Source: Chloroflexota bacterium (GTDB lineage Bacteria > Chloroflexota > Anaerolineae > Anaerolineales > UBA11579). Taken from it: a DNA stretch of 64,000 nt. The translations under genes were made by a program, and so were the position numbers. The notes below the pieces were generated by a model. The model made no database searches, was not told the DNA's origin, and saw only the letters and a list, made by a program, of their open reading frames with translations. Below, in pieces: positions 1 to 64,000 of this stretch; within the stretch, counting starts at the first letter, position 1; every line of letters begins with the position of its first letter. The stretch spans positions 62,001-126,000 of the forward strand of contig JABFGG010000005.1 in assembly GCA_013112575.1 (NCBI GenBank), in the 5' to 3' direction.

Positions 1-513
1 GCCGAACACGATGCCGGCCACATTGTCGTAGCCAGGATCATAGGCAAAGTCGACGATGGCGAAGTTCTGATCGGGGTTGGCTTCGGCAGCTGCGGCCACC
101 GCATCACCCATCAAGAAGCCCACACCTACAACCAGGTCACAGCCTTCTTCGATGAAAGCATTCAGGTTGACCTCGTAGTCGGTCTGCTGCTGGGATTCAA
201 GGAAAGAAACCTCAACACCAAAGTCAGCTTCGGCGCGCTCTAAGCCAGCCCAGGCGGTGGCGTTAAAGGACTTGTCGTCGATACCACCGACGTCCGTCAC
301 TTGACATACGCTATGGGCCATCATTTCTTCTTCCATGGGTTCTTCTTCTTCCATGGGTTCTTCCATTTCTTCTTCAGCCGGTTCTTCAGCTGCGGGTTCT
401 TCGGCTGCAGGCTCTTCAACTACAGGGGCTTCTGTTGCAGTGCCGCCGCAGGCTGCTAGCAATAAAGCTGAGACAACCAGGAGAGCCAGAAGGGGAAACA
501 GTTTCTTACTCAT
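1..513 (-). CDS. BMP-family ABC transporter substrate-binding lipoprotein (N-terminal part)
   Basis: This is the first 171 codons of a gene that runs off the left edge; it is open to base 1 on the minus strand and so missing from the ORF track. The start MSKKLFPLLALLVVSAL leads into the lipobox LLAACGG, so it is a membrane-anchored periplasmic-type lipoprotein. Residues about 28-66 form a very acidic repetitive linker made of Glu, Pro, Ala and Met. After it comes the BMP/PnrA-like motif VGGIDDKSFN and the sequence EGCDLVVGVGFLMGD, typical of nucleoside or purine-binding lipoproteins. The start codon is preceded by GGAGGATGCACCAC. The family feeds nucleosides to a two-permease ABC importer; those genes would lie beyond the window. 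The family call is firm, the ligand is inferred. Confidence 0.88.
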   Translation of the reverse strand, partial: MSKKLFPLLALLVVSALLLAACGGTATEAPVVEEPAAEEPAAEEPAEEEMEEPMEEEEPMEEEMMAHSVCQVTDVGGIDDKSFNATAWAGLERAEADFGVEVSFLESQQQTDYEVNLNAFIEEGCDLVVGVGFLMGDAVAAAAEANPDQNFAIVDFAYDPGYDNVAGIVFG

Positions 514-606
514 GTGGTGCATCCTCCAAAGGATTGTGGATAAAGATGAAGTGCTTGGCGATTTCTCTCTTCGAGCACTTCACATTGCCATTTGGCATAC
601 CGCGTA

Positions 607-635
607 AGTGTAGCATTAAGGCTAATTGGAGGCAA
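607..635 (-). promoter_or_regulatory. Sigma-70-type promoter for the first BMP lipoprotein gene
   Basis: On the minus strand TTGCCT and TACACT are separated by exactly 17 bases. Transcription would begin near base 600 and leave a leader of roughly 87 bases. That leader contains a 9-bp inverted repeat, TGAAGTGCT / AGCACTTCA (547-582), before the Shine-Dalgarno sequence. Confidence 0.5.
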
Positions 636-696
636 GACGATTATTTTGGAGTTATCTTAAAATGTTTTAACTTGTCTATACAGAGGTGAACAGAGC

Positions 697-1737
697 TTAT
701 TGTCGTTGCGTGGCGATGATTCCCGACTGTAAATCTTCGAGGATTTCCTCAATGTGCGCCAGCCGGCCTTCACTCAACAACCCGGTATTGATATCCGTGA
801 AAACCAAGGGCGTGTTGATCTCACCCAGCACTTCACCAGCCAGCAAGCGCGGCAGGGCATTTACAAAAGCCTGTGTCAGATCTGGCTGGATGCTCATGAT
901 CCAACGCCCCCGTACACTTTCACTGGGAGAACTGCTGCCAATGATGTTCATCTCGCGACTCGCCAGATAATCCATTAGCGCAGGATCATTGACCCCAGGC
1001 CCCAGGTAAACTGTTTGAACAGAGGTATTTACCAACACATCCGCGGCCGCCTGCCATTGTTCGCTCGTAGATGCAACCGTCGCCTCCGCAAAGATCGGAT
1101 ATTCGTAAAAAGGAGGGAACTTCTGGCGACACAATCCACAGAAAAAGGGCACTCCCGTTAAAAAGCCTTCGCGCGCTTGCTGCCCTGCTGTTGTATCAGA
1201 CACTGAAATGATTCCCACGCGCCATTCGTCTGTCATCATCGCCGCGATATAGCCAGCCATAAAGCCCTGATAGTCGGGGCGTCCACCCTGCCCCCCGATC
1301 ACAGTCAAGTTCCCGGCTGGAGCAGTTCCTTGAACGTTTAGAGACACAAAGCGTACTTGCGGCACTGCTATTACCAATTCCCCTAGATTGCTGGCAGGTG
1401 GCAAGGCCACCACCAGACGTATGTCACCTGCCAGAGTCTCGGGTGTCAGGGCTTGTTGCACTTCAACGAGCAGCCCTTGAGCATCTGCCTGCGATTGCAA
1501 TATTGGCTGCACTTGGGAAAATAAGTTTGGGTCAGTTTCCGGGGCAGCCCACAGGATTAATTTTGCAGGCTCAGAGACTTCCGGCGGCGGTTCGGTTGTC
1601 GGAGGCACCACGATTTCGGCTTGCGGGCTGGGAAGTTCCTCAACAGGTGTATCTGTGCCCCCACATCCAACTAAAATGAGGGATGTCAAAGCAATTGCAG
1701 GAATGAGCTTGAGAAGGAAATAGTTCAAATTGCGCAT
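697..1737 (-). CDS. Divergent BMP-family-like lipoprotein
   Basis: This 346-residue protein starts with a signal peptide ending in the lipobox LILVGCGG, followed by a Pro/Glu-rich linker to about residue 60. The middle has BMP-like features: GGRPDYQGFMAGYIAAMM, then a WRVGIISVSD strand and a final FTDINTGLLSEGRLAHIEEI that matches the end of the BMP fold. Typical BMP proteins have a stronger ligand-binding N-terminal motif than is seen here, so the ligand cannot be guessed. An unusual CGLC pair occurs near residue 197. It lies upstream of, and on the same strand as, the BMP gene at 1-513, but a separate promoter sits between them. It is divergent from the DUF389 gene. The family assignment is moderate. 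Confidence 0.65.
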   Translation of the reverse strand: MRNLNYFLLKLIPAIALTSLILVGCGGTDTPVEELPSPQAEIVVPPTTEPPPEVSEPAKLILWAAPETDPNLFSQVQPILQSQADAQGLLVEVQQALTPETLAGDIRLVVALPPASNLGELVIAVPQVRFVSLNVQGTAPAGNLTVIGGQGGRPDYQGFMAGYIAAMMTDEWRVGIISVSDTTAGQQAREGFLTGVPFFCGLCRQKFPPFYEYPIFAEATVASTSEQWQAAADVLVNTSVQTVYLGPGVNDPALMDYLASREMNIIGSSSPSESVRGRWIMSIQPDLTQAFVNALPRLLAGEVLGEINTPLVFTDINTGLLSEGRLAHIEEILEDLQSGIIATQRQ

Positions 1738-1767
1738 TGCGCCGTATTTTACTATCAGTTGTATAAT
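1737..1767 (+). promoter_or_regulatory. -10 element for the DUF389 gene
   Basis: A perfect TATAAT lies at 1762-1767, with only a weak TTGCGC candidate 19 bases upstream. The ORF-track TTG start at 1767 overlaps this -10 box and so would not be transcribed, which supports the ATG at 1800 as the true start. Confidence 0.45.
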
Positions 1768-1799
1768 TGACCCTAATTACTACCGAGTCAAATAAACCT

Positions 1800-3149
1800 A
1801 TGGATTTTACTCCTCTCGACGAACAACCCGACGACCCCTCGCAATTGCCTCCTGCGCGCCGTCGCCGCGCCCAGCGCCGCCTCGTCGCACCTATGACGGC
1901 GGACGAGCGCGCCGATTATTTAGAAGAGGTCATCAAGCGCGCCGCGCCTTCCTTTGATTTCTTTATGTTTTCATTGTTTGCCGGTGCCATCCTGGCTCTT
2001 GGCTTCTTGACAGATTCGCCCTACATCCTGGTCCTGGGAGCTTTGCTTTCTCCCATCATGGCGCCTGCCGTCGGCATCTCATTAGCCACTGTGCTGGGCT
2101 CTGGCCGCAATTTTGCACGCAGCCTGGGTGGCATCATTGTCAGCAGTTTCCTGGTCATCCTCGTCAGTGCCCTCATAGGGCTGATTGCACGCCTGTTTAA
2201 TGCCAGCTTCCAGCAAGCGCAAGTCCATTCACAATTATTCTGGATACCTTTCGTAGCCTTAGCTGTCGGAGCTGTCCTGACAGCCGCTTTGCTTGTCCGC
2301 GATGAACAACGCAGCCGCTTACCGAGCGCCATGCTGGCTTATGGTCTCTTTGTCCCGCTGGCCGCGGCAGGTTTTGGTTTGGGTAGCGGTTTCCCTCATT
2401 TATGGCCCGATGGTGTTGTTGTGTTCCTGGTGCATCTGGCCTGGACCACGCTCATTGGCGCCATCACTTTAGCCGTGATGGGCTTCCGTCCGGCCACTTT
2501 GTTTGGTTATTCTTTAGGCGGGGCAGTCGCTTTGGTTGGCATAATTTTAGCAATCGGCTTTGGTGGTGCCGGGGCGGTCCTGGGTGGGCAGTTTGCCCTC
2601 CCAACGGCTACAGCTACCCGCCCACCCACGTTAACACCCACCCAAACTCTTCCTCCTACCCCGGTTCCCCCTACGGAAACGCCTACGATCACCTTGACCC
2701 TCACCGAAACCGTGCCGCCTACCGCCACCTTTACACTTACGCCCACACCCGTGCAAGGATTCGTACAAGTTACCGGTGGCGAAGGTGCCTTTATCCGTGA
2801 TACACCCGGAGGCAATATTGTCACATCTCTGCTCAACAATTCGCTTGTAGAGATCTTGCCGGAAGCACCTGTACAAATCGGCAGTCAGCTCTGGGTACAA
2901 ATCATCATTCTTGAAACTGGCGAACAGGGCTGGATTCAACAAAGGTTATTGGTAGTGCCCACGCCTGCTCTCCCCACAGACACACCCACTGCCACCGTGC
3001 CCTCACCAACCGCTACACAAACAGAAACCGCCACATTTACGGTTACGGCCACTACTACCCCCAGCGACACGGCTACAGCTACAGCAACGAATTCATCTAC
3101 AGCCACGACCACCAACTCTCCCCAACCCAGCGCCACACCAACGCCTTAA
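1800..3149 (+). CDS. DUF389 membrane protein fused to an extracytoplasmic SH3-like domain
   Basis: I choose the ATG at 1800 (MDFTPLDEQ) over the TTG at 1767, giving 449 residues. A basic N-terminus is followed by about seven hydrophobic segments (residues about 50-275) matching the DUF389 family, with LGALLSPIMAPAVGISLA as the most characteristic stretch. After the membrane part comes a Thr/Pro-rich linker, then an SH3b-type domain (about 335-395, GAFIRDTPGGNIVTSLLN and EQGWIQQRLL), then a second Thr-rich tail. DUF389 has no established function. The SH3 domain should lie outside the membrane and may bind cell-wall or surface polymers, by analogy with SH3b domains elsewhere. No clear Shine-Dalgarno sequence is seen. 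Family assignment is good; role unknown. Confidence 0.8.
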   Translation: MDFTPLDEQPDDPSQLPPARRRRAQRRLVAPMTADERADYLEEVIKRAAPSFDFFMFSLFAGAILALGFLTDSPYILVLGALLSPIMAPAVGISLATVLGSGRNFARSLGGIIVSSFLVILVSALIGLIARLFNASFQQAQVHSQLFWIPFVALAVGAVLTAALLVRDEQRSRLPSAMLAYGLFVPLAAAGFGLGSGFPHLWPDGVVVFLVHLAWTTLIGAITLAVMGFRPATLFGYSLGGAVALVGIILAIGFGGAGAVLGGQFALPTATATRPPTLTPTQTLPPTPVPPTETPTITLTLTETVPPTATFTLTPTPVQGFVQVTGGEGAFIRDTPGGNIVTSLLNNSLVEILPEAPVQIGSQLWVQIIILETGEQGWIQQRLLVVPTPALPTDTPTATVPSPTATQTETATFTVTATTTPSDTATATATNSSTATTTNSPQPSATPTP

Positions 3150-3163
3150 CTCATAATCCTGCG

Positions 3164-3192
3164 TTGACTTCAACTACCGGCTTTGGTAAAAT
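3164..3192 (+). promoter_or_regulatory. Strong sigma-70-type promoter of rplI
   Basis: TTGACT and TAAAAT are separated by exactly 17 bases and lie about 80 bases upstream of the rplI start. It is one of the clearest promoters in the window. Confidence 0.7.
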
Positions 3193-3270
3193 GCGCCCCG
3201 TTTGGTGTGTCGTACCCTGCACCCAAATACGTTTCGTACGAAACGCCATTCTCAGGGCTTGAGGTTATCC

Positions 3271-3957
3271 ATGAAAGTTTTACTCCTAGAAGACGTATAC
3301 AACTTAGGCTATGCTGGAGACGTAAAAAAGGTTGCCAATGGCTACGGGCGCAATTTCCTGCTGCCGCAGGGCTTTGCCACGCTGGCTACGCCTGCCGCAC
3401 TGGCGCAAGTAGAGACCATTCGCGAAGAGGCCAAGGCCAAGCGTGAAGTGCTCAATGCCGAAATGTCAGTTGTTGCCGAAAAGATCAAGGACCTGGAACT
3501 GCTCTTCCCAGCCCGCGCTGGTGAAACGGGCAAACTCTATGGCTCGGTCACCACGCAAATGATCGCCGACAAGCTCCAGGAAGAAGCTGGGGTCAAGCTG
3601 CGCAAACGCCAGATTCACTCCCAACCATTGCGCCAATTGGGCTTGCACACAATCGGTGTACGCCTGACCGTCGACATGATCCCTGAAATCTCTGTGGTGG
3701 TTTATCGTGAAGGCGAGAATCCCGACAATTACAAGATCGCCGCAGAAGAGTTGGCCGCCCTGGCTCAGGATGCTGTTGAAGAAACTCAGGCAGTTGAAGC
3801 CCCGGCAGATGAAGAAGCTGTAGACGAAGCAGAAGAGGTAACATCTGAAACCGAAGAAGTTGAGGCTGCAGAAGCAGAGGTACCATCTGAAGAAAAACCA
3901 GTAGCCGAAGACGAATCAGTTGAAGACGAAACCGAAGCGGAGCCAGAAACTGAGTAG
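3271..3957 (+). CDS. rplI: 50S ribosomal protein L9 with an acidic C-terminal extension
   Basis: The start is the ATG at 3271 (MKVLLLEDVYNLGYAGDVKK), preceded by GAGG; the ORF-track start at 3202 only adds translated leader. Residues 1-148 are a normal L9: the N-terminal domain with GYGRNFLLPQGFA, a long connecting helix, and the C-terminal domain with LYGSVTTQMIADKL and GLHTIGVRL. Bacterial L9 usually ends near residue 150, whereas this protein runs to 228 because of a tail of about 75 residues made almost only of Glu, Ala, Val, Thr and Asp. L9 binds 23S rRNA domain V at the base of the L1 stalk. A strong promoter precedes the gene and a hairpin terminator follows, so it is probably monocistronic. 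Confidence 0.96.
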   Translation: MKVLLLEDVYNLGYAGDVKKVANGYGRNFLLPQGFATLATPAALAQVETIREEAKAKREVLNAEMSVVAEKIKDLELLFPARAGETGKLYGSVTTQMIADKLQEEAGVKLRKRQIHSQPLRQLGLHTIGVRLTVDMIPEISVVVYREGENPDNYKIAAEELAALAQDAVEETQAVEAPADEEAVDEAEEVTSETEEVEAAEAEVPSEEKPVAEDESVEDETEAEPETE

Positions 3958-3997
3958 ACCCAATTCCGTTTTGGGGGACGCTCCCTAAGACGCACAC

Positions 3998-4040
3998 CAA
4001 ACCAGCCTGCTCGACAATGCGTCAGCAGGCTGGTTTGTTA
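3998..4040 (+). terminator. Intrinsic terminator after rplI
   Basis: A 14-bp perfect stem, CAAACCAGCCTGCT with AGCAGGCTGGTTTG, encloses a 12-base loop and is followed by TTATTAG. The T-tract is short, so termination may be partial and the RodZ-like gene that starts 10 bases later may be reached by read-through. Confidence 0.7.
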
Positions 4041-4050
4041 TTAGACAATT

Positions 4051-5343
4051 ATGACCAATCCTGTCAGCAGCCAACTGCGACAAAAGCGTGAAGAACGCCA
4101 GATTTCTTTGGAAGTAGCCTCCAAAGAAACTCATATCCGGCTGCATTTTTTACAGGCATTGGAGGATGGCGATTTTGGTGCCTTGCCCTCTCACATCCAG
4201 GTGCGCGGTTTTCTACGCTCCTATGCCAATTACCTTGGGCTTGATTCCGCCAACTTACTTTCATCACTGCAGCAAAATTTAGCATCCGAGCCGGAAGAGC
4301 AACCAGAGCTCCTTCCCGAACCTCTGGTTGAGGTAGACGTAGACCAGGGCGAGGCCATCTTCCAGGAGATCGGTTTAGCGCTTGAAGACCGCCGCGAGTT
4401 ACTGGGGCTTTCCACTGAAGACGTTTCCCAGCACACCCGCATCCCGGAACATTACATCGGCTATCTGGAAAAAGGGGAGATGAAACGTTTCCCCTCTCCC
4501 ACACAAGCCCGCGGTATGTTAGGCAACTACGTGGGCTTTCTGGATCTGGAACCAGACCGTTTTCTCCTCCGTTATGCCGAAGGTTTGCAGGCCGAGTTTG
4601 TCGCTCGCCAACCCGTCGTCGAGACCCATCCGGTGGATGAACCTCCGGAACCTCGACAATTTCGTTTGCCACTCTGGTTTCGCAACGTATTTACTGCCGA
4701 CATCCTTTTAGGTGGGGTGGTTCTCGTTGGCCTGCTCGCTTTTATCGTCTGGGGCATTGGTCGCGTTGTAGACATCCAGGCTAGTCAGATCCCTGAACCA
4801 ACGGCCCCTTCCCTGGCCAACGTCCTTCTGCCTTCGAATACACCGCCACCCACCGAAACCAGCACACCCGCCGCAGAAGAAGGTGTGGAGGCCATTCCTG
4901 CCGAAGACCTGATAGCGGGTGGGGAAACCACGGGGGAAGATGGTCAACCGGTTGAGATTTTTCCGGATAGCGGGACTGAGGGCGTGCAGGTATACGTAGT
5001 TGTCCGTCAGCGTGCCTATATGCGTGTCACCATCGATGGCGAGGTCAACTTTGATGGCCGTGTCATCCCCGGCAGCGCCTATCCTTTCAGCGGCCAGGAG
5101 CAGATCGAAATACTTACAGGTAACGGTGCTGCTTTTCAGGTCTCCCTGAACGGAGAAGACCTTGGTTCACTCGGGGCTTTTGGAGAGGTTGTTAGCCTCG
5201 TATTTACCAGCACTGGTGTCGCCGTCCCCACAGCCACCGCCTCCCCCACCATCGATCCCTTACTCCCCACTCCCACAGAAACGCCTACACCTACTATCCC
5301 TCCGACCGCAACCCTGATACCAACAGCTACACCGGCGCCCTAA
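4051..5343 (+). CDS. RodZ-like protein with two HTH domains
   Basis: The protein has 430 residues. Residues about 5-70 form an HTH_25-type domain (REERQISLEVASKETHIRLH, then LPSHIQVRGFLRSYANYLGL). A second copy follows at about 103-170 (LEDRRELLGLSTEDVSQHTR, then SPTQARGMLGNYVGFLDL). One transmembrane segment at about 215-240 is followed by a linker, a DUF4115-like beta domain (about 300-390, VRQRAYMRVTIDGEVNFDGR) and a Pro/Thr tail. RodZ links the MreB cytoskeleton to cell-wall synthesis; ordinary RodZ has one HTH domain, so the duplication is notable. No Shine-Dalgarno sequence is visible. The stop overlaps the converging membrane gene by 4 bases. Confidence 0.85.
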   Translation: MTNPVSSQLRQKREERQISLEVASKETHIRLHFLQALEDGDFGALPSHIQVRGFLRSYANYLGLDSANLLSSLQQNLASEPEEQPELLPEPLVEVDVDQGEAIFQEIGLALEDRRELLGLSTEDVSQHTRIPEHYIGYLEKGEMKRFPSPTQARGMLGNYVGFLDLEPDRFLLRYAEGLQAEFVARQPVVETHPVDEPPEPRQFRLPLWFRNVFTADILLGGVVLVGLLAFIVWGIGRVVDIQASQIPEPTAPSLANVLLPSNTPPPTETSTPAAEEGVEAIPAEDLIAGGETTGEDGQPVEIFPDSGTEGVQVYVVVRQRAYMRVTIDGEVNFDGRVIPGSAYPFSGQEQIEILTGNGAAFQVSLNGEDLGSLGAFGEVVSLVFTSTGVAVPTATASPTIDPLLPTPTETPTPTIPPTATLIPTATPAP

Positions 5344-7085
5344 AACACCAACTCCATCAAGCGTTGGGGAATAAAAAAGAATACTTCGATAAAGACCAAA
5401 GCCAATACAACCCAGTGTGCAAGATTAATCCTGAAATGCGTTTCCTCTTCCCCCAGCCGCTCCAGAAGTAGGAAGATCGCAAACATAAAGGGCATAAACA
5501 GCCCCGACACAAAGCGCGCCGTACTCCCGGAGATCGGCGCGTACCAGGCAAATAAGGCATAATAGCCGGGGAATAGGAAGGTAGCAAACAGAAAGATTGC
5601 CCAGTACCTGCGTAGGATATCGACCCACATTTCCCTGTACACCACCATTAAGACCAAGGCCAAAATCACATATAAAATCTGATATGGGATCATTCGGTAT
5701 GGTCTTAGCAAGCTCAAGGCCACATCCCCCAACCCGCTCAGCTCACGCGTTATCACATCCTCCCAGGCATGCTCGCGCACATACTTCTGAAAGCTGGGGA
5801 TCTCCTCCGGGGGCATGTCCGGCCAACCCAACTGGTCGCCATGTAAGCGTGTGGTGTTGAGTGCCTGTGTCCAGTTGTCATTCCATACGTAGAAGGTCGT
5901 ATTAACGTTATAAAAATAATGCCCGTACTTGGCCTTGCTCTCCAACAGGTAGGGAGATAATACGGTCAGGAAGATAATTACCGTCAATACGAGATTTAGC
6001 AAGCTTGACAACAACTGTCTTGAATCTCTTTCCCTCCACCAATACACTGCTTGTTTGAGCCCAAAAGCCACGGCAAAAGCCAGCAAGCCCGGCAATACAG
6101 ACGCTTTGACGTAATGCCCAACAGCTAACATAAGCCCCATCAGTACAGCCACCTTCCAATTGCTTTCCCGCAACATCAGCAATGATAGATAGAAGATCAG
6201 GAAATATACAAAGTAGAACAACAACTCAGGCTGGTAATACGCTGCTTTGAATACGAACAAGTTAAAAGCGATGACCGCCAACAAAACGAAACTAGGCAAA
6301 GGTGGCAGATGCCTGCGGATGATCAAACCAGTTCCGCCCAGTATCAGCAGCGACAGGCCGATGTTAATTAGTTTTCCCGAAAGGAATTGTTGCTCCACCG
6401 TCTGCTCCAGATCGACAAATATCGCCTGCAGGTAAGCATATCCGGGCATGAAATTACGCCCGCCCGTATCTCGAAAACCCGAGTTCTTCACACTCGACGA
6501 AAACTCCACCCAGGAAACCTGATCGCTACGCCTGCCATCCGTATTGATTTCAAACGCGTGATACACCGCGCTGCCAACATAGAAGCCTGTCAGAAAAACC
6601 AGCATCATGCCCCACAAATAACGCCGCCGTATCTTCTCCTCCAATTGGGAGAATACCAACACTGCGCTATGTAACAAGGCCAGGGTTACAAACAACAATA
6701 GCGGCAAAACGCGCTGGTAGCTAATGCTGTAGATCTCAGGGATATAAACGCGCACACTCAATGCCAGGGCAGCCAGCACAAGCGCGCCCCCCAAAACCAG
6801 GCTCATGTAATTCATCCGCCGTTGATCGGCTTTAGCTGCACTTTCAAGCTTCTCAACCAAATCCCCACTTCGCCAATTCACCCATGCCAGCGCCAAAGCC
6901 CCCACCACTCCAGCCAAAATGATTGCCGCCAGCAACAACCGGTTGGCCGAATACCCCAGCCACACCGCATTTTTGGGATCACTGGGCAGGCTGAGCAAAT
7001 AAACTAGGCAGAGTAAGCCTTCCAGGCCAATTAGCAAGGCTGATACTGTCAGGAATTGTTGGGGAGTGATCTTGATCTTTGTCAT
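5340..7085 (-). CDS. Polytopic membrane protein, probable GT-C-type glycosyltransferase
   Basis: The 581-residue protein has about a dozen hydrophobic segments and a large loop early on (FEINTDGRRSDQVSWVEF, near residue 180). It resembles GT39/GT83-like lipid-linked sugar transferases in topology: several N-terminal membrane passes, long loops with aromatic residues, and a C-terminal membrane cluster. The usual acidic pair in the first loop is not obvious, so activity and donor cannot be assigned. It converges with the RodZ-like gene and lies 77 bases from the amine oxidase gene on the same strand. It could also be a non-enzymatic polytopic protein. Confidence 0.55.
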   Translation of the reverse strand: MTKIKITPQQFLTVSALLIGLEGLLCLVYLLSLPSDPKNAVWLGYSANRLLLAAIILAGVVGALALAWVNWRSGDLVEKLESAAKADQRRMNYMSLVLGGALVLAALALSVRVYIPEIYSISYQRVLPLLLFVTLALLHSAVLVFSQLEEKIRRRYLWGMMLVFLTGFYVGSAVYHAFEINTDGRRSDQVSWVEFSSSVKNSGFRDTGGRNFMPGYAYLQAIFVDLEQTVEQQFLSGKLINIGLSLLILGGTGLIIRRHLPPLPSFVLLAVIAFNLFVFKAAYYQPELLFYFVYFLIFYLSLLMLRESNWKVAVLMGLMLAVGHYVKASVLPGLLAFAVAFGLKQAVYWWRERDSRQLLSSLLNLVLTVIIFLTVLSPYLLESKAKYGHYFYNVNTTFYVWNDNWTQALNTTRLHGDQLGWPDMPPEEIPSFQKYVREHAWEDVITRELSGLGDVALSLLRPYRMIPYQILYVILALVLMVVYREMWVDILRRYWAIFLFATFLFPGYYALFAWYAPISGSTARFVSGLFMPFMFAIFLLLERLGEEETHFRINLAHWVVLALVFIEVFFFIPQRLMELVF

Positions 7086-7162
7086 GCTCAGGCTAACTCG
7101 CGGCGCACATTATAGCAATTGCTGTCTAAAAAAGTCTTAGAGCAACAAAAGTATTAGATGCT

Positions 7163-8536
7163 TTACAAGTCCATTATGTTTGACGCTGCCCTCAAGCCAG
7201 ATAGGTACGCTCCGTGAACCGTTGAAGGATATTCTTCAGATGTAGCCTCACCGGCAAAGAATACACGCTCTCCTATTGGCTTGGCCAAGGTCCGACGAGT
7301 ATCAATGTCAGCCCCAACCGCATTAAAAGAATAAGAACAGTATGCAAAAGGATCAAGTGCCCAGCGCGATATTTGCCAGTCTTCAGGCTCAGGGATGCTT
7401 TGGCCATAAATACCTCTCAAGACGCTCATCGCATCTTCCACGATCTCAGCATCTTCCCATCCATCGATCTTGCGGGCGAATTCAGCTGCGTTGAAACCCA
7501 GCAACACAGGCTGACCTGTATAAGCCGCCATGTTCAGCCATCCATTCCAGCGACCAGGCTCGGAAGATATCCACGCCAGGAATTCCCTGTCCTGCGGCCA
7601 AAACACCTCAGGGAAGCGTAAATACAGCTTGTCCAACAACCCAGCCCCCATCGTGTTGATCGCATCCTGTTTGCCACGGGGCAGGTCGGGCACGAATTTC
7701 ACATTCCCGTTTTGCAACACCCCGATCGGCAGGGTCACGATCACACGATCACCCTTAAATGTACCTTGGCTGGTTCGGATACTGACCCCATCATCCCTAT
7801 AGCTCACTTCCTCAACGATTTGCTCACGCTCAATACTGAGGCCCTTAGCCAGGAATTCAGCGATGCGTCCGTAACCATCTGGGAAGACTTCATCATGACC
7901 ACCAAATTCATCCGCATCATCGAAGTTGACACCGGATAACTCATCGATCCCACCTGCAAACTCCTGCTCAACGCTTGTGCTCAAAAAATGCCAGACCTGC
8001 TTCTTCTCTGTCTCAGACAGTTCGGCCCACATATCCGTGGTTTCTATACTCTCTAATAGGGTCATCCCCTCTTCTGCCTCATCTTCCACGGCACTATATA
8101 ATGCATTAATCGTGCGTTCCATTTCCGCTTGCAATGCATCACTCGCTTCCTGCCCATCGGTGTTATAGAGAATTAGGTCATCATAGTCGGTTTCCACGCG
8201 CTTCACACCTGCCTGATTAGCGAGCTCTGTGATCGGGTTTCCCCTCACACCATGGATCCACGAAGCGCCCATATCAACCGGGATGTCCTCCCATTTCCGG
8301 CTGGTCCACACCCGCCCCCCAATACGATTACGCCCCTCCAGGATCGTGACGGTATGTCCTGAGTCCTGCAATTGTCGCCCGGCTGCCAATCCCGCCATAC
8401 CCGCGCCGATGATCAGAATACTGTCCATGTCAGTTGCATCCTCCTGGTTCTCTTCTACACCAAGGCTTGTGATGGCATTGCAGGCCGAAGCCAAAATCGC
8501 AATCGCACTCAATTTCAAGAATTCTCTTCGTTTCAT
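7163..8536 (-). CDS. Tat-exported flavin amine oxidase (lipoprotein)
   Basis: The ATG at 8536 (MKRREFLKLSAIAILASACN) is preceded by GAGG and fits better than the ORF-track start at 8563. This gives 457 residues with both a twin-arginine motif (RREFLK) and a lipobox (LASAC), so a folded FAD protein would be exported and lipid-anchored. The Rossmann motif is IIGAGMAGLAAGRQL followed by EGRNRIGGRVW, and the C-terminal FAD motif is VFFAGEATSEEYPSTVHGAY, diagnostic of the monoamine oxidase / polyamine oxidase family. Such enzymes oxidise amines to aldehydes or imines with release of hydrogen peroxide. The substrate is unknown; polyamines or L-amino acids are plausible by family. Confidence 0.88.
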   Translation of the reverse strand: MKRREFLKLSAIAILASACNAITSLGVEENQEDATDMDSILIIGAGMAGLAAGRQLQDSGHTVTILEGRNRIGGRVWTSRKWEDIPVDMGASWIHGVRGNPITELANQAGVKRVETDYDDLILYNTDGQEASDALQAEMERTINALYSAVEDEAEEGMTLLESIETTDMWAELSETEKKQVWHFLSTSVEQEFAGGIDELSGVNFDDADEFGGHDEVFPDGYGRIAEFLAKGLSIEREQIVEEVSYRDDGVSIRTSQGTFKGDRVIVTLPIGVLQNGNVKFVPDLPRGKQDAINTMGAGLLDKLYLRFPEVFWPQDREFLAWISSEPGRWNGWLNMAAYTGQPVLLGFNAAEFARKIDGWEDAEIVEDAMSVLRGIYGQSIPEPEDWQISRWALDPFAYCSYSFNAVGADIDTRRTLAKPIGERVFFAGEATSEEYPSTVHGAYLSGLRAASNIMDL

Positions 8537-8652
8537 AAATACGTCCTCGAATAATCTGGCCAAATTAACTGTATTTTAGTCCCTTCCGAAGAGCCCTACA
8601 CACTTGTGGCTGTGTTAAACTTCAGGACTTATCTAAAATATGACAGGTATCC

Positions 8653-10041
8653 ATGCAAGATAAACGCTTTCATTTAGTTTCTCTCGGCTGTTCCAAGAAC
8701 ACCGTTGACTCCCAATCCATGGCCCAACTGCTGGATCGCGCCGGCTATCAGCCCAGCCCATCCGCCGGTGAAGCCGATGTGCTTATCGTCAATACCTGCG
8801 GCTTCATCGGTCCCGCCAAAGATGAGTCCTATACCGTTTTGGGCCAACTCGCCGAGGGCAAAAACGATAACCAGATGCTGATCGCTGCCGGTTGCCTCAC
8901 CCAGCGTTACGGCGCAGAGGTCGCTCAGCGCGTCCCCGGAATTGACGGCATTTTGGGCACCCGCCGCTGGATGGACATCGTTGATGTCATCGGACAGATC
9001 CGCGAGAAGAAGCATCCCGAGCCTCTCTACCACCTCCCGGATGCCGCCACCGTTGGCACCGACGAAGATGGCGTCATCCGCATTGCTCATTACGGCCCCA
9101 GCGCCTACCTCAAGATCGCCGATGGTTGCCGCCGCCCTTGTGCTTTTTGCGCCATCCCGCTCATCAAAGGCACGCTTGTCAGCCGCCCCATGGATGCCAT
9201 CCTCAATGAGGCTCGTATCCTCCAGGATAATGGCGTGCGCGAGATCATCCTCATCGCCCAGGACTCAACCGACTACGGTCATGATGCCGGGCTCAAGAAT
9301 GGTTTGGCAACACTTCTCGAAGAATTGACCCGCACCGTCCCCGACGTGGATTGGATCCGCATCCTCTACAATTTCCCCGGCTCGGTCACCGATAAGCAAA
9401 TTGAGGTTATGGCCCAACACCAGCAGTTGCTACCCTACCTCGACATTCCTTTGCAGCACGCCCACCCTAAAACCCTCCAACGCATGCGCCGCCCGGCCAA
9501 CATGGATTGGGTTCACAAGACCATCGCCAAGATGCGTACCGCCATGCCCGACCTCGCTATTCGCACCACCTTCATCGTGGGCTACCCAGGCGAAACCGAA
9601 GAGGAATTCCAGACTCTACTGGACTTTGTTGAGGAAATGCGCTTTGACCGTGTCGGCGCTTTCACCTTCTCTTACGAACCCGGCACCAGCTCTGAACCAC
9701 TTGGCGACCCCATCCCCGAAGAAGTTAAAGAGGACCGTCGCGACCGCCTCATGACCCTCCAGCAAGGTATCTCCCTGGAGAATAACCAGGCCCAGGTTGG
9801 CAAAACCCTCGACGTCCTCATCGAGAGTCACGGTGAAGTTGAAGGCAGCGACGAACCCATTGCTCTGGGCCGCACATACCGTGACGCCCCCGAGGTCGAT
9901 GGTATAGTCATCGTCTCAGGTCAGCCCCCCATCGGTGAGATCGTCCCTGTCAAGATCGATGGCGCCATGGCCTATGACCTCACCGGCACAGTCGAAACTA
10001 CCCACTCCATCATCATGCCCGACCAAATCCCCTCAAAATAA
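8653..10041 (+). CDS. rimO: Ribosomal protein S12 methylthiotransferase RimO
   Basis: RimO adds a methylthio group to an Asp of ribosomal protein S12 using SAM and two iron-sulfur clusters. The 462-residue protein begins with the methylthiotransferase domain holding three cluster cysteines (SLGCSKNTVDS near 13, VNTCGFI near 49, AAGCLTQRY near 80). The radical-SAM domain carries DGCRRPCAFCAIP, with the CxxxCxxC motif. A TRAM domain fills the last 65 residues. Length and motif spelling favour RimO over the tRNA enzyme MiaB. A TAAAAT -10 box lies at 8634-8639, leaving only a very short leader. The HAL2-like phosphatase gene begins 5 bases after the stop, so the two are co-transcribed. Confidence 0.96.
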   Translation: MQDKRFHLVSLGCSKNTVDSQSMAQLLDRAGYQPSPSAGEADVLIVNTCGFIGPAKDESYTVLGQLAEGKNDNQMLIAAGCLTQRYGAEVAQRVPGIDGILGTRRWMDIVDVIGQIREKKHPEPLYHLPDAATVGTDEDGVIRIAHYGPSAYLKIADGCRRPCAFCAIPLIKGTLVSRPMDAILNEARILQDNGVREIILIAQDSTDYGHDAGLKNGLATLLEELTRTVPDVDWIRILYNFPGSVTDKQIEVMAQHQQLLPYLDIPLQHAHPKTLQRMRRPANMDWVHKTIAKMRTAMPDLAIRTTFIVGYPGETEEEFQTLLDFVEEMRFDRVGAFTFSYEPGTSSEPLGDPIPEEVKEDRRDRLMTLQQGISLENNQAQVGKTLDVLIESHGEVEGSDEPIALGRTYRDAPEVDGIVIVSGQPPIGEIVPVKIDGAMAYDLTGTVETTHSIIMPDQIPSK

Positions 10042-10046
10042 TTCCC

Positions 10047-11033
10047 ATGCTTGACACAACCAATCCCCAACTCCAATTCGCTCTTGATGCCGTCCGCCAG
10101 GCCAGCCACCTTGTTAAACAGGTACAGGCCGAGATGGTCTCCCCTGCCCTCGAAAAACAGGACCGCTCCCCCGTCACCGTCGCCGACTTCGCCGCCCAGG
10201 CACTGGTAGCTCACAATTTGCAATTGGCTTTCCCTGACGCCGATCTGGTTGGGGAAGAAGATGCCGCCAGCCTGCGCACCGATGATGTAATGCGATCTCA
10301 GGTGACAGCTTTCGTTTCCAATGTCTTTGAAGATGCCAGCGAAGACAATGTCCTCAACTGGATCGATCGTGGGGATGCCGCAGGCCACGGCAAATATTGG
10401 ACATTGGACCCAATCGATGGCACCAAAGGCTTCCTGCGCGGCCAGCAATACTGTGTCGCTCTGGCCCTCATTGAGGACGGTCAAGTGCAGGTCGGTGTGT
10501 TGGGCTGTCCCAACCTTTCTGATGGCTACACGCAAGATATTGGCGGTCCCGGTTCCCTCCTCGCTGCCGTGCGCGGCCAGGGTGCCTGGGTCATACCTCT
10601 GGATGATTCCGTAGATATGCAGCAGATCAAAGTTTCGGAAATTGCTTCAGCCGCCGAAGCCCGCTTCCTGCGCTCTTTTGAGGCCGGACACACCAACGTC
10701 AGCCAGTTAGATGTGATCGCCGAAAAGATGGGCGTAGAAGCCGAGCCTGTACGCCTCGACAGCCAGGCCAAATACGCCATCCTGGCCTCTGGCGCTGGTG
10801 ACCTCATCTTCCGTCTCATCTCCCCCAAAATGCCTGATTACAAAGAAAAGATCTGGGATCAGGCTGCCGGTTCCCTCGTCCTTGAAGAAGCTGGCGGAAA
10901 GATCACCGACCTCGACGGCAAGCCCCTCGACTTCACACAGGGACGCATGCTTACCAAAAACCGCGGTGTCCTGGCATCAAATGCCCTATTGCACGATGCC
11001 GCTTTGGAAGCCATCCATAAGGTCGGGGCATAA
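10047..11033 (+). CDS. 3'(2'),5'-bisphosphate nucleotidase (HAL2-like)
   Basis: This 328-residue protein is a member of the inositol monophosphatase superfamily. Metal-binding motifs are visible in order: DRSPVTVADFAAQALV near residue 39, GEEDA near 70, LDPIDGTKGFLRGQQY near 118 and WDQAAGSLVLEEAGG near 270. The GTKGFLR spelling and overall length match the HAL2/CysQ branch, which removes the 3'-phosphate from PAP, a by-product of sulfate assimilation and sulfotransferase reactions. It is the second gene of the rimO operon; the pairing with rimO has no known functional reason. Substrate preference between PAP and PAPS is inferred from the family. Confidence 0.88.
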   Translation: MLDTTNPQLQFALDAVRQASHLVKQVQAEMVSPALEKQDRSPVTVADFAAQALVAHNLQLAFPDADLVGEEDAASLRTDDVMRSQVTAFVSNVFEDASEDNVLNWIDRGDAAGHGKYWTLDPIDGTKGFLRGQQYCVALALIEDGQVQVGVLGCPNLSDGYTQDIGGPGSLLAAVRGQGAWVIPLDDSVDMQQIKVSEIASAAEARFLRSFEAGHTNVSQLDVIAEKMGVEAEPVRLDSQAKYAILASGAGDLIFRLISPKMPDYKEKIWDQAAGSLVLEEAGGKITDLDGKPLDFTQGRMLTKNRGVLASNALLHDAALEAIHKVGA

Positions 11034-11039
11034 TTTGAA

Positions 11040-11060
11040 GGGGCGCAGCAAGCTGCGCCC
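11040..11060. repeat. GGGCG...CGCCC dispersed hairpin, copy 1
   Basis: GGGCGCAG and CTGCGCCC flank a 4-base loop. It sits between the converging 3' ends of the HAL2-like and universal stress genes. No T-tract follows, so it is not a typical terminator. Three other hairpins with the same outer bases and different inner bases occur in this window. Confidence 0.6.
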
Positions 11061-11071
11061 ACTCCTCAATT

Positions 11072-11524
11072 CTATTCGTCATCATCGCGCGACCGGATCA
11101 GCAATAAGGGCCGGTCCACACGCTGTAACACACCTGCCGCTACACTGCCATAAAACACCCTACCCATGCCGCTGCGCCCGTGGCTGGCCATAGCGATCAA
11201 GTCCGCCTTTTCTTTGCGTGCTATATCAATAATGGTCTCCACCACCGGGCCTTGCTCTACTTTTGTTATCACCCGGATGCCCTTGCTCTCCACTTTCTTT
11301 GCCAGGCTCTCAAGATACCCTTTAGCTTCCCCCACCAGGGCTTTGGTCTCCGTGGCATCGATATCCACGTAAGACACCATCGGGTCCATCAATAAATACA
11401 CTGGGGATACCACATCCAAAAAGATCAGCTTGGACCCCAGACAGGCCGCCAATCCTTCCACATGGGGCAGGATCTTCTCTGCGCGTTTTGAGCCATCTAA
11501 CGGGACCAGGATCGTTTCATACAT
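11072..11524 (-). CDS. Universal stress protein (UspA family)
   Basis: This single-domain 150-residue Usp protein starts YETILVPLDGSKRAEKILPH and ends with the nucleotide-binding signature MASHGRSGMGRVFYGSVAAGVLQ followed by the PLLLIR strand. The Gly pattern means it should bind ATP, unlike the E. coli UspA type. Such proteins act in the cytoplasm under starvation or stress; the direct target is generally unknown. It converges with the rimO operon and is divergent from the secreted protein gene at 11721. Confidence 0.93.
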   Translation of the reverse strand: MYETILVPLDGSKRAEKILPHVEGLAACLGSKLIFLDVVSPVYLLMDPMVSYVDIDATETKALVGEAKGYLESLAKKVESKGIRVITKVEQGPVVETIIDIARKEKADLIAMASHGRSGMGRVFYGSVAAGVLQRVDRPLLLIRSRDDDE

Positions 11525-11720
11525 CTGGCAACTCCTTTAGCTAACCTATTCGCTTCCCTCTCAGTATGAACTTTTTGACAACGAAAACTAGGGGCAGATG
11601 CCCTCAAGATAACTGACAAACGTACTCAAATTACTTTACAAACTATTTACCCTCAAAATACAACCACATAAAGCTCCTTTTCTACAATGCATGCATCAAA
11701 GTCGGACAAAGGAGAAAACC

Positions 11721-12209
11721 ATGAAAAGCAAAACTTTCCTCACTTTCCACTACGCTTTACTGGCCCTCATCCTATTGCTGGCCCTTGGCCTGGCAGTCAA
11801 ACCCGCTTATGCTGACACAGGTGGCGGCACGGGTACTCTGATAGCCGAAGGTGATGGCTTGGCCGGGCTTATCGGGGATGGAGAGATCACCCTCTCCGGC
11901 AACGGCGGCTTGTGGATCAAAGACGCTGCCGGCGATGCTGTCATTGAGATCAGCGGGCGCGGCCAGGCTCAAGAGCTACGCAACGGCTGGGTGCAATATA
12001 TGGGCTTTAACGGCGAGGCGCATGTCACTGGCAGCCACATCTCGGTTGTGCTCTCGGGTGTCGATATCAGCGTAGAAGCCTCTGGCACCGGGCGTTTCTT
12101 CCTGCGTGGCAGCGGCTGGTACGAGGTCAACGGCCAGCGCTACGACTGGACCCCCGACCTAACCGTCATCTCCATCGGCGAACCCGTTGAAATTGCACCA
12201 GCCCCCTGA
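11721..12209 (+). CDS. Secreted beta-rich protein of unknown function
   Basis: The ATG at 11721 is preceded by AAAGGAGAAAACC; the ORF-track start is 10 codons too early. The 162-residue product has a classic signal peptide (about residues 1-34, ending KPAYA-DTGG) and no lipobox. The mature part is Gly-rich and predicted to be all-beta, with alternating short strands such as GNGGLWIKD and GTGRFFLRGSGWYEV. No catalytic motif is visible and I do not recognise a named family. A TACAAT -10-like box lies at 11683-11688. A strong terminator follows, so it is probably transcribed alone. Confidence 0.75.
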   Translation: MKSKTFLTFHYALLALILLLALGLAVKPAYADTGGGTGTLIAEGDGLAGLIGDGEITLSGNGGLWIKDAAGDAVIEISGRGQAQELRNGWVQYMGFNGEAHVTGSHISVVLSGVDISVEASGTGRFFLRGSGWYEVNGQRYDWTPDLTVISIGEPVEIAPAP

Positions 12210-12223
12210 TTGGTAAACTAACA

Positions 12224-12260
12224 GAAAAAGAGGATGAGGGTTGCTCATCCTCTTTTTCTT
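12224..12260 (+). terminator. Intrinsic terminator after the secreted protein gene
   Basis: A 15-bp perfect stem (GAAAAAGAGGATGAG with CTCATCCTCTTTTTC) with a 5-base loop; the right arm supplies the T-tract on the plus strand and the left arm supplies one on the minus strand, so it may work in both directions between the two converging genes. Confidence 0.85.
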
Positions 12261-12313
12261 CACATATTTGACGCAAGCGATGAAATGACATATTTATGAC
12301 AACTTGAAGTATT

Positions 12314-12365
12314 TGTCATTCCGAGCGATTTCGCGAAGCGAAAGAGTGAGGAATCCCTCAAATCC
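12314..12365. repeat. Dispersed TGTCATTCCGAG...GGAATCCCTC repeat, copy 1
   Basis: The stretch TGTCATTCCGAGCGATTT continues to GAGGAATCCCTC and contains the internal inverted repeat TTTCGC-GAAGCGAAA. A related copy lies at 21008-21043. Elements of this wording are common between genes in many bacteria; this copy lies between converging genes. Confidence 0.6.
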
Positions 12366-12408
12366 TTATTAGATAATCGCCTGTTCCATTCAAGGCAGCA
12401 ACTAGGCT

Positions 12409-13242
12409 TTACCTCCTATCAACAAGACCCTGAACTTCTTTAGTGATTTTCTCAAGTTCGGAGAGAGCAAGTCCCAGGCTCTCAGCTTCAGGATTTAGAG
12501 AGCTGATAGTTTGCTCAACTCGCTCCCTAAACCGTTCGGGTTTTATTCCAAATGCCTCTGCCTTAACAATTGCCCCCTTTTCATTCAACAAATAGTTTTC
12601 ATTCAAAGCAAATAAAACTTGTAGGAGACACGCGATTGTGCGAAAGCCGCACCCTGCGATGTAGCTTACATCTCCACGCTCGATGGCTTTCCTTGCCACT
12701 TCTAAAGAAAACCCTGCTTCCCATATGAACTTGTTTATAAGCACCTCTTGCAAGGCCCTTGGATACGGACGCGTTTGTCCCTTGAGGCTCTCAAGTACCC
12801 TATGCGGATCCCATAGTCCGCGACAGATATCAATCTCACCCATGTAAATTGCCGATACAAAACCGTGCGGATGCCCTACCTGATAATCGATTTGAATTTC
12901 TCCGCGATGACAGGCCGCGATCATATCGCTAACCTTTGTGATATCACGATAAAGAAAATCGACCTTCTGTGAATCCACGGTCAACCATGCGCCTCCGTTG
13001 ATCCATGGTCCCCATTCACCGAGAGCTGTGGTCAGTCCCGTCGCATGCGAATCATCCAATTCGGCAGCTACACGATCAAGTGACCCAAGAGCCAACTTGT
13101 CAGCTTGTGAGTAGTAGATTCCGATGTCGAAATCGGACTTGGGCGTGTGATCGCCACCTGCCCGCGAACCGCCCAAAGCAATCGCCTCAATCCCTTCCAC
13201 CTCGGCCAGATGATCGACCACTTCTTGAAGAAGCTCATTCAT
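12409..13242 (-). CDS. Nucleotidyltransferase-fold protein (Pol-beta type)
   Basis: The 277-residue protein begins with a Pol-beta-type nucleotidyltransferase core: ALGGSRAGGDHTPKSDFDIG holds the GSxAxG helix and the two catalytic Asp residues, and KVDFLYRDI supplies a third acidic strand. The C-terminal half is alpha-helical and resembles the DUF4037-like helper region of aminoglycoside-type nucleotidyltransferases. It could transfer a nucleotide to a small molecule such as an aminoglycoside, or to a protein; the sequence does not decide. It starts 6 bases after the upstream membrane-protein gene, so they share a transcript. The local DNA looks richer in A and T than neighbouring genes, which may point to transfer. 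Confidence 0.72.
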   Translation of the reverse strand: MNELLQEVVDHLAEVEGIEAIALGGSRAGGDHTPKSDFDIGIYYSQADKLALGSLDRVAAELDDSHATGLTTALGEWGPWINGGAWLTVDSQKVDFLYRDITKVSDMIAACHRGEIQIDYQVGHPHGFVSAIYMGEIDICRGLWDPHRVLESLKGQTRPYPRALQEVLINKFIWEAGFSLEVARKAIERGDVSYIAGCGFRTIACLLQVLFALNENYLLNEKGAIVKAEAFGIKPERFRERVEQTISSLNPEAESLGLALSELEKITKEVQGLVDRR

Positions 13243-13248
13243 TTTGCG

Positions 13249-14181
13249 TCACAATCCCCCGCCCTCGATCATAAACACAAATACCAGCGCACAGGCTACC
13301 GCCCCACCTGCCCCCAACACAATCAAAGCCACAATCCCGCAAGCAATCGGCGTGAAGGCCGCCCGGTTCGTGCGCGAATTGACCTCCATCTGACTCGGCT
13401 CCACCCTCTCGCTGGGCCTCGGGCCATCATCAACAGCCCCTGCCAATGTCAGCAATTCATCAAAAATGCTTCGGACGTAATTCTGATCAAGCACCTCAGC
13501 CGTATAATTGGTGATCTGCAACCGGATCGAGTCCGGCATGTAGTTGATCACCCGCAGTTCATACTTGCCTACGGTTTCCATCAGCTTCCGCACAGCTTCA
13601 CGCACTCCGTTAGCATCCAGCATGCCAATCGCCCAGTTTTTATCATCTGCATACACCCCTACATCATCATCCAACCCTGTCCCCCCTATCCCCTCCTTAT
13701 TCAATAAGCCCGCCGCCACGTTTGATAAGACATTCTTGGTGCCGATGCCCATACGTCCACCCACTGGGGCTTCCACAAACAACTCCATTATGGGGCGACG
13801 ATTGTAGCGGCTCCCCGAAGCATACACATACACGTTGACCTGCCTGCCACCATGGCTGCCCTCATATTTGCGGCCACTCAACAAATAACCACTGCCCACC
13901 AATCCCAGCCCTTCGAAGACCTCATTGAACGCATTGTGCCCCTTGCGACGCAGAAACAGACCTAAGCCCAGCCCACCACCTACAGCAACCACCACGAAAC
14001 ACATCAGGCCCACAACAAAGAAAAATGTTCCGGTATCTCTGCCCCCAAACAATTCCCCCGCAGTAGCCCCAAACAAGGCAAGACAAAGGAAGATGCCGAT
14101 GGGGAGCAATGCAAAAACGGGAATCAGCAAGATACGAATGACGGTACGGTCGCGCCAGCGACGGATAACGGGGTCACTCAC
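13249..14181 (-). CDS. Membrane protein of unknown function
   Basis: The 310-residue product starts with GTG, preceded by GAGGAGGAGAAGTT. Two hydrophobic segments lie near the N-terminus (about 18-45 and 52-75) and one at the C-terminus (about 283-305), with a soluble domain of about 200 residues between. That domain contains GSGYLLSGRKYEGSHGGRQV and a Gly-rich GIGTKNVLSNVAAGLL stretch but no motif I recognise. The layout suggests a membrane-anchored sensor or scaffold. It is co-directional with the nucleotidyltransferase gene 6 bases downstream and separated from rho by a terminator. Confidence 0.6.
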   Translation of the reverse strand: MSDPVIRRWRDRTVIRILLIPVFALLPIGIFLCLALFGATAGELFGGRDTGTFFFVVGLMCFVVVAVGGGLGLGLFLRRKGHNAFNEVFEGLGLVGSGYLLSGRKYEGSHGGRQVNVYVYASGSRYNRRPIMELFVEAPVGGRMGIGTKNVLSNVAAGLLNKEGIGGTGLDDDVGVYADDKNWAIGMLDANGVREAVRKLMETVGKYELRVINYMPDSIRLQITNYTAEVLDQNYVRSIFDELLTLAGAVDDGPRPSERVEPSQMEVNSRTNRAAFTPIACGIVALIVLGAGGAVACALVFVFMIEGGGL

Positions 14182-14208
14182 AACTTCTCCTCCTCAGGAA
14201 AATGTAAA

Positions 14209-14240
14209 GGTAAAAGAAAAGGCCGCCAGTTGGCGGCCTT
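14209..14240 (-). terminator. Intrinsic terminator after rho
   Basis: On the minus strand AAGGCCGCC and GGCGGCCTT form a 9-bp GC-rich stem with a 4-base loop, followed by TTTTCTTTTAC. It ends the rho transcript ahead of the membrane-protein gene. Confidence 0.85.
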
Positions 14241-14247
14241 GCGATTT

Positions 14248-15528
14248 TTAGCGGCCCTCGGCTTGTAAGCTTTCGAGGAATTCCATATTGCTGTCGGTCT
14301 TGCCCAGGCGCTGCATGATCGCCTCGGTGGCATTACCCATATCCAAACCGGCCCCGTGTGGCGGGTCGGCGATCATCTGGTTGTACATACGGCGTAACAG
14401 CCACACACGTTGGGTGATGTCCGGGCCAAGCAGCAGTTCTTCACGGCGTGTCGAAGAACGGTCGATGTCCAACGCCGGGAAAATGCGGCGTTCTTGCAAT
14501 TTGCGGGAAAGGTGCAGTTCCATGTTACCCGTTCCCTTGAACTCTTCGTAAATGATGTCATCCATACGTGAGCCGGTGTCCACAAGACATGTCGCACAGA
14601 TCGTCAGCGAGCCACCTTCCTCGATCTTGCGTGCCGCTCCAAAGAAACGCTTGGGCGGATACAAAGCGGAGGGATCAATACCACCCGAAAGGGTGCGCCC
14701 GGAAGGCGTTACTACCAGGTTGTAGGCCCGTGCCAGACGTGTGATCGAGTCCATCAGGATCACCACGTCGCGCCCCACTTCCACAAGGCGTTTGGCACGT
14801 TGTAACACCATCTCGGCCACGCGCACGTGTGAAGAAGCCGGGTCATCAAAAGTCGATGAGATCACTTCGGCATCCACCGAGCGATCCATGTCTGTTACTT
14901 CTTCAGGACGCTCACCGATCAACGCCACCATCAAGGTTACGTCTTCGTATTTAGTGGAGATCGAGTTAGCGATTTCCTTCAAAATAGTAGTCTTACCGGA
15001 TTTGGGCGGCGACACGATCAAACCACGCTGGCCGCGCCCGATCGGTGAGATCAGGTTGATCATCCGCATGGATAGGACGCGCGAACCGGTTTCCAGGTCA
15101 AAACGTTCTTCAGGGAAAATGGGGGTAAGTGTTTCAAATCGGGGGCGATGCTTGGCTTCTTCCCCATCCATGCCGTTTACTGTCTCGACCTTCATCAGGC
15201 CGTAATGCTTCTCAGAGTCGCGCGGCGGTCGCACGTTGCCGATCACCAGGTCACCGTTGCGCAGGCCATAGCGGCGTATCTGCGTTTGCGACACGTACAC
15301 GTCGTCGCGCCCACCCTGGTAGTGGTTGGAGCGCAGGAAGCCTACGCCCTCGTTCATGATCTCCAGGATGCCGCCGCGCACTTCCAGGCCTTCTTTTTCG
15401 GCTTCGGCCTGGCGAATGCGCATCATCAATTCCTCTTTCTTGAGGCGATTGGCGCGGGGTACTTCCAGGTCTTTAGCGTGCTTGCGCAGGTCCGCTAAAG
15501 GCGTGTTTTCCATTTCTAAAATTTCCAT
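14248..15528 (-). CDS. rho: Transcription termination factor Rho
   Basis: Rho is a hexameric RNA helicase that ends transcription of untranslated RNA. The 426-residue protein has the N-terminal SAP-like helical domain ([14 protein letters not shown]), the RNA-binding cold-shock-like domain ([20 protein letters not shown]), and the RecA-type core with Walker A ([13 protein letters not shown]), Walker B ([16 protein letters not shown]) and the conserved KTDSNMEFL near the end. Two in-frame ATG codons (15528 and 15513) are possible starts. A promoter 150 bases upstream leaves a long leader. Every core motif is present and the length is normal. Confidence 0.97.
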
Positions 15529-15570
15529 AATTACACTCTCAATGAATTGGGGTCAATGCGTAGCTAAGTT

Positions 15571-15598
15571 GCTGCTTACAGTCCCCTGACAAAGCAGC
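15571..15598 (-). promoter_or_regulatory. Inverted repeat in the rho leader
   Basis: GCTGCTT and AAGCAGC flank 14 bases in the untranslated leader of rho. E. coli rho is known to be controlled by attenuation in its leader; whether this hairpin takes part here is inference. Confidence 0.35.
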
Positions 15599-15674
15599 AG
15601 GCGTGATGGAACGCCAGATTGTTTGGTTAATGTTTACAGATTTTCATGTACAGAATTGGGGAACAAGTGTTTGC

Positions 15675-15703
15675 ATTATAGCCCAAATGCAGGCAAACGA
15701 CAA
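15675..15703 (-). promoter_or_regulatory. Promoter of rho
   Basis: On the minus strand TTGTCG and a perfect TATAAT are separated by 17 bases. Transcription from here gives a leader of about 140 bases. Confidence 0.6.
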
Positions 15704-15751
15704 GCAGCCCAATAGGAAATTCCTCCCACTGCACTATACATTTTAGCAAGT

Positions 15752-17182
15752 TCATTTCTTCTTAACAGCCGCATACGCATCCAGCGCCATCTGCCTTGAT
15801 ACTTTCACATCCACAATCGGCCTAGGGTACTCCTTGCCAATCTCACAATTTGCCTCTCGCTGAACCTCCACTGGCATTTCCCAAGGCGTGTGGATGTATT
15901 TATCCCGCACCTGGACCAACTCCGGCACCCACCTACGAATATAAAACCCATCGGGGTCAAACTTTTTACTTTGTAAGATCGGGTTGAACACCCTGAAATA
16001 CGGTGCCGCATCTGTACCAGTACCGGCCGTCCACTGCCAGCCGCCATTGTTGTTAGCCGGGTCGCCGTCCACCAAATGCTGCATGAACCACTCCTCTCCC
16101 CAGCGCCAATCAATCAGCAGGTTCTTTACCAGGAAAGACGCCGCGATCATACGCGCCCGGTTGTGCATCCAGCCCGTGGTCGCTAATTGTCGCATGGCCG
16201 CGTCCACCACCGGATAACCCGTTCTCCCTTTTCGCCAGGCTGCAAAGTCCTCCTCATCATTACGCCAGCGGAGGCTGTCATATTTTTCACGGAAGCTGCC
16301 TTTTAGGACATGCGGGTAATGATAAAGAATCGAGATGTAGAATTCCCGCCAGATCAATTCATTCAGCCAGGTTTCGGCACCTCTACGTGCCTCACCGGAA
16401 TTGCCGGCCTTATCCCGAGCCTTTAAAGCAGCCACTACCGCTTGCCTGGCAGACAACATTCCAAAACGCAGGTATGGCGAAAGTTGGGAAGTGCCATCCA
16501 CGTCCATGCGGTTACGCAGCTCGTCGTACATGTAGATAGAGGCCTCATTACCCTGGATGAATTTCTCAAGACGTCGCTGTGCTTCTTGTTCACTGGGAGG
16601 GAATATTAGGGTTTGCCCTCCCTTGGCCTCTGGCAAAGCTTCACTCTGAATCTCATCCGGCGTATTGATGCGCTCAGGCGCCGGTAGGATTTCACTGGGT
16701 CCCGGCAACGGCAATTCTTTCCATCTTCGCATGAACGGCGTGTACACTATATAAGGCTCACCATCTCCCTTCAACACCTCATCCGGTGAACGCAAACTGG
16801 TGCTTCCTACGAGTTCGAGAGGTAACTGGGACCCTACAGATTCATCACGTCTACGCGCATAAGGGCTGTGATCAGCTTTGGCAAATATAGCCTCTGCCCC
16901 ACTTTCTTCCATCACCTGCTTCAAGACCTCCGCAGGCTTTCCACTTCTAACGATCAAACGACCACCCCTTTGCCGCAGGTCATTGTCCAATGACTCCAGT
17001 CCACCATAATGGAAAGTAGCCCGCTTCTCACTATAGAACCTTGAACGTTCAAAGAACGGGTCGCGAATGAAAAGCGGGATGACCTCCTCTCCTGCATCCA
17101 ATGCCGCCTGCAGCGCGGAGTTATCTACCAAACGCAGGTCGCGACGCAGCCACCAGATTGCACGCCGCACAGTTTTAGTCAT
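15752..17182 (-). CDS. phrB: Deoxyribodipyrimidine photolyase (class I CPD type)
   Basis: The 476-residue protein repairs cyclobutane pyrimidine dimers with blue light. It starts with the photolyase alpha/beta domain (AIWWLRRDLRLVDNSAL) that binds an antenna cofactor. The FAD domain shows WLNELIWREFYISILYHYP, GRTGYPVVDAAMRQL, TGWMHNRARMIAASFLVK and LVDGDPANNNGGWQW, all signature stretches of class I CPD photolyases including the Trp residues of the electron chain. It is the third gene of an operon with two tiny membrane-protein genes; its ATG overlaps the stop of the preceding gene by 4 bases. The divergent control region at 17488-17563 suggests light-dependent regulation. Confidence 0.94.
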   Translation of the reverse strand: MTKTVRRAIWWLRRDLRLVDNSALQAALDAGEEVIPLFIRDPFFERSRFYSEKRATFHYGGLESLDNDLRQRGGRLIVRSGKPAEVLKQVMEESGAEAIFAKADHSPYARRRDESVGSQLPLELVGSTSLRSPDEVLKGDGEPYIVYTPFMRRWKELPLPGPSEILPAPERINTPDEIQSEALPEAKGGQTLIFPPSEQEAQRRLEKFIQGNEASIYMYDELRNRMDVDGTSQLSPYLRFGMLSARQAVVAALKARDKAGNSGEARRGAETWLNELIWREFYISILYHYPHVLKGSFREKYDSLRWRNDEEDFAAWRKGRTGYPVVDAAMRQLATTGWMHNRARMIAASFLVKNLLIDWRWGEEWFMQHLVDGDPANNNGGWQWTAGTGTDAAPYFRVFNPILQSKKFDPDGFYIRRWVPELVQVRDKYIHTPWEMPVEVQREANCEIGKEYPRPIVDVKVSRQMALDAYAAVKKK

Positions 17183-17292
17183 TCGTCTTTATTCTCTTTA
17201 TTACGGTTTTCATAGATCAACAGAAAAGCATATGGTGCCAGACAAACGACCGTTACGATTGTGCCAAAGACAAAAATAAATAGGTCATTCAT
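17179..17292 (-). CDS. Tiny single-pass membrane protein (37 residues)
   Basis: The start at 17292 (MNDLFIFVFGTIVTVVCLAP) is better than the ORF-track start because it overlaps the stop of the upstream small gene by about 8 bases and gives a clean product: one transmembrane helix of about 22 residues and a charged tail NRNKENKDE. Its stop overlaps the photolyase start by 4 bases (ATGA), which signals translational coupling. I know no family for it. Being locked between another small membrane gene and photolyase makes it more believable as a real gene than its size alone. Confidence 0.6.
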   Translation of the reverse strand: MNDLFIFVFGTIVTVVCLAPYAFLLIYENRNKENKDE

Positions 17293-17461
17293 TACGGCTC
17301 GGCTCCGCGAACAGATATGCGCCAAAGGCCAGGATGGACGGCACCCATAGCCCAACGAACACACCCTCATCTTTCATCCCAAAGAACCACAGGGACACAG
17401 AAAACAGGAAGGATGCCCCTGCTGCAATATAGATCGGTAACTTTCTGCGATTGATTTTCAC
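17285..17461 (-). CDS. Small two-pass membrane protein (58 residues)
   Basis: A GTG at 17461 preceded by AAGGAG at the right distance is the likely start, rather than the ATG at 17488, which lies inside the -10 region. The product begins KINRRKLPIYIAAGASFLF, has two hydrophobic helices (about 10-28 and 36-52) and ends AEPSRNE. It is the first gene of the photolyase operon and is transcribed from the TTGACA/TATATT promoter at 17488-17516. No named family is recognised. Confidence 0.6.
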   Translation of the reverse strand: MKINRRKLPIYIAAGASFLFSVSLWFFGMKDEGVFVGLWVPSILAFGAYLFAEPSRNE

Positions 17462-17487
17462 AACGAACTCCTTGAACAATTTGTGCA

Positions 17488-17516
17488 AATATACACCATT
17501 GTCAACATTTTGTCAA
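17488..17516 (-). promoter_or_regulatory. Promoter of the photolyase operon
   Basis: On the minus strand TTGACA (17511-17516) and TATATT (17488-17493) are separated by exactly 17 bases. The -35 box is the middle one of three 11-bp direct repeats. Confidence 0.7.
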
Positions 17517-17530
17517 TATATTATCAATAA
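17498..17530. promoter_or_regulatory. Three tandem 11-bp direct repeats, CarH/LitR-like operator
   Basis: Read on the plus strand, ATTGTCAACAT, TTTGTCAATAT and ATTATCAATAA follow one another without gaps. On the minus strand they give TTGACA-type cores every 11 bases that cover the -35 box of the photolyase operon. CarH, a MerR-family repressor that uses adenosylcobalamin to sense light, binds direct repeats of 11-bp period over -35 boxes. The match in period and core is seen; the identity of the regulator is inferred, since no MerR gene lies in the window. Confidence 0.5.
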
Positions 17531-17534
17531 ATAC

Positions 17535-17563
17535 TTGACAAAATATGTGCAACCTGTTATATT
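17535..17563 (+). promoter_or_regulatory. Promoter of the thioredoxin-like / TspO-like operon
   Basis: TTGACA and TATATT are separated by exactly 17 bases on the plus strand, mirroring the divergent photolyase promoter. The -10 box ends 10 bases before the ATG at 17574, so the transcript would be nearly leaderless. Confidence 0.7.
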
Positions 17564-17573
17564 CTAACCATCG

Positions 17574-18083
17574 ATGGAATTTGAAGAAGCCATGCACACA
17601 AACACATTTCCCACTGTCAGCGGCAAGAACCTCGACCGTAAAAAGTTAACCTTCCCAAAGGACTTCCCTGCTCCATACAATCTCGCATTGATGGCTTTTT
17701 ATCAGCGTCAGCAACTGGATGTTAATACCTGGCTACCCTTCGCCGATCAACTCGATAGCGAGCATGAAGATTTCACTTACATCGAATTTCCGGTTGTCTA
17801 CAAAATGAATCCCATCCAACAGTTTTTCCTCAATGAAGGCATGCGCGCCGGCATCCCCAATCAAAAGGCGCGTGAAAAAACCATCACGCTTTATCTCGAT
17901 AAAACCCGTTTCCTGGGTCAGTTAGGAATTGACTCGCAGAATGAAATTCAGATACTATTGGTTACACAAGAGGGGCAGGTTATTTGGCGGGAAGCCGGGA
18001 TCTTTACCAGCAAAAAGAAACAAGCGCTCGAAAGCATTTTGCAGCAGGAACGCCAATTGCAAGCGAGCAACGTCGTTAGCTGA
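17574..18083 (+). CDS. Small soluble protein, possibly thioredoxin-like
   Basis: The 169-residue protein has no signal peptide or membrane segment. The stretch AMFYQRQQ-like helix (residues 40-50) after FPAPYNLALM, the strand YIEFPVVYKM, and ITLYLDKTRFLGQLGI followed by IQILLVTQEGQVIWREAG give the order of secondary structure seen in thioredoxin-like and ATP10-like proteins, but no CxxC motif is present. The function is unknown. An internal ATG at 17592 is an alternative start. It is the first gene of an operon with the TspO-like gene 24 bases downstream and is divergent from the photolyase operon. Confidence 0.65.
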   Translation: MEFEEAMHTNTFPTVSGKNLDRKKLTFPKDFPAPYNLALMAFYQRQQLDVNTWLPFADQLDSEHEDFTYIEFPVVYKMNPIQQFFLNEGMRAGIPNQKAREKTITLYLDKTRFLGQLGIDSQNEIQILLVTQEGQVIWREAGIFTSKKKQALESILQQERQLQASNVVS

Positions 18084-18107
18084 TGCAGCTAACAGAGGAG
18101 CTACATC

Positions 18108-18878
18108 ATGAATAAGATCACCACAAATCAGATCATCACCATCATAGCAACCCTCGTCACCATCACCGTCAATGGCCTCGCCAACGCTATCCCTTTCAAC
18201 GGGCAAGCCACCGGCGAGATCTCGGACCGCTTTGCCATCTACTTTGTCCCCGCCGGTTACGTATTCTCGATCTGGGGTCTCATCTACTTGAGCCTGCTGG
18301 CTTTCACCGTCTACCAGGCCATGCCGGCCCAAAGAGACAATCCCTTACTGAAGAAGATCTATCCAGCCTATTGGATAGGCAGCCTCGCCAATTCCATCTG
18401 GGTCTTCCTGTGGCATTATGAGTTCTTCCCCCTCACACTGGTCGCCATGCTCACGATCCTCGCCACGCTGCTTTACATCTACCGGCAAATCTCTACCGCA
18501 AGTGGCCAGCTCGACAGGAACCAGAAGTGGTTTATCCGCTTCCCCTTCAGTATCTATCTTGGCTGGATATCCGTCGCCACCATCGCCAATGTTTCGCAGG
18601 TACTCTTTTTCACCAACTGGGGCGGCTGGGGCATCTCCGGCCCTACCTGGGCTGTCATCATGCTGGCCGTAGCCGCACTTCTCGGATTGTTGATGCTTTG
18701 GCGTGAACGCGACATCCCCTACGCTCTTGTCCTGATCTGGGCATTTGTCGGCATCGCTGTAAGTCAGGCCGACACGGCTCTTGTAGCCAACAGCGCATGG
18801 GTTACAACCGGGGTATTAGTGATCCTTGGAGCAGTTATCTTCTTCAACCGCAATAAGGCTTCGCAAGTAACTGCATAA
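18108..18878 (+). CDS. TspO/MBR-like tryptophan-rich membrane protein
   Basis: The 256-residue protein has seven or eight predicted membrane helices. The stretch FVPAGYVFSIWGLIYLSL is the hallmark of TspO/MBR-related proteins, which bind tetrapyrroles and take part in stress and light responses; aromatic residues are frequent (SNSIWVFLWHYEFFPL-like helix, FFTNWGGWGISGPTWA). It is longer than the 160-residue classical TspO and belongs to the longer bacterial branch. The start is preceded by GAGGAG. Placement opposite a photolyase fits a light-induced role, which is inference from context. Confidence 0.78.
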   Translation: MNKITTNQIITIIATLVTITVNGLANAIPFNGQATGEISDRFAIYFVPAGYVFSIWGLIYLSLLAFTVYQAMPAQRDNPLLKKIYPAYWIGSLANSIWVFLWHYEFFPLTLVAMLTILATLLYIYRQISTASGQLDRNQKWFIRFPFSIYLGWISVATIANVSQVLFFTNWGGWGISGPTWAVIMLAVAALLGLLMLWRERDIPYALVLIWAFVGIAVSQADTALVANSAWVTTGVLVILGAVIFFNRNKASQVTA

Positions 18879-18885
18879 GTCATCT

Positions 18886-18922
18886 AAAGGGAGAGCGGGC
18901 GCTATTCCCCGCCTCTCCCTTT
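18886..18922 (+). terminator. Probable terminator after the TspO-like gene
   Basis: AAAGGGAGAG pairs with CTCTCCCTTT, and the stem continues inward with one bulge through CGGG/CCCG. It ends in a short T run and lies between converging genes, so it could serve both strands. Confidence 0.55.
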
Positions 18923-18943
18923 CCCCCTTGCTCCCCACCTCCA

Positions 18944-20947
18944 TCATCCCCCACACTCAAACTTTTCCAACACCCCTCCAGGCATCCCATTTGCCTGTCG
19001 TTCCCACACATCACATATCATCCGCTCCACTGCCGGATTGATCTCAGTGGCTTTCTCAGCCAATTCCAGGGCAGTCTGCCACTCGCCTACGCCCGCATAA
19101 CCTTCTATGAAAGGTAAATACTCGGAAGCGTGGTTGGGCGATTCATCCAGCTCAAAGGCTATATCTCCCAATACCGCTACCTGTACCCAATCGCCCTGCT
19201 GCCGCGCCAGGTCGGCCTGCTGAAAGTAATAGCACCAACCCTTCGGCAACTCAGACCCAAACTGTTCAGGCAACGCCGCGCCACCCTCCGCCCTTACCAC
19301 CTCAGCCGGGGCCGACAGCGTCAATATACCCTCGATCTCTTCCGGCAGCCTGGGTAAATGCGCATCGTACAGTGGGTCAAGCACCCGCAGGCACTGCCCT
19401 TTGCGATAGTGCATCACCAACGCCTGCGAAGTCGATCCCCTGAAGATGAACTGCCGGTACGCCTGCTGGATCGCATTATCAGGTTCCAGTTCAGGCAAGC
19501 CCCCGCCCCAGCCGGGACCGACGAAGTTCAACATATACGGCATTTCGGTGGAAGCCAGGTCCGGCGCATAGATCCAGTTCAGCGGGGCCGTCAGCGAGTC
19601 ATCCGTGTAATACACCAGATTTTCCAGTTCCGCCGTCAGCACCACCGTATTGGACTCCAATCCTGGCACGCGCCACACCAACTGCTGGAACATGTCTTTC
19701 TGCAACTCCCAGGCCTGCCGGTAAGTGATGCCTGTCTGGAAATGGAAACTGATCGCCGCCATAACCAACAGTGTGCCAACCCCAACCTGTGCCCACCGCC
19801 AACGCCCCAACAAACTCAACAACCACCCGGCCATCAAGCTGGCTCCAAAGGCCATCGGCAAAAAACCGCGGTCCCAGGGATACACCAGCCGTAACGGCAA
19901 ACCCGCTGCCCAGAAGGACAGCCCCCCTACCAGCAAAGCTGCTATCCCCAGCAAAAGCATGTCGTTGCTGCCCCCCTCATTCTCATCCTTGGAGTTGTTC
20001 CCCAGGGTTCCCCGCAAATACGTAAACGCTGTCACCGCGATTGCGCTTGCCACAACCACGCCCCAATGCAAACCCTTCGTGAGGGGGCCTTGTTTCGTCA
20101 GTACGTTTAGCTCAAATACCCTCGCCCAGGCCAACGCTACAGCTTCCCAGGCATTGGTCAAGATCGTCACCACATAGCCCCCTGCCCCGCCCAACGGGTC
20201 AGCGGCCAGCACCTCGAACACCGTAACCGCGTAGGTCTCTTCACTGGCCAGGCTGAAGCGCCACGCGAACACCCCTACCAGCAACAGCAAATACGGCCAC
20301 CAGTTGCGCACTACCTCTCGGCTTTTTTCTCGCCAATCACCACCCCCTCCTGCCAGCACGATCCAGATAATCAATGGCCGCAACAACTCCAGACCATAGA
20401 AGTATTCCGTCGAGAACATCGCCCCCGCCGCCAGCGCCAGGCTCAACATCGTCCACAGCATTCTTCGTTGACCGCTCCGCAAACCCCACACCATCACCGC
20501 CAGCGACAACAAGAAAAATGTGTAATACAGGAAATACAGACTGTAGATCAGGGCAATACTTTGCTGGCTGAAGCCCGGATATGCTAAAAACAGCAGCGCC
20601 GTCAATAAAGCCACCCTTTCACGCTTGGGCCACACCAGCCGCAGCAGCCACCACAAACTCACTGCCGCCAGCCAGCGCCACAATATGCCGTACAGCTGCC
20701 ACCCAAATGGCATTTTCCCTACGATCGCTGTCGAAATGGCGTACAGCACACCGGAAAATGGGCGATAAGGAGCATAGCCCACAAAGCCCTGCGGTCCCAA
20801 AACCTGCGTGAACCACGCCAGGGGCCAGTCGTCCCAATAGAAACCCAACCACGGGATCAACACCCCAAAGCTCAACCCGCACACCGCCAATAACAAAGCA
20901 GGCACAAACCACCACGCCCCAAAGAATCTACTCAATAAATTTCGCAT
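18944..20947 (-). CDS. GT-C-type membrane glycosyltransferase with a helical-repeat C-terminus
   Basis: The 667-residue protein has about eleven hydrophobic segments in its first 450 residues. Its first outside loop carries the acidic motif FYWDDWPLAWF, where GT-C glycosyltransferases place catalytic acidic residues. The last 200 residues are soluble and end in a TPR-like helical pair (GDWVQVAVLGDIAFEL, GVGEWQTALELAEKATEIN). It probably transfers a sugar from a lipid carrier on the outer face of the membrane; donor and acceptor are unknown. It stands alone, with converging TspO-like and divergent propeller genes as neighbours. Confidence 0.68.
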   Translation of the reverse strand: MRNLLSRFFGAWWFVPALLLAVCGLSFGVLIPWLGFYWDDWPLAWFTQVLGPQGFVGYAPYRPFSGVLYAISTAIVGKMPFGWQLYGILWRWLAAVSLWWLLRLVWPKRERVALLTALLFLAYPGFSQQSIALIYSLYFLYYTFFLLSLAVMVWGLRSGQRRMLWTMLSLALAAGAMFSTEYFYGLELLRPLIIWIVLAGGGGDWREKSREVVRNWWPYLLLLVGVFAWRFSLASEETYAVTVFEVLAADPLGGAGGYVVTILTNAWEAVALAWARVFELNVLTKQGPLTKGLHWGVVVASAIAVTAFTYLRGTLGNNSKDENEGGSNDMLLLGIAALLVGGLSFWAAGLPLRLVYPWDRGFLPMAFGASLMAGWLLSLLGRWRWAQVGVGTLLVMAAISFHFQTGITYRQAWELQKDMFQQLVWRVPGLESNTVVLTAELENLVYYTDDSLTAPLNWIYAPDLASTEMPYMLNFVGPGWGGGLPELEPDNAIQQAYRQFIFRGSTSQALVMHYRKGQCLRVLDPLYDAHLPRLPEEIEGILTLSAPAEVVRAEGGAALPEQFGSELPKGWCYYFQQADLARQQGDWVQVAVLGDIAFELDESPNHASEYLPFIEGYAGVGEWQTALELAEKATEINPAVERMICDVWERQANGMPGGVLEKFECGG

Positions 20948-21007
20948 AACATCCTAAAACAGTCACAAAGTATACAAGAAAACCACATCTATTCACCATA
21001 CACCTTC

Positions 21008-21043
21008 TGTCATTTCGAGCACAGCGAGAAATCCCTCGTCTGC
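21008..21043. repeat. Dispersed TGTCATTTCGAG...GAAATCCCTC repeat, copy 2
   Basis: TGTCATTTCGAGCACAGCGA continues to GAAATCCCTC, matching the copy at 12314-12365. It sits in the divergent region between the GT-C gene and the propeller lipoprotein gene. Confidence 0.6.
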
Positions 21044-21111
21044 TATTTGAAAGGTTACAATTCTTTGAGATAGCAACTTGGTAATTCAGCATTGGGATTG
21101 GAGTTATAGCC

Positions 21112-22230
21112 ATGAGAAACGTCAATAAATTTCTATTCATCCTGATTACCCCAATCCTGCCTGCCTGTAATGCACAACAAGTTATGCGTCCCATACCAGG
21201 TGAAGCCGTGACACACACTGCTCCGCATGCTTCTGAAGAAGTACCCACTCTTTCAATTACTCCCTCAGCGGTGCTCAAAACCCTGCCTCCGACTGTTAGT
21301 TCAGCATACATTACACCCACCATATCACCCGAATATATTAGGGAATCGTACAACACAGAAGAGTGGAGTCACTATATTCGAAATGCGGGGATAATTACCA
21401 AAGGCACAGACAGCAACTTATGGTTTGGAATGTCGAATGGATTGTGGTCCTTTGATGGAACCCAGTGGGAACATTTTCCTCGAGAAGAAAAAGAAGATGA
21501 ATATTGGAACTCGGGCCTGGCCATTGCCCCAAATGGCACCGTTTGGTACAGCCTCAACTCTGAGGGAGTATCTTCGCTAACTGATGGCGTCTGGCAAGAT
21601 TTCCCTATTGATCTAAACATATCGGATAATACGGTGTGGTCAGTTGCCACCTCTCCAGATAACAATGCCTGGGTAGGAACACGCTTTAGTGCGTACAAAT
21701 ATGATGGGTTGAGTTGGTCGAAATTGACGGGGAGCGAGGGTGAGGCTCCAGAATTTACACTTTCTATGGTCGCCGATCCTGAAGGCAGTATGTGGTTTGG
21801 AGATGTTGAAGGCGTAGTCAGGTATTTTGATGGCGAAACCTGGTCAGTCTTTCCCCCTGAGACTTATTTAGAAAATGTGCCACTTGGACTAAAAGCGATT
21901 GGACATATGCAAATCGGTCCGGATGGAGCATTGTGGTTTAGCGGCACGCAAATTGGGGTCGTGCATTTTGATGGAATCACTTGGGAGGTCATCCCGATAC
22001 CTGCAAGATCTGATGCTGGAGTAAGAGATTATCCTTTTGTGGTTTCGAGTGAGGGTGATCTATGGATAAGCACTATAGGAGGGTTCACTGTATCCAGATA
22101 CCGAGACGGCAATTGGACCGTATTCGAAAATATGCCATTTCTATATGTAAGAGATATCGAAGAAGGCCCCGATGGAGCTATTTGGTTTGCCACAGACAAT
22201 GGTATTTATCGATACATGTCTTCCGATTGA
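21112..22230 (+). CDS. Beta-propeller lipoprotein (Reg_prop-like repeats)
   Basis: The 372-residue product has a signal peptide with lipobox ILPACNA and a Thr/Pro/Ser linker. From residue 90 it is built from about six repeats of 40-50 residues that share the pattern LWFG...G.....DG..W, for example NLWFGMSNGLWSFDGTQWEH and GSMWFGDVEGVVRYFDGETW. Such repeats form the sensor propellers of two-component proteins, but there is no kinase domain here, so it is a free surface propeller. Its DNA is noticeably richer in A and T than its neighbours. Ligand unknown. Confidence 0.8.
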   Translation: MRNVNKFLFILITPILPACNAQQVMRPIPGEAVTHTAPHASEEVPTLSITPSAVLKTLPPTVSSAYITPTISPEYIRESYNTEEWSHYIRNAGIITKGTDSNLWFGMSNGLWSFDGTQWEHFPREEKEDEYWNSGLAIAPNGTVWYSLNSEGVSSLTDGVWQDFPIDLNISDNTVWSVATSPDNNAWVGTRFSAYKYDGLSWSKLTGSEGEAPEFTLSMVADPEGSMWFGDVEGVVRYFDGETWSVFPPETYLENVPLGLKAIGHMQIGPDGALWFSGTQIGVVHFDGITWEVIPIPARSDAGVRDYPFVVSSEGDLWISTIGGFTVSRYRDGNWTVFENMPFLYVRDIEEGPDGAIWFATDNGIYRYMSSD

Positions 22231-22550
22231 TAAAGCAAACAGCCTAAAACCTCAAGTTCAGAGCGATTCATATATTCTCCCCACACTCTCGCTTTGTAGC
22301 GTGTCTTTCGAAATCTGACTTTGGTTTTTTGTCCTACATTAAAGGTACATACGGGTACATTAAATCGCCCGATTCCATCCGTTTCTACGCCTTACACCAC
22401 CATATAGCCTGTTTGGGCCATTTCATTTCCCACATATGGGGGTCATAGTACCCCACCCCCTGCAACACCCTACATTAACTACATACGGTACATTAACCAT
22501 TTTCTTGGCGTAGGGGCGACCGGCCGGTCGCCCAAAGTAGAAACTTACCC
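22231..22550. other. 320-bp region between two converging genes, with repeats
   Basis: No gene is visible. It holds two related direct repeats, CTACATTAAAGGTACATACG (22334 on) and CTACATTAACTACATACGG (22470 on), each ending in GTACATTAA or TACATTAA. It also holds a small hairpin GGGGT-catagt-ACCCC near 22438 and the GGGCGACC hairpin at 22514-22533. Because both flanking genes end here, promoters are not expected, and the repeats look like remnants of dispersed elements or a small RNA. Confidence 0.55.
22514..22533. repeat. GGGCG...CGCCC dispersed hairpin, copy 2
   Basis: GGGCGACCGGCCGGTCGCCC is a perfect 20-base palindrome, preceded by GTAG. It shares outer bases with the hairpins at 11041, 62281 and 62390 but has different inner bases. 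Confidence 0.6.
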
Positions 22551-24452
22551 CTAAGATTTTCTTAGCAACTGGTGCAACACCCGCCCCTCACTCTGCGCAG
22601 GCAATGGCAATCTGGTACTCGCCGCAATCGTCGGCGCCACATCCACCATCACCGCATGCCGTCCCAATTGAGTATCCGGCTTAATGCCAGTCCCCGCCAT
22701 ACACAACACTGCCTCCTCCGTGCCCCTCCCCAACACCACATTGGGGAAACCACAACCATGTGCACTCTGGAATTTCGTAGCAATAAATTTGCCTTCCCCA
22801 TAATCCGCGTCAGACACCCGCCCCGGCTCAATTTCAGCGATGATCTCACCATCCGGTGTCAGCGGCGACCAGTTAAAATCGCCCGTATAACCCGCCGCCA
22901 TCAAATACACCACATCCCCCACCCTGTCGCCCCACATCCCCAGGCTCACCGCATTCTCCTTGGTGATGGCCGCCGCCACCGGATTTTGCCCCGTTTCCTC
23001 GTCCTGATAACTGAGCAGCAGTTGGATAATGCTCTGGCGCAATTCTTCATATTCTTCAGTAGGCACAATGCCCTCAGGGTCGCGCCCCTTCAAGTTAACG
23101 CGGATATGCCCAAGCGCCGGTCCGCCAAAAACCTTCGTCTGGCTCCAATCAATATCTGCAACCCCATCATCATTAGGCTGCCAGGTGATCAAGCCATGCT
23201 CAGCCAGCAAATTGTTAATCGACATGGCCCGCAAATGTGGCGTATGCCCGTGATCTGATACCACCACCAGGGTCACCCCCTCATCCAGCAAAGGCAGCAA
23301 TTCCCCGATCAGGCCATCGGCGATCTGGTAACTCCGTCGCATGGCCTCTTCATACTCTTCGGCTTCATCGGCATTATAGAAAGCAGAAATGGGATCAAAG
23401 TGCCCCCAGATGGAGTGCTGGATATGATCCAGGAAATGCCATTTTAAGAAGACCGCATCGCGGTCATGCTGCTCGACCAAAAGCCGCGCGGCCTTGGCCA
23501 GCCATATACCTTTGTATTCCCCTTCTTCCAGATAAGTATCCAGCCCAACCCAGTTCCTGTCATAACCGCGTGCCCCACAGTTCTCGAGGAACGGCCCCAG
23601 TTCATCAAATAATGCCTGCCCAATTTCAACCGGTTCGGCATAGGTCGCCGGGCTCATCACCTGGCTGCAATACAGGGCAAATTCGGTCATATCTTCAGAA
23701 AGCTGGGCCAGTTTGAAGCGCATAGTCCCTGGCAGTTTTTGGCCTTCAACAGTGAAGTCGACTGTAAACCACTGCGACCAATGGTTGACAGCTATGAAGG
23801 CCCAATCATCGCCACCCGAAAGCTGGATAAAAATACCCGCCTCACCATCCGGATTTTGGGCCGTATACATTTTTAATTCAGGCCCTGAGCCCTGTACATC
23901 CTTATCAGGCAAGATATGAACTTTAGCAGATACCACTCCATCTCCATCAACCCTTTCAACAGGGGTTGCATCGCGCAACCCATCGATCAGGCCAAGGGTA
24001 GCAAAACAGGCGCTCGGGCGGATTTCAAAGGGTGAACGTGTAGCAGGCGAACCCAACCCAGCAATGAAGTAGTTGTCTTCGGTGGTAGCAGGCCAGGCTC
24101 CGGGGAAATTGAGGGTGGCCGTTTTTAATCCGGCTTTATTGGCCGCCTCCCACAGTGTTTCTGCCTGACGTGTGCCGGATAGAAAAGCATTGACACCGCT
24201 ATCCAGTGCTGCACCGGGCTCAACGATGAGGAAGTCCGTGATGCCATGCGTGCCGGGATAAGCCCCGGTGGAAACGCTGGCCCAATTAACCGGAGTCACT
24301 CCAGGGAACACAGAATGCAAGAGGGCATAGCCCCCTCGTCTTCGCATTTCTGCCAGGTTGGGCATGTCCCCTGATTTAATGTATTCTTCCACCAAAGATG
24401 CCACGGCGGCATCCAGGCCGATGACGATGACTTTATCTTGTTGTTCTGCCAT
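22551..24452 (-). CDS. Alkaline phosphatase superfamily protein (phosphodiesterase / pyrophosphatase type)
   Basis: The 633-residue protein belongs to the type I phosphodiesterase / nucleotide pyrophosphatase group. The metal motif VIVIGLDAA opens the protein, the nucleophile Thr lies in GVTPVNWASVSTGAYPGTHG (about residues 50-70), and the second metal cluster is VVVSDHGHTPHLRAM near residue 400, followed by SAHGCG near 580. No signal peptide is seen, so it should act in the cytoplasm. Members cleave phosphodiesters or phosphonates; the substrate here is unknown. It lies 13 bases after an M20 peptidase gene and shares its transcript, which hints at a common scavenging role. Confidence 0.85.
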   Translation of the reverse strand: MAEQQDKVIVIGLDAAVASLVEEYIKSGDMPNLAEMRRRGGYALLHSVFPGVTPVNWASVSTGAYPGTHGITDFLIVEPGAALDSGVNAFLSGTRQAETLWEAANKAGLKTATLNFPGAWPATTEDNYFIAGLGSPATRSPFEIRPSACFATLGLIDGLRDATPVERVDGDGVVSAKVHILPDKDVQGSGPELKMYTAQNPDGEAGIFIQLSGGDDWAFIAVNHWSQWFTVDFTVEGQKLPGTMRFKLAQLSEDMTEFALYCSQVMSPATYAEPVEIGQALFDELGPFLENCGARGYDRNWVGLDTYLEEGEYKGIWLAKAARLLVEQHDRDAVFLKWHFLDHIQHSIWGHFDPISAFYNADEAEEYEEAMRRSYQIADGLIGELLPLLDEGVTLVVVSDHGHTPHLRAMSINNLLAEHGLITWQPNDDGVADIDWSQTKVFGGPALGHIRVNLKGRDPEGIVPTEEYEELRQSIIQLLLSYQDEETGQNPVAAAITKENAVSLGMWGDRVGDVVYLMAAGYTGDFNWSPLTPDGEIIAEIEPGRVSDADYGEGKFIATKFQSAHGCGFPNVVLGRGTEEAVLCMAGTGIKPDTQLGRHAVMVDVAPTIAASTRLPLPAQSEGRVLHQLLRKS

Positions 24453-24465
24453 TTTGGGTTCCTTT

Positions 24466-25656
24466 CTAGCTACACAGTTTCAGGGCTGTTTGGGCATACA
24501 CTTCAGCTACTTTAAAGATTGAATCAATCTCCACGTATTCATTATTGGCGTGCGCCCCTGCCCCATCCGGGCCATAGGTGCAGGTGGGGATACCATAGCC
24601 ATTTAGCAAATAGGATTCATTGGCGGGACCAGAGACCTGCACGGCCGGATCGATATCAAGAACCTCCCGGACACTGGCACGTAGTGCCGTCAAGACCTCA
24701 GCATCATCAGGAATGATGGTGGGCGGTAGATAGGTTTCAGTTTCCACACTTGCCTGCAAGGAGGGGCGGCGTTGAATTACATCTGCAACCAACCCTTGGA
24801 TAGCGTCTTCGATCTCTTTACGCGGCACGTCTGGAACGAGGCGCATATCGACATGCGCCTCACAAATATCTGGCACCATACTGGGACCAGAACCACCTGT
24901 AATTACCGTCGGGGTGATAACCGTCTCCTTATCTTCAAAAAATGACGAAGCTGCTGGACGCGGAAAAGTCAGTCGTTCCAATCCGCCAATGATCTCTGCC
25001 ATGCCTGTCACAGCATTGTGGCTGCGGTCAGTATCCTGCCAATCCAGTGAGCCACTATGGAAACTCTGTCCGCGCGTGGTGAGCTTAATGCGCCACACGC
25101 CACGGTGCCCGATGTTGGTTCGATCCGAGTCAGGGTAAACATAGATAGCCCCCTTTCCCTGTAATTTGCCAATTTCCTGTAAGTACTTGATACCCAACCG
25201 TCCAGTGGCTCCCGACTCTTCGTCAGGCACACCGATCAGGGTCACACTCATTTTTAATTCCTCAAGGGCGTTTTCCCTGAGCCACCATAAGGCAGCCATG
25301 GCCGCGGCGATGCCACCTTTGTTGTCAATGGCACCGCGGCCGTACATCTGATTTCCTGAAATTTCGCCACTAAAGGGAGGATATTCCCAGTTACTTTCAT
25401 CTCCCACCGGGACGGTATCCATATGACCGATCAATAAGAGGCCGGTCTGCTCTTTAGGCCCCAGATGCACAAGCGCACAGGGGCGCTCTTCTTCCAAAGC
25501 CAAAATCTCTGTATCCAATTCCAAAGAATTGGCAAAAGCAATCATCTCTTCGGCCATGGCGCGTTCGTTGTGCTGGCCGTTTACCGAGGGAGTCTGGATC
25601 ATCTTTTGGGTGAAGTTGAGAGTGGTCTGTATCTGCACTTCCGTGAGCATTGTCAT
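24466..25656 (-). CDS. M20/ArgE-family metallohydrolase
   Basis: The 396-residue protein is a two-zinc M20 enzyme. The metal motif LLLIGHMDTVPVG (near residue 75), the bridging Asp in GRGAIDNKGGIAAAM (near 108), and the catalytic Glu pair in GVPDEESGATG (near 142) are all present; a dimerisation domain lies between residues 180 and 290. Such enzymes remove acyl groups from amino acids or cut dipeptides. Two close starts exist (25656 and 25650). It is the first gene of a two-gene operon with the phosphatase-superfamily gene and is divergent from the deaminase gene. Confidence 0.88.
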   Translation of the reverse strand: MTMLTEVQIQTTLNFTQKMIQTPSVNGQHNERAMAEEMIAFANSLELDTEILALEEERPCALVHLGPKEQTGLLLIGHMDTVPVGDESNWEYPPFSGEISGNQMYGRGAIDNKGGIAAAMAALWWLRENALEELKMSVTLIGVPDEESGATGRLGIKYLQEIGKLQGKGAIYVYPDSDRTNIGHRGVWRIKLTTRGQSFHSGSLDWQDTDRSHNAVTGMAEIIGGLERLTFPRPAASSFFEDKETVITPTVITGGSGPSMVPDICEAHVDMRLVPDVPRKEIEDAIQGLVADVIQRRPSLQASVETETYLPPTIIPDDAEVLTALRASVREVLDIDPAVQVSGPANESYLLNGYGIPTCTYGPDGAGAHANNEYVEIDSIFKVAEVYAQTALKLCS

Positions 25657-25729
25657 ATTCGTCCTTGATGAAAAACAAAATCAGTGTATCTTATTTAGAG
25701 ACCGGACGGAAGACATGGAAAAGTTACCG

Positions 25730-25735
25730 TATAAT
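25730..25735 (+). promoter_or_regulatory. -10 box ahead of the deaminase gene
   Basis: A perfect TATAAT lies 44 bases upstream of the start; no convincing -35 box is seen, which may mean an activator is needed. Confidence 0.4.
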
Positions 25736-25779
25736 AAAAAATCGTTGGCTGGGGGATGGGGATCTGTTGAGGAGCATAG

Positions 25780-27099
25780 ATGACATCGACTTTGTTGCAG
25801 GCAGACACCATCGTCACACTTGACGCCCAAGACCAAATCTTTGAACCTGGTTATATCGCCCTGGAAGACGGGCGCATCACTGCAATCGGTCAAGATACCA
25901 ATATTAAAAGCAGCTATGATGAAGTCGTAGACTTGGGTGAAAGTTTATTGATGCCTGGCCTGGTGAACACGCATACGCACACACCCATGGTGCTTTTCCG
26001 CGGATTAGCCGAAGGCGTCTCGCTGTTCTCGATGGAAGGATTTCTGGAAGTGCTGCGCGTGCTGGAAGGCGCGGCAGATGAAAGCATGGTCGCAGCAGCA
26101 GTTGAGGTCTCTTGCGCGGAGATGATCCGCACAGGCACGACCTGTTTTGCCGACCAGTATTTTTATATGGACGAGATCCTCCCCGTTGTGCAGAAAAGCG
26201 GATTGCGTGCCGCACTGGCTTATGGCATTGTGGAACTGGGAGATGAAGCATCCAGGGAACGCGAACTGGCGGGAGCGACGCGGCTATTAGAAAGAGCTAA
26301 AGATGGCCCACTGATCAAAGGTTGGGTAGGGCCACATGCCTTTTTCGTAGACAACAGCCTGGAAGCCATCCAACTGGAGCTTGACCTCGCAGAGAAATAT
26401 CAAACAGGATTCCACATCCATCTGGCTACCAACTGGGAAGAAGAGAACTATTGCCAAGAAAACTATGGCATCAGCGCCGTCGAACAGATGAAAAAGATCG
26501 GGGTGCTCGACTACCCCCTGCTGGCAGCCCACTGCATCACTATTCCCGAAGAAGATTTCCCTACCCTTGCAGCCGCTCCCTTCACAGCGGTGATCTGCCC
26601 CTCGGCGGCCATGCGCAGTGCCACAGGCTCATCACCGTTAAAAGCTTTACAAGCTGCAGGAGTCAACACAGCTTTGGGTTCGGACAATGTAGCTAACGCC
26701 AACTCATATGATATGTTCAACGAAATGCAACTGGCGGCCAAGTTAATGTCTTATCGCGAGCAAGAACCTGCGGCCATTCCAGCCCGTGACATCCTGGACA
26801 TGGCAACCATGGGAGGCGCCAGGGCTTTGGGACTGGAAGATGAGATCGGTTCACTGGAAGTGGGCAAACAAGCTGACATCATCGCCCTTGACCAGACTTC
26901 AATTGGTTGGGGCCCGCGTGGTGCCCAGGATATATTTACCGCACTGGTGTATGGTATCTCTGGGATGCACGTCACAGACGTGATGGTAGCTGGGAACTGG
27001 CTGTTACGCGACACGCAATGGACAACGGTCAATTATCCTGCTGCCAGAGAAACCATGAACGAAGACTACAAAGAATTACGCCGCCGCTTAGATGCCTGA
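25780..27099 (+). CDS. Amidohydrolase, MTA/SAH deaminase type
   Basis: The 439-residue protein is a metal-dependent aminohydrolase. The order of motifs is PGLVNTHTHTPMVLFRG (first two metal His), GFHIHLATN (third His), AAHCITI (fourth His) and LGSDNVANANSYDMFNEM (metal Asp and following helix). The layout matches methylthioadenosine / S-adenosylhomocysteine deaminases and related nucleoside or guanine-type deaminases. It probably deaminates an adenosine-like nucleoside, supported by its position before two nucleoside-hydrolysing enzymes and a nucleoside importer. The start is preceded by GAGGAG. Exact substrate is inferred. Confidence 0.85.
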   Translation: MTSTLLQADTIVTLDAQDQIFEPGYIALEDGRITAIGQDTNIKSSYDEVVDLGESLLMPGLVNTHTHTPMVLFRGLAEGVSLFSMEGFLEVLRVLEGAADESMVAAAVEVSCAEMIRTGTTCFADQYFYMDEILPVVQKSGLRAALAYGIVELGDEASRERELAGATRLLERAKDGPLIKGWVGPHAFFVDNSLEAIQLELDLAEKYQTGFHIHLATNWEEENYCQENYGISAVEQMKKIGVLDYPLLAAHCITIPEEDFPTLAAAPFTAVICPSAAMRSATGSSPLKALQAAGVNTALGSDNVANANSYDMFNEMQLAAKLMSYREQEPAAIPARDILDMATMGGARALGLEDEIGSLEVGKQADIIALDQTSIGWGPRGAQDIFTALVYGISGMHVTDVMVAGNWLLRDTQWTTVNYPAARETMNEDYKELRRRLDA

Positions 27100-27123
27100 A
27101 ATCCTGGCGGCCAAGGAGCAAAC

Positions 27124-28053
27124 ATGAAACGATTGGTGATCGATACAGACCCCGGCGTGGATGATGCCGAAGCCATCATGATGGCCTCAGTGCATCCAGA
27201 CGCCAGCATAGAAGCCCTCACCGTAGTGGGTGGCAACGTACCCTTGGAGAACACTGTCCCCAACACCCTCAAGATCCTCGACGTACTCGGAGAAGAAGCC
27301 CCTGTATTTGCAGGCTCCCCCGGTCCGCTGGTGTCGCTGCCGGATGAAGACGCAGCCTTCGTACATGGCTCGGATGGCCTGGGCGATGCGGGCTTGCCAG
27401 CCTCAACCCGCAAAGTAGAAGAAGAGCATGCCGCCAATGCACTGGTGCGACTGGCCAATGAAAACCCCGGCGAGTTGAGCCTGATAGCCATTGGCCCGTT
27501 GACCAATGTAGCTTTGGCCACACGCCTGGACCCTGAGCTACCCCAGAAGTACAAAGAACTGATCATCATGGGTGGGGCAGTGTACGCCCAAGGGAACACG
27601 GTCAATACAACCGCGGAATTCAATATTTTCTTCGATCCCGAAGCTGCTTATGTAGTATTTGATGCCTGGCCGGAACTAACCATGATCTCCTGGGAAGCCA
27701 CAATGTCACATGCTATTGGCCCGGATCAATTAAAGCTTTTGAAAAATAACGATAATCCGCGTGGGATATTCTTTGATGCGATCTCAGCCAAGATCATCAA
27801 ATTCATCAAAGAGGTCATGGGACGCGACGAGTTGTTTGGCGCAGACCCGCTGGCTATGGCAGTGGCTTTAGAGCCCGACATAGTAACCAAGATGGCAAAA
27901 CATCACGTGCACGTTGAGCGCTTTGGTGGAGCCAGCCGTGGCCAAACTATTGTGGATTGGAACAATAGGACCGGCAAAGAGCCCAATGCCAACATCGTGC
28001 TGGATGTTGATATGGAGCGTTTCTTTGACTTGTTCCACGCTGCTGTACGTTAG
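27124..28053 (+). CDS. Nucleoside hydrolase (inosine-uridine family), first copy
   Basis: The 309-residue protein splits nucleosides into base and ribose. The calcium-binding motif VIDTDPGVDDAEAIMMA opens it, LIAIGPLTNVALA and the EFNIFFDPEAAYVVF stretch supply further ligands. At the place where many members have His-Asp before the last metal ligand, this protein has GADPLAMAVALEP, so the general-acid His is replaced by Ala; this resembles the branch of the family that lacks that His. It follows the deaminase by 24 bases, with AAGGAG before the ATG, and is part of the same operon. Confidence 0.9.
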   Translation: MKRLVIDTDPGVDDAEAIMMASVHPDASIEALTVVGGNVPLENTVPNTLKILDVLGEEAPVFAGSPGPLVSLPDEDAAFVHGSDGLGDAGLPASTRKVEEEHAANALVRLANENPGELSLIAIGPLTNVALATRLDPELPQKYKELIIMGGAVYAQGNTVNTTAEFNIFFDPEAAYVVFDAWPELTMISWEATMSHAIGPDQLKLLKNNDNPRGIFFDAISAKIIKFIKEVMGRDELFGADPLAMAVALEPDIVTKMAKHHVHVERFGGASRGQTIVDWNNRTGKEPNANIVLDVDMERFFDLFHAAVR

Positions 28054-28070
28054 ACGAATAGGAGAATAAA

Positions 28071-28640
28071 GTGCCCGAACATCAAAAAGACCCGTGGGTC
28101 AGTGTACGCACCTACCACGACCTGCCCGGCGATGAAGTCATTTCCAGCTTGCAGAAAGAGATCCGCAGAGGTAACACCGAAAACGCCTGTCTGCTGGCCT
28201 ATGAAATGTACCTGACCAGCCCGGAGATGGAAGCCAAATTGTGGAAACGATTATTGGTAATTGCTGTAGAAGATATTGGCCTGGGTTCGCCAACCGCCCC
28301 TCAATTAATCTACACACTATTCCAGATCCACAATGAATTTGACTACAACGCCCTTGATCGGCCACTGTTTGCCATTCACGCAGTACGTTATCTTTGCGAA
28401 CAGCAAAAAGACCGTTCCAGCGATGAGCTAGTTAATTGGGTGCGCCGAAGTTTAGAACAAGGCCAGGCCAGACCCCAAATCCCAGATTACGCCATCGATA
28501 TGCATACAGCTCGCGGGCAGGAAATGGGCCGCGATCTGAAGCATTTCTTCGCAGAAGGGGCAAAAGTGGCCCCCGAAATGCCGGAACGCAACCTGGAATA
28601 CCGCAAGCGACTGCTCACATTGTTGAACATTGATGAGTAA
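28071..28640 (+). CDS. Free-standing RarA/MgsA C-terminal-domain-like protein
   Basis: The 189-residue protein starts with GTG preceded by AGGAGAATAAA. Its helical pattern, with LQKEIRRGNTENACLLAYEM followed by LVIAVEDIGLGSPTAPQLIY, matches the C-terminal helical domain of RarA/MgsA ATPases, where the core reads like IASEDIGLADP. The AAA+ ATPase domain is absent. In RarA this part mediates assembly and binding of replication partners. Here the gene is fused into a nucleoside salvage operon between a nucleoside hydrolase and a LacI regulator, so its role is unknown. Family similarity is visible by eye but should be treated as moderate. Confidence 0.68.
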   Translation: MPEHQKDPWVSVRTYHDLPGDEVISSLQKEIRRGNTENACLLAYEMYLTSPEMEAKLWKRLLVIAVEDIGLGSPTAPQLIYTLFQIHNEFDYNALDRPLFAIHAVRYLCEQQKDRSSDELVNWVRRSLEQGQARPQIPDYAIDMHTARGQEMGRDLKHFFAEGAKVAPEMPERNLEYRKRLLTLLNIDE

Positions 28641-28643
28641 ATG

Positions 28644-28671
28644 TTGACAAGCCGGATTCCTACTGTACAAT
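28644..28671 (+). promoter_or_regulatory. Promoter of the lacI-type gene
   Basis: TTGACA and TACAAT are separated by 16 bases. The palindromic operator begins at the last base of the -10 box, so repressor binding would block transcription. Confidence 0.7.
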
Positions 28672-28700
28672 AAGAAATCGATTGCGCAATCGTTTTCTTA
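28671..28700. promoter_or_regulatory. 30-bp palindromic LacI-family operator
   Basis: The centre CGATTGCGCAATCG is a perfect 14-base palindrome with the central CG typical of LacI-family sites. The symmetry extends to TAAGAAA on the left and TTTCTTA on the right with one mismatched pair. It directly follows the promoter of the LacI-family gene, pointing to autoregulation. Confidence 0.7.
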
Positions 28701-28727
28701 GAAATAAGAGAAGATATATCACACTAT

Positions 28728-29717
28728 ATGACAAAAATGCGAGATGTGGCCAAGCATGCAGGGGTGTCAGTCAGCACGGTTTCGCATGTCATTAACGAGA
28801 CCCGCCACGTAAGCACAGACACACGCCAGCGTGTGTTGGGCGCCATGGATGCCCTAAATTACCAACCCAACCGCCTAGCACGTAGTCTGCGGGTGAAGAA
28901 AACCCAGACAATTGGAATGATCGTGCCGGATAGTTCCAATCCATTCTTTTCCGAGATCGCCCGTCATATCGAAGATTATTGTTTTGAACAGGGATATAGC
29001 GTAATCCTGTGCAACTCGGACGGTGATCTGGATAAGGAACTCTTCTACGCCAACGTTTTGGTTGAAAAGCAGGTAGACGGTATCTTATTCGTGGCGGTGG
29101 GACTCAGCGAAGACAATATCCTCAAATTGAATGCTCAACGCATCCCCATTATGCTGGTTGACCGCCAGATTCCTAATCTTCCCCTGGACAGTGTACTGGC
29201 AGATAACCGTCGCGGAGGGTGGCTGGCAACCCAACACTTGATCGAACACGGGCACAAGCGTATCGGCTGTATCACCGGTTTTTCAGATCTAACCCCCAGT
29301 TCCGAGCGCGTCATCGGCTACCACCAGGCTTTGGAAGAACATAATCTCGGCATTGATGAAACGCTGATCTTGCAAGGGGATTTTCATCTTCAGAGCGGTT
29401 ATGACCGCGCCAATCAATTACTGGATATGAATCAGCCCCCCACCGCTATCTTCTGTGGCAATGACCTGATGGCAATTGGTGCCATGCGAGCTGCGGGGGG
29501 AAGAGGATTGCGGATCCCTGATGACATCGCTATTGTTGGTTTTGATGATATCCCCATTGCCCAGTTCACAAACCCACCCTTGACCTCTATTACACAGCCA
29601 TTAAAAAAATTAGGTCGGTTATCAAGCCAGCTATTGATCGAACGCATTCAAAAAAAAGACTTAGACGTTGCCCAACATATGCTTGAAGTTGACCTGGCTA
29701 TACGACAATCCAGTTAG
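28728..29717 (+). CDS. LacI-family transcriptional regulator
   Basis: The 329-residue protein has an N-terminal HTH (MRDVAKHAGVSVSTVSHVIN) and hinge helix region (NYQPNRLARSLRVKKT), followed by a periplasmic-binding-protein-like domain that starts TIGMIVPDSSNPFFSEIARH and ends with the DIAIVGFDDIPIAQF strand and LTSITQPL. It should bind a ribose-containing or nucleoside effector, by context. The gene is preceded by its own promoter and a 30-bp palindrome, and is followed by the nucleoside importer genes, so it likely controls itself and the whole salvage cluster. Confidence 0.94.
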   Translation: MTKMRDVAKHAGVSVSTVSHVINETRHVSTDTRQRVLGAMDALNYQPNRLARSLRVKKTQTIGMIVPDSSNPFFSEIARHIEDYCFEQGYSVILCNSDGDLDKELFYANVLVEKQVDGILFVAVGLSEDNILKLNAQRIPIMLVDRQIPNLPLDSVLADNRRGGWLATQHLIEHGHKRIGCITGFSDLTPSSERVIGYHQALEEHNLGIDETLILQGDFHLQSGYDRANQLLDMNQPPTAIFCGNDLMAIGAMRAAGGRGLRIPDDIAIVGFDDIPIAQFTNPPLTSITQPLKKLGRLSSQLLIERIQKKDLDVAQHMLEVDLAIRQSS

Positions 29718-29766
29718 AAAACTTGTCGCATCCAAGAGAAATTAGGCGTTCACTGAGGAGGTGAAG

Positions 29767-29841
29767 TTGAAAAAAGGAAAAAAAGAATCACCTGGACTAT
29801 ACTGTTCCACAATCTATATGTTCTATTCACCAAGGAGATGA
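29767..29841 (+). CDS. Possible 24-residue leader peptide
   Basis: A near-perfect Shine-Dalgarno sequence, AGGAGGTG, lies 3-5 bases before a TTG that opens a 24-codon frame beginning MKKGKKESPGLY. The stop TGA is one base ahead of the ATG of the BMP gene. The ORF is too short for the ORF track. It may couple or control translation of the substrate-binding protein; it may equally be a chance frame behind an unused ribosome site. Confidence 0.35.
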   Translation: MKKGKKESPGLYCSTIYMFYSPRR

Positions 29842-29842
29842 C

Positions 29843-30916
29843 ATGAAAAAGAGATTGACCCTTATTGCACTGATGCTGATCTTTGCCGTGTTGCTGGCTT
29901 CCTGTGGGGGAGCTGCCGATACCGGCGGCGACGAAGGTGGCGAAGAAGCTGCCGCATTTAACGCAGCTATCGTGATGCCCAATCCCCTGGGCGACCGCTC
30001 CTTCATCGACTCGTCGGCCCGCGGCATTGAGCAAGCTAACAGCGAATTGGACGTAGATGCAGTGATCGTTGAAACACAGGGTGTGGCCGAACATGAAGCC
30101 GCACTGCGTGGCGCCATCCAACAGGGCTATGACATAGTTCTGGGTCTGGCCATCGATGCCGAGTTATTCGTTAACTTAGCGGAAGAGTTCCCGGACCAGA
30201 AATTTGGTTCGCCCTCTGAGATCTTCGCCGAAGACCTGCCGGACAACCTGGCTGCTTACACGATCAACGTACACGAATCCAGCTTCCTCGTGGGCCTGAT
30301 CGTGGGTTCTCTGACCGAGACCAAGACGGTTGGTGCCGTTGTTGGTGGTGACGCTCCTGCTTTGAACCAATTCTACTGGGGCTACAAGCAAGGCGTCCTG
30401 GAAGTGTGTCCGGACTGTGAAGTACTGGTCAGCTACCTGGGCTTCGACTTCGCCAACCCGACCCTGGGTCAGGAAACGGCTATCGCCCAGTATGATGCGG
30501 GTGCGGACATCATCTACCAGGTGGCCGGCCTTTCCGGTGAAGGCGTACTTTCTGCCGCAGCCGAACGCGACCTATATGCCATTGGCGTAGACTCCAACCA
30601 GGATGACATCCAACCAGGCAACATCATCGTTTCGATGATCAAGCGTGTGGACGTGACGACCTACAACCTGATCCAATCCGTTGTTGATGGCACTTACACC
30701 GGTGGCTTCTCCGAACTGGGTCTGGCCGACGGCGCTGCTGCCCTCTCCTGGGACGAAGGCTCAACCACATTTGCCGACAATGGCCCCGCCTCAATGGTAG
30801 ACCAACTTCCAGCTGTCCAGGAATTGGTCGAGGAATACCGCGCTCAGATCCTGGCTGGCGAATACGAAGTATGTAACGCGCTGGTCGAGACCCCTGTCTG
30901 CGATCCCCTGAAATAA
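29843..30916 (+). CDS. BMP-family nucleoside-binding lipoprotein
   Basis: The 357-residue product has a signal peptide with lipobox VLLASCGG and a short acidic linker. The BMP domain shows VMPNPLGDRSFIDSSARG (ligand-binding start), VLGLAIDAELFVNLAEEFPD, SFLVGLIVGSLTETKTVGAV and ADIIYQVAGLSGEGVLSAAAER. In PnrA-like proteins these positions stack a purine or pyrimidine nucleoside. It is the first gene of a complete importer: ATPase, then two permeases. A strong hairpin after the gene may stabilise its mRNA, since binding proteins are usually needed in excess. The start is preceded by AAGGAG. Confidence 0.94.
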   Translation: MKKRLTLIALMLIFAVLLASCGGAADTGGDEGGEEAAAFNAAIVMPNPLGDRSFIDSSARGIEQANSELDVDAVIVETQGVAEHEAALRGAIQQGYDIVLGLAIDAELFVNLAEEFPDQKFGSPSEIFAEDLPDNLAAYTINVHESSFLVGLIVGSLTETKTVGAVVGGDAPALNQFYWGYKQGVLEVCPDCEVLVSYLGFDFANPTLGQETAIAQYDAGADIIYQVAGLSGEGVLSAAAERDLYAIGVDSNQDDIQPGNIIVSMIKRVDVTTYNLIQSVVDGTYTGGFSELGLADGAAALSWDEGSTTFADNGPASMVDQLPAVQELVEEYRAQILAGEYEVCNALVETPVCDPLK

Positions 30917-30940
30917 CACCACTATTACAAAGTAACATCA

Positions 30941-30972
30941 ACCGGCCCCGAGGCGCATGCTTCGGGGCCGGT
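30941..30972 (+). terminator. Intercistronic hairpin after the BMP gene
   Basis: ACCGGCCCCGA and TCGGGGCCGGT form an 11-bp perfect GC-rich stem with a 10-base loop and no T-tract. It lies between the binding-protein and ATPase genes and probably causes partial termination or 3'-end protection. Confidence 0.6.
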
Positions 30973-30984
30973 AGAGGATAACCT

Positions 30985-32547
30985 ATGACGAACGCAGTCG
31001 AAATGAAGGGCATTTCCAAGTTCTTTGCGTCCTCGAACGTACAGGCTTCCAGCAATGTGGATTTCTCTGTGGAAACGGGCGAAGTGCATGCCCTCGTAGG
31101 TGAAAATGGTGCCGGCAAAAGCACCCTGATGAACGTGTTGTATGGTCTCGTCGAAGCCGATGAGGGTCAAATTTTTATTGAAGGGAAGGAAGTCAAGATC
31201 GGACATCCTGATGATGCCATTCACCATGGAATTGGCATGGTACATCAGCACTTCAAACTGGTTCCCTCTTTCACCATTGCACAAAACATCATGCTGGGTA
31301 TGGAACCCAGCCAATATGGTCTACTGCAACCCAAAGAAGAGGAAGAGGTCGTACGGCAGTTGGCTGACAAATTCGGCCTGCCTGTAGACCCTTCTGCGCG
31401 GGTCGGAGACCTGTCCGTTGGCATGCAGCAACGCGTGGAAATCCTCAAAAGCTTGCAACGCGACATACGCATATTGATCCTGGATGAGCCGACGGCGGTG
31501 TTAACACCGCAAGAAGTAGAGGAGTTGATCCAGGTGGTACGTGGTCTGACGGAGTTGGGCCAAACCGTTGTTTTTATTACTCATAAATTGGTGGAAGTCA
31601 CCAAGGTTGCCGATCGCGTGAGCGTGATGCGCGGGGGGAAGATGATCGGCACCAAAAAAGTTGCCGAGACGGATATCCCTGAAATGGCGCGCATGATGGT
31701 GGGCCGAGACGTATTGTTCCGTGTAGAAAAAGAGGCCGCCAATCCCGGAGAGGTTGTTTTTGAAGCCAAGCACCTGACGGTGCTGAGCGAAAGTGGCGTG
31801 CCCGCGGTCAAAGACCTATCATTGCAAGTGCGTGCCGGAGAGATCCTGGGCGTTGCAGGGGTAAGCGGCAACGGGCAAAGTGAGTTAATCGATGCCATTG
31901 CTGGCATCAGGCCTGTTGAAATGGGCTCACTCCATCTGGAGAACGATTCCTTAGATGGATTGGATGTTTCTGCCCGTCGGGATAGAGGCGTGGCACATAT
32001 CCCCGAAGACCGCATTCATGTAGGGCTGAACATGGAAACTTCTCTAGAAGAGAACGCCCTGCTTTCGCGTGAAAACCATCCCGATTACAACCGCTGGGGA
32101 ATGCTGATACGGTCCGCAGTGCGTAAATTTGCCAGTTCGATCATCGACCGATATTCCGTCGCTTCAGCCACTCCTGAAGGTGGTATTGTGACGCTATCTG
32201 GCGGCAACATGCAAAAGGTAGTAGTGGGACGCGAACTGGCCGGAGACCCTAAACTGATCCTGGCCAACCAACCCACCCGCGGCCTGGACGTGGGCAGTAT
32301 CGAATTCGTGCACAAAACCCTGATCGAAGCCCGAGATGAAGGCGCAGCGGTCTTGTTGATCTCTGTTGAATTGGACGAGATCTTCTCACTCAGCGACCGC
32401 ATCGCGGTAATCTACAACGGGCAGATCGTGGGTGAATTCGCTGCCAATGAAGCCACAGAATACCAACTGGGTCTTTTGATGGCTGGTGGTTCACTTGATC
32501 AGGAAGAAAGCGCTCAAAAGAAAACCCCGGCTGAAGCTTTACCTTAG
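30985..32547 (+). CDS. ABC importer ATPase with two nucleotide-binding domains
   Basis: The 520-residue protein has two ABC domains. The first has Walker A GENGAGKSTLMN, signature LSVGMQQRVEI and Walker B ILILDEPTAVLTPQEV. The second has the degenerate Walker A GVSGNGQSELIDAI usual in this family, signature LSGGNMQKVVVGREL and LILANQPTRGLDVGS. This is the layout of BMP-type and ribose-type importers. It energises the two permeases encoded next and gives specificity through the BMP lipoprotein upstream. No other importer ATPase is in the window, so the orphan permease at 36398 may share it. Confidence 0.95.
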   Translation: MTNAVEMKGISKFFASSNVQASSNVDFSVETGEVHALVGENGAGKSTLMNVLYGLVEADEGQIFIEGKEVKIGHPDDAIHHGIGMVHQHFKLVPSFTIAQNIMLGMEPSQYGLLQPKEEEEVVRQLADKFGLPVDPSARVGDLSVGMQQRVEILKSLQRDIRILILDEPTAVLTPQEVEELIQVVRGLTELGQTVVFITHKLVEVTKVADRVSVMRGGKMIGTKKVAETDIPEMARMMVGRDVLFRVEKEAANPGEVVFEAKHLTVLSESGVPAVKDLSLQVRAGEILGVAGVSGNGQSELIDAIAGIRPVEMGSLHLENDSLDGLDVSARRDRGVAHIPEDRIHVGLNMETSLEENALLSRENHPDYNRWGMLIRSAVRKFASSIIDRYSVASATPEGGIVTLSGGNMQKVVVGRELAGDPKLILANQPTRGLDVGSIEFVHKTLIEARDEGAAVLLISVELDEIFSLSDRIAVIYNGQIVGEFAANEATEYQLGLLMAGGSLDQEESAQKKTPAEALP

Positions 32548-32574
32548 CTCCCCTAGTCCGGATCGAGGTACTTT

Positions 32575-33681
32575 ATGGATAGAGCACGACGCAGAAAAAT
32601 ATTTGATGCAATGACCGTCCCAGTCCTGTCTATCATTTCGGGACTGCTGGTGGCAGCGATCTTGGTCTTATTCACGGGAGAATCTCCCTGGGAAGCCTAC
32701 AAGACCTTATTCTCTGCCAGTTTTGGATGTGCTGAACTCTCACGCTGCGCATTATTCAGTATGCTGGAAAGAGCGACACCTTTGATCCTCACGGGCTTGT
32801 CGGCAGTGGTGGCATTTCGTTCCGGCATGTTCAGCCTGGGCCAGGAAGGCCAGATGATGATCGGTAGTATCATGGCTGCCTGGTTGGGTTACGTTGTGAT
32901 GCTCCCGGCCGGCATACACCCGGTGTTCGTGATGCTGGTGGCTATGGCTGCCGGTGGCGCTTACGGCTGGATACCTGGCTGGTTGAAAGTGCGCCTGGGG
33001 GTCAACGAGATCATCTCCACCATTGTGATGAACAGTATCGCCATCTTGTTCCTGGAATACGTGGTGAACTTCCCATTGCGAGCAGATGCTGGCGCTACGG
33101 CTCATTCCCATATCATCCACGAGACAGCCTGGTTGCCCACTTTCTTCCCCGGTTCCAGATGGGGGTTCGGCTTCATAATCGCACTGGCCGCTGCCGCAGC
33201 TGTTTATTATTTCTTATGGCATTCATCTTCTGGCTATCAGCAACGTATGGCCGGGCAAGCACCATTGTTCGCCCGTTTTGGCGGCATCTACAATGAGCGC
33301 ATTGCCATCCGCAGCATGTTCATCAGTGGTGCGTTGGCAGGTCTGGCTGGTGCGATCGAGGTGCTAGGGGTACACCACCGTATCATCACAGGCTTTTCGG
33401 TAAACCTGGGCTTTGATGGCCTCAGTGTAGCTATCCTGGGACAGGTCCATCCTATTGGTGTGGTTATCGTGGGAATGTTGATTGCAGGTGTTCGCCTAGG
33501 AGCACAGCTTGGCTTGCAGATCCAGATGGGTATCCCGCGCGAATTGGGTGGCACAGTGATCGCTTTGATCATCCTGTTCGTGGCTGCAGAAAAATTCTTC
33601 CAGAACAACATTGATACTTTCCGCCAGTTCTGGGAACGCATAAGGCCTAAAGAGCCAGTCGGCGAGTTAGGAGAGGATTAA
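32575..33681 (+). CDS. Nucleoside ABC transporter permease, YufP/NupP type
   Basis: The 368-residue membrane protein has about ten helices. The motifs LILTGLSAVVAFRSGMFSLG and GQMMIGSIMAAWLGY and the cytoplasmic-loop stretch VRLGVNEIISTIVMNSIAI are characteristic of the larger permease of BMP-type nucleoside importers. The start is preceded by GAGG. It is 27 bases downstream of the ATPase and 2 bases upstream of the second permease. A paralogue with the same motifs lies on the opposite strand at 36398. Confidence 0.92.
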   Translation: MDRARRRKIFDAMTVPVLSIISGLLVAAILVLFTGESPWEAYKTLFSASFGCAELSRCALFSMLERATPLILTGLSAVVAFRSGMFSLGQEGQMMIGSIMAAWLGYVVMLPAGIHPVFVMLVAMAAGGAYGWIPGWLKVRLGVNEIISTIVMNSIAILFLEYVVNFPLRADAGATAHSHIIHETAWLPTFFPGSRWGFGFIIALAAAAAVYYFLWHSSSGYQQRMAGQAPLFARFGGIYNERIAIRSMFISGALAGLAGAIEVLGVHHRIITGFSVNLGFDGLSVAILGQVHPIGVVIVGMLIAGVRLGAQLGLQIQMGIPRELGGTVIALIILFVAAEKFFQNNIDTFRQFWERIRPKEPVGELGED

Positions 33682-33683
33682 AC

Positions 33684-34655
33684 ATGGAAGATATTCTTGG
33701 ATTACTTACCCCCGCCCTGCTGAACAGCAGCATTCGCCTGGCAACCCCTATCATCCTGGCAGCTTTGGGAGGCGCGATATGCAATCGTGCTGGTGTACTC
33801 AACCTTGCGCTGGAAGGCAAGATGCTGCTGGGTGCATTCCTGGGAATCCTGGGCGCTTTCTTCTTCGCCAATACATACATGGGCGTGCTGGTAGCCGTAA
33901 TGGCTGGTGGATTGCTGGGCGCTTTCTTCGCCTTTGTGTACCTGAAATACGATGTAAACCTGATCATCCTGGCTATCGCTATCAACTTGCTGATCCTCGA
34001 GCTAACCGTATACATGATGCGTATCCTGCTGGGTAACGTGGGCACCTGGTCCGACCCCAGCATTCAAAAATTGCCTGACATTGAGATCCCGATCATTCAG
34101 GATATCCCTGTTTTTGGTGACATTGTGAGTGGCTACAACATCATCGTTTATCTGTCTTGGTTCCTGGCAATTGCAGGCTACGTGGTCTTGTTCCACACAA
34201 AGTTCGGGCGCCACATACGGGCGGTAGGAGAAAACCAGGACGCAGCCGAAGCAGTAGGCATCAACTCACGACGCATACAGCTTTTTGCCCTGGTGATCAG
34301 CGGCGCACTGGCCGCGTTAGGTGGCGCCTTCCTCTCCATTGGACATCTCACCCTGTTCACTCGTAATATGAGCAACGGGCGCGGCTGGATCGGCGTGTCT
34401 GCTGCCTTATTTGGTTTTAGCCATCCCATTGGGGTGTTCCTGGCAGGCTTGTTCTTTGGCTTTGCAGATGCCTTTGCTGTGCGCCTGCAAAATGTGACTG
34501 ATCTGCCCCCCAGCCTGATCCAGGTGTTACCGCATTTTGCGACCCTGTTTGCCCTGGTGCTGGTAGCCTTGCGCGAGAAGCTGTCGCTGTATATGGCAAA
34601 ACGAAGGTCAAGCGCGGCGTTACGTAGCGGGTCTGAGGCCGCAACTGCCGACTAA
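33684..34655 (+). CDS. Nucleoside ABC transporter permease, YufQ/NupQ type
   Basis: The 323-residue membrane protein starts SIRLATPIILAALGGAICNR and shows GVLNLALEGKMLLGAFLGI, the hallmark of the smaller permease of BMP-type importers. The coupling region KFGRHIRAVGENQDAAEAVG and the following ALAALGGAFLSIGHLTLF complete the family pattern. It forms a heterodimer with the permease encoded just upstream. The Ala/Ser-rich C-terminal tail is not conserved. Confidence 0.92.
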   Translation: MEDILGLLTPALLNSSIRLATPIILAALGGAICNRAGVLNLALEGKMLLGAFLGILGAFFFANTYMGVLVAVMAGGLLGAFFAFVYLKYDVNLIILAIAINLLILELTVYMMRILLGNVGTWSDPSIQKLPDIEIPIIQDIPVFGDIVSGYNIIVYLSWFLAIAGYVVLFHTKFGRHIRAVGENQDAAEAVGINSRRIQLFALVISGALAALGGAFLSIGHLTLFTRNMSNGRGWIGVSAALFGFSHPIGVFLAGLFFGFADAFAVRLQNVTDLPPSLIQVLPHFATLFALVLVALREKLSLYMAKRRSSAALRSGSEAATAD

Positions 34656-34678
34656 TTTCATGCAATAAGCTCAAATAT

Positions 34679-34708
34679 GAAACGGCCTGCCGCTTGGTGG
34701 GCCGTTTC
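34679..34708 (+). terminator. Intercistronic hairpin after the importer genes
   Basis: GAAACGGCC and GGCCGTTTC form a 9-bp stem around a 12-base loop, with no T-tract, in the 64-base gap before the second nucleoside hydrolase. It probably tunes the relative mRNA levels of the importer and enzyme genes. Confidence 0.5.
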
Positions 34709-34719
34709 TGAATACAGGT

Positions 34720-35649
34720 ATGACCAAGATACTGATCGATACAGATGTCAGTCTGGGGACGCCTAAAGCCGAGATAGACGATGGCGCGGCTCTCCTCGCG
34801 CTTTTGAATACGTCTGCAGAAATCCTGGGGATCAGTACAGTGTATGGCAACGTACTGATAGAAGATGTAAACAGTAACTTGCTTCGTTTGTTGAAATACA
34901 CCGGGCGGGAGGACATTCCTGTTGCACAAGGAGCGGTTGAAGCCCTGGTTGAAGACGAGGAATGGCTGTCTTTCCTGGCAGAGTGGCAATCACAATATGG
35001 GGGCACCCCTGAATGGGACGGTGCAAGGCCAACACAATCTGCTGTAGATTTAATAATTGAGGTCGTGGGACAAAACCCCGGCGAAGTCATTATCCTGGCC
35101 TTAGGGCCACTCACCAACCTTGCATTAGCCTTACAGCAATCCCCGAAAATCGTGAAACAAGTAAAAGAAGTAGTGATGATGGGTGGATCGTTGAATGACG
35201 TGGAGGAGGCGGAGTTCAATATCCGCAATGACCCTGAGGCTGCCGAAATGGTGCTGCAAGCTGGCTGGCCCATCCGTATGTTGGGGCTGGAGATCACACG
35301 TCAGGCTTTGTTCACTCGCGAAGATTTTGCTGACCTGCAAGCAGGCAACCCAGCGGTGACTTTGCTGCAAGAACAAGCCAAGCAATGGATCCCGATCGTG
35401 GAAGCACAGGGTTGGGAAACTGGGGGATGTTCGCTACACGATGCTGTTGCTGTCGCGGCGTTATTCAAACCAGAACTATTCCAGTTCATGCCCGTTGGTG
35501 TTGAAGTAATTACGGATAGCAATGAAGTAAGGGGAGCAGTGCAAGTGGAAAAGGAAGTACGCGGCAGCCATATCCAAATGGCTGTCGATATTGATGCACA
35601 GGCCTGCCATGCCTGGATCAAACAACAAATACAAGGGCAAATTCTATAA
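34720..35649 (+). CDS. Nucleoside hydrolase, second copy
   Basis: The 309-residue protein is an inosine-uridine-type nucleoside hydrolase with an altered opening motif: ILIDTDVSLGTPKAEIDDGAALLAL, in which about eight residues separate DTD from the DD pair that is normally adjacent. The rest is standard: VIILALGPLTNLALAL, EAEFNIRNDPEAAEMV and GGCSLHDAVAVAALFKP, the last with the catalytic His-Asp that the first copy lacks. The two copies therefore probably have different substrates. It lies between the importer and a nucleoside phosphorylase gene and is likely co-transcribed with both. Confidence 0.9.
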   Translation: MTKILIDTDVSLGTPKAEIDDGAALLALLNTSAEILGISTVYGNVLIEDVNSNLLRLLKYTGREDIPVAQGAVEALVEDEEWLSFLAEWQSQYGGTPEWDGARPTQSAVDLIIEVVGQNPGEVIILALGPLTNLALALQQSPKIVKQVKEVVMMGGSLNDVEEAEFNIRNDPEAAEMVLQAGWPIRMLGLEITRQALFTREDFADLQAGNPAVTLLQEQAKQWIPIVEAQGWETGGCSLHDAVAVAALFKPELFQFMPVGVEVITDSNEVRGAVQVEKEVRGSHIQMAVDIDAQACHAWIKQQIQGQIL

Positions 35650-35674
35650 AACTCATTTCTACGGAGGTACGACC

Positions 35675-36397
35675 ATGGAATTCCACATTCTCGCCGAAGC
35701 CAAAGACATCTCTCGTTACGTATTCTGTCCCGGTAGCCAGGCCCGCGCCAAACGCATCGCGTCTTATTTCGACGATATGCAGTTGATTGATGACAACCGC
35801 GGCATCGTGGTTTATTCAGGCCTGTATAAAGATGTCTTCATGACCGTATGCGGCACAGGTATGGGTGGCGCGGTAGTTGGTATTGCCCTGGAGGAATTAG
35901 CCCATCTAGGAGCTGACACATTTATCCGCGTGGGTTCCTGCGGGGTCTTCCAGGAAGGGCAAAAACCCGGTGACATTATTATCGCTACAGGGACATTCCG
36001 GGCAGGAGGCACAGCCAATGCTTACCTGCCGCTGGCCTTCCCAGCCGTACCCACCTTCAACATCCTACGCAGTTTGGTTGAAGCGGCCGAGCGCATGGAC
36101 GTCGAGCACACCGTCGGTGTGGGTATTGCCGGGGATGCTTTTTATGCTCCCAGAGATCCAGATGCACGCGATTTCCTGGTGGATGCCGGGGTGGTTTCTG
36201 TTGAAATGGAAAGCGATGCTCTCTTCATCATCGGGCAATATCGCGGCTGGCGCACAGGCGCGCTCTACACTTCTGACGGCGCGCCAGGCGAGATCAAACC
36301 GACCTGGGGTGAAGAGGCTTATAAAGAGGGCGAAGGCAAGTGCATTGAGGTGGCATTGGAGGCGATGCTTGAGATCGCCAAGAAGGATGCTGCTTAG
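35675..36397 (+). CDS. Uridine phosphorylase-like nucleoside phosphorylase
   Basis: The ATG at 35675 is preceded by ACGGAGGTACGACC; the ORF-track start at 35591 lies inside the previous gene. The 240-residue protein is a hexameric-type nucleoside phosphorylase: YVFCPGSQARAKRIASYFDD binds phosphate, VCGTGMGGAVVGIALEEL and FIRVGSCGVFQ form the core, and VVSVEMESDALFIIG holds the Glu-Met-Glu that grips ribose. Uridine phosphorylase yields uracil and ribose-1-phosphate, an alternative to the hydrolases upstream. The stop abuts the stop of the converging permease gene. Confidence 0.92.
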   Translation: MEFHILAEAKDISRYVFCPGSQARAKRIASYFDDMQLIDDNRGIVVYSGLYKDVFMTVCGTGMGGAVVGIALEELAHLGADTFIRVGSCGVFQEGQKPGDIIIATGTFRAGGTANAYLPLAFPAVPTFNILRSLVEAAERMDVEHTVGVGIAGDAFYAPRDPDARDFLVDAGVVSVEMESDALFIIGQYRGWRTGALYTSDGAPGEIKPTWGEEAYKEGEGKCIEVALEAMLEIAKKDAA

Positions 36398-37468
36398 TTA
36401 GAACTTGCTCCTTAAAGCAGCAAAGCGTTCACGTAAGCCAAAGGCATTTATACGGAATAAATGTTGGCCAGCCATAAGCAGGGCCATGACTGCCAGCATC
36501 ACATTACCCAATTCACGCGGAATACCGGCCTGAATTTGTAATCCGTTTAGCGCGCCGAGGCGCACACCGCCAACAAAGATCGCGGCCAGTACGATGCCCA
36601 GAGGATGGCTTTGACCTAGCAAAGCCACCAGGATACCGTCGAAGTTCTCATCAGCAGAGAAGCCCACCAGAAAACGGTAGTGTACCCCCAGCACTTCGAT
36701 AGCACCAGCTAGCCCTGCCAGTGACCCGCTAAATAACAGCGCCAATGTGACCGTGCGCAGTTCCTTATAACCGCCATATCTGGCAAAGCCCGGCGCTTGA
36801 CCGACCATGCGCTGACGATAGCCAGCCGCAGAAGACCACAAATACAAGTAAACAATAACCACCGCTATAAGCGCAATGAAGAAACCTTGATTGAGTTTGG
36901 TGGCTGGGGCTAATGTACTTAATTGAGCCGTTTGATTGATGGTACCAAAATCTAAAGGGACAAAACCAACCAGAAAACCAGCAACAGCATTCAGTACGAT
37001 GCTGGAAATGATCTCATTGACGCCAATACCGACTTTGAGCAACCCAGGAATAACGCCCCATATCGCCCCGGCGACAGCAGCGGCTAATAATGCCAATAAG
37101 GGGTGCCAGCCAGCCGGGAGAGTTTGATAGGCTACCCAGGCGGCAAAGCCTGCCCCAAGCACCATCTGACCTGCTTGCCCAATACTAAAAACACCCGCCC
37201 GAAAAGCCACGGCGGCAGATAGCCCAGCCAGCATCAATGGTGTAGCAAATTGCAGTGTCGTCCAGAAAGAACAGTTATCTAATTGCCCGCAGCCAAAACC
37301 AGCTGTGAGTAATAAGCGATATGAGCGAAGAGGTGCTTCCCCCGAGAAAAGTAAAAAGAGCCCCCCGGCCAGTAGACCAACCAGGGCTGCTAATACGGGT
37401 CGCCACAATTTGGAACCGGAGAAGCGGTCGCTGGTCAGTACCGAGATATAACTTTGGGAGCCTTTCAT
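36398..37468 (-). CDS. Orphan nucleoside ABC permease, paralogue of the gene at 32575
   Basis: The 356-residue membrane protein repeats the family motifs of the larger BMP-type permease: LMLAGLSAAVAFRAGVFSIG, GQMVLGAGFAAWVAYQ and GVNEIISSIVLNAVAGFLV. Even the N-terminal loop is related (AGFGCGQLDNC here, ASFGCAELSRC in the paralogue). No ATPase, second permease or binding protein accompanies it. It is translationally coupled by a 4-base overlap to the ADP-ribosylglycohydrolase gene. It may pair with the ATPase and small permease encoded on the other strand, changing specificity; that is inference. Confidence 0.88.
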   Translation of the reverse strand: MKGSQSYISVLTSDRFSGSKLWRPVLAALVGLLAGGLFLLFSGEAPLRSYRLLLTAGFGCGQLDNCSFWTTLQFATPLMLAGLSAAVAFRAGVFSIGQAGQMVLGAGFAAWVAYQTLPAGWHPLLALLAAAVAGAIWGVIPGLLKVGIGVNEIISSIVLNAVAGFLVGFVPLDFGTINQTAQLSTLAPATKLNQGFFIALIAVVIVYLYLWSSAAGYRQRMVGQAPGFARYGGYKELRTVTLALLFSGSLAGLAGAIEVLGVHYRFLVGFSADENFDGILVALLGQSHPLGIVLAAIFVGGVRLGALNGLQIQAGIPRELGNVMLAVMALLMAGQHLFRINAFGLRERFAALRSKF

Positions 37469-39570
37469 GCAGGTTTCACTATCACAGCATCAGAGGCCAT
37501 GGTGCCCGCTTCACAAAGCAAAGCAACTGCACCACCATCAAAAGGATCATCCTTGTCCTCAACACTGAATACATGCTCTCCATCTACCCAGGCATCCAGT
37601 TGACCATCTACGCACTGCAAGCTGAATTCATAATGGTTGCCAAAGTCAATTTTAAGGTCTTTTTCAGCCAGGATGAGCTCTTCACTATGAAGTCTTTTTA
37701 CTAATCGCGCTTGTCCCTGCTCTGTAAGCAATAAGGCATAATAGCGACGCATGCCCTGCACCATCACGCCCAAACCTGCTGACTTTGCCAGGTCAACACG
37801 AATGTTAGCTGAGCCCTTATAGTCCTTCCACTGGCGCGTACCCTGCATCAAGAGACCACGGCCTTCGTTCTGCACAAGGCGGTAGGTGTCCTCCCAATAA
37901 TTATCGAGTTGGTCAACCCCATTGACCCAGGCGCGTTGCCACATCTGCCCGGCCTGATCTGGCTTACGAAGGACTATGTCGGGAGGGCCATGCCAGCCCA
38001 GGTAATCGAGGTAGAGTGTTCCGGCAGTAGACCCATCACTCGAAATTTCGAGACCTATTGAAACGATAGGGACGCCTTCCGGCGCTTCTATGCTCCAATC
38101 CAATTCTATGTCAGTATCAGGCTGAAGCGTGGATTCATCTGCATAGATGATTTCCAAGTAGTCATCCGCTCCGTAGTATTGGATAAACAGCTTGACCTGG
38201 ATGGCAGCCTGGTTTTTGGCATCTGCAACCATGCGCGCCTTGACCTGCTGCCCGGAATACAAAGTTGGCGAGGCCAGCAATGGGTAGATCGACTCTTTGC
38301 TGGCTTCTGGAGGGATAAAAGTAGGTGTATGGGCCTGTATAGCATCTTCAGACGAAAGCGCTTGGAAACGGATGGCAAGGCTACGTTTACCTGAAAGGCT
38401 ATGCCCCACTACATTCTCCAACTCAGCGGGGGCCTGTCCCTTCGAAGAAACCTGAAATCCCTGCAACGCGCCGGGTAATTCAAAATGAAAACGGGCCGCA
38501 TCCTTTGGATTTAGAGGAGCTTCACCAGCAAGTTTGCCAACCAGGTTAGCAAGAATGTAACTCTCCTGCACAGCATCTGAAATGGCGCGCCCCCCATCGG
38601 CAGAAGAGATGTACAGGCGATCGGCAATTGGCTGGCGCAAATCTGGATGGGCATCAATGCCAGTCAGGCCATTTTTGATGCCCAATAGACAACCCAAATT
38701 GCCTCCATTGCAATCGGTATCCCAACCGCTTGTATTAGTTATCATCAGGGACTTTTTGAGATCATCTTCTCCATACAGCAAGCCCAGGAGGATGAGGGCA
38801 TGGTTGGGCACGATGTGGCAGTTGCCGCCGTACTTGTCATAGCCATAGTTATCAGCAATATGCTGCCGGGCGATGCGCCAATCTTCTTCTTTGGCATGCC
38901 AGTTTCGTACATCCTCTACCAGTCGCGGCATCAAAGCATCGGAGAGTATTAAACCAAGAGCGGTATCCAAGAGTGTATTTGTATCATCCTCGACAAAGGC
39001 CATGGATTGCATGGCAGCCAGAAGTTGGGCGGCGTAAATGGCTTCGCCATCATGGCTAACGCTGGCAGCCCGCCCCGCAAGGTCTGCGGCCATCTCCGGG
39101 TCACTAGGGACAACCATGGCCCAACTGTCAATGAAAATCTGTGAGCCGATCTGCTGGGCGACAACAGGGCCATTGAGAGCGATTGAGCCGCTGGCAGGTG
39201 CGGAGATGCCCTGCTTCAAACGCAGATAGGCTGTATGTTCTGTTGAATTGCCCAAACCTCCCCACCAGAGGATCGTGCGGTTCTCAATCAGGTAATTGAG
39301 CCAGGTCTCGCCGATGTCGGCGGGGGTGATGTCCAATCCGCTGGCGTGGTCTTCAAGGGCACGGATAAAGGTGAAGGTGCCGCCGATGTCATCATCGGTA
39401 ACGATCAATTGCTGGTCAAGCTGCTCGTGGATATAGCTATCGATCTCCCCAAAGCGTTCGTTGATGCGCTCATAGGTCCAGCCCTCGACAGGACGGCCTA
39501 AATACACCCCGATAAGTTTGCCTAACACGCCGGCATAGACGCGTTCCAGATAATCGGTTGGCAAGGGCAT
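37465..39570 (-). CDS. ADP-ribosylglycohydrolase family protein with a beta-rich C-terminal domain
   Basis: The 701-residue protein has an ARH fold in residues 1-340: GVLGKLIGVYLGRPVEGW, the metal motif LIVTDDDIGGTFTF, SHDGEAIYAAQLLAAM and the second metal motif NTSGWDTDCNGGNLGCLLG are all intact. The remaining 350 residues are beta-rich with many aromatic and acidic strands (DYLEIIYADES, QLDAWVDGEHVFSVED) and look like a laminin-G or carbohydrate-binding-like sandwich, which ordinary ARH enzymes lack. No signal peptide is present. ARH enzymes remove ADP-ribose from proteins or nucleotides; in this locus a free ribosyl compound may be the real substrate. It sits between a methyltransferase gene and an orphan nucleoside permease gene. 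Confidence 0.82.
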   Translation of the reverse strand: MPLPTDYLERVYAGVLGKLIGVYLGRPVEGWTYERINERFGEIDSYIHEQLDQQLIVTDDDIGGTFTFIRALEDHASGLDITPADIGETWLNYLIENRTILWWGGLGNSTEHTAYLRLKQGISAPASGSIALNGPVVAQQIGSQIFIDSWAMVVPSDPEMAADLAGRAASVSHDGEAIYAAQLLAAMQSMAFVEDDTNTLLDTALGLILSDALMPRLVEDVRNWHAKEEDWRIARQHIADNYGYDKYGGNCHIVPNHALILLGLLYGEDDLKKSLMITNTSGWDTDCNGGNLGCLLGIKNGLTGIDAHPDLRQPIADRLYISSADGGRAISDAVQESYILANLVGKLAGEAPLNPKDAARFHFELPGALQGFQVSSKGQAPAELENVVGHSLSGKRSLAIRFQALSSEDAIQAHTPTFIPPEASKESIYPLLASPTLYSGQQVKARMVADAKNQAAIQVKLFIQYYGADDYLEIIYADESTLQPDTDIELDWSIEAPEGVPIVSIGLEISSDGSTAGTLYLDYLGWHGPPDIVLRKPDQAGQMWQRAWVNGVDQLDNYWEDTYRLVQNEGRGLLMQGTRQWKDYKGSANIRVDLAKSAGLGVMVQGMRRYYALLLTEQGQARLVKRLHSEELILAEKDLKIDFGNHYEFSLQCVDGQLDAWVDGEHVFSVEDKDDPFDGGAVALLCEAGTMASDAVIVKPA

Positions 39571-39577
39571 GGTCAGG

Positions 39578-40273
39578 CTAAACCTGCTTGCTCCAAACCC
39601 CGGTCCACTCGGGTAAACGCGCCCATTGGTTCTGACGGATGGTCTCGGCTAACTCGGGACCAAAAAAGAATTCCGTGCGTGCTACAGCCTCTTCGACGCT
39701 CTCAAATTGGTAATCGGTTTGTATTGTGTCGCGGGAATATCCCCACTCACCTTCCAGCCAGGTGTAATACTCGGCCAGTTCCTCATTGGGAGGTGCAGGT
39801 TCGAGCGCGCCGGTGGTGAGCGTTTCGATGATGATCAATGTGCCGCCAGCAATCACCACACGTTCCATATCACGTAAGATCTTGCCGATCTCCGCTTGCC
39901 AGTTATCTGCATACCAGCCACGCAAATGGCCGATAGCCCAGCCAGCCATAACAACATCTGCCCAGCGAGTGTGGAATGGTAAATGACGATTATCACCACA
40001 TACAAGCGGCCAATCCCCTCCAACTTCCTGGCTCCGTTTTTGTTGTTCAAGCAGCATGGGAAAATTCAGATCAAAGGCAAGAATGTCTGCTACCTTCTCA
40101 TGAAGCAGTAGAGGCAGGCGGCCTGTGCCTGATCCGAGGTCTAATACGCGCTTGCCTTCCAATGCCGTTGCCCTTTCGAGAGCAGGCACCAGGTTAGCTT
40201 CGACATCCTCCGGGGCGATCATTTCGTGATATTCTGTGGCGTTGTAAGCGTAAATCTTTTCAAAATGATCCAT
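39578..40273 (-). CDS. Class I SAM-dependent methyltransferase
   Basis: The ATG at 40273 (MDHFEKIYAYNATEYHEMI) is preceded by GAGGAAG; the longer ORF-track start reads through the divergent promoter and into the hydrolase gene. The 231-residue protein has the SAM-binding motif RVLDLGSGTGRLPLLL, the acidic second motif DILAFDLNFPML and CGDNRHLPFHTRWADVV. It methylates an unknown small molecule or protein. The stop is 7 bases before the ADP-ribosylglycohydrolase start, so it heads the three-gene operon with that gene and the orphan permease. Confidence 0.82.
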   Translation of the reverse strand: MDHFEKIYAYNATEYHEMIAPEDVEANLVPALERATALEGKRVLDLGSGTGRLPLLLHEKVADILAFDLNFPMLLEQQKRSQEVGGDWPLVCGDNRHLPFHTRWADVVMAGWAIGHLRGWYADNWQAEIGKILRDMERVVIAGGTLIIIETLTTGALEPAPPNEELAEYYTWLEGEWGYSRDTIQTDYQFESVEEAVARTEFFFGPELAETIRQNQWARLPEWTGVWSKQV

Positions 40274-40325
40274 GTGATCTTCCTCTCGATGATAGGGCTG
40301 AATACATATTATATCGGCTCGCAGG

Positions 40326-41120
40326 ATGCAACAAATGGAATATGACAGCAAACAAGTAGAACTGGAACGAGGGGTAGCGGGCATCCTTTGTGCGCCAAGC
40401 CTGGGTAAAGACACGCCCGCGGTACTCATGCTGCATGGTTTCGCCAGCCACAAGAATGAAGTGGGCGACCTGTTCAAGCTACTGGCAGAAAGCCTGGCAA
40501 CTCAGGGCATCATATCGTTGCGCATTGATTTCCGTGGCTGGGGTGATAGCGCCGGGGATATGGCAGACACAACTGTAGATACACTACGGGAAGATACTAG
40601 GATAAGCTTAGAATACCTTGCTCAACTTGAAGAAACGGACGCATCGCGCCTTGGGTTGTTAGGCTTCAGCCTCGGAGGCGCAACTGCGGTGCTTACTGCC
40701 AGTGAACTCCCAGACCAGATAAAGTCGCTGGTTACCTGGTCCAGCGCGGGAGAGTTGGAAAAGGATTTTCGGCGTTCATTGGGCAATGCAGCATTTGAAA
40801 CTACCCAGAGTGAAGGCGAAGTAGAAATTGATATGGGCTGGCGCAGTGTGAGACTAAAGAAAGGCTTTTTTGAAAGTCTATCTAACTACGCGCCGATTAC
40901 AGCTATCCAGAATTATTTCGGGGCTTTTTTCAACGTGGCAGGCACAGAAGATTTTTCCGCCCACTACCTGGATACCTATTATGAAAATGCTGCCGGGGAA
41001 ATAAAAGACCGGCTCCTAATTGAAGGAGCCGATCATATTTTCAACGTTCTAAATGATAGAGCACCATTTGCTGAACAGGCGCTACAAGCTACCAGTGAGT
41101 GGTTTTTAAAGACCCTTTAG
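40326..41120 (+). CDS. Alpha/beta hydrolase
   Basis: The 264-residue protein has the oxyanion strand AVLMLHGFASHKNE, the RIDFRGWGDSAG strand, the nucleophile elbow GLLGFSLGGATAV and a catalytic His in EGADHIFNVL; the acid is likely the Asp in VAGTEDFSAHY. It is an esterase- or peptidase-like serine hydrolase without a signal peptide. A second ATG at 40335 is spaced better from AGGA and may be the true start. TATTAT at 40306-40311 could be its -10 box. Its end overlaps the converging ribokinase gene by 4 bases. Substrate unknown. Confidence 0.82.
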   Translation: MQQMEYDSKQVELERGVAGILCAPSLGKDTPAVLMLHGFASHKNEVGDLFKLLAESLATQGIISLRIDFRGWGDSAGDMADTTVDTLREDTRISLEYLAQLEETDASRLGLLGFSLGGATAVLTASELPDQIKSLVTWSSAGELEKDFRRSLGNAAFETTQSEGEVEIDMGWRSVRLKKGFFESLSNYAPITAIQNYFGAFFNVAGTEDFSAHYLDTYYENAAGEIKDRLLIEGADHIFNVLNDRAPFAEQALQATSEWFLKTL

Positions 41121-42040
41121 GCCAGTAAATCTGGGTCCAGATCTTTGGCGTCAGGGAAGCTGGTTTGTGTGCCAGGGGCCTGCACACTGATGGCTGCAAT
41201 CTTGTTGGCCCGGTGCATGGCATCCTGCAAAGGCTTGCCTGCTGCCAGGAAATAAGCCAGGCTGCCCACAAAGGCGTCACCTGCACCAGTGGTGTCTTTA
41301 GGCTTCACCGCTTCGGCTGCTACGTGTACAACTTCATCATCCGATACCAATAAACTGCCTCGCTCCCCTAATGTGAGAATGACCATTTTGCAGCCACGCT
41401 GCATAAGTACGCGCGCCGCAGCTTCAGCCTCTTCCATACTGGTTACCGGCATACCTGTAAGCAACTCGGTTTCAGTCTCATTTGGGCAAAAGATATCGCA
41501 CAATCCATAAATTTCTTCAGGTAATTCTGCGCGGGCCGGGGCCGGGTTAAAGATGGTCTGCACACCCAATTCCTTGCCCAACCTCAAGGCGGCAAGATTA
41601 GTCTCCACTGAAATCTCCAATTGGCACACCAGCACCTGGGAGGCTGCAATGATCTCCCGTACTGCTTCAAGGTCATCCTGGTTGAGCACATCATTGGCCC
41701 CTGTCACAATAATGATCGAGTTATCGCCTTCGGGGTTGACGGCAATAGGTGCAACTCCTGAAAAGGCTTGATCCGTAAAGGTCACGCCCGTAGTGTCAAT
41801 ACCAAATGCCTCATAATTCTTATAAGTATCTTCGCCAAAGATGTCACGGCCCAACTTGGTGACCATGGCGACTTCGCCACCCAGCTTGGCAGCCATAACG
41901 GCCTGGTTGGCCCCCTTACCACCATAACCTATCGCAAATTGCGTGCCGTGCAGGGTCTCGCCGATCTTGGGCATACGGGGCACGTAGCTAACCAGGTCAA
42001 TATTGGACGCACCGACAACGCAGATTCTTGGTGGGGTCAT
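41117..42040 (-). CDS. Ribokinase-type PfkB sugar kinase
   Basis: The 307-residue protein shows the two PfkB signatures: GYGGKGANQAVMAAKLGG near residue 40 and DTTGAGDAFVGSLAYFL near 250, with the catalytic Asp in the second. VVGASNIDLVSYVPRMPKIG at the start and the LGADGVxV-like sequence favour ribokinase over other PfkB members. It would phosphorylate ribose freed by the nucleoside hydrolases to ribose-5-phosphate. It is 53 bases downstream of the NUDIX gene and probably co-transcribed with it. Confidence 0.9.
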   Translation of the reverse strand: MTPPRICVVGASNIDLVSYVPRMPKIGETLHGTQFAIGYGGKGANQAVMAAKLGGEVAMVTKLGRDIFGEDTYKNYEAFGIDTTGVTFTDQAFSGVAPIAVNPEGDNSIIIVTGANDVLNQDDLEAVREIIAASQVLVCQLEISVETNLAALRLGKELGVQTIFNPAPARAELPEEIYGLCDIFCPNETETELLTGMPVTSMEEAEAAARVLMQRGCKMVILTLGERGSLLVSDDEVVHVAAEAVKPKDTTGAGDAFVGSLAYFLAAGKPLQDAMHRANKIAAISVQAPGTQTSFPDAKDLDPDLLA

Positions 42041-42093
42041 TGTGTATCTCCAATGGCAGAATAAGGCAATTTTACACCACTAGTCATCATCTA

Positions 42094-42636
42094 CTACCCC
42101 TCTAAATGGTCTACAAAATGGGATCGGGCCAAGCCTAATGCTGCAACGGTCTTAGCATCATCAAAATCATTTCTATGCAACATCGCATACACTTCAGCAA
42201 CAGGATATTGTTCCACCTTAATATATTCATCAATGTCTTGCTCAAGTGGGTCTGGGCGCAGGTCCTTTGCCAGATAGAGGTGCATATATTCTGTGGAATA
42301 GCCTGGCGCTAAATAGAAATTACCAAGGAATTCCAGCTTGTCAGCCGCCATACCGATCTCTTCACGGATCTCCCGTGCTGCACAGGCTTCCGGCTCTTCC
42401 CCAACCTCCAAAGTGCCAGCCGGTATTTCCAGGATCATGCCGCCCACAGCAGGTCGGTACTGCCGCACAAACCAGATGCGACCTTCATCGTCCACCGGCA
42501 GGATGGCTACCGCGCCATTGTGCTGCAACAGATCAAAGTAAGCTTCCCGGCCGGTTGGGAAACGGATGTGGTCCCGCCGGAGTTTGAAGACCCGGCTTTC
42601 GAACATATCGCGTGAATCCAGCAATTTAAAGTCCAT
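42094..42636 (-). CDS. NUDIX hydrolase, ADP-ribose pyrophosphatase type
   Basis: The 180-residue protein has a complete Nudix box, GTLEVGEEPEACAAREIREE followed by IGM, and the preceding stretch VGGMILEIPAG typical of ADP-ribose pyrophosphatases, which split ADP-ribose to AMP and ribose-5-phosphate. The next gene is a ribokinase, and the ADP-ribosylglycohydrolase is close by on the same strand, so the three together could clear ADP-ribose and recover its ribose. The family is firm; ADP-ribose as substrate is inferred from motif and context. Confidence 0.9.
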   Translation of the reverse strand: MDFKLLDSRDMFESRVFKLRRDHIRFPTGREAYFDLLQHNGAVAILPVDDEGRIWFVRQYRPAVGGMILEIPAGTLEVGEEPEACAAREIREEIGMAADKLEFLGNFYLAPGYSTEYMHLYLAKDLRPDPLEQDIDEYIKVEQYPVAEVYAMLHRNDFDDAKTVAALGLARSHFVDHLEG

Positions 42637-42648
42637 CAGTTACCTCTG

Positions 42649-42683
42649 TAATCAAAATGAGGACACAGAATCTGTGTCCTCAT
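42649..42683 (-). terminator. Intrinsic terminator after the LysM gene
   Basis: On the minus strand ATGAGGACACAGA and TCTGTGTCCTCAT form arms of 13 bases, followed by TTTGATTAC. It ends the LysM transcript ahead of the NUDIX gene. Confidence 0.75.
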
Positions 42684-42706
42684 AAACTTGTCTGTTGCTA
42701 CCAACA

Positions 42707-43333
42707 TCAAGGGATTTGTATCTTATCGCCTACTTTTGGAGTGAAATCAATGCCCTTGCTGTTTGCCAGGGCGATCTCTTCAGGATACACATCCCCAAAT
42801 TTACAGGCTATTGAATAAAAGGTATCGCCAGAAACAACCGTATATTCAGTGGGATGGGGTGAGAGGGAGCGCTGCCCAGTGGCAAATTTGGCTGCGTTTT
42901 GGGGGATAGTCAGACTTTGGCCGGGGCTGACTACGCTTTGTAGCGTAAGACCATTAGCACTTAATAATGCGGCGATGTCGATGTCAAAGCGTCGCGCCAA
43001 GCAGAATGGAAACTCGCCCTTCCTCAAGGTATAGTTATTGGGCACCGTGGGATCAAACTTGGGCTCTACAATACCACCGTCACGCGGGTCTTCTTGAGCA
43101 GGAGGCTCAGGCTGAACTGCAGGGACCACAGCCACAGGTGTGGCAACCTCTTCCTCTTCCGGTGCTTTATCGATGGCTTCTGCCTGCTCAGTTTGGCTCG
43201 CAAAAATGGAGTCTATGGCCTCTGATCCCGACGTAGGAGAAGCAGGCGGAGGTGTAGATGCAGACTGTGTACAGGCCAGGGAAACTAACACGAGTAAGGC
43301 AACGATTGAAATGATGAGGTAGAGTTTCCTCAT
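42707..43333 (-). CDS. LysM-domain lipoprotein
   Basis: The start at 43333 (MRKLYLIISIVALLVLVSLA) has GGAG 8 bases upstream and gives a clean signal peptide with lipobox LVSLACTQ; the ORF-track start is 26 codons too long. The 208-residue product has a Pro/Glu-rich linker (30-85) and two LysM-like modules: YTLRKGEFPFCLARRFDIDI (about 95-140) and YTVVSGDTFYSIACKFGDVY (about 158-208). LysM binds peptidoglycan or other N-acetylglucosamine polymers. A terminator follows. Linker composition matches other surface lipoproteins in the window. Confidence 0.88.
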   Translation of the reverse strand: MRKLYLIISIVALLVLVSLACTQSASTPPPASPTSGSEAIDSIFASQTEQAEAIDKAPEEEEVATPVAVVPAVQPEPPAQEDPRDGGIVEPKFDPTVPNNYTLRKGEFPFCLARRFDIDIAALLSANGLTLQSVVSPGQSLTIPQNAAKFATGQRSLSPHPTEYTVVSGDTFYSIACKFGDVYPEEIALANSKGIDFTPKVGDKIQIP

Positions 43334-43480
43334 AAGGGTGGCTCCAAGTCGATTGTACGCAGGTAAAGAGATGCGGACACCCGAAAATCCAGATTGATTG
43401 CATACTAGCATAAGCCCGAATCAGCGTCAAGCGGGATAGCGACGCAATCTATTTTGTTTATTTATTACAAGAATTGTGCC

Positions 43481-43512
43481 AAAGAAAAAGGCTTCCCGCG
43501 AGCGAGAAGCCT
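43481..43512 (-). terminator. Intrinsic terminator after the mevalonate operon
   Basis: On the minus strand AGGCTTC and GAAGCCT flank 10 bases and are followed by TTTTCTTT. It lies 27 bases after the DUF35 stop and closes the operon. Confidence 0.75.
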
Positions 43513-43538
43513 GTCAGATTCATAGTTGTAGCAGTATT

Positions 43539-43943
43539 TTATTGGCGCAACATTGGGCGGAATTTGTAGCCATAGACCAGCATGCCACGATCTTCTACTG
43601 TAGAGCGCAGTTTACGCGTGACCATCTCAACAGGCATACCGATTTCAACATCATCCAAATCTACATCAGTGAGTTGGGCTGTAATGAGGCTGCCATCATC
43701 AAGCCTGACCATGGCAACGGGATAAGGAGCGAATTCCTGGTAGCCTTCGGGGGCTTCAAAGACGGTTGCAAACGAATAAATTTCACCGGTAATCGTCTCA
43801 GGTTGAGCGACCTGTTCTTCAAGATGGGGTTTGTGCCCGTTGCTGCTGGGGCCAACCACAGCAAGAACAGCCTCTGCCTGGTTTTCTGTTTGCAAGGCGT
43901 AGCGATGTTTCTTCAGTCTCCAATGTCGTGCAATGTCCATCAT
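43539..43943 (-). CDS. DUF35 OB-fold protein lacking the zinc ribbon cysteines
   Basis: The 134-residue protein is the last gene of the mevalonate operon. The OB-fold half is clear: TITGEIYSFATVFEAPEGYQ and YPVAMVRLDDGSLITAQLTD, ending YGYKFRPML. In archaea a DUF35 protein bridges acetoacetyl-CoA thiolase and HMG-CoA synthase in one complex. Normal DUF35 proteins begin with WR..RY.L followed by a four-cysteine zinc ribbon; here the opening ARHWRLKKHRYALQ is preserved, but the next 25 residues contain no Cys, and the whole protein has none. It may serve as a scaffold only. It follows a thiolase-like gene that has itself lost its catalytic residues. Confidence 0.82.
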   Translation of the reverse strand: MMDIARHWRLKKHRYALQTENQAEAVLAVVGPSSNGHKPHLEEQVAQPETITGEIYSFATVFEAPEGYQEFAPYPVAMVRLDDGSLITAQLTDVDLDDVEIGMPVEMVTRKLRSTVEDRGMLVYGYKFRPMLRQ

Positions 43944-44011
43944 TTTCTCCTACTAGTCACAATAATCAGCGTATCTTACCTAGTCAAAACTATCAAAAAC
44001 TCTCAAAAGGC

Positions 44012-45181
44012 TTAAGCATCCGAAGGATAACTTTGCAGCACATGAGTGATGGCTGTGGAACCCGGTCCACCCAGGGATTGAATTAGGGCAGTTTTTGCGC
44101 CGGGAACCTGATTGTCACCGGCTTTGTGGCGCAATTGAAGGGTAGCTTCAATCGCCTGGTACACACCGGTAGCCCCTCCGGGGTTGCCACGCGCTTTGAG
44201 ACCGCCAAATGTGGTTACCGGCAATTCCCCATCAATGCCAATGCCACCATTTTGAGCCAGCTGCCAGCCCTGGCCTGCTTCGGCCAACCCGGCTGCTTCC
44301 AACGAAAGGGCGCTGTAGATCGAATAGGCGTCAAACAATTCAAACAAGTCAGCATCTTTAGGCTGGATATCAGCCTGTGCACAGGCACGTTCTACTGAGA
44401 GTCGCGCGGCCTCCAGGTTCAGGGGATTCTCACGATTGTGCAGGGCCAGTTTATCCGTCACCACGCTGGAACCACCGATATAGACCGGAGAGTGTTCAAA
44501 ATCATCCGGCAGCAGATCGGGACGGGTCAATAATAAAGCCGCGGCGCCGTCTGCAGGCGGGGCCACGTCAAACATATTGAGCGGTTCTGCCACCATACCG
44601 GCCCTGGCATAAGTTTCGGGCTTGATGGCACGCTGGAACATGGCATTGGGGTTGCCTGCCCCATTCGCATGGGCATTGACCGCAAAACCTGCAAAGCCGT
44701 CCTGGGGCACATCATACTCGTGCAAATAGCGGCGCATCAGCATAGCAGCCTGGGCAGTCATAGTCAGTCCATGCACTGCTTCAAAATCGGCATCCAGGTT
44801 GGTGGCGAAAGCCGCTTCGGTTTCACCCGGCAACTGGTCGCTGAGCTTCTCAACGCCCAGTACCAGGGCAGCTTCAATGGCCCCGGAGGCCACAGCCAGG
44901 TAAGCAACACGCAAAGCCATAGCGCCAGAGGCGCCCCCCGCTTCGACAGTAGTGGCTTCTACATTCTCCAATCCGGCATAGTCGGCGATCAAGCTGCCCA
45001 ACTGGGACTGACGCGACAGTGTGGCAGCCAGCATATTGCCTACGTAAAGGGCCTCCGGTTGGATACCAGGGGCATCTTTGAGTACGGCTTCAATGGCAGT
45101 CCCGGCCAATTCACGGATAGACATTTCCCAATGCTCCCCCACTCTCGTTTGGCCGATACCGGCAATTACAACTTCATGCAT
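44012..45181 (-). CDS. Archaeal-type thiolase homologue without catalytic residues
   Basis: The 389-residue protein aligns along its length with archaeal acetoacetyl-CoA thiolases: VVIAGIGQTRVGEHWEMSIR, YVGNMLA, LIADYAGLENV, FAVNAHANGAGNPNAMF and FGGLKARGNPGGATGVYQ. The nucleophile Cys of the VEAACASGG motif is Gly here (VEAGGASGAM), the His of the HDAF motif is Phe (ELFDAYS), and the His of GHPxG is Asn (GNPGG). I checked these codons on the DNA. It therefore should not condense acetyl-CoA. It is in the operon with HMG-CoA synthase, 12 bases after that gene, and with DUF35, so it probably keeps a structural role or catalyses something else. Confidence 0.85.
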   Translation of the reverse strand: MHEVVIAGIGQTRVGEHWEMSIRELAGTAIEAVLKDAPGIQPEALYVGNMLAATLSRQSQLGSLIADYAGLENVEATTVEAGGASGAMALRVAYLAVASGAIEAALVLGVEKLSDQLPGETEAAFATNLDADFEAVHGLTMTAQAAMLMRRYLHEYDVPQDGFAGFAVNAHANGAGNPNAMFQRAIKPETYARAGMVAEPLNMFDVAPPADGAAALLLTRPDLLPDDFEHSPVYIGGSSVVTDKLALHNRENPLNLEAARLSVERACAQADIQPKDADLFELFDAYSIYSALSLEAAGLAEAGQGWQLAQNGGIGIDGELPVTTFGGLKARGNPGGATGVYQAIEATLQLRHKAGDNQVPGAKTALIQSLGGPGSTAITHVLQSYPSDA

Positions 45182-45193
45182 CGGTTCAGCTCC

Positions 45194-46261
45194 TTATTTC
45201 ATCACCAGTTTGCCGCGATAACGGGCATAGGTGGCATAGTCGATTTCAGTACGGCGCGATACATAATCTTGTGTTTTGGGCGCTTTGTCACGCCGCGTGA
45301 GGATGTTCTCGGTAACTCGCAAAGCCATGGCATCGGAACCAGCACCGGAACCGAAAGACACCAGCAAAATGCGATCGCCGGGTTCAGCCTCATCCAGGAT
45401 GGCACTCAGGCCGATGATGGCTGCCCCAGAGTATGTGTTGCCGATCTCGGGCACCAGCAAACCGGTCTTAACCTGCTCCGGCTGGAAACCCAATTTGGCG
45501 GCGGCGCGCTGTGGGAATTTTGTATTGGGTTGGTGCACCACGACGAATTTGTAGTCTTCCGGGGTGGTGTTGGTGGCTTCCATCAAGGCGCTTCCGGCCT
45601 GGTGAATGTGCTTGAAGTAAGCCGGTTCACCCGTAAAACGGTTGCCGTGTTCGGGGTACTTTTGATAAGCACGCCGCCAGAAGTCGGGCGTATCCGTTAC
45701 GAATGAGTAGGAAGCCTCTATCACGGCCATAGCTTCTTCAGCAGGGCCGATGATGTAAGCCGCCCCACCCGCACCTGCCGTATATTCCAGGGCATCACCT
45801 GGGCGGCCCTGAGCGGTATCCATACCAATCGCCAGGGCATAATCTGCCATACCCGACCCCACCAGCCCCATGGCTGCCACGATGGCTTCCGTACCGGCCT
45901 TACAAGCAAATTCCCAATCGGCCGCCTGGGTGTTAGGCACGGCACCAATCGCTTCCGCCACGATGGTTGAAGTGGGTTTGACGGCATATGGGTGCGATTC
46001 CGAACCGACCCAAACAGCACGGATGTCCGTCGGTGCAATACCTGCACGCGATAGAGCATTGCGGGCGGCTTCCACCGACATGGTAGCTACATCTTCGTCA
46101 GGCCCCGGCACGGATTTTTCTTTGATGGGCAAACCTGCATTACCACCGGTCCACACCCGCGATACCTCGCTGGCAGGCAAACGGAAACGCGGCACGTAAG
46201 CCCCGTAGCCCACGATCCCAACAGCTCGTTCGGGGATCAACAGATCATTTTGATCAACCAT
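45194..46261 (-). CDS. HMG-CoA synthase, archaeal type
   Basis: The enzyme condenses acetyl-CoA with acetoacetyl-CoA to give HMG-CoA, the committed precursor of isoprenoids. The start at 46261 overlaps the HMG-CoA reductase stop as TAATG, giving 355 residues; the ORF track begins 4 codons earlier. The catalytic Glu lies in [19 protein letters not shown], the Cys in [12 protein letters not shown] and the His in [15 protein letters not shown], all as in archaeal enzymes of about 350 residues rather than the longer bacterial and eukaryotic ones. It lies between the reductase gene and the inactive thiolase gene. With the partner thiolase dead, acetoacetyl-CoA must come from elsewhere. Confidence 0.95.
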
Positions 46262-47553
46262 TATTGGCTCCATTCCTTCATCAATTCTTCGGCGCGGTCG
46301 ATGCGCACAGTTTTTTCATTTACAAGTTGGCTAGCCAGTTTATCCACTTGCTCCCCTTCAGCCCCGGCTGCAATCGCCACCTGACGGGCGTGCAAGCCCA
46401 TGTGGCCGCGTTGGATGCCTTCCGTAGCCAGAGCGCGGATAGCAGCCAGGTTCTGGGCAAGCCCCACGGAGACAATGATCTCGGCCAGTTCGGCCACGGT
46501 GGTGACCTGCATGAGCTTTAGTGCGGCGCGCGCCGTGGGATGTACTTTGGTGGCCCCACCCACAATGCCGACAGCCATAGGCATTTCAAGAGTGCCAACA
46601 AGATTGCCTTCAACATCAGTGCCCCATGTGCTGAGAGAGGTGTACTTACCATCGCGGGCAGCATAGGCATGCGCTCCGGCTTCGATGGCACGCCAGTCAT
46701 TGCCTGTGGCCAACACCACTGCGTCCACACCGTTCATGATGCCTTTATTGTGTGTGGCCGCCCGGTAGGGATCGGCAGCAGCAAAGGCCCAGGCTTCGAT
46801 AATGCCATCACGCACTTCTTCAGCCGTGTAGTCACCAAAGGCCAAGTCTTCTAACGGTACAGTACAACGCACACGTGCCAGACGGCGGTCGGCCAGATTG
46901 GAAAGAATGCGTAAGTGCACGCGCCCACCGGTGATGGCTTCCACCTGGGGGGCCAGGCGTTCACAGGCCGTATTGACGGCATTGGCACCCATGGCATCAC
47001 GCACGTCGTAGATCAGGTGCAGCACCAGGAATGCGCCGATAGGCGAATCTTCAATGATGCGCACTTCCAGGTCGCGCGGCCCGCCACCCAGCTTTTTGAG
47101 GATGGGGTCGATCTCGCCAGCTTCGGCCAGCAATTCAGTCTTCTTTTCCAGGATGGCCAGGCGCGCAGTTGCAGGATCATTCACGTCCAGCAACTGCATT
47201 TGCCCGATCATCTCCGGTTGGCTGGTATGGGCGGTAAAACCGCCGCCAGCCCGGACCAGTTTAGCCATAAATGAGGCCCCAGCAACGACAGAAGGTTCTT
47301 CTACCGCCATGGGCACGAGTACGTCGCTCCCGTTGACCAGGAAGTTAAGGCCAATCCCAAGCGGTAAATTATGGGTACCGACCACATTTTCGATCATGTG
47401 GTCAGCTTGTTCTACATCCAGGCCACCATCACCTGCCAGCGCGCTGAACTCTTCCGGGCTGAGGAGCTTGCCGGGATCCAGTTGGGCGCGGCGTTCTGCA
47501 AAACTAAGCTTGTAGAAACCGGGGCGACGGGAGTTGTATTCAGTATTTGACAT
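46261..47553 (-). CDS. mvaA: HMG-CoA reductase, class II
   Basis: The 430-residue protein converts HMG-CoA to mevalonate. The motifs are those of the class II enzyme known from Pseudomonas mevalonii: the catalytic Glu in [14 protein letters not shown], the cofactor motif [13 protein letters not shown], the Lys in [14 protein letters not shown], the Asp in [17 protein letters not shown] and the His in [12 protein letters not shown]. Class II enzymes occur in bacteria and some archaea and can run in either direction; the coupling with HMG-CoA synthase favours synthesis. It is the first gene of the four-gene operon, and its stop overlaps the synthase start. Confidence 0.96.
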
Positions 47554-47611
47554 AGGCCAAATTCACGCAAATATCCTATAGTACAGGACACAATATAATT
47601 TCATTATTCTC

Positions 47612-47633
47612 GCAAAAACTATCAAAGTTTTGC
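47612..47633. repeat. Inverted repeat upstream of the mevalonate operon
   Basis: GCAAAAACT and AGTTTTGC flank ATCAA, nearly perfect apart from one extra A. It lies about 60 bases before the HMG-CoA reductase start on the minus strand and could be an operator. No confident promoter was found in the 238-base divergent gap. Confidence 0.35.
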
Positions 47634-47791
47634 AATGCTTCAAAAGCCCCCAAAAAGCACTTGAGTGCACTGGACCTCATAAAAACAGACCGCTCACATC
47701 ATATTTTCTAGTATAGGAGGAGGTTCGCCTATCCGTTATACTTGACCAAAATCTATGCATTCACCAAAAATGTTCTAAGAAAGGGTCGCGT

Positions 47792-48391
47792 ATGGCTAAT
47801 TTATCCTTCATCGAAATCATTTATTGGGCTTCGGCCATCATTGGTGGCACGCTTTTCATCTTCCGTGCAGTGCTGTTTTTCATTGCGGGAGACGTCAGTG
47901 ACGTGGAAGGCACCGACGGTTTTTTTGAAGCCGGAGATGTCGATATATCTGACGGAAGTACTGAAATCCATCATGGTGACACTGACCTGAGCTTCAAACT
48001 CCTGTCACTACAAAGCCTCACCGCCTTCTTCATGATGTTCGGCATCTTTGGGCTGGCGTTTGTGGCTGCCGGTTGGGACGTGATCTGGACAGTCTTCGGG
48101 GGCGCGGCGATAGGTGTGTTTGCCATGTGGGTGCTCGGCCTGATCTTCAACACTATGATACGGCTGCAATCCGAGGGCACCATCGATATAGAGAATGCTA
48201 TCGGGGAGACAGGCACGGTGTATTTGACAGTACCGGCCAATGGCAGTGGGCAAGTTCAGGTCAGCGTCCAAGGTAGTCTAAAAGTGTACGACGCTATATC
48301 TGGAAACAAGAAAAAACTCGCCACCGGCGAAAAAATTAAAGTTGTGGGTGTTGTCACCGGCAACACCTTAATTGTCGAAAAGCTTATCTAA
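47792..48391 (+). CDS. NfeD-like membrane protein, flotillin partner
   Basis: The 199-residue protein has one N-terminal helix (IEIIYWASAIIGGTLFIFRA), an acidic loop (47-65), two further helices (about 75-120), and a C-terminal OB-like domain (GETGTVYLTVPANGSGQVQV to TGNTLIVEKL). This order matches YuaF/NfeD1b proteins that sit beside flotillin genes and keep membrane fluidity domains in order. The flotillin gene begins 19 bases later. The start has only a weak ribosome site. ORF-track entry 47742 is a shadow frame. Confidence 0.85.
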   Translation: MANLSFIEIIYWASAIIGGTLFIFRAVLFFIAGDVSDVEGTDGFFEAGDVDISDGSTEIHHGDTDLSFKLLSLQSLTAFFMMFGIFGLAFVAAGWDVIWTVFGGAAIGVFAMWVLGLIFNTMIRLQSEGTIDIENAIGETGTVYLTVPANGSGQVQVSVQGSLKVYDAISGNKKKLATGEKIKVVGVVTGNTLIVEKLI

Positions 48392-48410
48392 TTCTCTACC
48401 GGAGGAAATA

Positions 48411-49850
48411 ATGGACAATGCTTCAGTATTAATAGTTTTTGGGGTAGTTGCGTTTGCCCTGATGGTGTTCTTCACCATCATCTACCTGACCAGCCGCTAT
48501 AAACGCTGCCCGTCCGACAAGATCCTTGTGATCTATGGTCGTGTGGAAAAAGGACGCTCGAGCAAGACCTTACACGGTGGTGGCAAGCTCGTGTGGCCAC
48601 TCATCCAGGACTATGCTTATCTGAGCCTGACGCCCATGACTATCAGCATCCCCCTGGAAGGCGCGCTGTCTTTACAAAATATCCGCATCAACGTGCCCAG
48701 TACCTTCACCGTGGGTGTAAGTACAGTCCCCGAGATCATGACCAACGCTGCGGAGCGCCTACTGCATCTGCCGCCTGGTGAGATTGAAGAAATGGCCAAG
48801 GAGATCATCTTCGGTCAACTGCGCCTTACAGTAGCATCTTTGACGATTGAGCAGATCAATCAGGACCGAGAAAGTTTCCTCGAGTCCGTGCGCCATAACG
48901 TGTCACCTGAACTCAATAAGATCGGCCTGTACCTGATCAATGTGAACATCACGGACATCACGGACACGTCCGAGTACATTGATAGCATTGGTAAAAAAGC
49001 CGCTTCAGAAGCCATCAACGTTGCTGTTGTTGATGTGGCAGAAAATGAAAAAATGGGCGCGATTGGTAAAGCTGACGCTAACCGCGAAAAAGATATCCGC
49101 GTGGCCGAGAATGTCGCCGAAGCTGAAAAGGGCCGCAAAAGGGCGGAAGCCGACCAGCGTATCTTCGTGCAGGAACGTGAAGCCGAAGCTGTCAGTGGTG
49201 AGAATACAGCCAAGGCCAATATTGCCATCTCCAACGCTGACCTGGCAGTGAAAGAAGCCGAGGCAGAACAGCAGGCCGAAGTTGCCAAGCGCCAGGCTGA
49301 AGCCGAGATCCAGCGGGCCGAGTACCTGGCCGAGCAGGAGCGGCTCAAGGCCGTTGAAGTGGTGCGCGAAGAAACCGAAAAAGCTAAGGTCGAGATCGCA
49401 GCTGAGGCCGAAGCTGAACGAGTGCGCCGTGTGGCCAAAGGTGAAGCAGACGGGGTCCTCATGAAGTATGAAGCTGAAGCCGATGGTATGCGCAAGCTGC
49501 TGGAAGCCAAGGCAGACGGCTATGCCAAACTGATCGACAGCGCTGACGGCGACGCTAAAGCAGCCGCTACCCTGTTAATGATCGAGAAGATGGAAGAACT
49601 GGTCGAAAAGCAGGTCGAGGCCATCAGCAACCTCAAGATCGATAAGATCACTGTGTGGGATGCCGGTTCCGGAAACGGTCAGGGCTCCTCCACAGCGAAC
49701 TTCGTATCGAACTTCGTCAAGAGCATCCCTCCCTTGCAAGACATTTCTTCGATGGTAGGCGTGGAATTGCCTGAATATCTGGGCAAGCTCGCTGATGAAA
49801 AAGTTGTAGACGGCAATAGCTCGTCGGAAGAAAAGGAAACGGAGAAATAG
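48411..49850 (+). CDS. Flotillin family protein
   Basis: The ATG at 48411 is preceded by GGAGGAAATA; the ORF-track start is 13 codons inside the previous gene. The 479-residue protein has an N-terminal membrane anchor (ASVLIVFGVVAFALMVFFT), an SPFH domain (about 45-200, including KCPSDKILVIYGRV-like strand and MTISIPLEGALSLQNIRINV) and a long coiled coil of Glu-Ala-rich repeats (about 200-400), and a globular end. Flotillins scaffold lipid-raft-like microdomains. The pair with an NfeD-like protein is the standard bacterial arrangement. A terminator follows. Confidence 0.95.
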   Translation: MDNASVLIVFGVVAFALMVFFTIIYLTSRYKRCPSDKILVIYGRVEKGRSSKTLHGGGKLVWPLIQDYAYLSLTPMTISIPLEGALSLQNIRINVPSTFTVGVSTVPEIMTNAAERLLHLPPGEIEEMAKEIIFGQLRLTVASLTIEQINQDRESFLESVRHNVSPELNKIGLYLINVNITDITDTSEYIDSIGKKAASEAINVAVVDVAENEKMGAIGKADANREKDIRVAENVAEAEKGRKRAEADQRIFVQEREAEAVSGENTAKANIAISNADLAVKEAEAEQQAEVAKRQAEAEIQRAEYLAEQERLKAVEVVREETEKAKVEIAAEAEAERVRRVAKGEADGVLMKYEAEADGMRKLLEAKADGYAKLIDSADGDAKAAATLLMIEKMEELVEKQVEAISNLKIDKITVWDAGSGNGQGSSTANFVSNFVKSIPPLQDISSMVGVELPEYLGKLADEKVVDGNSSSEEKETEK

Positions 49851-49864
49851 AACCTATCGTTCAT

Positions 49865-49898
49865 AAAAGGACAGGGTTACTCCTGTCCTTTTTGTTTT
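49865..49898 (+). terminator. Intrinsic terminator after the flotillin gene
   Basis: AAAAGGACAGG and CCTGTCCTTTT form an 11-bp stem with a 6-base loop, followed by TTTGTTTT overlapping the right arm. Confidence 0.85.
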
Positions 49899-49904
49899 AA
49901 TCAA

Positions 49905-49937
49905 ACCGCAGATAAACACGGATGAACACAGATAATA
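49905..49937. repeat. Short dispersed repeat ACACGGATGAACACAGAT
   Basis: CCGCAGATAAACACGGATGA runs into ACACAGATAATA with a 10-base inner period. Text of this kind is common between genes in many bacterial genomes. Its role is unknown. Confidence 0.4.
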
Positions 49938-49966
49938 TGTGATTCTTTGATTACAATCCTTTTCAA

Positions 49967-50761
49967 ATGACGGAAATCATCAGCAGTCGCCAGAACGCTA
50001 AAGTAAAACAGGCGCGCAGCCTGCGCCAGAGAAAGAACCGCGCCAGTCTGGGTCTGTATTTAGCTGAAGGTTTACATCACATTGGAGCAGCAATAGAAGC
50101 GGATGCTCCAATAGCCTATTTGCTTTATGCCCCCGAAATATTGAATAGCGATTTTGGCAGTGAACTGCTGGCCCAGGCAAAGCAGCAAAAAGTGGATAGC
50201 TTCCCAGTGAGTGCGGACGTTTTCGCCTCCATCGCAGAAAAAGACAATCCACAGGGCGTCCTGGCTGTGGTTCGACAGCAACCCCACAAACTGGATGAGT
50301 TTTCTCCAGCCAACCTCGGCTGGGGAGTAGCTCTTGTCGCCCCACAAGACCCCGGCAATGTCGGTACGATCCTGCGCACAATGGATGCGGTGGATGCGGA
50401 TGGTCTTATTTTGTTAGATGGCGGGGTTGACCCGTACCACCCCACAGCCGTGCGGGCCAGCATGGGGGCCTTGTTCTGGCACCCGCTCATCCAGGCCAGT
50501 TTTGAAGATTTTGCGGTCTGGGTAAAGGTGCATGACTATCATGTATATGGCAGCTCTGCCAAAGCCAGGCAGGATTATCGCCAGGTCGAATACCAGAAAC
50601 CTGCCATCTTGCTGATGGGCAGCGAGCAAAAAGGGCTGACACAAGAACAAGTTGAGATTTGTGAAAAGGTTGTCAGACTGACGATGGAAGGGCACGTGAC
50701 CTCTTTAAACCTGGCCGTGGCAACCAGCATCCTTTTATACCAATTTCACCAAATGAAGTGA
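49967..50761 (+). CDS. SpoU/TrmH-family RNA methyltransferase
   Basis: The 264-residue protein has an N-terminal L30e-like substrate-binding domain (ISSRQNAKVKQARSLRQRKN) and a SPOUT knot: VALVAPQDPGNVGTILRTMD, ILLDGGVDPYHPTAVRASMG, ILLMGSEQKGLTQEQ and VTSLNLAVATSILLY. These are the three SpoU motifs. It methylates a ribose in rRNA or tRNA; the target cannot be told. TACAAT at 49952-49957 lies only 9 bases before the ATG, and there is no ribosome site, so the mRNA may be leaderless. The next gene begins 6 bases after the stop. Confidence 0.92.
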   Translation: MTEIISSRQNAKVKQARSLRQRKNRASLGLYLAEGLHHIGAAIEADAPIAYLLYAPEILNSDFGSELLAQAKQQKVDSFPVSADVFASIAEKDNPQGVLAVVRQQPHKLDEFSPANLGWGVALVAPQDPGNVGTILRTMDAVDADGLILLDGGVDPYHPTAVRASMGALFWHPLIQASFEDFAVWVKVHDYHVYGSSAKARQDYRQVEYQKPAILLMGSEQKGLTQEQVEICEKVVRLTMEGHVTSLNLAVATSILLYQFHQMK

Positions 50762-50767
50762 GGATAC

Positions 50768-51613
50768 ATGTACCAACTCAATATCGGTTTTCTCCATCCG
50801 GGGGCCATGGGCATCTCTTTAGCGGCCAGCGCACAGAATTCAGGCCACAAAGCATACTGGGTCTCGGAAGGACGCAGCCAGGATACCCGGGAGCGCGCCG
50901 AGAAACATAACCTGACAGATGCCATGACGCTGGCCAACCTGTGTGAAGAGTGCGACATCATTGTCAGCATCTGCCCGCCGGACGCGGCGGAAGATGTTGC
51001 CAAACAGGTTGTGGATGGTGGATTTAGTGGTCTTTATGTAGACGCCAATGCCATTGCCCCACGGCGCGCCCAACGCATTGAGGAAATACTGTCAAAGGCG
51101 CAGATCAACTTTGTGGATGGTGGCGTGATCGGCGGCCCAGCCTGGGAACCGGACTCAACTTACCTGTATCTGTCCGGGGACAGCGCCGAACAGGTCGCAG
51201 CATGTTTTGCAGCCGGGCCTCTGGCCACTGAAGTCCTGGATGGGGGCATCGGCAAAGCCTCTGCGCTCAAGATGTGTTATGCGGCCTACACCAAAGGCAC
51301 TTCGGCCCTGTTGAGCGCCATCCTGGCAACAGCAGAAAACCTGGGCGTACGTGGGGACCTGGAAAAAGAATGGGCCCGCGATGACGAAGACTTTGTCGAG
51401 AAAACCAATCACCGCGTTAGGAGAGTCACGGCCAAAGCCTGGCGTTTCGCCGGGGAGATGGATGAGATCGCCAGCACCTTTGCAGAAGCCGGATTGCCCG
51501 ATGGGTTCCACAAGTCAGCAGGAGAAGTTTATCGCCGCAGTGCTCATTTCAAGGGGACAGAAGAGCTCCCGGAACTCGTGGACGTATTGAAAAGCCTGAC
51601 CCAGAATAAGTGA
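50768..51613 (+). CDS. NAD(P)-dependent dehydrogenase with DUF1932 domain
   Basis: The 281-residue protein belongs to the 6-phosphogluconate dehydrogenase-like superfamily. The Rossmann opening is IGFLHPGAMGISLAASAQNS, followed by DIIVSICPPDAAEDVAKQV, DANAIAPRRAQRIEEIL and VDGGVIGGPAW; the Lys-containing motif is ASALKMCYAAYTKGTSALL. The C-terminal domain matches DUF1932. It probably oxidises a beta-hydroxy acid; substrate unknown. It is translationally close to the SpoU methyltransferase gene and shares its transcript. Confidence 0.85.
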   Translation: MYQLNIGFLHPGAMGISLAASAQNSGHKAYWVSEGRSQDTRERAEKHNLTDAMTLANLCEECDIIVSICPPDAAEDVAKQVVDGGFSGLYVDANAIAPRRAQRIEEILSKAQINFVDGGVIGGPAWEPDSTYLYLSGDSAEQVAACFAAGPLATEVLDGGIGKASALKMCYAAYTKGTSALLSAILATAENLGVRGDLEKEWARDDEDFVEKTNHRVRRVTAKAWRFAGEMDEIASTFAEAGLPDGFHKSAGEVYRRSAHFKGTEELPELVDVLKSLTQNK

Positions 51614-51668
51614 AATTCGCAAAAAATATCAAGGACATTTGTTTCATTTGCTTTATGCTTAGGAGTTG

Positions 51669-52604
51669 ATGTTCCCTGTGCGTCCAGAAACTGCCGAGAG
51701 ATACCAGGAAAATATGCTGGATGTGCTTTTGCACATTGAAGCCAACCTGACGCGCGAACTCCCCCTGGAAGAACTGGCCGAAGTGGCCGGTTTTTCACCG
51801 TATCATTTCCATCGTATCTTCAGCGAGTTGCAGGGCGAAAAGGTAAAGGAATACATCCGTCGTTTGCGTCTGGAACGAGCCGTGTACCGCCTCAAGGTCA
51901 GTGGCGACAATGTGCTGGACATCGCGCTGGAGTCGGGCTTTAAAACACACGAAAGTTTCACGCGCGCCTTCAGCGAGCGTTTCGATCTAGCCCCTTCTGA
52001 ATTCCGCAGTTGGTTGGAAGGTTTTCGGACGCTGGCAGGCGGCAAGGATTTCAGCCTGGCCCTGGCGGGTTTAAGCAACGATAACCCATTAGAAGCAGTC
52101 AACAAACAAGCACAAGTAGTAGTTGAACAACAAAAACAGCCTGGCATGAACATGGCTTTTGTGCGCTATACAGAAAGTTATGAAAGTGTATTTTCAGAGG
52201 GTTTCCCCCACCCCTGGGAGCCTCTATTTGATTGGGCAGAGATCAAAGGTTTAGATAAAGAAAGCCTAAACTTAATTGGCATCTGTCACGATGACCCATT
52301 GCTTACGCCGCCTGAAAAGATACGCTTTGATGCTTGCATCGAGGTAGATAAGTTGGAAGAACGCCAGAATAAGGTCAACTTTAAACGCCTGGAAGCAGGC
52401 ATATGTGCCGTGCGTAGCCATAGCGGCGGGCCAGAAGAGATCGCCAACACCTATGGAACTATCGGCTTAGAGTGGCTTCCGCATGAAGGCTACTGCCTGA
52501 GTGCTGCGCCGCCTTTCGAAATCTACACGTATGAGTGGGTCGAAGGCAACCCCCAGCGCCAGGACACAAAAGCTTTTATCCCTCTGGAAGAAGTCCCGCA
52601 CTAA
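51669..52604 (+). CDS. AraC-family regulator with GyrI-like effector domain
   Basis: The ATG at 51669 follows GGAGTTG; the ORF-track TTG is one codon earlier. The 311-residue protein has two HTH motifs in its first 105 residues (LPLEELAEVAGFSPYHFHRIF and NVLDIALESGFKTHESFTRA) and a GyrI-like domain in residues 150-311 (YTESYESVFSEGFPHPWEPL, FDACIEVDKL, EGYCLSAAPPFEIYTYEWV-like end). Such regulators sense small hydrophobic or cationic molecules. The SRPBCC gene 9 bases downstream could bind the same ligand. Confidence 0.9.
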   Translation: MFPVRPETAERYQENMLDVLLHIEANLTRELPLEELAEVAGFSPYHFHRIFSELQGEKVKEYIRRLRLERAVYRLKVSGDNVLDIALESGFKTHESFTRAFSERFDLAPSEFRSWLEGFRTLAGGKDFSLALAGLSNDNPLEAVNKQAQVVVEQQKQPGMNMAFVRYTESYESVFSEGFPHPWEPLFDWAEIKGLDKESLNLIGICHDDPLLTPPEKIRFDACIEVDKLEERQNKVNFKRLEAGICAVRSHSGGPEEIANTYGTIGLEWLPHEGYCLSAAPPFEIYTYEWVEGNPQRQDTKAFIPLEEVPH

Positions 52605-52613
52605 GGAGACAGC

Positions 52614-53045
52614 ATGGCAGGATTTGAACTCAGCACAACCATCAAACGCCCCATTGAAGATGTCTTTGCATTCATCAGCAACGTGTGTGTTGGCGTAGAG
52701 ATCATTGATGAGATCATTGCCTGCGAGAAACTGACCGAGGGACCTATCGGCCTGAACACGCGTTTTCTGGAAACCCGGCTGGTCAACGGCAATGAAGCCC
52801 AGGCCGAACTGGAGATCATGGCCTACGAACCACCCCACAAAGTTACCGTCGGTGGGGAGATGGATGGCGTCGAAAGTCTTTACCACTACACATTGACACA
52901 AGATAGCGATAGCACACTATTACATTGGGAAGCTGATATCCGAGCACAGGGTTTACGACGCTTAGTGCTACCGATCTTAGTGGGCTTCCTGAAAACAGAA
53001 GATGCTAAACACCTGGAGAAGGTGAAACAGGCGCTGGAGAAGTAA
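52614..53045 (+). CDS. SRPBCC-family protein
   Basis: The 143-residue protein opens with FELSTTIKRPIEDVFAFISN, the standard first strand and helix of the START/SRPBCC ligand-binding fold, and includes FLETRLVNGNEAQAELEIMA and a C-terminal helix. The family binds hydrophobic ligands in a deep cavity and may be a polyketide cyclase/dehydrase-like enzyme. It is co-transcribed with the AraC-family gene, with AAGGAGACAGC before the ATG. Confidence 0.82.
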   Translation: MAGFELSTTIKRPIEDVFAFISNVCVGVEIIDEIIACEKLTEGPIGLNTRFLETRLVNGNEAQAELEIMAYEPPHKVTVGGEMDGVESLYHYTLTQDSDSTLLHWEADIRAQGLRRLVLPILVGFLKTEDAKHLEKVKQALEK

Positions 53046-53048
53046 ACA

Positions 53049-54269
53049 TTATCTCCAATCAATAATGCTGGCCCCTGACAATTGATCTATTCTTTGTATT
53101 TCCCAAGTGTCAATCCTTAAAAACCAGACTTCTTCAGAAAATACACCGGGCTCATCATCCGGTTCCCTCTTTAAGCTATTGATCAACAAATAATCTGAAT
53201 TCGGGGACCAAAACATGAGTCCAGATGAAACTATCGGAAGTTTACGACCTGGGCCTCCATCTGCTGGAATTAGCCAAATTCCTCTTTCTTTAGGATTCTC
53301 TGCCAGCGCATATAATGCAAGCCATTTGTCATCAGGACTCCATTCAGCCGCTAAAGGCCAGCCATCCACCCCTAGCGGGAGGTAGCTATGCAATATACTC
53401 GCATTGGTTGATTCGAGTTCGATGATAATCAGGGATATATTCCAGCCCTTCAACGAATCATCACCCTCGATACCGGCGATCCAGGCAATGCGCGTCCCAT
53501 CATGTGACCAGGCCGGGCTTGCTATTCGTTCAATTTCTCCAGGCAATTGACCTCGAGGGATTTCCAACTGATTTACACCAGAATTCATGTCATAGACCAA
53601 GGGTTTGTCAGGAAAACCGCTGAACGCAAATTTCCGGCCGTTCGGGGAAAAGGAGGGACCTGAAGAAATTTCCTCAGATAAAACACTTATCTCACCACTT
53701 CGAATATTTAATGTAGACGGGCTTCCGAACGAATAAGGGGCACCATATACACCCATGAGTACGGTATCGGTCCGCCCGGGCCACCACATGGCCCCGCCTT
53801 CAAATTCTTCTTCGTCACCGCTTGTATTGGTCAGGTTCCTGGATGTACAGGATTGATGATCCATCAGCCACAGATTCCACTCCTCAACAAAGAGGGCATA
53901 ACGCAAATCAGAGGATACATTTCTTGAAGCAAAACAATCATAGAGTTGCTGACTATTCCCTTCATCATCAATCGTCCAGATAGTGTCATCAATTCCGTAA
54001 AGCAAACCACTCAATAACCGCATATCCGTTTCAGCCAGCAACGGAACTGTGGGCGTTGGTTTGAAGGTGGGGGTTGGCGAAGCAGTGGACTGAGGGGGAC
54101 GTGTATTTGTAGGCGAAGGCGTGGCTGTTGGAGATGGTGTTTCTGTGTGAACTGCAATGTCGGTATCATTAATTTCAACCAGGGCACAACCAGCAATAAT
54201 CCCCGTAACAAAAACCATCAACAAGATTTGAATAAGTCTTCTCTTGGTCTGCATTTGTAAATTGCTCAT
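53049..54269 (-). CDS. TolB-like propeller lipoprotein
   Basis: The 406-residue product has a signal peptide with lipobox GIIAGCAL, a Pro/Thr linker, and from about residue 85 a series of PD40/WD40-like propeller blades such as GPSFSPNGRKFAFSGFPDKP, ASPAWSHDGTRIAWIAG and AAEWSPDDKWLALYAL. It is a surface propeller without a catalytic domain. The start at 54269 is preceded by GGGAGAGAA. The gene is richer in A and T than its neighbours, like the propeller lipoprotein gene at 21112. Ligand unknown. Confidence 0.82.
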   Translation of the reverse strand: MSNLQMQTKRRLIQILLMVFVTGIIAGCALVEINDTDIAVHTETPSPTATPSPTNTRPPQSTASPTPTFKPTPTVPLLAETDMRLLSGLLYGIDDTIWTIDDEGNSQQLYDCFASRNVSSDLRYALFVEEWNLWLMDHQSCTSRNLTNTSGDEEEFEGGAMWWPGRTDTVLMGVYGAPYSFGSPSTLNIRSGEISVLSEEISSGPSFSPNGRKFAFSGFPDKPLVYDMNSGVNQLEIPRGQLPGEIERIASPAWSHDGTRIAWIAGIEGDDSLKGWNISLIIIELESTNASILHSYLPLGVDGWPLAAEWSPDDKWLALYALAENPKERGIWLIPADGGPGRKLPIVSSGLMFWSPNSDYLLINSLKREPDDEPGVFSEEVWFLRIDTWEIQRIDQLSGASIIDWR

Positions 54270-54357
54270 TTTCTCTCCCTTGCCGCGAAACTGCAGCCTT
54301 GCAAAACAGCAAACTTAATTGCCGGGTGGGAACATGACGGCAATAGTGCTGATACGC

Positions 54358-54463
54358 TGGACAAAGTGAAAAGGTGTATGCTATAGCTAGCTTTTTCAAA
54401 GCTTCAGCCTCTCTTCCTCCTTCACAAAAACGCTCTCATTGCAGAGCGTTTTTGTGTTTTCCA
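54358..54463 (+). ncRNA. Candidate small RNA or attenuator before the RDD gene
   Basis: A possible promoter (TGGACA at 54358, TATAGC near 54382) is followed by about 70 bases with a C-rich stretch CCTCTCTTCCTCCTTC and a clean terminator: CACAAAAACGCTCT and AGAGCGTTTTTGTG form a 14-bp stem (54423-54456), followed by TTTTCC. No gene precedes it on this strand, so a terminator here is unexpected. The C-rich part could pair with ribosome-binding sites. It could instead attenuate the RDD gene. Confidence 0.35.
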
Positions 54464-54500
54464 AATTGACCCGTGCATATGGGGATGATAACATTCCCGC

Positions 54501-55057
54501 ATGAACTACGCTCCCCTATGGCGACGGCTCGTTGCCTACTTCATTGATGGTTTGATTGCCTTTGGTGTGGTGCTTGTCATCCTGCAAAGCCTGATCTTCC
54601 CCCTGCTTTCCGGCTCCTCGGAGAGTTTTATCTTTCGGGGCCCCGCATTGAAATCTATACCTTATTAACCATCTCCCTACCAGTATGGCTCTATTTTGCC
54701 ATCATGGAAAGCCGCGGCAAGGGCGCCACTGTGGGCAAACGCTTACTAGGCATTCACGTCAAAACAGCAGATGGAGAAGTCTTGACTTTCACCCAGGCTT
54801 TGTCACGCACGATTATCAAATTGCTGCCCTGGGAGATCGCCCATATGGTCATCAACCTGCCGACTAACGCCTGGATCAACCCGGCAACAGGTGTAGTTGA
54901 TCCTGCCAATGCGGTCATGGGGCCATTTCGTAGCGGCATTCTATTGTCAGTTTATTTGTTGGCCTTTGCCTACGTGGTCCTGGCGTGGCGCAGCCCGCAA
55001 AAGCAAAGTCTGCACGACCGCTTTATGGGCACGGTTGTGCTACAAAGTGAGTCTTAG
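54501..55057 (+). pseudogene. RDD-family membrane protein gene broken by a frameshift
   Basis: The frame that opens at 54501 reads MNYAPLWRRLVAYFIDGLIA, a perfect RDD start, and continues to SESFIFRGP, after which it stops at TAA. The continuation in another frame reads IEIYTLLTISLPVWLYFAIM, then ESRGKGATVGKRLLGIHVKT and SLHDRFMGTVVLQ, the rest of an RDD protein. A one-base deletion near 54640-54652, around CGGGGCCCCGC, explains both parts. The ORF track shows only the second part (54704). Either the gene is dead or the assembly dropped one base. The gene stops overlap the converging cobalamin gene by 4 bases. Confidence 0.8.
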
Positions 55058-55617
55058 GCGCGCGAATCCCATAAGGGTTCATCGATGCCCCTCTGTTGAT
55101 TCTCATACCGCCCCATCACAAAAAGCGCATCCGATAAACGGTTGAGGTAGGCCTGGGTCAACTCACCCGGGTCTTCTTCTTGTGCAAGGGTAACTACAGC
55201 GCGTTCGGCCCGGCGGCAGATCGTGCGGGCAACCTGCAAAAAAGCCGCACCCGATGAACCGCCCGGTAGGATGAAATTCTCCAAAGGCCCCACTACTTCA
55301 TTCAATTCATCGATCAACTCTTCCAGGGAATCTACGTGGCGCTGCTCGACGCGCGGCACTTCAAACTCCTTTTTGTCTTCTTCAGGAAAAGCCAGATCTG
55401 ACCCCAAATTGAATAGTTCATTCTGGATATTGGGCAAACTTTGCATAAGCCGATCACTCAAGCCCTGTGCCATGGCCGCACCGATCATTGAATTCAACTC
55501 GTCAACTACGCCATAAGCATCCACCCGCACATGGTTTTTTGGAACACGCTGTCGCGTACCCAGCGAGGTTTCACCCTGGTCGCCTCCACGAGTATAGATC
55601 TTGGTCAAACGGGGCAT
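55054..55617 (-). CDS. PduO-type cob(I)alamin adenosyltransferase
   Basis: The start at 55617 ([20 protein letters not shown]) is preceded by TGAGGTG; the ORF-track start is 4 codons earlier. The 187-residue protein attaches the adenosyl group to cobalamin. The ATP-binding opening [19 protein letters not shown], the helix [14 protein letters not shown], the [12 protein letters not shown] stretch and [27 protein letters not shown] are diagnostic. It supplies adenosylcobalamin, the cofactor used by CarH-type light sensors, which fits the candidate operator at 17498. Confidence 0.95.
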
Positions 55618-55708
55618 GCAGCACCTCAACGTTACAGTTTTGATGGAATTATATCCCAGCCATAAGGTGCTGCTTACATAGCCCCTGCTTTTGCGTTATC
55701 ATAGTTTT

Positions 55709-57442
55709 ATGCGTCGTTTGGAAACCCTACTTTTGGCCGACCGAATCGTGGTCGCTGTACGCTGGCTGGGGCTCATCAGCCTGGCAGCCCTGGCATTTGC
55801 AGGCGATGAGGTTTCCACGGTGCTACAAACCCTGTTTTTTCTAGGTGGTGTGGGCAACTTCATCCTAACCGGGTTAACTCTCTTCCGAAGACGACTACCC
55901 AGCCACGAATATGTCAGCATCGCAGCAGATGTCATCCTGGCCTCACTCTTATTCCGGGTAAGTGGAACCATCAATGGCTCTCTGATCTGGGCGGGTTTAC
56001 TCCCAGTGGTAACTGGCGCAGTTTATTATGCTGCACAGGGCGGGTTGCTCGGAGCCATGCTCAGTCTGATCGGCATGAGTGTTATGGCATTCTTCGATAC
56101 TTCAGTATCTGAGACCTTACGAGCCTTCATTTTGCCCTCAATTGTCTTCCTTGGGGGTGGCCTGGTATTGGGCTTTCTAAGCCGCAACGCCAGCAATGAA
56201 TTAAAGCAGCGCCTGTTGAGTGAGGTGGGCATCGGCGCACAATCACGACGTCTGGCGCGCAATCGTATCCAGGCGGTCTATGACATCACGGCCAAACTCA
56301 ACTCCACCCTCAATTACTCGCGGGTCCTGGATCTGGCGCTGGATGTCAGCAATCAGGCCCTGGCCCAACCGGGCAGAGGTACCCCTCTTGTCAGCGCATT
56401 CTATTTATATAACGGTGGCATGCTTGAAGTGGGTTCTGCTCGCCGCTATACACCATCAGACATGCGCGTAACCTTACGCGGCAAACGTGGGCTGCTGGCC
56501 AGTGCCATCAATGCCGGTACACCGCGCTTCATGAAGAACCCCAGCGCAGACCCGGAGTTCCGTCGTATCGTGGCTCTCAGTAACTGCAAATCTGTATACT
56601 GCTACCCGCTAAAATCGGGGCTGGACGTTTATGGTGTGTTGATCTTCGGCAGCGAAGACGAAAACTATTTTGTCGAAGAAAATCGCGAGATACTTAACAT
56701 CGTGGGCAGAAATGCCCAGGTGTCATTGCAGAATGCACGCCTCTACCAGGAACTCGAAGAAGAGAAGCAACGCATCATCCAGATACAGGAAGAGACCCAA
56801 CAAAAACTGGCGCGTGACCTGCACGATGGGCCTACCCAATCTGTAGCGGCGATTGCCATGCGCGTGAATTTCGCCCGCCGTCTGATGGAACGCGACATCA
56901 ACGCCACAGGGGAAGAGTTGTTCAAGATCGAAGACCTGGCCCGGCGTACCACCAAAGAAATTCGTCACATGCTGTTCACGCTGCGACCACTTGTATTGGA
57001 ATCCTCAGGCCTGGTCCCAGCTCTCGAGTCGATGGCGGAGAAAATGGATGAAACCTACGAGCAAAAGGTCAGCGTGGAAGCCGACCCCGGCATCGATCAG
57101 CAATTGGAATCGCGCAAACAAGCCGTGGCTTTCTATTTAGTAGAAGAAGCGACCAATAACGCTCGCAAGCATGCCGAGGCCGAGCACATCTGGATCCGCA
57201 TCAAGCCAGCGGGCGAAGACCTGGTGCTACTGGAGATCGAGGACGACGGCGAAGGCTTTGACTTGTCTGCCGTTGAAGCCACCTACGATGATCGCGGCAG
57301 CCTCGGCTTGCTGAACATGCGCGAGCGCGCGGAACTTATCAGCAGTGTCTTGCAAATTGACTCACGCCCCAAGCGTGGCACGCGCGTACGAGTGTGGATC
57401 CCCTTGACTGAAGCGGCCATTGAACGCATCAAAAATGCTTGA
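55709..57442 (+). CDS. Orphan sensor histidine kinase (NarL-partner type) with GAF domain
   Basis: The ATG at 55709 is chosen because the ORF-track TTG at 55691 lies upstream of a TATCAT -10 box (55697-55702), which puts the transcription start close to this ATG. The 577-residue protein has about six N-terminal membrane helices, a GAF-like domain (about 200-345, with FYLYNGGMLEVGSARRY), a dimerisation helix with the phosphoacceptor His in LARDLHDGPTQSVAAIAMRV, and a HATPase domain (VEEATNNARKHAEAEHIWIR, DDGEGFDL, GSLGLLNMRERA). No response regulator gene is adjacent. It heads a tight operon that runs to 60779. Confidence 0.9.
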   Translation: MRRLETLLLADRIVVAVRWLGLISLAALAFAGDEVSTVLQTLFFLGGVGNFILTGLTLFRRRLPSHEYVSIAADVILASLLFRVSGTINGSLIWAGLLPVVTGAVYYAAQGGLLGAMLSLIGMSVMAFFDTSVSETLRAFILPSIVFLGGGLVLGFLSRNASNELKQRLLSEVGIGAQSRRLARNRIQAVYDITAKLNSTLNYSRVLDLALDVSNQALAQPGRGTPLVSAFYLYNGGMLEVGSARRYTPSDMRVTLRGKRGLLASAINAGTPRFMKNPSADPEFRRIVALSNCKSVYCYPLKSGLDVYGVLIFGSEDENYFVEENREILNIVGRNAQVSLQNARLYQELEEEKQRIIQIQEETQQKLARDLHDGPTQSVAAIAMRVNFARRLMERDINATGEELFKIEDLARRTTKEIRHMLFTLRPLVLESSGLVPALESMAEKMDETYEQKVSVEADPGIDQQLESRKQAVAFYLVEEATNNARKHAEAEHIWIRIKPAGEDLVLLEIEDDGEGFDLSAVEATYDDRGSLGLLNMRERAELISSVLQIDSRPKRGTRVRVWIPLTEAAIERIKNA

Positions 57443-57833
57443 TTCGCAACCTGCTCCAGATAAGTTGCGCTTTTGGCTACGGCTATGTGGTTTGCTGATC
57501 GGTTTCTTGTTTTTGGTGTGGTTGCCTTTTGAGGATGTGGATGTAGTCTATACGATATCCCTTGCCATCGCCGTTGGAGCCTGGTTATTGCTGCGGTTGA
57601 TTTACCAAAAGCAATACCATCTTTGGCAATTTGCGCTCTCCGGTTCAGTATTCGGGTTACTGGTATCCCCTTTAGCTCTGACCTTGATGGCCTTCAAAAG
57701 CAGCCTACATGCCCACGGTTTCAGTGACTTTGCACTTCCCCAGATAAGAACTGTTTTGGCTGCAACCCCCTGGTTCATCCTGGGTGGCTTACTTCTGGGG
57801 CTTGCGATCTACACACTAAACCGGCCAGCATAA
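57435..57833 (+). CDS. Small polytopic membrane protein
   Basis: The ATG at 57435 overlaps the end of the kinase gene by 8 bases; the ORF-track TTG is less likely. The 132-residue protein has four hydrophobic helices (CGLLIGFLFLVWL, VYTISLAIAVGAWLLL, FALSGSVFGLLVSPLAL, ATPWFILGGLLLGLAI). No family is recognised. Its tight coupling with the kinase suggests they act together. The hydrolase gene starts at the base after its stop. Confidence 0.7.
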   Translation: MLDSQPAPDKLRFWLRLCGLLIGFLFLVWLPFEDVDVVYTISLAIAVGAWLLLRLIYQKQYHLWQFALSGSVFGLLVSPLALTLMAFKSSLHAHGFSDFALPQIRTVLAATPWFILGGLLLGLAIYTLNRPA

Positions 57834-58598
57834 ATGCCAACTCAAAACTCGATCTACTATTACGCTTCAAAAGGTGGCTCTGCCACTAAGCCACCTGTGG
57901 TACTCATTCATGGCGCAGGTGGTGACCATAGCCACTTTCCACACACCGTTCGTCGCTTGCCCGGTTACCGTATCTTTGCCCTCGACTTGCCTGCGCATGG
58001 CAAGTCCGGTGGATTGGGACAGCAAAACATTTCTGCCTACACCTGGCAGGTTCTGGATTGGATGCTTGACTTAGGCATCCCCCATGCGGTGTTTGTAGGC
58101 CATTCGATGGGTGGAGCAATTGCCCAGACCCTGGCGTTGGATCACACGGAACACGTGCTTGGCCTTGGTCTGTTTGGGACGGGGGCGCGCTTACGGGTCG
58201 GGCCAGAGCTGCTGGATAAACTCAGCCGGGAGAACACCTTTGAGGCCGCGGTAGACTTGATCAATTCTGGGTACTTCTCCGGGGAATTGGGACTGACCAT
58301 CCCGGTCAATGTCCGCGGCAAATTAGCCAAAACCCGCCCTCCGGTCGTGCATGGTGATTATCTGGCCTGCAATGAGTTCGACCGCATGGAGGAAATCAAA
58401 AATATAAAAGTACCCACGCTGGTGGTGTGTGGCGAGAATGACCCTATGACCCCACCCAAGTATTCCCAATATCTGGCGGAAACCATCCCCAACGCAAAAC
58501 TTGAACTCATTCCCAAATCCGCCCACTTGGCCATGCTGGAACAGCCTGACCTGGTAGCCAAAGTTTTAGAGAACTTTTTAGACTCCATCCCCTATTGA
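57834..58598 (+). CDS. Alpha/beta hydrolase
   Basis: The 254-residue protein has the HG oxyanion motif VVLIHGAGGDHSHFPHTV, the strand FALDLPAHGKSGG, the nucleophile elbow VFVGHSMGGAIAQTLAL, the acid in VVCGENDPMTPP and the His in PKSAHLAMLEQP. It is a complete serine hydrolase of the esterase/lipase type with no signal peptide. Substrate unknown. It starts immediately after the stop of the small membrane protein gene and its end overlaps the next gene by 4 bases. Confidence 0.88.
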   Translation: MPTQNSIYYYASKGGSATKPPVVLIHGAGGDHSHFPHTVRRLPGYRIFALDLPAHGKSGGLGQQNISAYTWQVLDWMLDLGIPHAVFVGHSMGGAIAQTLALDHTEHVLGLGLFGTGARLRVGPELLDKLSRENTFEAAVDLINSGYFSGELGLTIPVNVRGKLAKTRPPVVHGDYLACNEFDRMEEIKNIKVPTLVVCGENDPMTPPKYSQYLAETIPNAKLELIPKSAHLAMLEQPDLVAKVLENFLDSIPY

Positions 58599-59383
58599 GG
58601 CGTGTCATCTCACAGATCGTATTTGGATTCCATTGGTTGCTCAACGCGGTGGCCTTCATCATCGAGTTGGTGTTTTGCATTCCCGTATTGGGACGCGCTG
58701 CTAAGTGGCTCTGGAATCTTGTTTTGTTGTTGCCAGGCATCATCAGTCTTATTGTTGATTTCATTCTAAACCTGGCCGGTATCCAACTCGAAAAGAAAAT
58801 GCGGGTGGGTGTCATCGTGCTCAATGCCCCTGACGTGGGGAGGGTGGCCCAACCAGCTGAGATCATACAGGGTCTGACTTTTGCAGAACGCGTTTTCGCT
58901 GAACAGGCCAATGTAAAAATGGTCACCATAGTGGAAACTGCAACGATAGCTCCAGGGAACACAGCCCCCTGGCTACGTTATGAATCACATCCCAGCCCGC
59001 CTGCCATACTGAATGTACATTGCAACCTCTCGGCCGTATTGGAGGATCTATGGCTGGCTGGCGGTCATTTTGAATATTTCATGGCCACACGCTGGTTCGC
59101 TTCAAATTTTCGGCGCGTGTTTGGCCTGGGTTCTCCGCTGATCGTTTTTGTAGTCCGCGGCATAGAGAACTTCGGAGGCTGTTCATTAGGGCCTCTGTCT
59201 GATTACGTGACGATCGTACCCAACAGTCTGATATGCATTGCCCATGAGTTGGGCCATGCCTGCAACCTGCCGCATACAGAGGATCCGAGAAACTTGCTGC
59301 ACCATGCCCGCTGCGATCAACCACAGCTTACACGTTGGCAAGTGGCCGTGCTCCGTGCTTCGCGTCACGTCTCTTACTTTTAA
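58595..59383 (+). CDS. Membrane-anchored metzincin-like zinc protease
   Basis: The gene starts with TTG overlapping the previous stop. The 262-residue protein has two N-terminal hydrophobic helices (about 5-30 and 38-62), then a soluble domain with the zinc motif IAHELGHACNLPH near residue 223, in which the three His and the Glu are in place but the usual Gly of HExxHxxGxxH is Asn. A later CDQPQLTRWQVAVLR helix follows. The family is otherwise unrecognised. The operon context with a kinase and hydrolase suggests a role at the membrane. The start has no clear ribosome site. Confidence 0.7.
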   Translation: MRRVISQIVFGFHWLLNAVAFIIELVFCIPVLGRAAKWLWNLVLLLPGIISLIVDFILNLAGIQLEKKMRVGVIVLNAPDVGRVAQPAEIIQGLTFAERVFAEQANVKMVTIVETATIAPGNTAPWLRYESHPSPPAILNVHCNLSAVLEDLWLAGGHFEYFMATRWFASNFRRVFGLGSPLIVFVVRGIENFGGCSLGPLSDYVTIVPNSLICIAHELGHACNLPHTEDPRNLLHHARCDQPQLTRWQVAVLRASRHVSYF

Positions 59384-59393
59384 GGAAAGACAA

Positions 59394-59573
59394 ATGAAAA
59401 ACACACTTTACGTTCTATCAGCCTTATTATTCTTTGTCGGCGTTGTATGGATTTTACAAGGCATCAACATCATCCCCGGCAGTTTTATGACCGGTCAGAT
59501 CGAGTGGGCCTTTGCCGGAGCGGTCTGTGTCGTTGTAGGAGTCTTTGTGCTGCGCAACGCCCAAAGCCGTTAA
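59394..59573 (+). CDS. Small two-helix membrane protein (59 residues)
   Basis: The ATG at 59394 is preceded by AAGGAAAGACAA. The product, starting MKNTLYVLSALLFFVGVVWI, has two hydrophobic helices (about 4-22 and 36-53) around the loop QGINIIPGSFMTGQIEW. The ORF-track entry starts 52 codons too early inside the protease gene. It lies between the protease gene and the rRNA methyltransferase gene in the same operon. Small proteins of this layout with a QG.N.(I/L)PGS.M stretch are widespread but have no assigned function. Confidence 0.72.
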   Translation: MKNTLYVLSALLFFVGVVWILQGINIIPGSFMTGQIEWAFAGAVCVVVGVFVLRNAQSR

Positions 59574-59576
59574 GCC

Positions 59577-60779
59577 TTGACTTTCATCCGATCCGCTCCA
59601 AAGAAGCCTGTCAAGCTGCAACTGCGCCGTGACCTCGTGCGCAGCATCAAACGCGGGCATGCTTGGGTGTATGCCGATGCACTGCGAAGCAAACCTGACG
59701 CGCCACCAGGCTCCCAGGCTATCTTATTGGACAACCGCGGCGGCCGCGAGATCGCACGCGGCATTTATGACCCCGCGGGAGCAATCACCTTACGCATCGC
59801 CAGTACACAACGCGGCGAGACTTTAGATAATGAATGGGCGGAAAAGCGCATGTCGTATACTTTGGCTATGCGCAAACAGCTATTTGATGAAGATACAAGC
59901 TCCTATCGCCTCTTTAATGGAGAGGGCGACGGCCTGCCGGGGCTGGTGTGTGACGTTTACGGCAAGGCCGCAGTGCTAAAGGCGGATGGCCCTGCCGCCC
60001 AGGCTTTCTGGGATCTAACTGGCATTGCCCACTGGTTAGTTGAGCAGCTTGAACTGGACCTTGTGTACGAACGCTTCCGCGACAAATCGGGTGGGCGTGG
60101 GCAAATCCTTATTGGAAAGGTCCCAGATGAACCCATCCCTTTTGTGGAGCATGGTTTGCAGTTCACTGCCGACCTTGTACGAGGCCAAAAAACAGGGTTC
60201 TTCCTGGATCAACGCGACAACCGGCAACGCATTCAAGCCTTTAGCCAAAATAAACGCGTACTCAATGTATTTGGCTACACAGGTGGGTTCTCGGTATATG
60301 CCGGTGTGGCGGGTGCCTCTCATGTCACCACAGTAGATTTGGCGAAACCCGCTCTCAAAGCTGCCGAAAAGCACTGGCACATTAACAAACTTGAACCTGA
60401 CAAACACATCACGATCGCTGCTGACGCCTTTGAATACCTGGAGGAAGCTGCCAGGCAGAATCAATCCTGGGACCTGGTTATTCTTGATCCCCCATCTTTT
60501 GCCCCTTCAAAAGACAAATTGCCCCAAGCGCGCAAGGCCTACCAGAAGCTGATTGCTGCCGGGGCACAGGTCACCAGCCCTGGCGGCATCCTGGCAGCCG
60601 CTTCATGTTCCAGCCATGTAGATCGAGATACATTTTTGCAATTGTGCGAAGAAGGGGTTTCAAAAGCCCGCCGAAAAGCCATCACCCTCGGCATCCACGG
60701 ACAACCAGCCGACCACCCCGCCCCCCTCGTTATGCCGGAGTTGCACTATCTGAAATTCGTGCTGTTACAATTGGATTGA
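59577..60779 (+). CDS. RlmI-like 23S rRNA (cytosine-C5) methyltransferase
   Basis: The gene begins with TTG 3 bases after the previous stop; no upstream start is possible because of that stop. The 400-residue protein has an N-terminal PUA domain (LQLRRDLVRSIKRGHAWVYA), a middle EEHEE-like domain (LFNGEGDGLPGLVCDVYG) and a class I methyltransferase domain with RVLNVFGYTGGFSVYAG, the catalytic LVILDPPSFAPSKDK and the final AAASCSSHVDRDTF. E. coli RlmI methylates C1962 of 23S rRNA. It ends the operon that starts with the kinase. Confidence 0.92.
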   Translation: MTFIRSAPKKPVKLQLRRDLVRSIKRGHAWVYADALRSKPDAPPGSQAILLDNRGGREIARGIYDPAGAITLRIASTQRGETLDNEWAEKRMSYTLAMRKQLFDEDTSSYRLFNGEGDGLPGLVCDVYGKAAVLKADGPAAQAFWDLTGIAHWLVEQLELDLVYERFRDKSGGRGQILIGKVPDEPIPFVEHGLQFTADLVRGQKTGFFLDQRDNRQRIQAFSQNKRVLNVFGYTGGFSVYAGVAGASHVTTVDLAKPALKAAEKHWHINKLEPDKHITIAADAFEYLEEAARQNQSWDLVILDPPSFAPSKDKLPQARKAYQKLIAAGAQVTSPGGILAAASCSSHVDRDTFLQLCEEGVSKARRKAITLGIHGQPADHPAPLVMPELHYLKFVLLQLD

Positions 60780-60795
60780 TCAGGAGGAGGTCGTC

Positions 60796-61560
60796 ATGAG
60801 GATTCGATTCTCGTATTTAGCTGTCCTGGCATTTATGCTGAGTGCCTGTAACCTGCCTTTTGCCCCCCCGACACCCACGCCAACTCTGACGCCCAGCGCC
60901 ACAGCAACCGAAACCCCCGTTCCCCCGACAGATACCCCCACGCCTGAACCTAGCGTTACTGCCACAGAAACAGCTATCCCCACAGATACGCTCTCACCTA
61001 CGCCTGAATTTTCACCGACCCCAGAGTTCTCTCCCACGCCCAAGCCGCTGACGGCTACCGCCACCGGCAACGCCTTCTGTCGCTGGGGGCCGGACGTGGA
61101 TTACATTCAATCTTACGTGATTCCCGAAGGGCAAATGGTAGCCGTTGAAGGGCGCAACTTCGCCAGCACCTGGATCTATGTACAATCCCCGGATATCAAT
61201 TGGAAATGTTGGGTGGCCACATCTACCTTTGAACTTAGCGGCGATGTCGAGCAAGTCGAGTTCCGCATCATCGGCCTGCCCATCAATGATGAAGTGCAGG
61301 CACCTAATGGGGTCAGCGCGGTGCGCAACGGCAACCAGGTCACCATTTCCTGGAATGCGGTACAACCCGCCCTGCAATTACAGTACCTGATCGAAGCGCG
61401 CATTTGCCGCAATGGTTTATTCCTGGAGGATGCTTTTGCCACCACCAATACGTCTATCACCATCCAGGATGATACGAATTGCACAAACCCCTCATCTGCC
61501 GAATTACGGGCCAGCAATAAGCTGGGTTATTCTCCTGCGGTAACGGTTCCCTGGCCGTAA
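60796..61560 (+). CDS. SH3-like and FN3-like surface lipoprotein
   Basis: The 254-residue product is preceded by AGGAGGAGG. It has a signal peptide with lipobox LSACNLP, a long Thr/Pro linker (20-90), an SH3-like domain with paired cysteines (NAFCRWGPDVDYIQ, NWKCWVATSTFEL; about 90-150) and a fibronectin-type-III-like domain (APNGVSAVRNGNQVTISWNA; about 165-254). It is anchored outside the membrane and probably binds surface polymers. The CNLP lipobox and the SH3 motif are shared with the tandem lipoproteins at 62537 and 63437. Confidence 0.85.
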   Translation: MRIRFSYLAVLAFMLSACNLPFAPPTPTPTLTPSATATETPVPPTDTPTPEPSVTATETAIPTDTLSPTPEFSPTPEFSPTPKPLTATATGNAFCRWGPDVDYIQSYVIPEGQMVAVEGRNFASTWIYVQSPDINWKCWVATSTFELSGDVEQVEFRIIGLPINDEVQAPNGVSAVRNGNQVTISWNAVQPALQLQYLIEARICRNGLFLEDAFATTNTSITIQDDTNCTNPSSAELRASNKLGYSPAVTVPWP

Positions 61561-61621
61561 CTCGAACAAATGTTTCGTGTTATTGCTAAAAATCAGTTTC
61601 CTATTTTGAAGGAGGAAGAAA

Positions 61622-62023
61622 ATGCCCCCATTTGATATCAATTGGATCGGCGTAATTATTGCCCTGGTGGTCAACATGATCATCGGTGCGGTGTGGTATG
61701 GCGTATTTGCCAACCCGTGGATGGCTGCCATTGGCAAAACGCGTGAAGAAATCGAGGGTGACCAGGACTGGCGCGCCTATGGCGTGGCCGGGCTAAACTC
61801 GCTGATTATGCCAATCGTGATGGGCTTTGTATTGAACTGGGCGGGTGCATCGGGGATTGGCGCGGGTCTCACAGTTGGCTTCATCGTTTGGCTGGGTTTT
61901 ATGGCCATGCCGGTTGCAACCAACTACGCCTTTGCGGGCCAACCCCGTAATTTATGGTTCATCGATGCGGGTTATCACCTGGTCAGTTTCCTGGTAATTG
62001 GTGGGTTGCTGGGCGCGTTGTAA
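61622..62023 (+). CDS. DUF1761 membrane protein
   Basis: The 133-residue protein is preceded by AAGGAGGAAG. It opens with INWIGVIIALVVNMIIGAVW followed by YGVFANPWMAAIGKTREEI, the signature of the DUF1761 family, and has four hydrophobic helices, ending SFLVIGGLLGAL. The function of the family is unknown. A strong terminator follows. Confidence 0.88.
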   Translation: MPPFDINWIGVIIALVVNMIIGAVWYGVFANPWMAAIGKTREEIEGDQDWRAYGVAGLNSLIMPIVMGFVLNWAGASGIGAGLTVGFIVWLGFMAMPVATNYAFAGQPRNLWFIDAGYHLVSFLVIGGLLGAL

Positions 62024-62044
62024 CTATCTATAGTCTATTATTAC

Positions 62045-62074
62045 AAAAGGGCTGCCGGGGCAGCCCTTTTTTTA
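62045..62074 (+). terminator. Intrinsic terminator after the DUF1761 gene
   Basis: AAAAGGGCTGC and CAGCCCTTTT form a 10- to 11-bp stem with a small loop, followed by TTT. Confidence 0.85.
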
Positions 62075-62267
62075 TAGCGGTGTTCCGTGAAGTTCATCAC
62101 GTTGGTGTTTTAGAGGGGGGGGGGTACTAGTACTTGTCTGACAAGTATGGTTGGCTTGATTGGAGAATAAACTGCCACCGGACGATACGCCCTGATGAAG
62201 GGCAATTTTTGAGAGAAATAAGCCCATCTTTCCAGACACTGCCATTTCTAGAGTGCGATGAAGTAAA

Positions 62268-62358
62268 TGGCTTTTTACACGGGCGAAGCATGCTTCGCCC
62301 CTACCCCAGACATCTTTAGGGGCAGAGTAGCCATCAAGTTCACCGCTCTCCATTCCTG
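62268..62358. repeat. 92-base direct repeat, copy A
   Basis: It begins TGGCTTTTTACACGGGCGAA and ends CTCTCCATTCCTG. It contains the perfect 20-base palindrome GGGCGAAGCATGCTTCGCCC (62281-62300) followed by CTAC. Copy B begins 108 bases later. Confidence 0.75.
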
Positions 62359-62375
62359 GGGAGTGCTGAATTATG

Positions 62376-62467
62376 TGGCTTTTTTGCACGGGCGAGAGGC
62401 CTTGCGCCCCTACACCAACTATCTTAGGGGCAGTGGTAACCATCAAGGTCATTACTCTCCATTCCTG
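62376..62467. repeat. 92-base direct repeat, copy B
   Basis: It begins TGGCTTTTTTGCACGGGCGA and ends CTCTCCATTCCTG, matching copy A throughout. Its hairpin (62390-62409, GGGCGAGAGGCCTTGCGCCC) keeps the outer pairs, while the centre has changed. Confidence 0.75.
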
Positions 62468-62536
62468 CACAAATTGGAATAATTAGGATAAATAAAGTAC
62501 GATACAATCGTCCATTCACAATTCACCGGAGGAGAA

Positions 62537-63412
62537 ATGCGCTACAGACTCGTCGCCAGCCTGTTCGTTTTAACTGTCCTTGTAACCGCCTGCAACCTGC
62601 CTGGGAGCGAAAATATCTCGGAAGAGGATGCGGTGCGTTTTGCGCAGGAAACCCTGCAAGCGCAGTTGGCTGCTGAGAACCAGCAGCAAGCACAAGATCA
62701 AGCCGCACCTCCGGCTGACCAGGCCCCTGCCGACCAGCCACCGGCTGGAGACACGACGCCTCCCACAGAAACGCCCATCCCCGCTACACCTACTATCACG
62801 CTGACGCCCACCTCAGCGGTGCCGATGGTCTCGGTAACCACAGCCACCAACTGCCGCAACGGCCCCGGCATTCCCTACGACATTGTGGGTTCACTGAGCC
62901 CCGGCCAGAATGGGAATATCGCAGCCCAATCCTCGGTCAATAATTACGTACTGATCCAGAATCCGGCAGGCGGACCCAATTGCTGGCTATGGCTGCAGCA
63001 CGCCACCATCACAGGTGACATCAGCGGACTGCCGGTTGTCACACCACCACCGTCACCAACGCCTACATTCACACCTACCCCGACAATCGACTGGTCGGGG
63101 GCCTGGAACCATTCTGATGATGGTGGCGGCCCCTATACGATGAATATCACCGTCACCGGCAATTCGCTCTCCGGCGCCTTTACAGCCGGGAACAATTTCA
63201 CAATTTCGGGGACTATCAGTGCAGATGGCATGAGTGTTAGCGGCACGATAACCGACACTACTCTTGCCACGAGCGGCCCATTCACCTGGTTCATTGTTCC
63301 AGGCAGCAACAATAACCAATTCAACGGCAATGGAGATATTGGAGCTGGTAGTTTCGGTTGGTGTGGCTGGCGCAATGGCGCCGCTATGCCTGTGCCCTGC
63401 GCAAACCCATAA
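62537..63412 (+). CDS. SH3-like surface lipoprotein, first tandem copy
   Basis: The 291-residue product follows CGGAGGAGAA. It has a signal peptide with lipobox VTACNLP, a helical acidic and Gln-rich stretch (25-60, ISEEDAVRFAQETLQAQLAA), a Pro/Thr linker, an SH3-like domain with two cysteines (TNCRNGPGIPYDIVGSLSPG, GPNCWLWLQHATI; about 100-155), another Pro/Thr linker and a beta-sandwich tail (WNHSDDGGGPYTMNITVTGN to the end). The next gene repeats this layout almost residue for residue. It is probably a cell-surface binding protein. Confidence 0.85.
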   Translation: MRYRLVASLFVLTVLVTACNLPGSENISEEDAVRFAQETLQAQLAAENQQQAQDQAAPPADQAPADQPPAGDTTPPTETPIPATPTITLTPTSAVPMVSVTTATNCRNGPGIPYDIVGSLSPGQNGNIAAQSSVNNYVLIQNPAGGPNCWLWLQHATITGDISGLPVVTPPPSPTPTFTPTPTIDWSGAWNHSDDGGGPYTMNITVTGNSLSGAFTAGNNFTISGTISADGMSVSGTITDTTLATSGPFTWFIVPGSNNNQFNGNGDIGAGSFGWCGWRNGAAMPVPCANP

Positions 63413-63436
63413 GAATACGCTCTGAGGAGTGAATCA

Positions 63437-64000
63437 ATGAAGCACTATAGACTCATCGCCAGCCTCTTCGTTTTAACTATTCTTCTGACCGCCTGCAACC
63501 TGCCCGGGGGCGAGAATATCTCGGAAGAGGATGCGGTGCGCTTTGCGCAGGAAACCCTGCAAGCGCAGATGGATGCCCAAAACCAGCAGCAAGCACAAGA
63601 TCAAGCCGCACCTCCGGCCGATCAACCGCCAGCGGCCCAGCCACCTGCCGGAGATGCTGCAACCCCGACCGAAACGCTTATCCCGGCTACTCCTACCATC
63701 ACTCTGACACCGACCTCGGCAGTGCCGATGGTTTCGGTAAGCACGGCCACCAACTGCCGCAACGGCCCCGGCATTCCCTACGACATTGTGGGCTCACTCA
63801 GCCCCGGTCAAAATGGGAACATCGCGGCCCAATCCTCGGTCAATAATTACGTCTTGATCCAAAATCCCGCAGGCGGGCCCAACTGCTGGTTGTGGCTGCA
63901 GCATGCCACCATCACCGGTGACATCAGCAGCCTGCCAGTTGTAACACCGCCGCCTTCACCCACCCCTACCTTCACCCCCACTCCAGAGATCGATTGGACC
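63437..64000 (+). CDS. SH3-like surface lipoprotein, second tandem copy (cut by the window end)
   Basis: The 188 codons visible start MKHYRLIASLFVLTILLTAC, preceded by TGAGGAGTGAATCA, and are open to the last base, so the gene is missing from the ORF track. The acidic helix, linker and SH3-like domain are close to identical with the first copy, with small changes such as QMDAQNQQ for QLAAENQQ. The two genes are 24 bases apart in the same orientation, a recent tandem duplication. Confidence 0.85.
   Translation, partial: MKHYRLIASLFVLTILLTACNLPGGENISEEDAVRFAQETLQAQMDAQNQQQAQDQAAPPADQPPAAQPPAGDAATPTETLIPATPTITLTPTSAVPMVSVSTATNCRNGPGIPYDIVGSLSPGQNGNIAAQSSVNNYVLIQNPAGGPNCWLWLQHATITGDISSLPVVTPPPSPTPTFTPTPEIDWT

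Follow-up and report, generated by a model that had tools for sequence, protein, structure and literature searches.

Why does an operon whose HMG-CoA synthase (HMGS) has intact catalytic motifs retain a thiolase homologue in which all three catalytic positions have been replaced? This question is raised by the gene at positions 44012..45181 (minus strand) of the window, i.e. the whole stretch of 64,000 nucleotides analyzed here, which encodes an archaeal/SCP2-type thiolase homologue of 389 amino acids in a reading frame without internal stop. In the archaeal complex formed by thiolase, HMGS and DUF35 protein (6ESQ), CoA is bound by residues from all three proteins and DUF35 joins the thiolase to HMGS (PMC6392133, PMC12329534). 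A search of the open-access literature found no paper describing a Cys-less thiolase kept in an HMGS operon.

The operon and its thiolase homologue

The gene is part of a closely packed operon in the order HMGR-HMGS-thiolase-DUF35, with all genes on the minus strand. The HMG-CoA reductase of class II type (HMGR, 46261..47553; PF00368 at 369.5 bits and TIGR00532 at 418 bits against a cut-off of 260) overlaps by 13 bp with the archaeal-type HMGS (45194..46273; TIGR00748 at 537 bits against a cut-off of 353), a gap of 12 bp separates the latter from the thiolase gene, and a homologue of the DUF35 (OB_ChsH2_C) scaffold with 134 amino acids follows (43539..43943; PF01796 at 67 bits). The adjacency of archaeal-type HMGS, thiolase and DUF35 genes is as expected for genes of an HMGS/thiolase/DUF35 complex, and this order is conserved in most loci across the class. 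The HMGS, described as intact in an earlier note on this DNA, carries the catalytic Glu (SESHP), Cys (EFACKAGT) and His (HQPN) in the window as well as in its relatives. Elsewhere in the same genome, mevalonate kinase adjoins isopentenyl phosphate kinase (L261:1273-3174) and mevalonate-phosphate decarboxylase is located apart (L264:979-2082). Judged by gene content, this genome encodes the isopentenyl phosphate kinase type of mevalonate pathway, which is probably in use, since all three of these genes are present. An antisense open frame of 345 amino acids (44669-45706, plus strand) lies over the thiolase and HMGS genes and is probably a by-product of codon use.

Both thiolase Pfam domains were detected above cut-off in the thiolase homologue (PF00108, 75.8 bits; PF22691, 139.9 bits), and it aligned over its full length with the Pyrococcus thiolase 7yvy and the archaeal thiolase/HMGS complex 6esq. 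In the PDB-chain alignments Gly83, Phe283 and Asn333 face the Cys-Ala-Ser-Gly, His-Asp-Ala-Phe and Gly-His-Pro motifs of 7yvy, respectively, and the same three positions are Cys, His and His in 6esq. The triple replacement that the earlier note had reported was confirmed by reading the codons on the DNA together with the family alignment: codon 83 is GGC (44933..44935, minus strand) at the site of the nucleophilic Cys, codon 283 is TTT (44333..44335, minus strand) at the site of the HDAF His and codon 333 is AAC (44183..44185, minus strand) at the site of the GHP His. The window protein thus has neither the CASG Cys nor the HDAF and GHP His residues of a catalytic archaeal acetoacetyl-CoA thiolase, and its scores are below the curated cut-offs of the archaeal thiolase models NF053570 (313 versus 600 bits) and PRK06064 (377 versus 420 bits). 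Its structure was predicted with a pLDDT of 93.8 and a pTM of 0.94, and the model superposes on 6esq_A with a TM score of 0.95 and an rmsd of 1.5 Å; by prediction, the thiolase fold is retained despite the catalytic loss.

Among solved structures the closest is the Pyrococcus furiosus thiolase PFC_04095 (7YVY, 43-44% identity), which keeps Cys, HDAF and GHP. The thiolase subunit of Methanothermococcus thermolithotrophicus (6ESQ/6ET9) resembles the window protein in its full-length homology (36% identity in the fold alignment, TM 0.94-0.95) and in its HMGS and DUF35 partners, but it has Cys85 and both His residues that the window protein is missing, and the window DUF35 is without zinc ribbon. 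The thiolase-like protein ST0096 of Sulfolobus tokodaii (4YZO) likewise has another residue, Ser, where the Cys would align, while HD and GHP are kept.

Distribution of the Cys loss in the family and the class

A close copy of the gene was present in 22 of the 24 family genomes searched, the window's own included, and the other copies were 61-69% identical to that of the window. In all 22 operon copies Gly replaces the Cys and the GHP His is missing (N, F or Y instead), 21 of them are also without the HDAF His (F or Y, with H in a single copy), and reading frames are open throughout the 22 operons. The shared loss of Cys and GHP His in 22 copies supports the earlier statement that the changes are not frameshift effects and extends it to sequencing error. 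A second archaeal-type thiolase paralogue located off the operon was observed in several family genomes (L067-L074), with Thr, Ser or Met at the Cys position and HDAF and GHP kept.

Across the class, 133 HMGS-linked copies were read, 75 without and 58 with the Cys. Since these were the first entries in a ranking by similarity to the window, with 14 genomes added that were chosen for having no classical thiolase, Cys-less copies are over-represented and 75:58 is not a prevalence; most of the genomes compared are incomplete assemblies. The Cys position was most often occupied by G (39) or D (26) in Cys-less copies, with E in 6, and the HDAF-His position by H (47), F (18), Y (6) or other residues (4). 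Seven Cys-less copies keep both His residues, 40 have also lost the GHP His and 28 have lost both; no case was found among them in which the HDAF His was lost and the GHP His kept. As read from these states, the order of residue loss is Cys, then GHP His, then HDAF His. Two copies (L188 and L191, genomes G087 and G024) keep the Cys with the GHP His replaced by Asn, and their activity is uncertain.

HMGS genes without a following thiolase were present in 15 genomes and mostly located at contig ends; in G155 the thiolase follows HMGS in a split frame, and G136 was the only genome without a thiolase in a longer context. We therefore rejected lone HMGS genes as a sign that the thiolase is dispensable.

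Repeated loss

In a thiolase tree built without the catalytic columns, a clade of 64 rows that includes the window has no Cys at all (SH-aLRT 99), and at least five changes were required for the full set and four for the operon copies only. Other losses fall in other families, as in L194 versus its intact sister L198 and in L148/L157 versus L172 within a three-row group. An independent HMGS tree required at least eight changes and divided the large clade into two groups, of 24 and 38 rows, both entirely Cys-less. The unity of the large Cys-less clade is accordingly not certain; repeated loss of the Cys holds on both trees.

The phenomenon is much wider than could be known to the earlier note: the Cys was lost several times independently within the class, and Thermoplasmata archaea provide a separate case. 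In two Thermoplasmata MAGs, the genes for HMGS and DUF35 are located side by side with that for a thiolase in which Ser replaces the Cys and Asn the GHP His (L044:4953-7552 and L045:4950-7549), the HDAF His being kept in one motif and the other reading HN. Classical thiolases with Cys are encoded elsewhere in the genomes of this pair, which forms a long separate branch. Based on this placement, the two related genomes may represent a further independent loss.

Selection and constraint

Median dN/dS values (Nei-Gojobori) were 0.09-0.14 within Cys-less groups versus 0.06-0.13 within Cys-containing groups, while the ratio of thiolase to HMGS distance was about 1.6-1.8 for Cys-less versus 1.07 for intact copies. 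Cys-less thiolases are under purifying selection, and the constraint is reduced but real; the partial relaxation follows from the distance ratio (1.8 versus 1.07). Of 97 columns that are near-invariant in intact copies, 60 stay near-invariant in Cys-less copies. The most relaxed columns (83, 113, 122-129, 141, 283, 285, 293, 335 and 369) include the catalytic positions, and by analogy with the thiolase fold the remaining ones would line the pocket. The residue Asp recurs at the Cys position in most loss groups, which is not obviously expected under pure drift, although Asp is a good helix N-cap.

With its catalytic motif lost and purifying selection kept, the window protein qualifies as a pseudoenzyme by sequence, from which we infer that it is inactive as a thiolase. 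The comparison with relatives that the earlier note had suggested thus gave loss of Cys and GHP His in 22/22 copies and of the HDAF His in 21/22 under purifying selection. Intact relatives, which would have spoken against a retained function had the window copy been decaying, do exist at about 50% identity, but no decay was found.

Loss of the zinc ribbon in DUF35

In the DUF35 homologue of the window the RHWR segment at the N-terminus and the OB-fold are kept, while all four zinc-ribbon cysteines are lost according to the alignment, a change that the earlier note does not mention; residues 16-52 (43788..43898, minus strand) replace the ribbon segment and contain no Cys. In the predicted model the blocks of the OB-fold between residues 51 and 110 have pLDDT values of 87-95 and residues 12-47 are below 50. 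The window therefore has only the OB-fold of the zinc ribbon plus OB-fold arrangement expected for such a complex; the family relatives read have kept CxxC-x10-CxxC. The other two reading frames of the window gene do not restore a ribbon, and a frameshift was rejected as the cause of its absence. DUF35 structures described up to 2019 had zinc bound in all cases (PMC6996347).

The ribbon was kept in all 60 DUF35 proteins encoded beside intact thiolases and lacking in 11 of 61 beside Cys-less ones. Ribbon-less loci comprise the window, two f38 genomes (L144 and L167) and f23 genomes, and one of the 11 (L154) looks frameshifted. By these alignments, ribbon loss is found in three lineages, that of the window included, and in each case only beside Cys-less thiolases. 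In f23 genomes (L095, L100 and L105) DUF35 appears to be split into two frames, a short RHWR piece and a separate OB-fold piece.

Other thiolases in the same genomes

The genome of the window encodes three classical thiolases in which the motifs of the Cys, the GHP and the C-terminal Cys are intact. All 75 genomes with a Cys-less copy had one or more PF02803 thiolases, so that Cys loss without another thiolase in the genome was not encountered among them, while 20 of the 58 Cys-containing genomes had no PF02803 thiolase and all 20 keep the operon Cys. These 20 include the 14 genomes picked for having no classical thiolase, blind to the state of the operon, which were all Cys-His-His. Fisher's test gave p values of 7e-9 with these 14 genomes and 0.002 without them, although the rows are not independent; a test by independent pairs of loss versus classical thiolase offered only three to four pairs and had no power, and the co-occurrence is phylogenetically clumped. 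Because as many as 260 of 298 genomes in the class have classical thiolases, finding one constrains the reading only weakly, and the strong side of the association is their absence.

Several genomes of the same order that encode a dead operon thiolase and a single classical one (G164, G202, G243 and G271) have the latter of the L003 type, represented by C20:52488 in the genome of the window. Being the sole classical thiolase there, this type is a good candidate for the supplier of acetoacetyl-CoA. The f3 genomes, which seemed to be poor in classical thiolases, have one each, and four of the five read also contain a separate intact archaeal-type copy. At L248-L251 (G253, G243, G202 and G263) the dead operon copy is accompanied by such an intact thiolase away from HMGS. 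These intact copies group with G289 of another family, and by sequence they could be read either as transferred or as retained old copies.

Interpretation

We consider it probable, at about 0.68, that the thiolase homologue is a pseudoenzyme subunit kept for the assembly of HMGS and DUF35 and for their shared CoA site, with acetoacetyl-CoA coming from a classical thiolase. The thiolase subunit of an archaeal-type HMGS/thiolase/DUF35 complex would no longer make acetoacetyl-CoA, while the assembly of HMGS and DUF35 would still depend on it, as would the completion of the CoA site, which lies where the three proteins meet. Acetoacetyl-CoA would be made by a conventional thiolase encoded elsewhere in the genome and taken up by HMGS from solution, and direct channelling would have been given up. 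The presence of a classical thiolase would leave the pocket free to drift, first at the Cys, then at the GHP His and then at the HDAF His, and loss of the DUF35 zinc ribbon would be a later step in some lineages, including that of the window. The scaffold function suggested by the earlier note is supported by the family-wide change under purifying selection, the conserved operon, the predicted fold and the classical thiolase that always accompanies the loss.

We base the pseudoenzyme-subunit reading on the shared CoA site of the archaeal complex and on PhlABC, in which the HMGS-like subunit is without Cys and Glu and a folded complex is believed to require both PhlA and PhlB (PMC6392133). PhlABC (PpATase of Pseudomonas protegens, 5M3K) has the same three-part architecture as that proposed for the window, with one dead thiolase-fold subunit proposed to serve assembly. 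It is at the same time a mirror image: in PhlABC the thiolase-like PhlC is active and the HMGS-like PhlA dead, whereas in the window the catalytic residues are present in HMGS and missing from the thiolase.

Two alternatives appear possible, each with a clearly smaller chance. The Cys-less subunit may have a positive function of its own that was reached repeatedly, as the recurrence of Asp or Gly in place of the Cys and of Asn in place of the GHP His might indicate, and could provide an open HMGS complex that senses or admits free acetoacetyl-CoA. If so, isoprenoid synthesis would be coupled to the acetoacetyl-CoA pool of the classical (beta-oxidation or butyrate-type) thiolases. To a similarly tentative degree the subunit might be regulatory, its empty pocket binding CoA or acetoacetyl-CoA and gating HMGS in isoprenoid feedback. 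The Gly-rich loops, the many near-invariant columns beyond the catalytic trio and the CoA site common to all three subunits of the archaeal complex would fit such a role, but columns of the catalytic pocket drift (within one family a single position may hold F, Y, N or H), unlike those of a conserved ligand site.

A new reaction, also raised in the earlier note, is improbable. It could be an aldol cleavage as in the steroid aldolases Ltp2/Sal (6OK1, 9MYR) or a malonyl-CoA decarboxylation as in ketosynthase-like domains with a Cys-to-Gln change, with the recurrent Asp and the Asn at the GHP His as a new catalytic set. Cys-less thiolase-fold partners of DUF35 do catalyze aldolase reactions (PMC12329534), and one of them, Sal, has Gly in place of the Cys. 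Several separate loss groups show Asp for the Cys, and several show Asn for the GHP His. However, such aldolases need a Tyr/Cys or Tyr/Tyr set (PMC12329534), and the catalytic Tyr of Ltp2/Sal (YDHF/YDCY, together with Tyr or Cys) is Phe in the window (FDAY) and mostly His or Phe in its variable relatives. Gly, Phe and Asn offer no acid or base at the three window positions, and the replacement residues are not conserved within the family (F/Y/H and N/F/Y). The aldolase version was rejected on the absence of the catalytic Tyr, and the new reaction proposed by the earlier note is not supported.

Even less probable is residual thiolase activity through relocated residues, by which the subunit would still be the acetoacetyl-CoA source of the pathway. 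Some copies do keep both His residues (the DHH state), and according to a review (PMC10211241) pseudoenzymes can become active again through residues that have migrated; there is, however, no conserved Cys or other substitute nucleophile among the invariant columns, and the loss was never seen in genomes without any other thiolase. Early gene decay or an assembly artefact, for which only the faster evolution relative to HMGS (about 1.6-1.8 versus 1.07) would speak, was rejected, as was sequencing error, in view of open frames in 22 family operons, an omega near 0.1, the model pLDDT of 93.8 and the recurrence of these changes across many genera and independently assembled genomes.

For the genomes concerned, these results imply that 'acetyl-CoA acetyltransferase' labels on the operon genes are wrong in many cases and would mislead pathway reconstruction. 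The class offers a natural experiment on substrate channelling, in which one three-gene set exists with and without a working first enzyme and the change has been repeated within one bacterial class, apparently also in some Thermoplasmata. This makes it possible to ask whether HMGS depends on the thiolase subunit for its architecture and for CoA binding, as opposed to catalysis, and whether cells are affected by the presence or absence of channelling.
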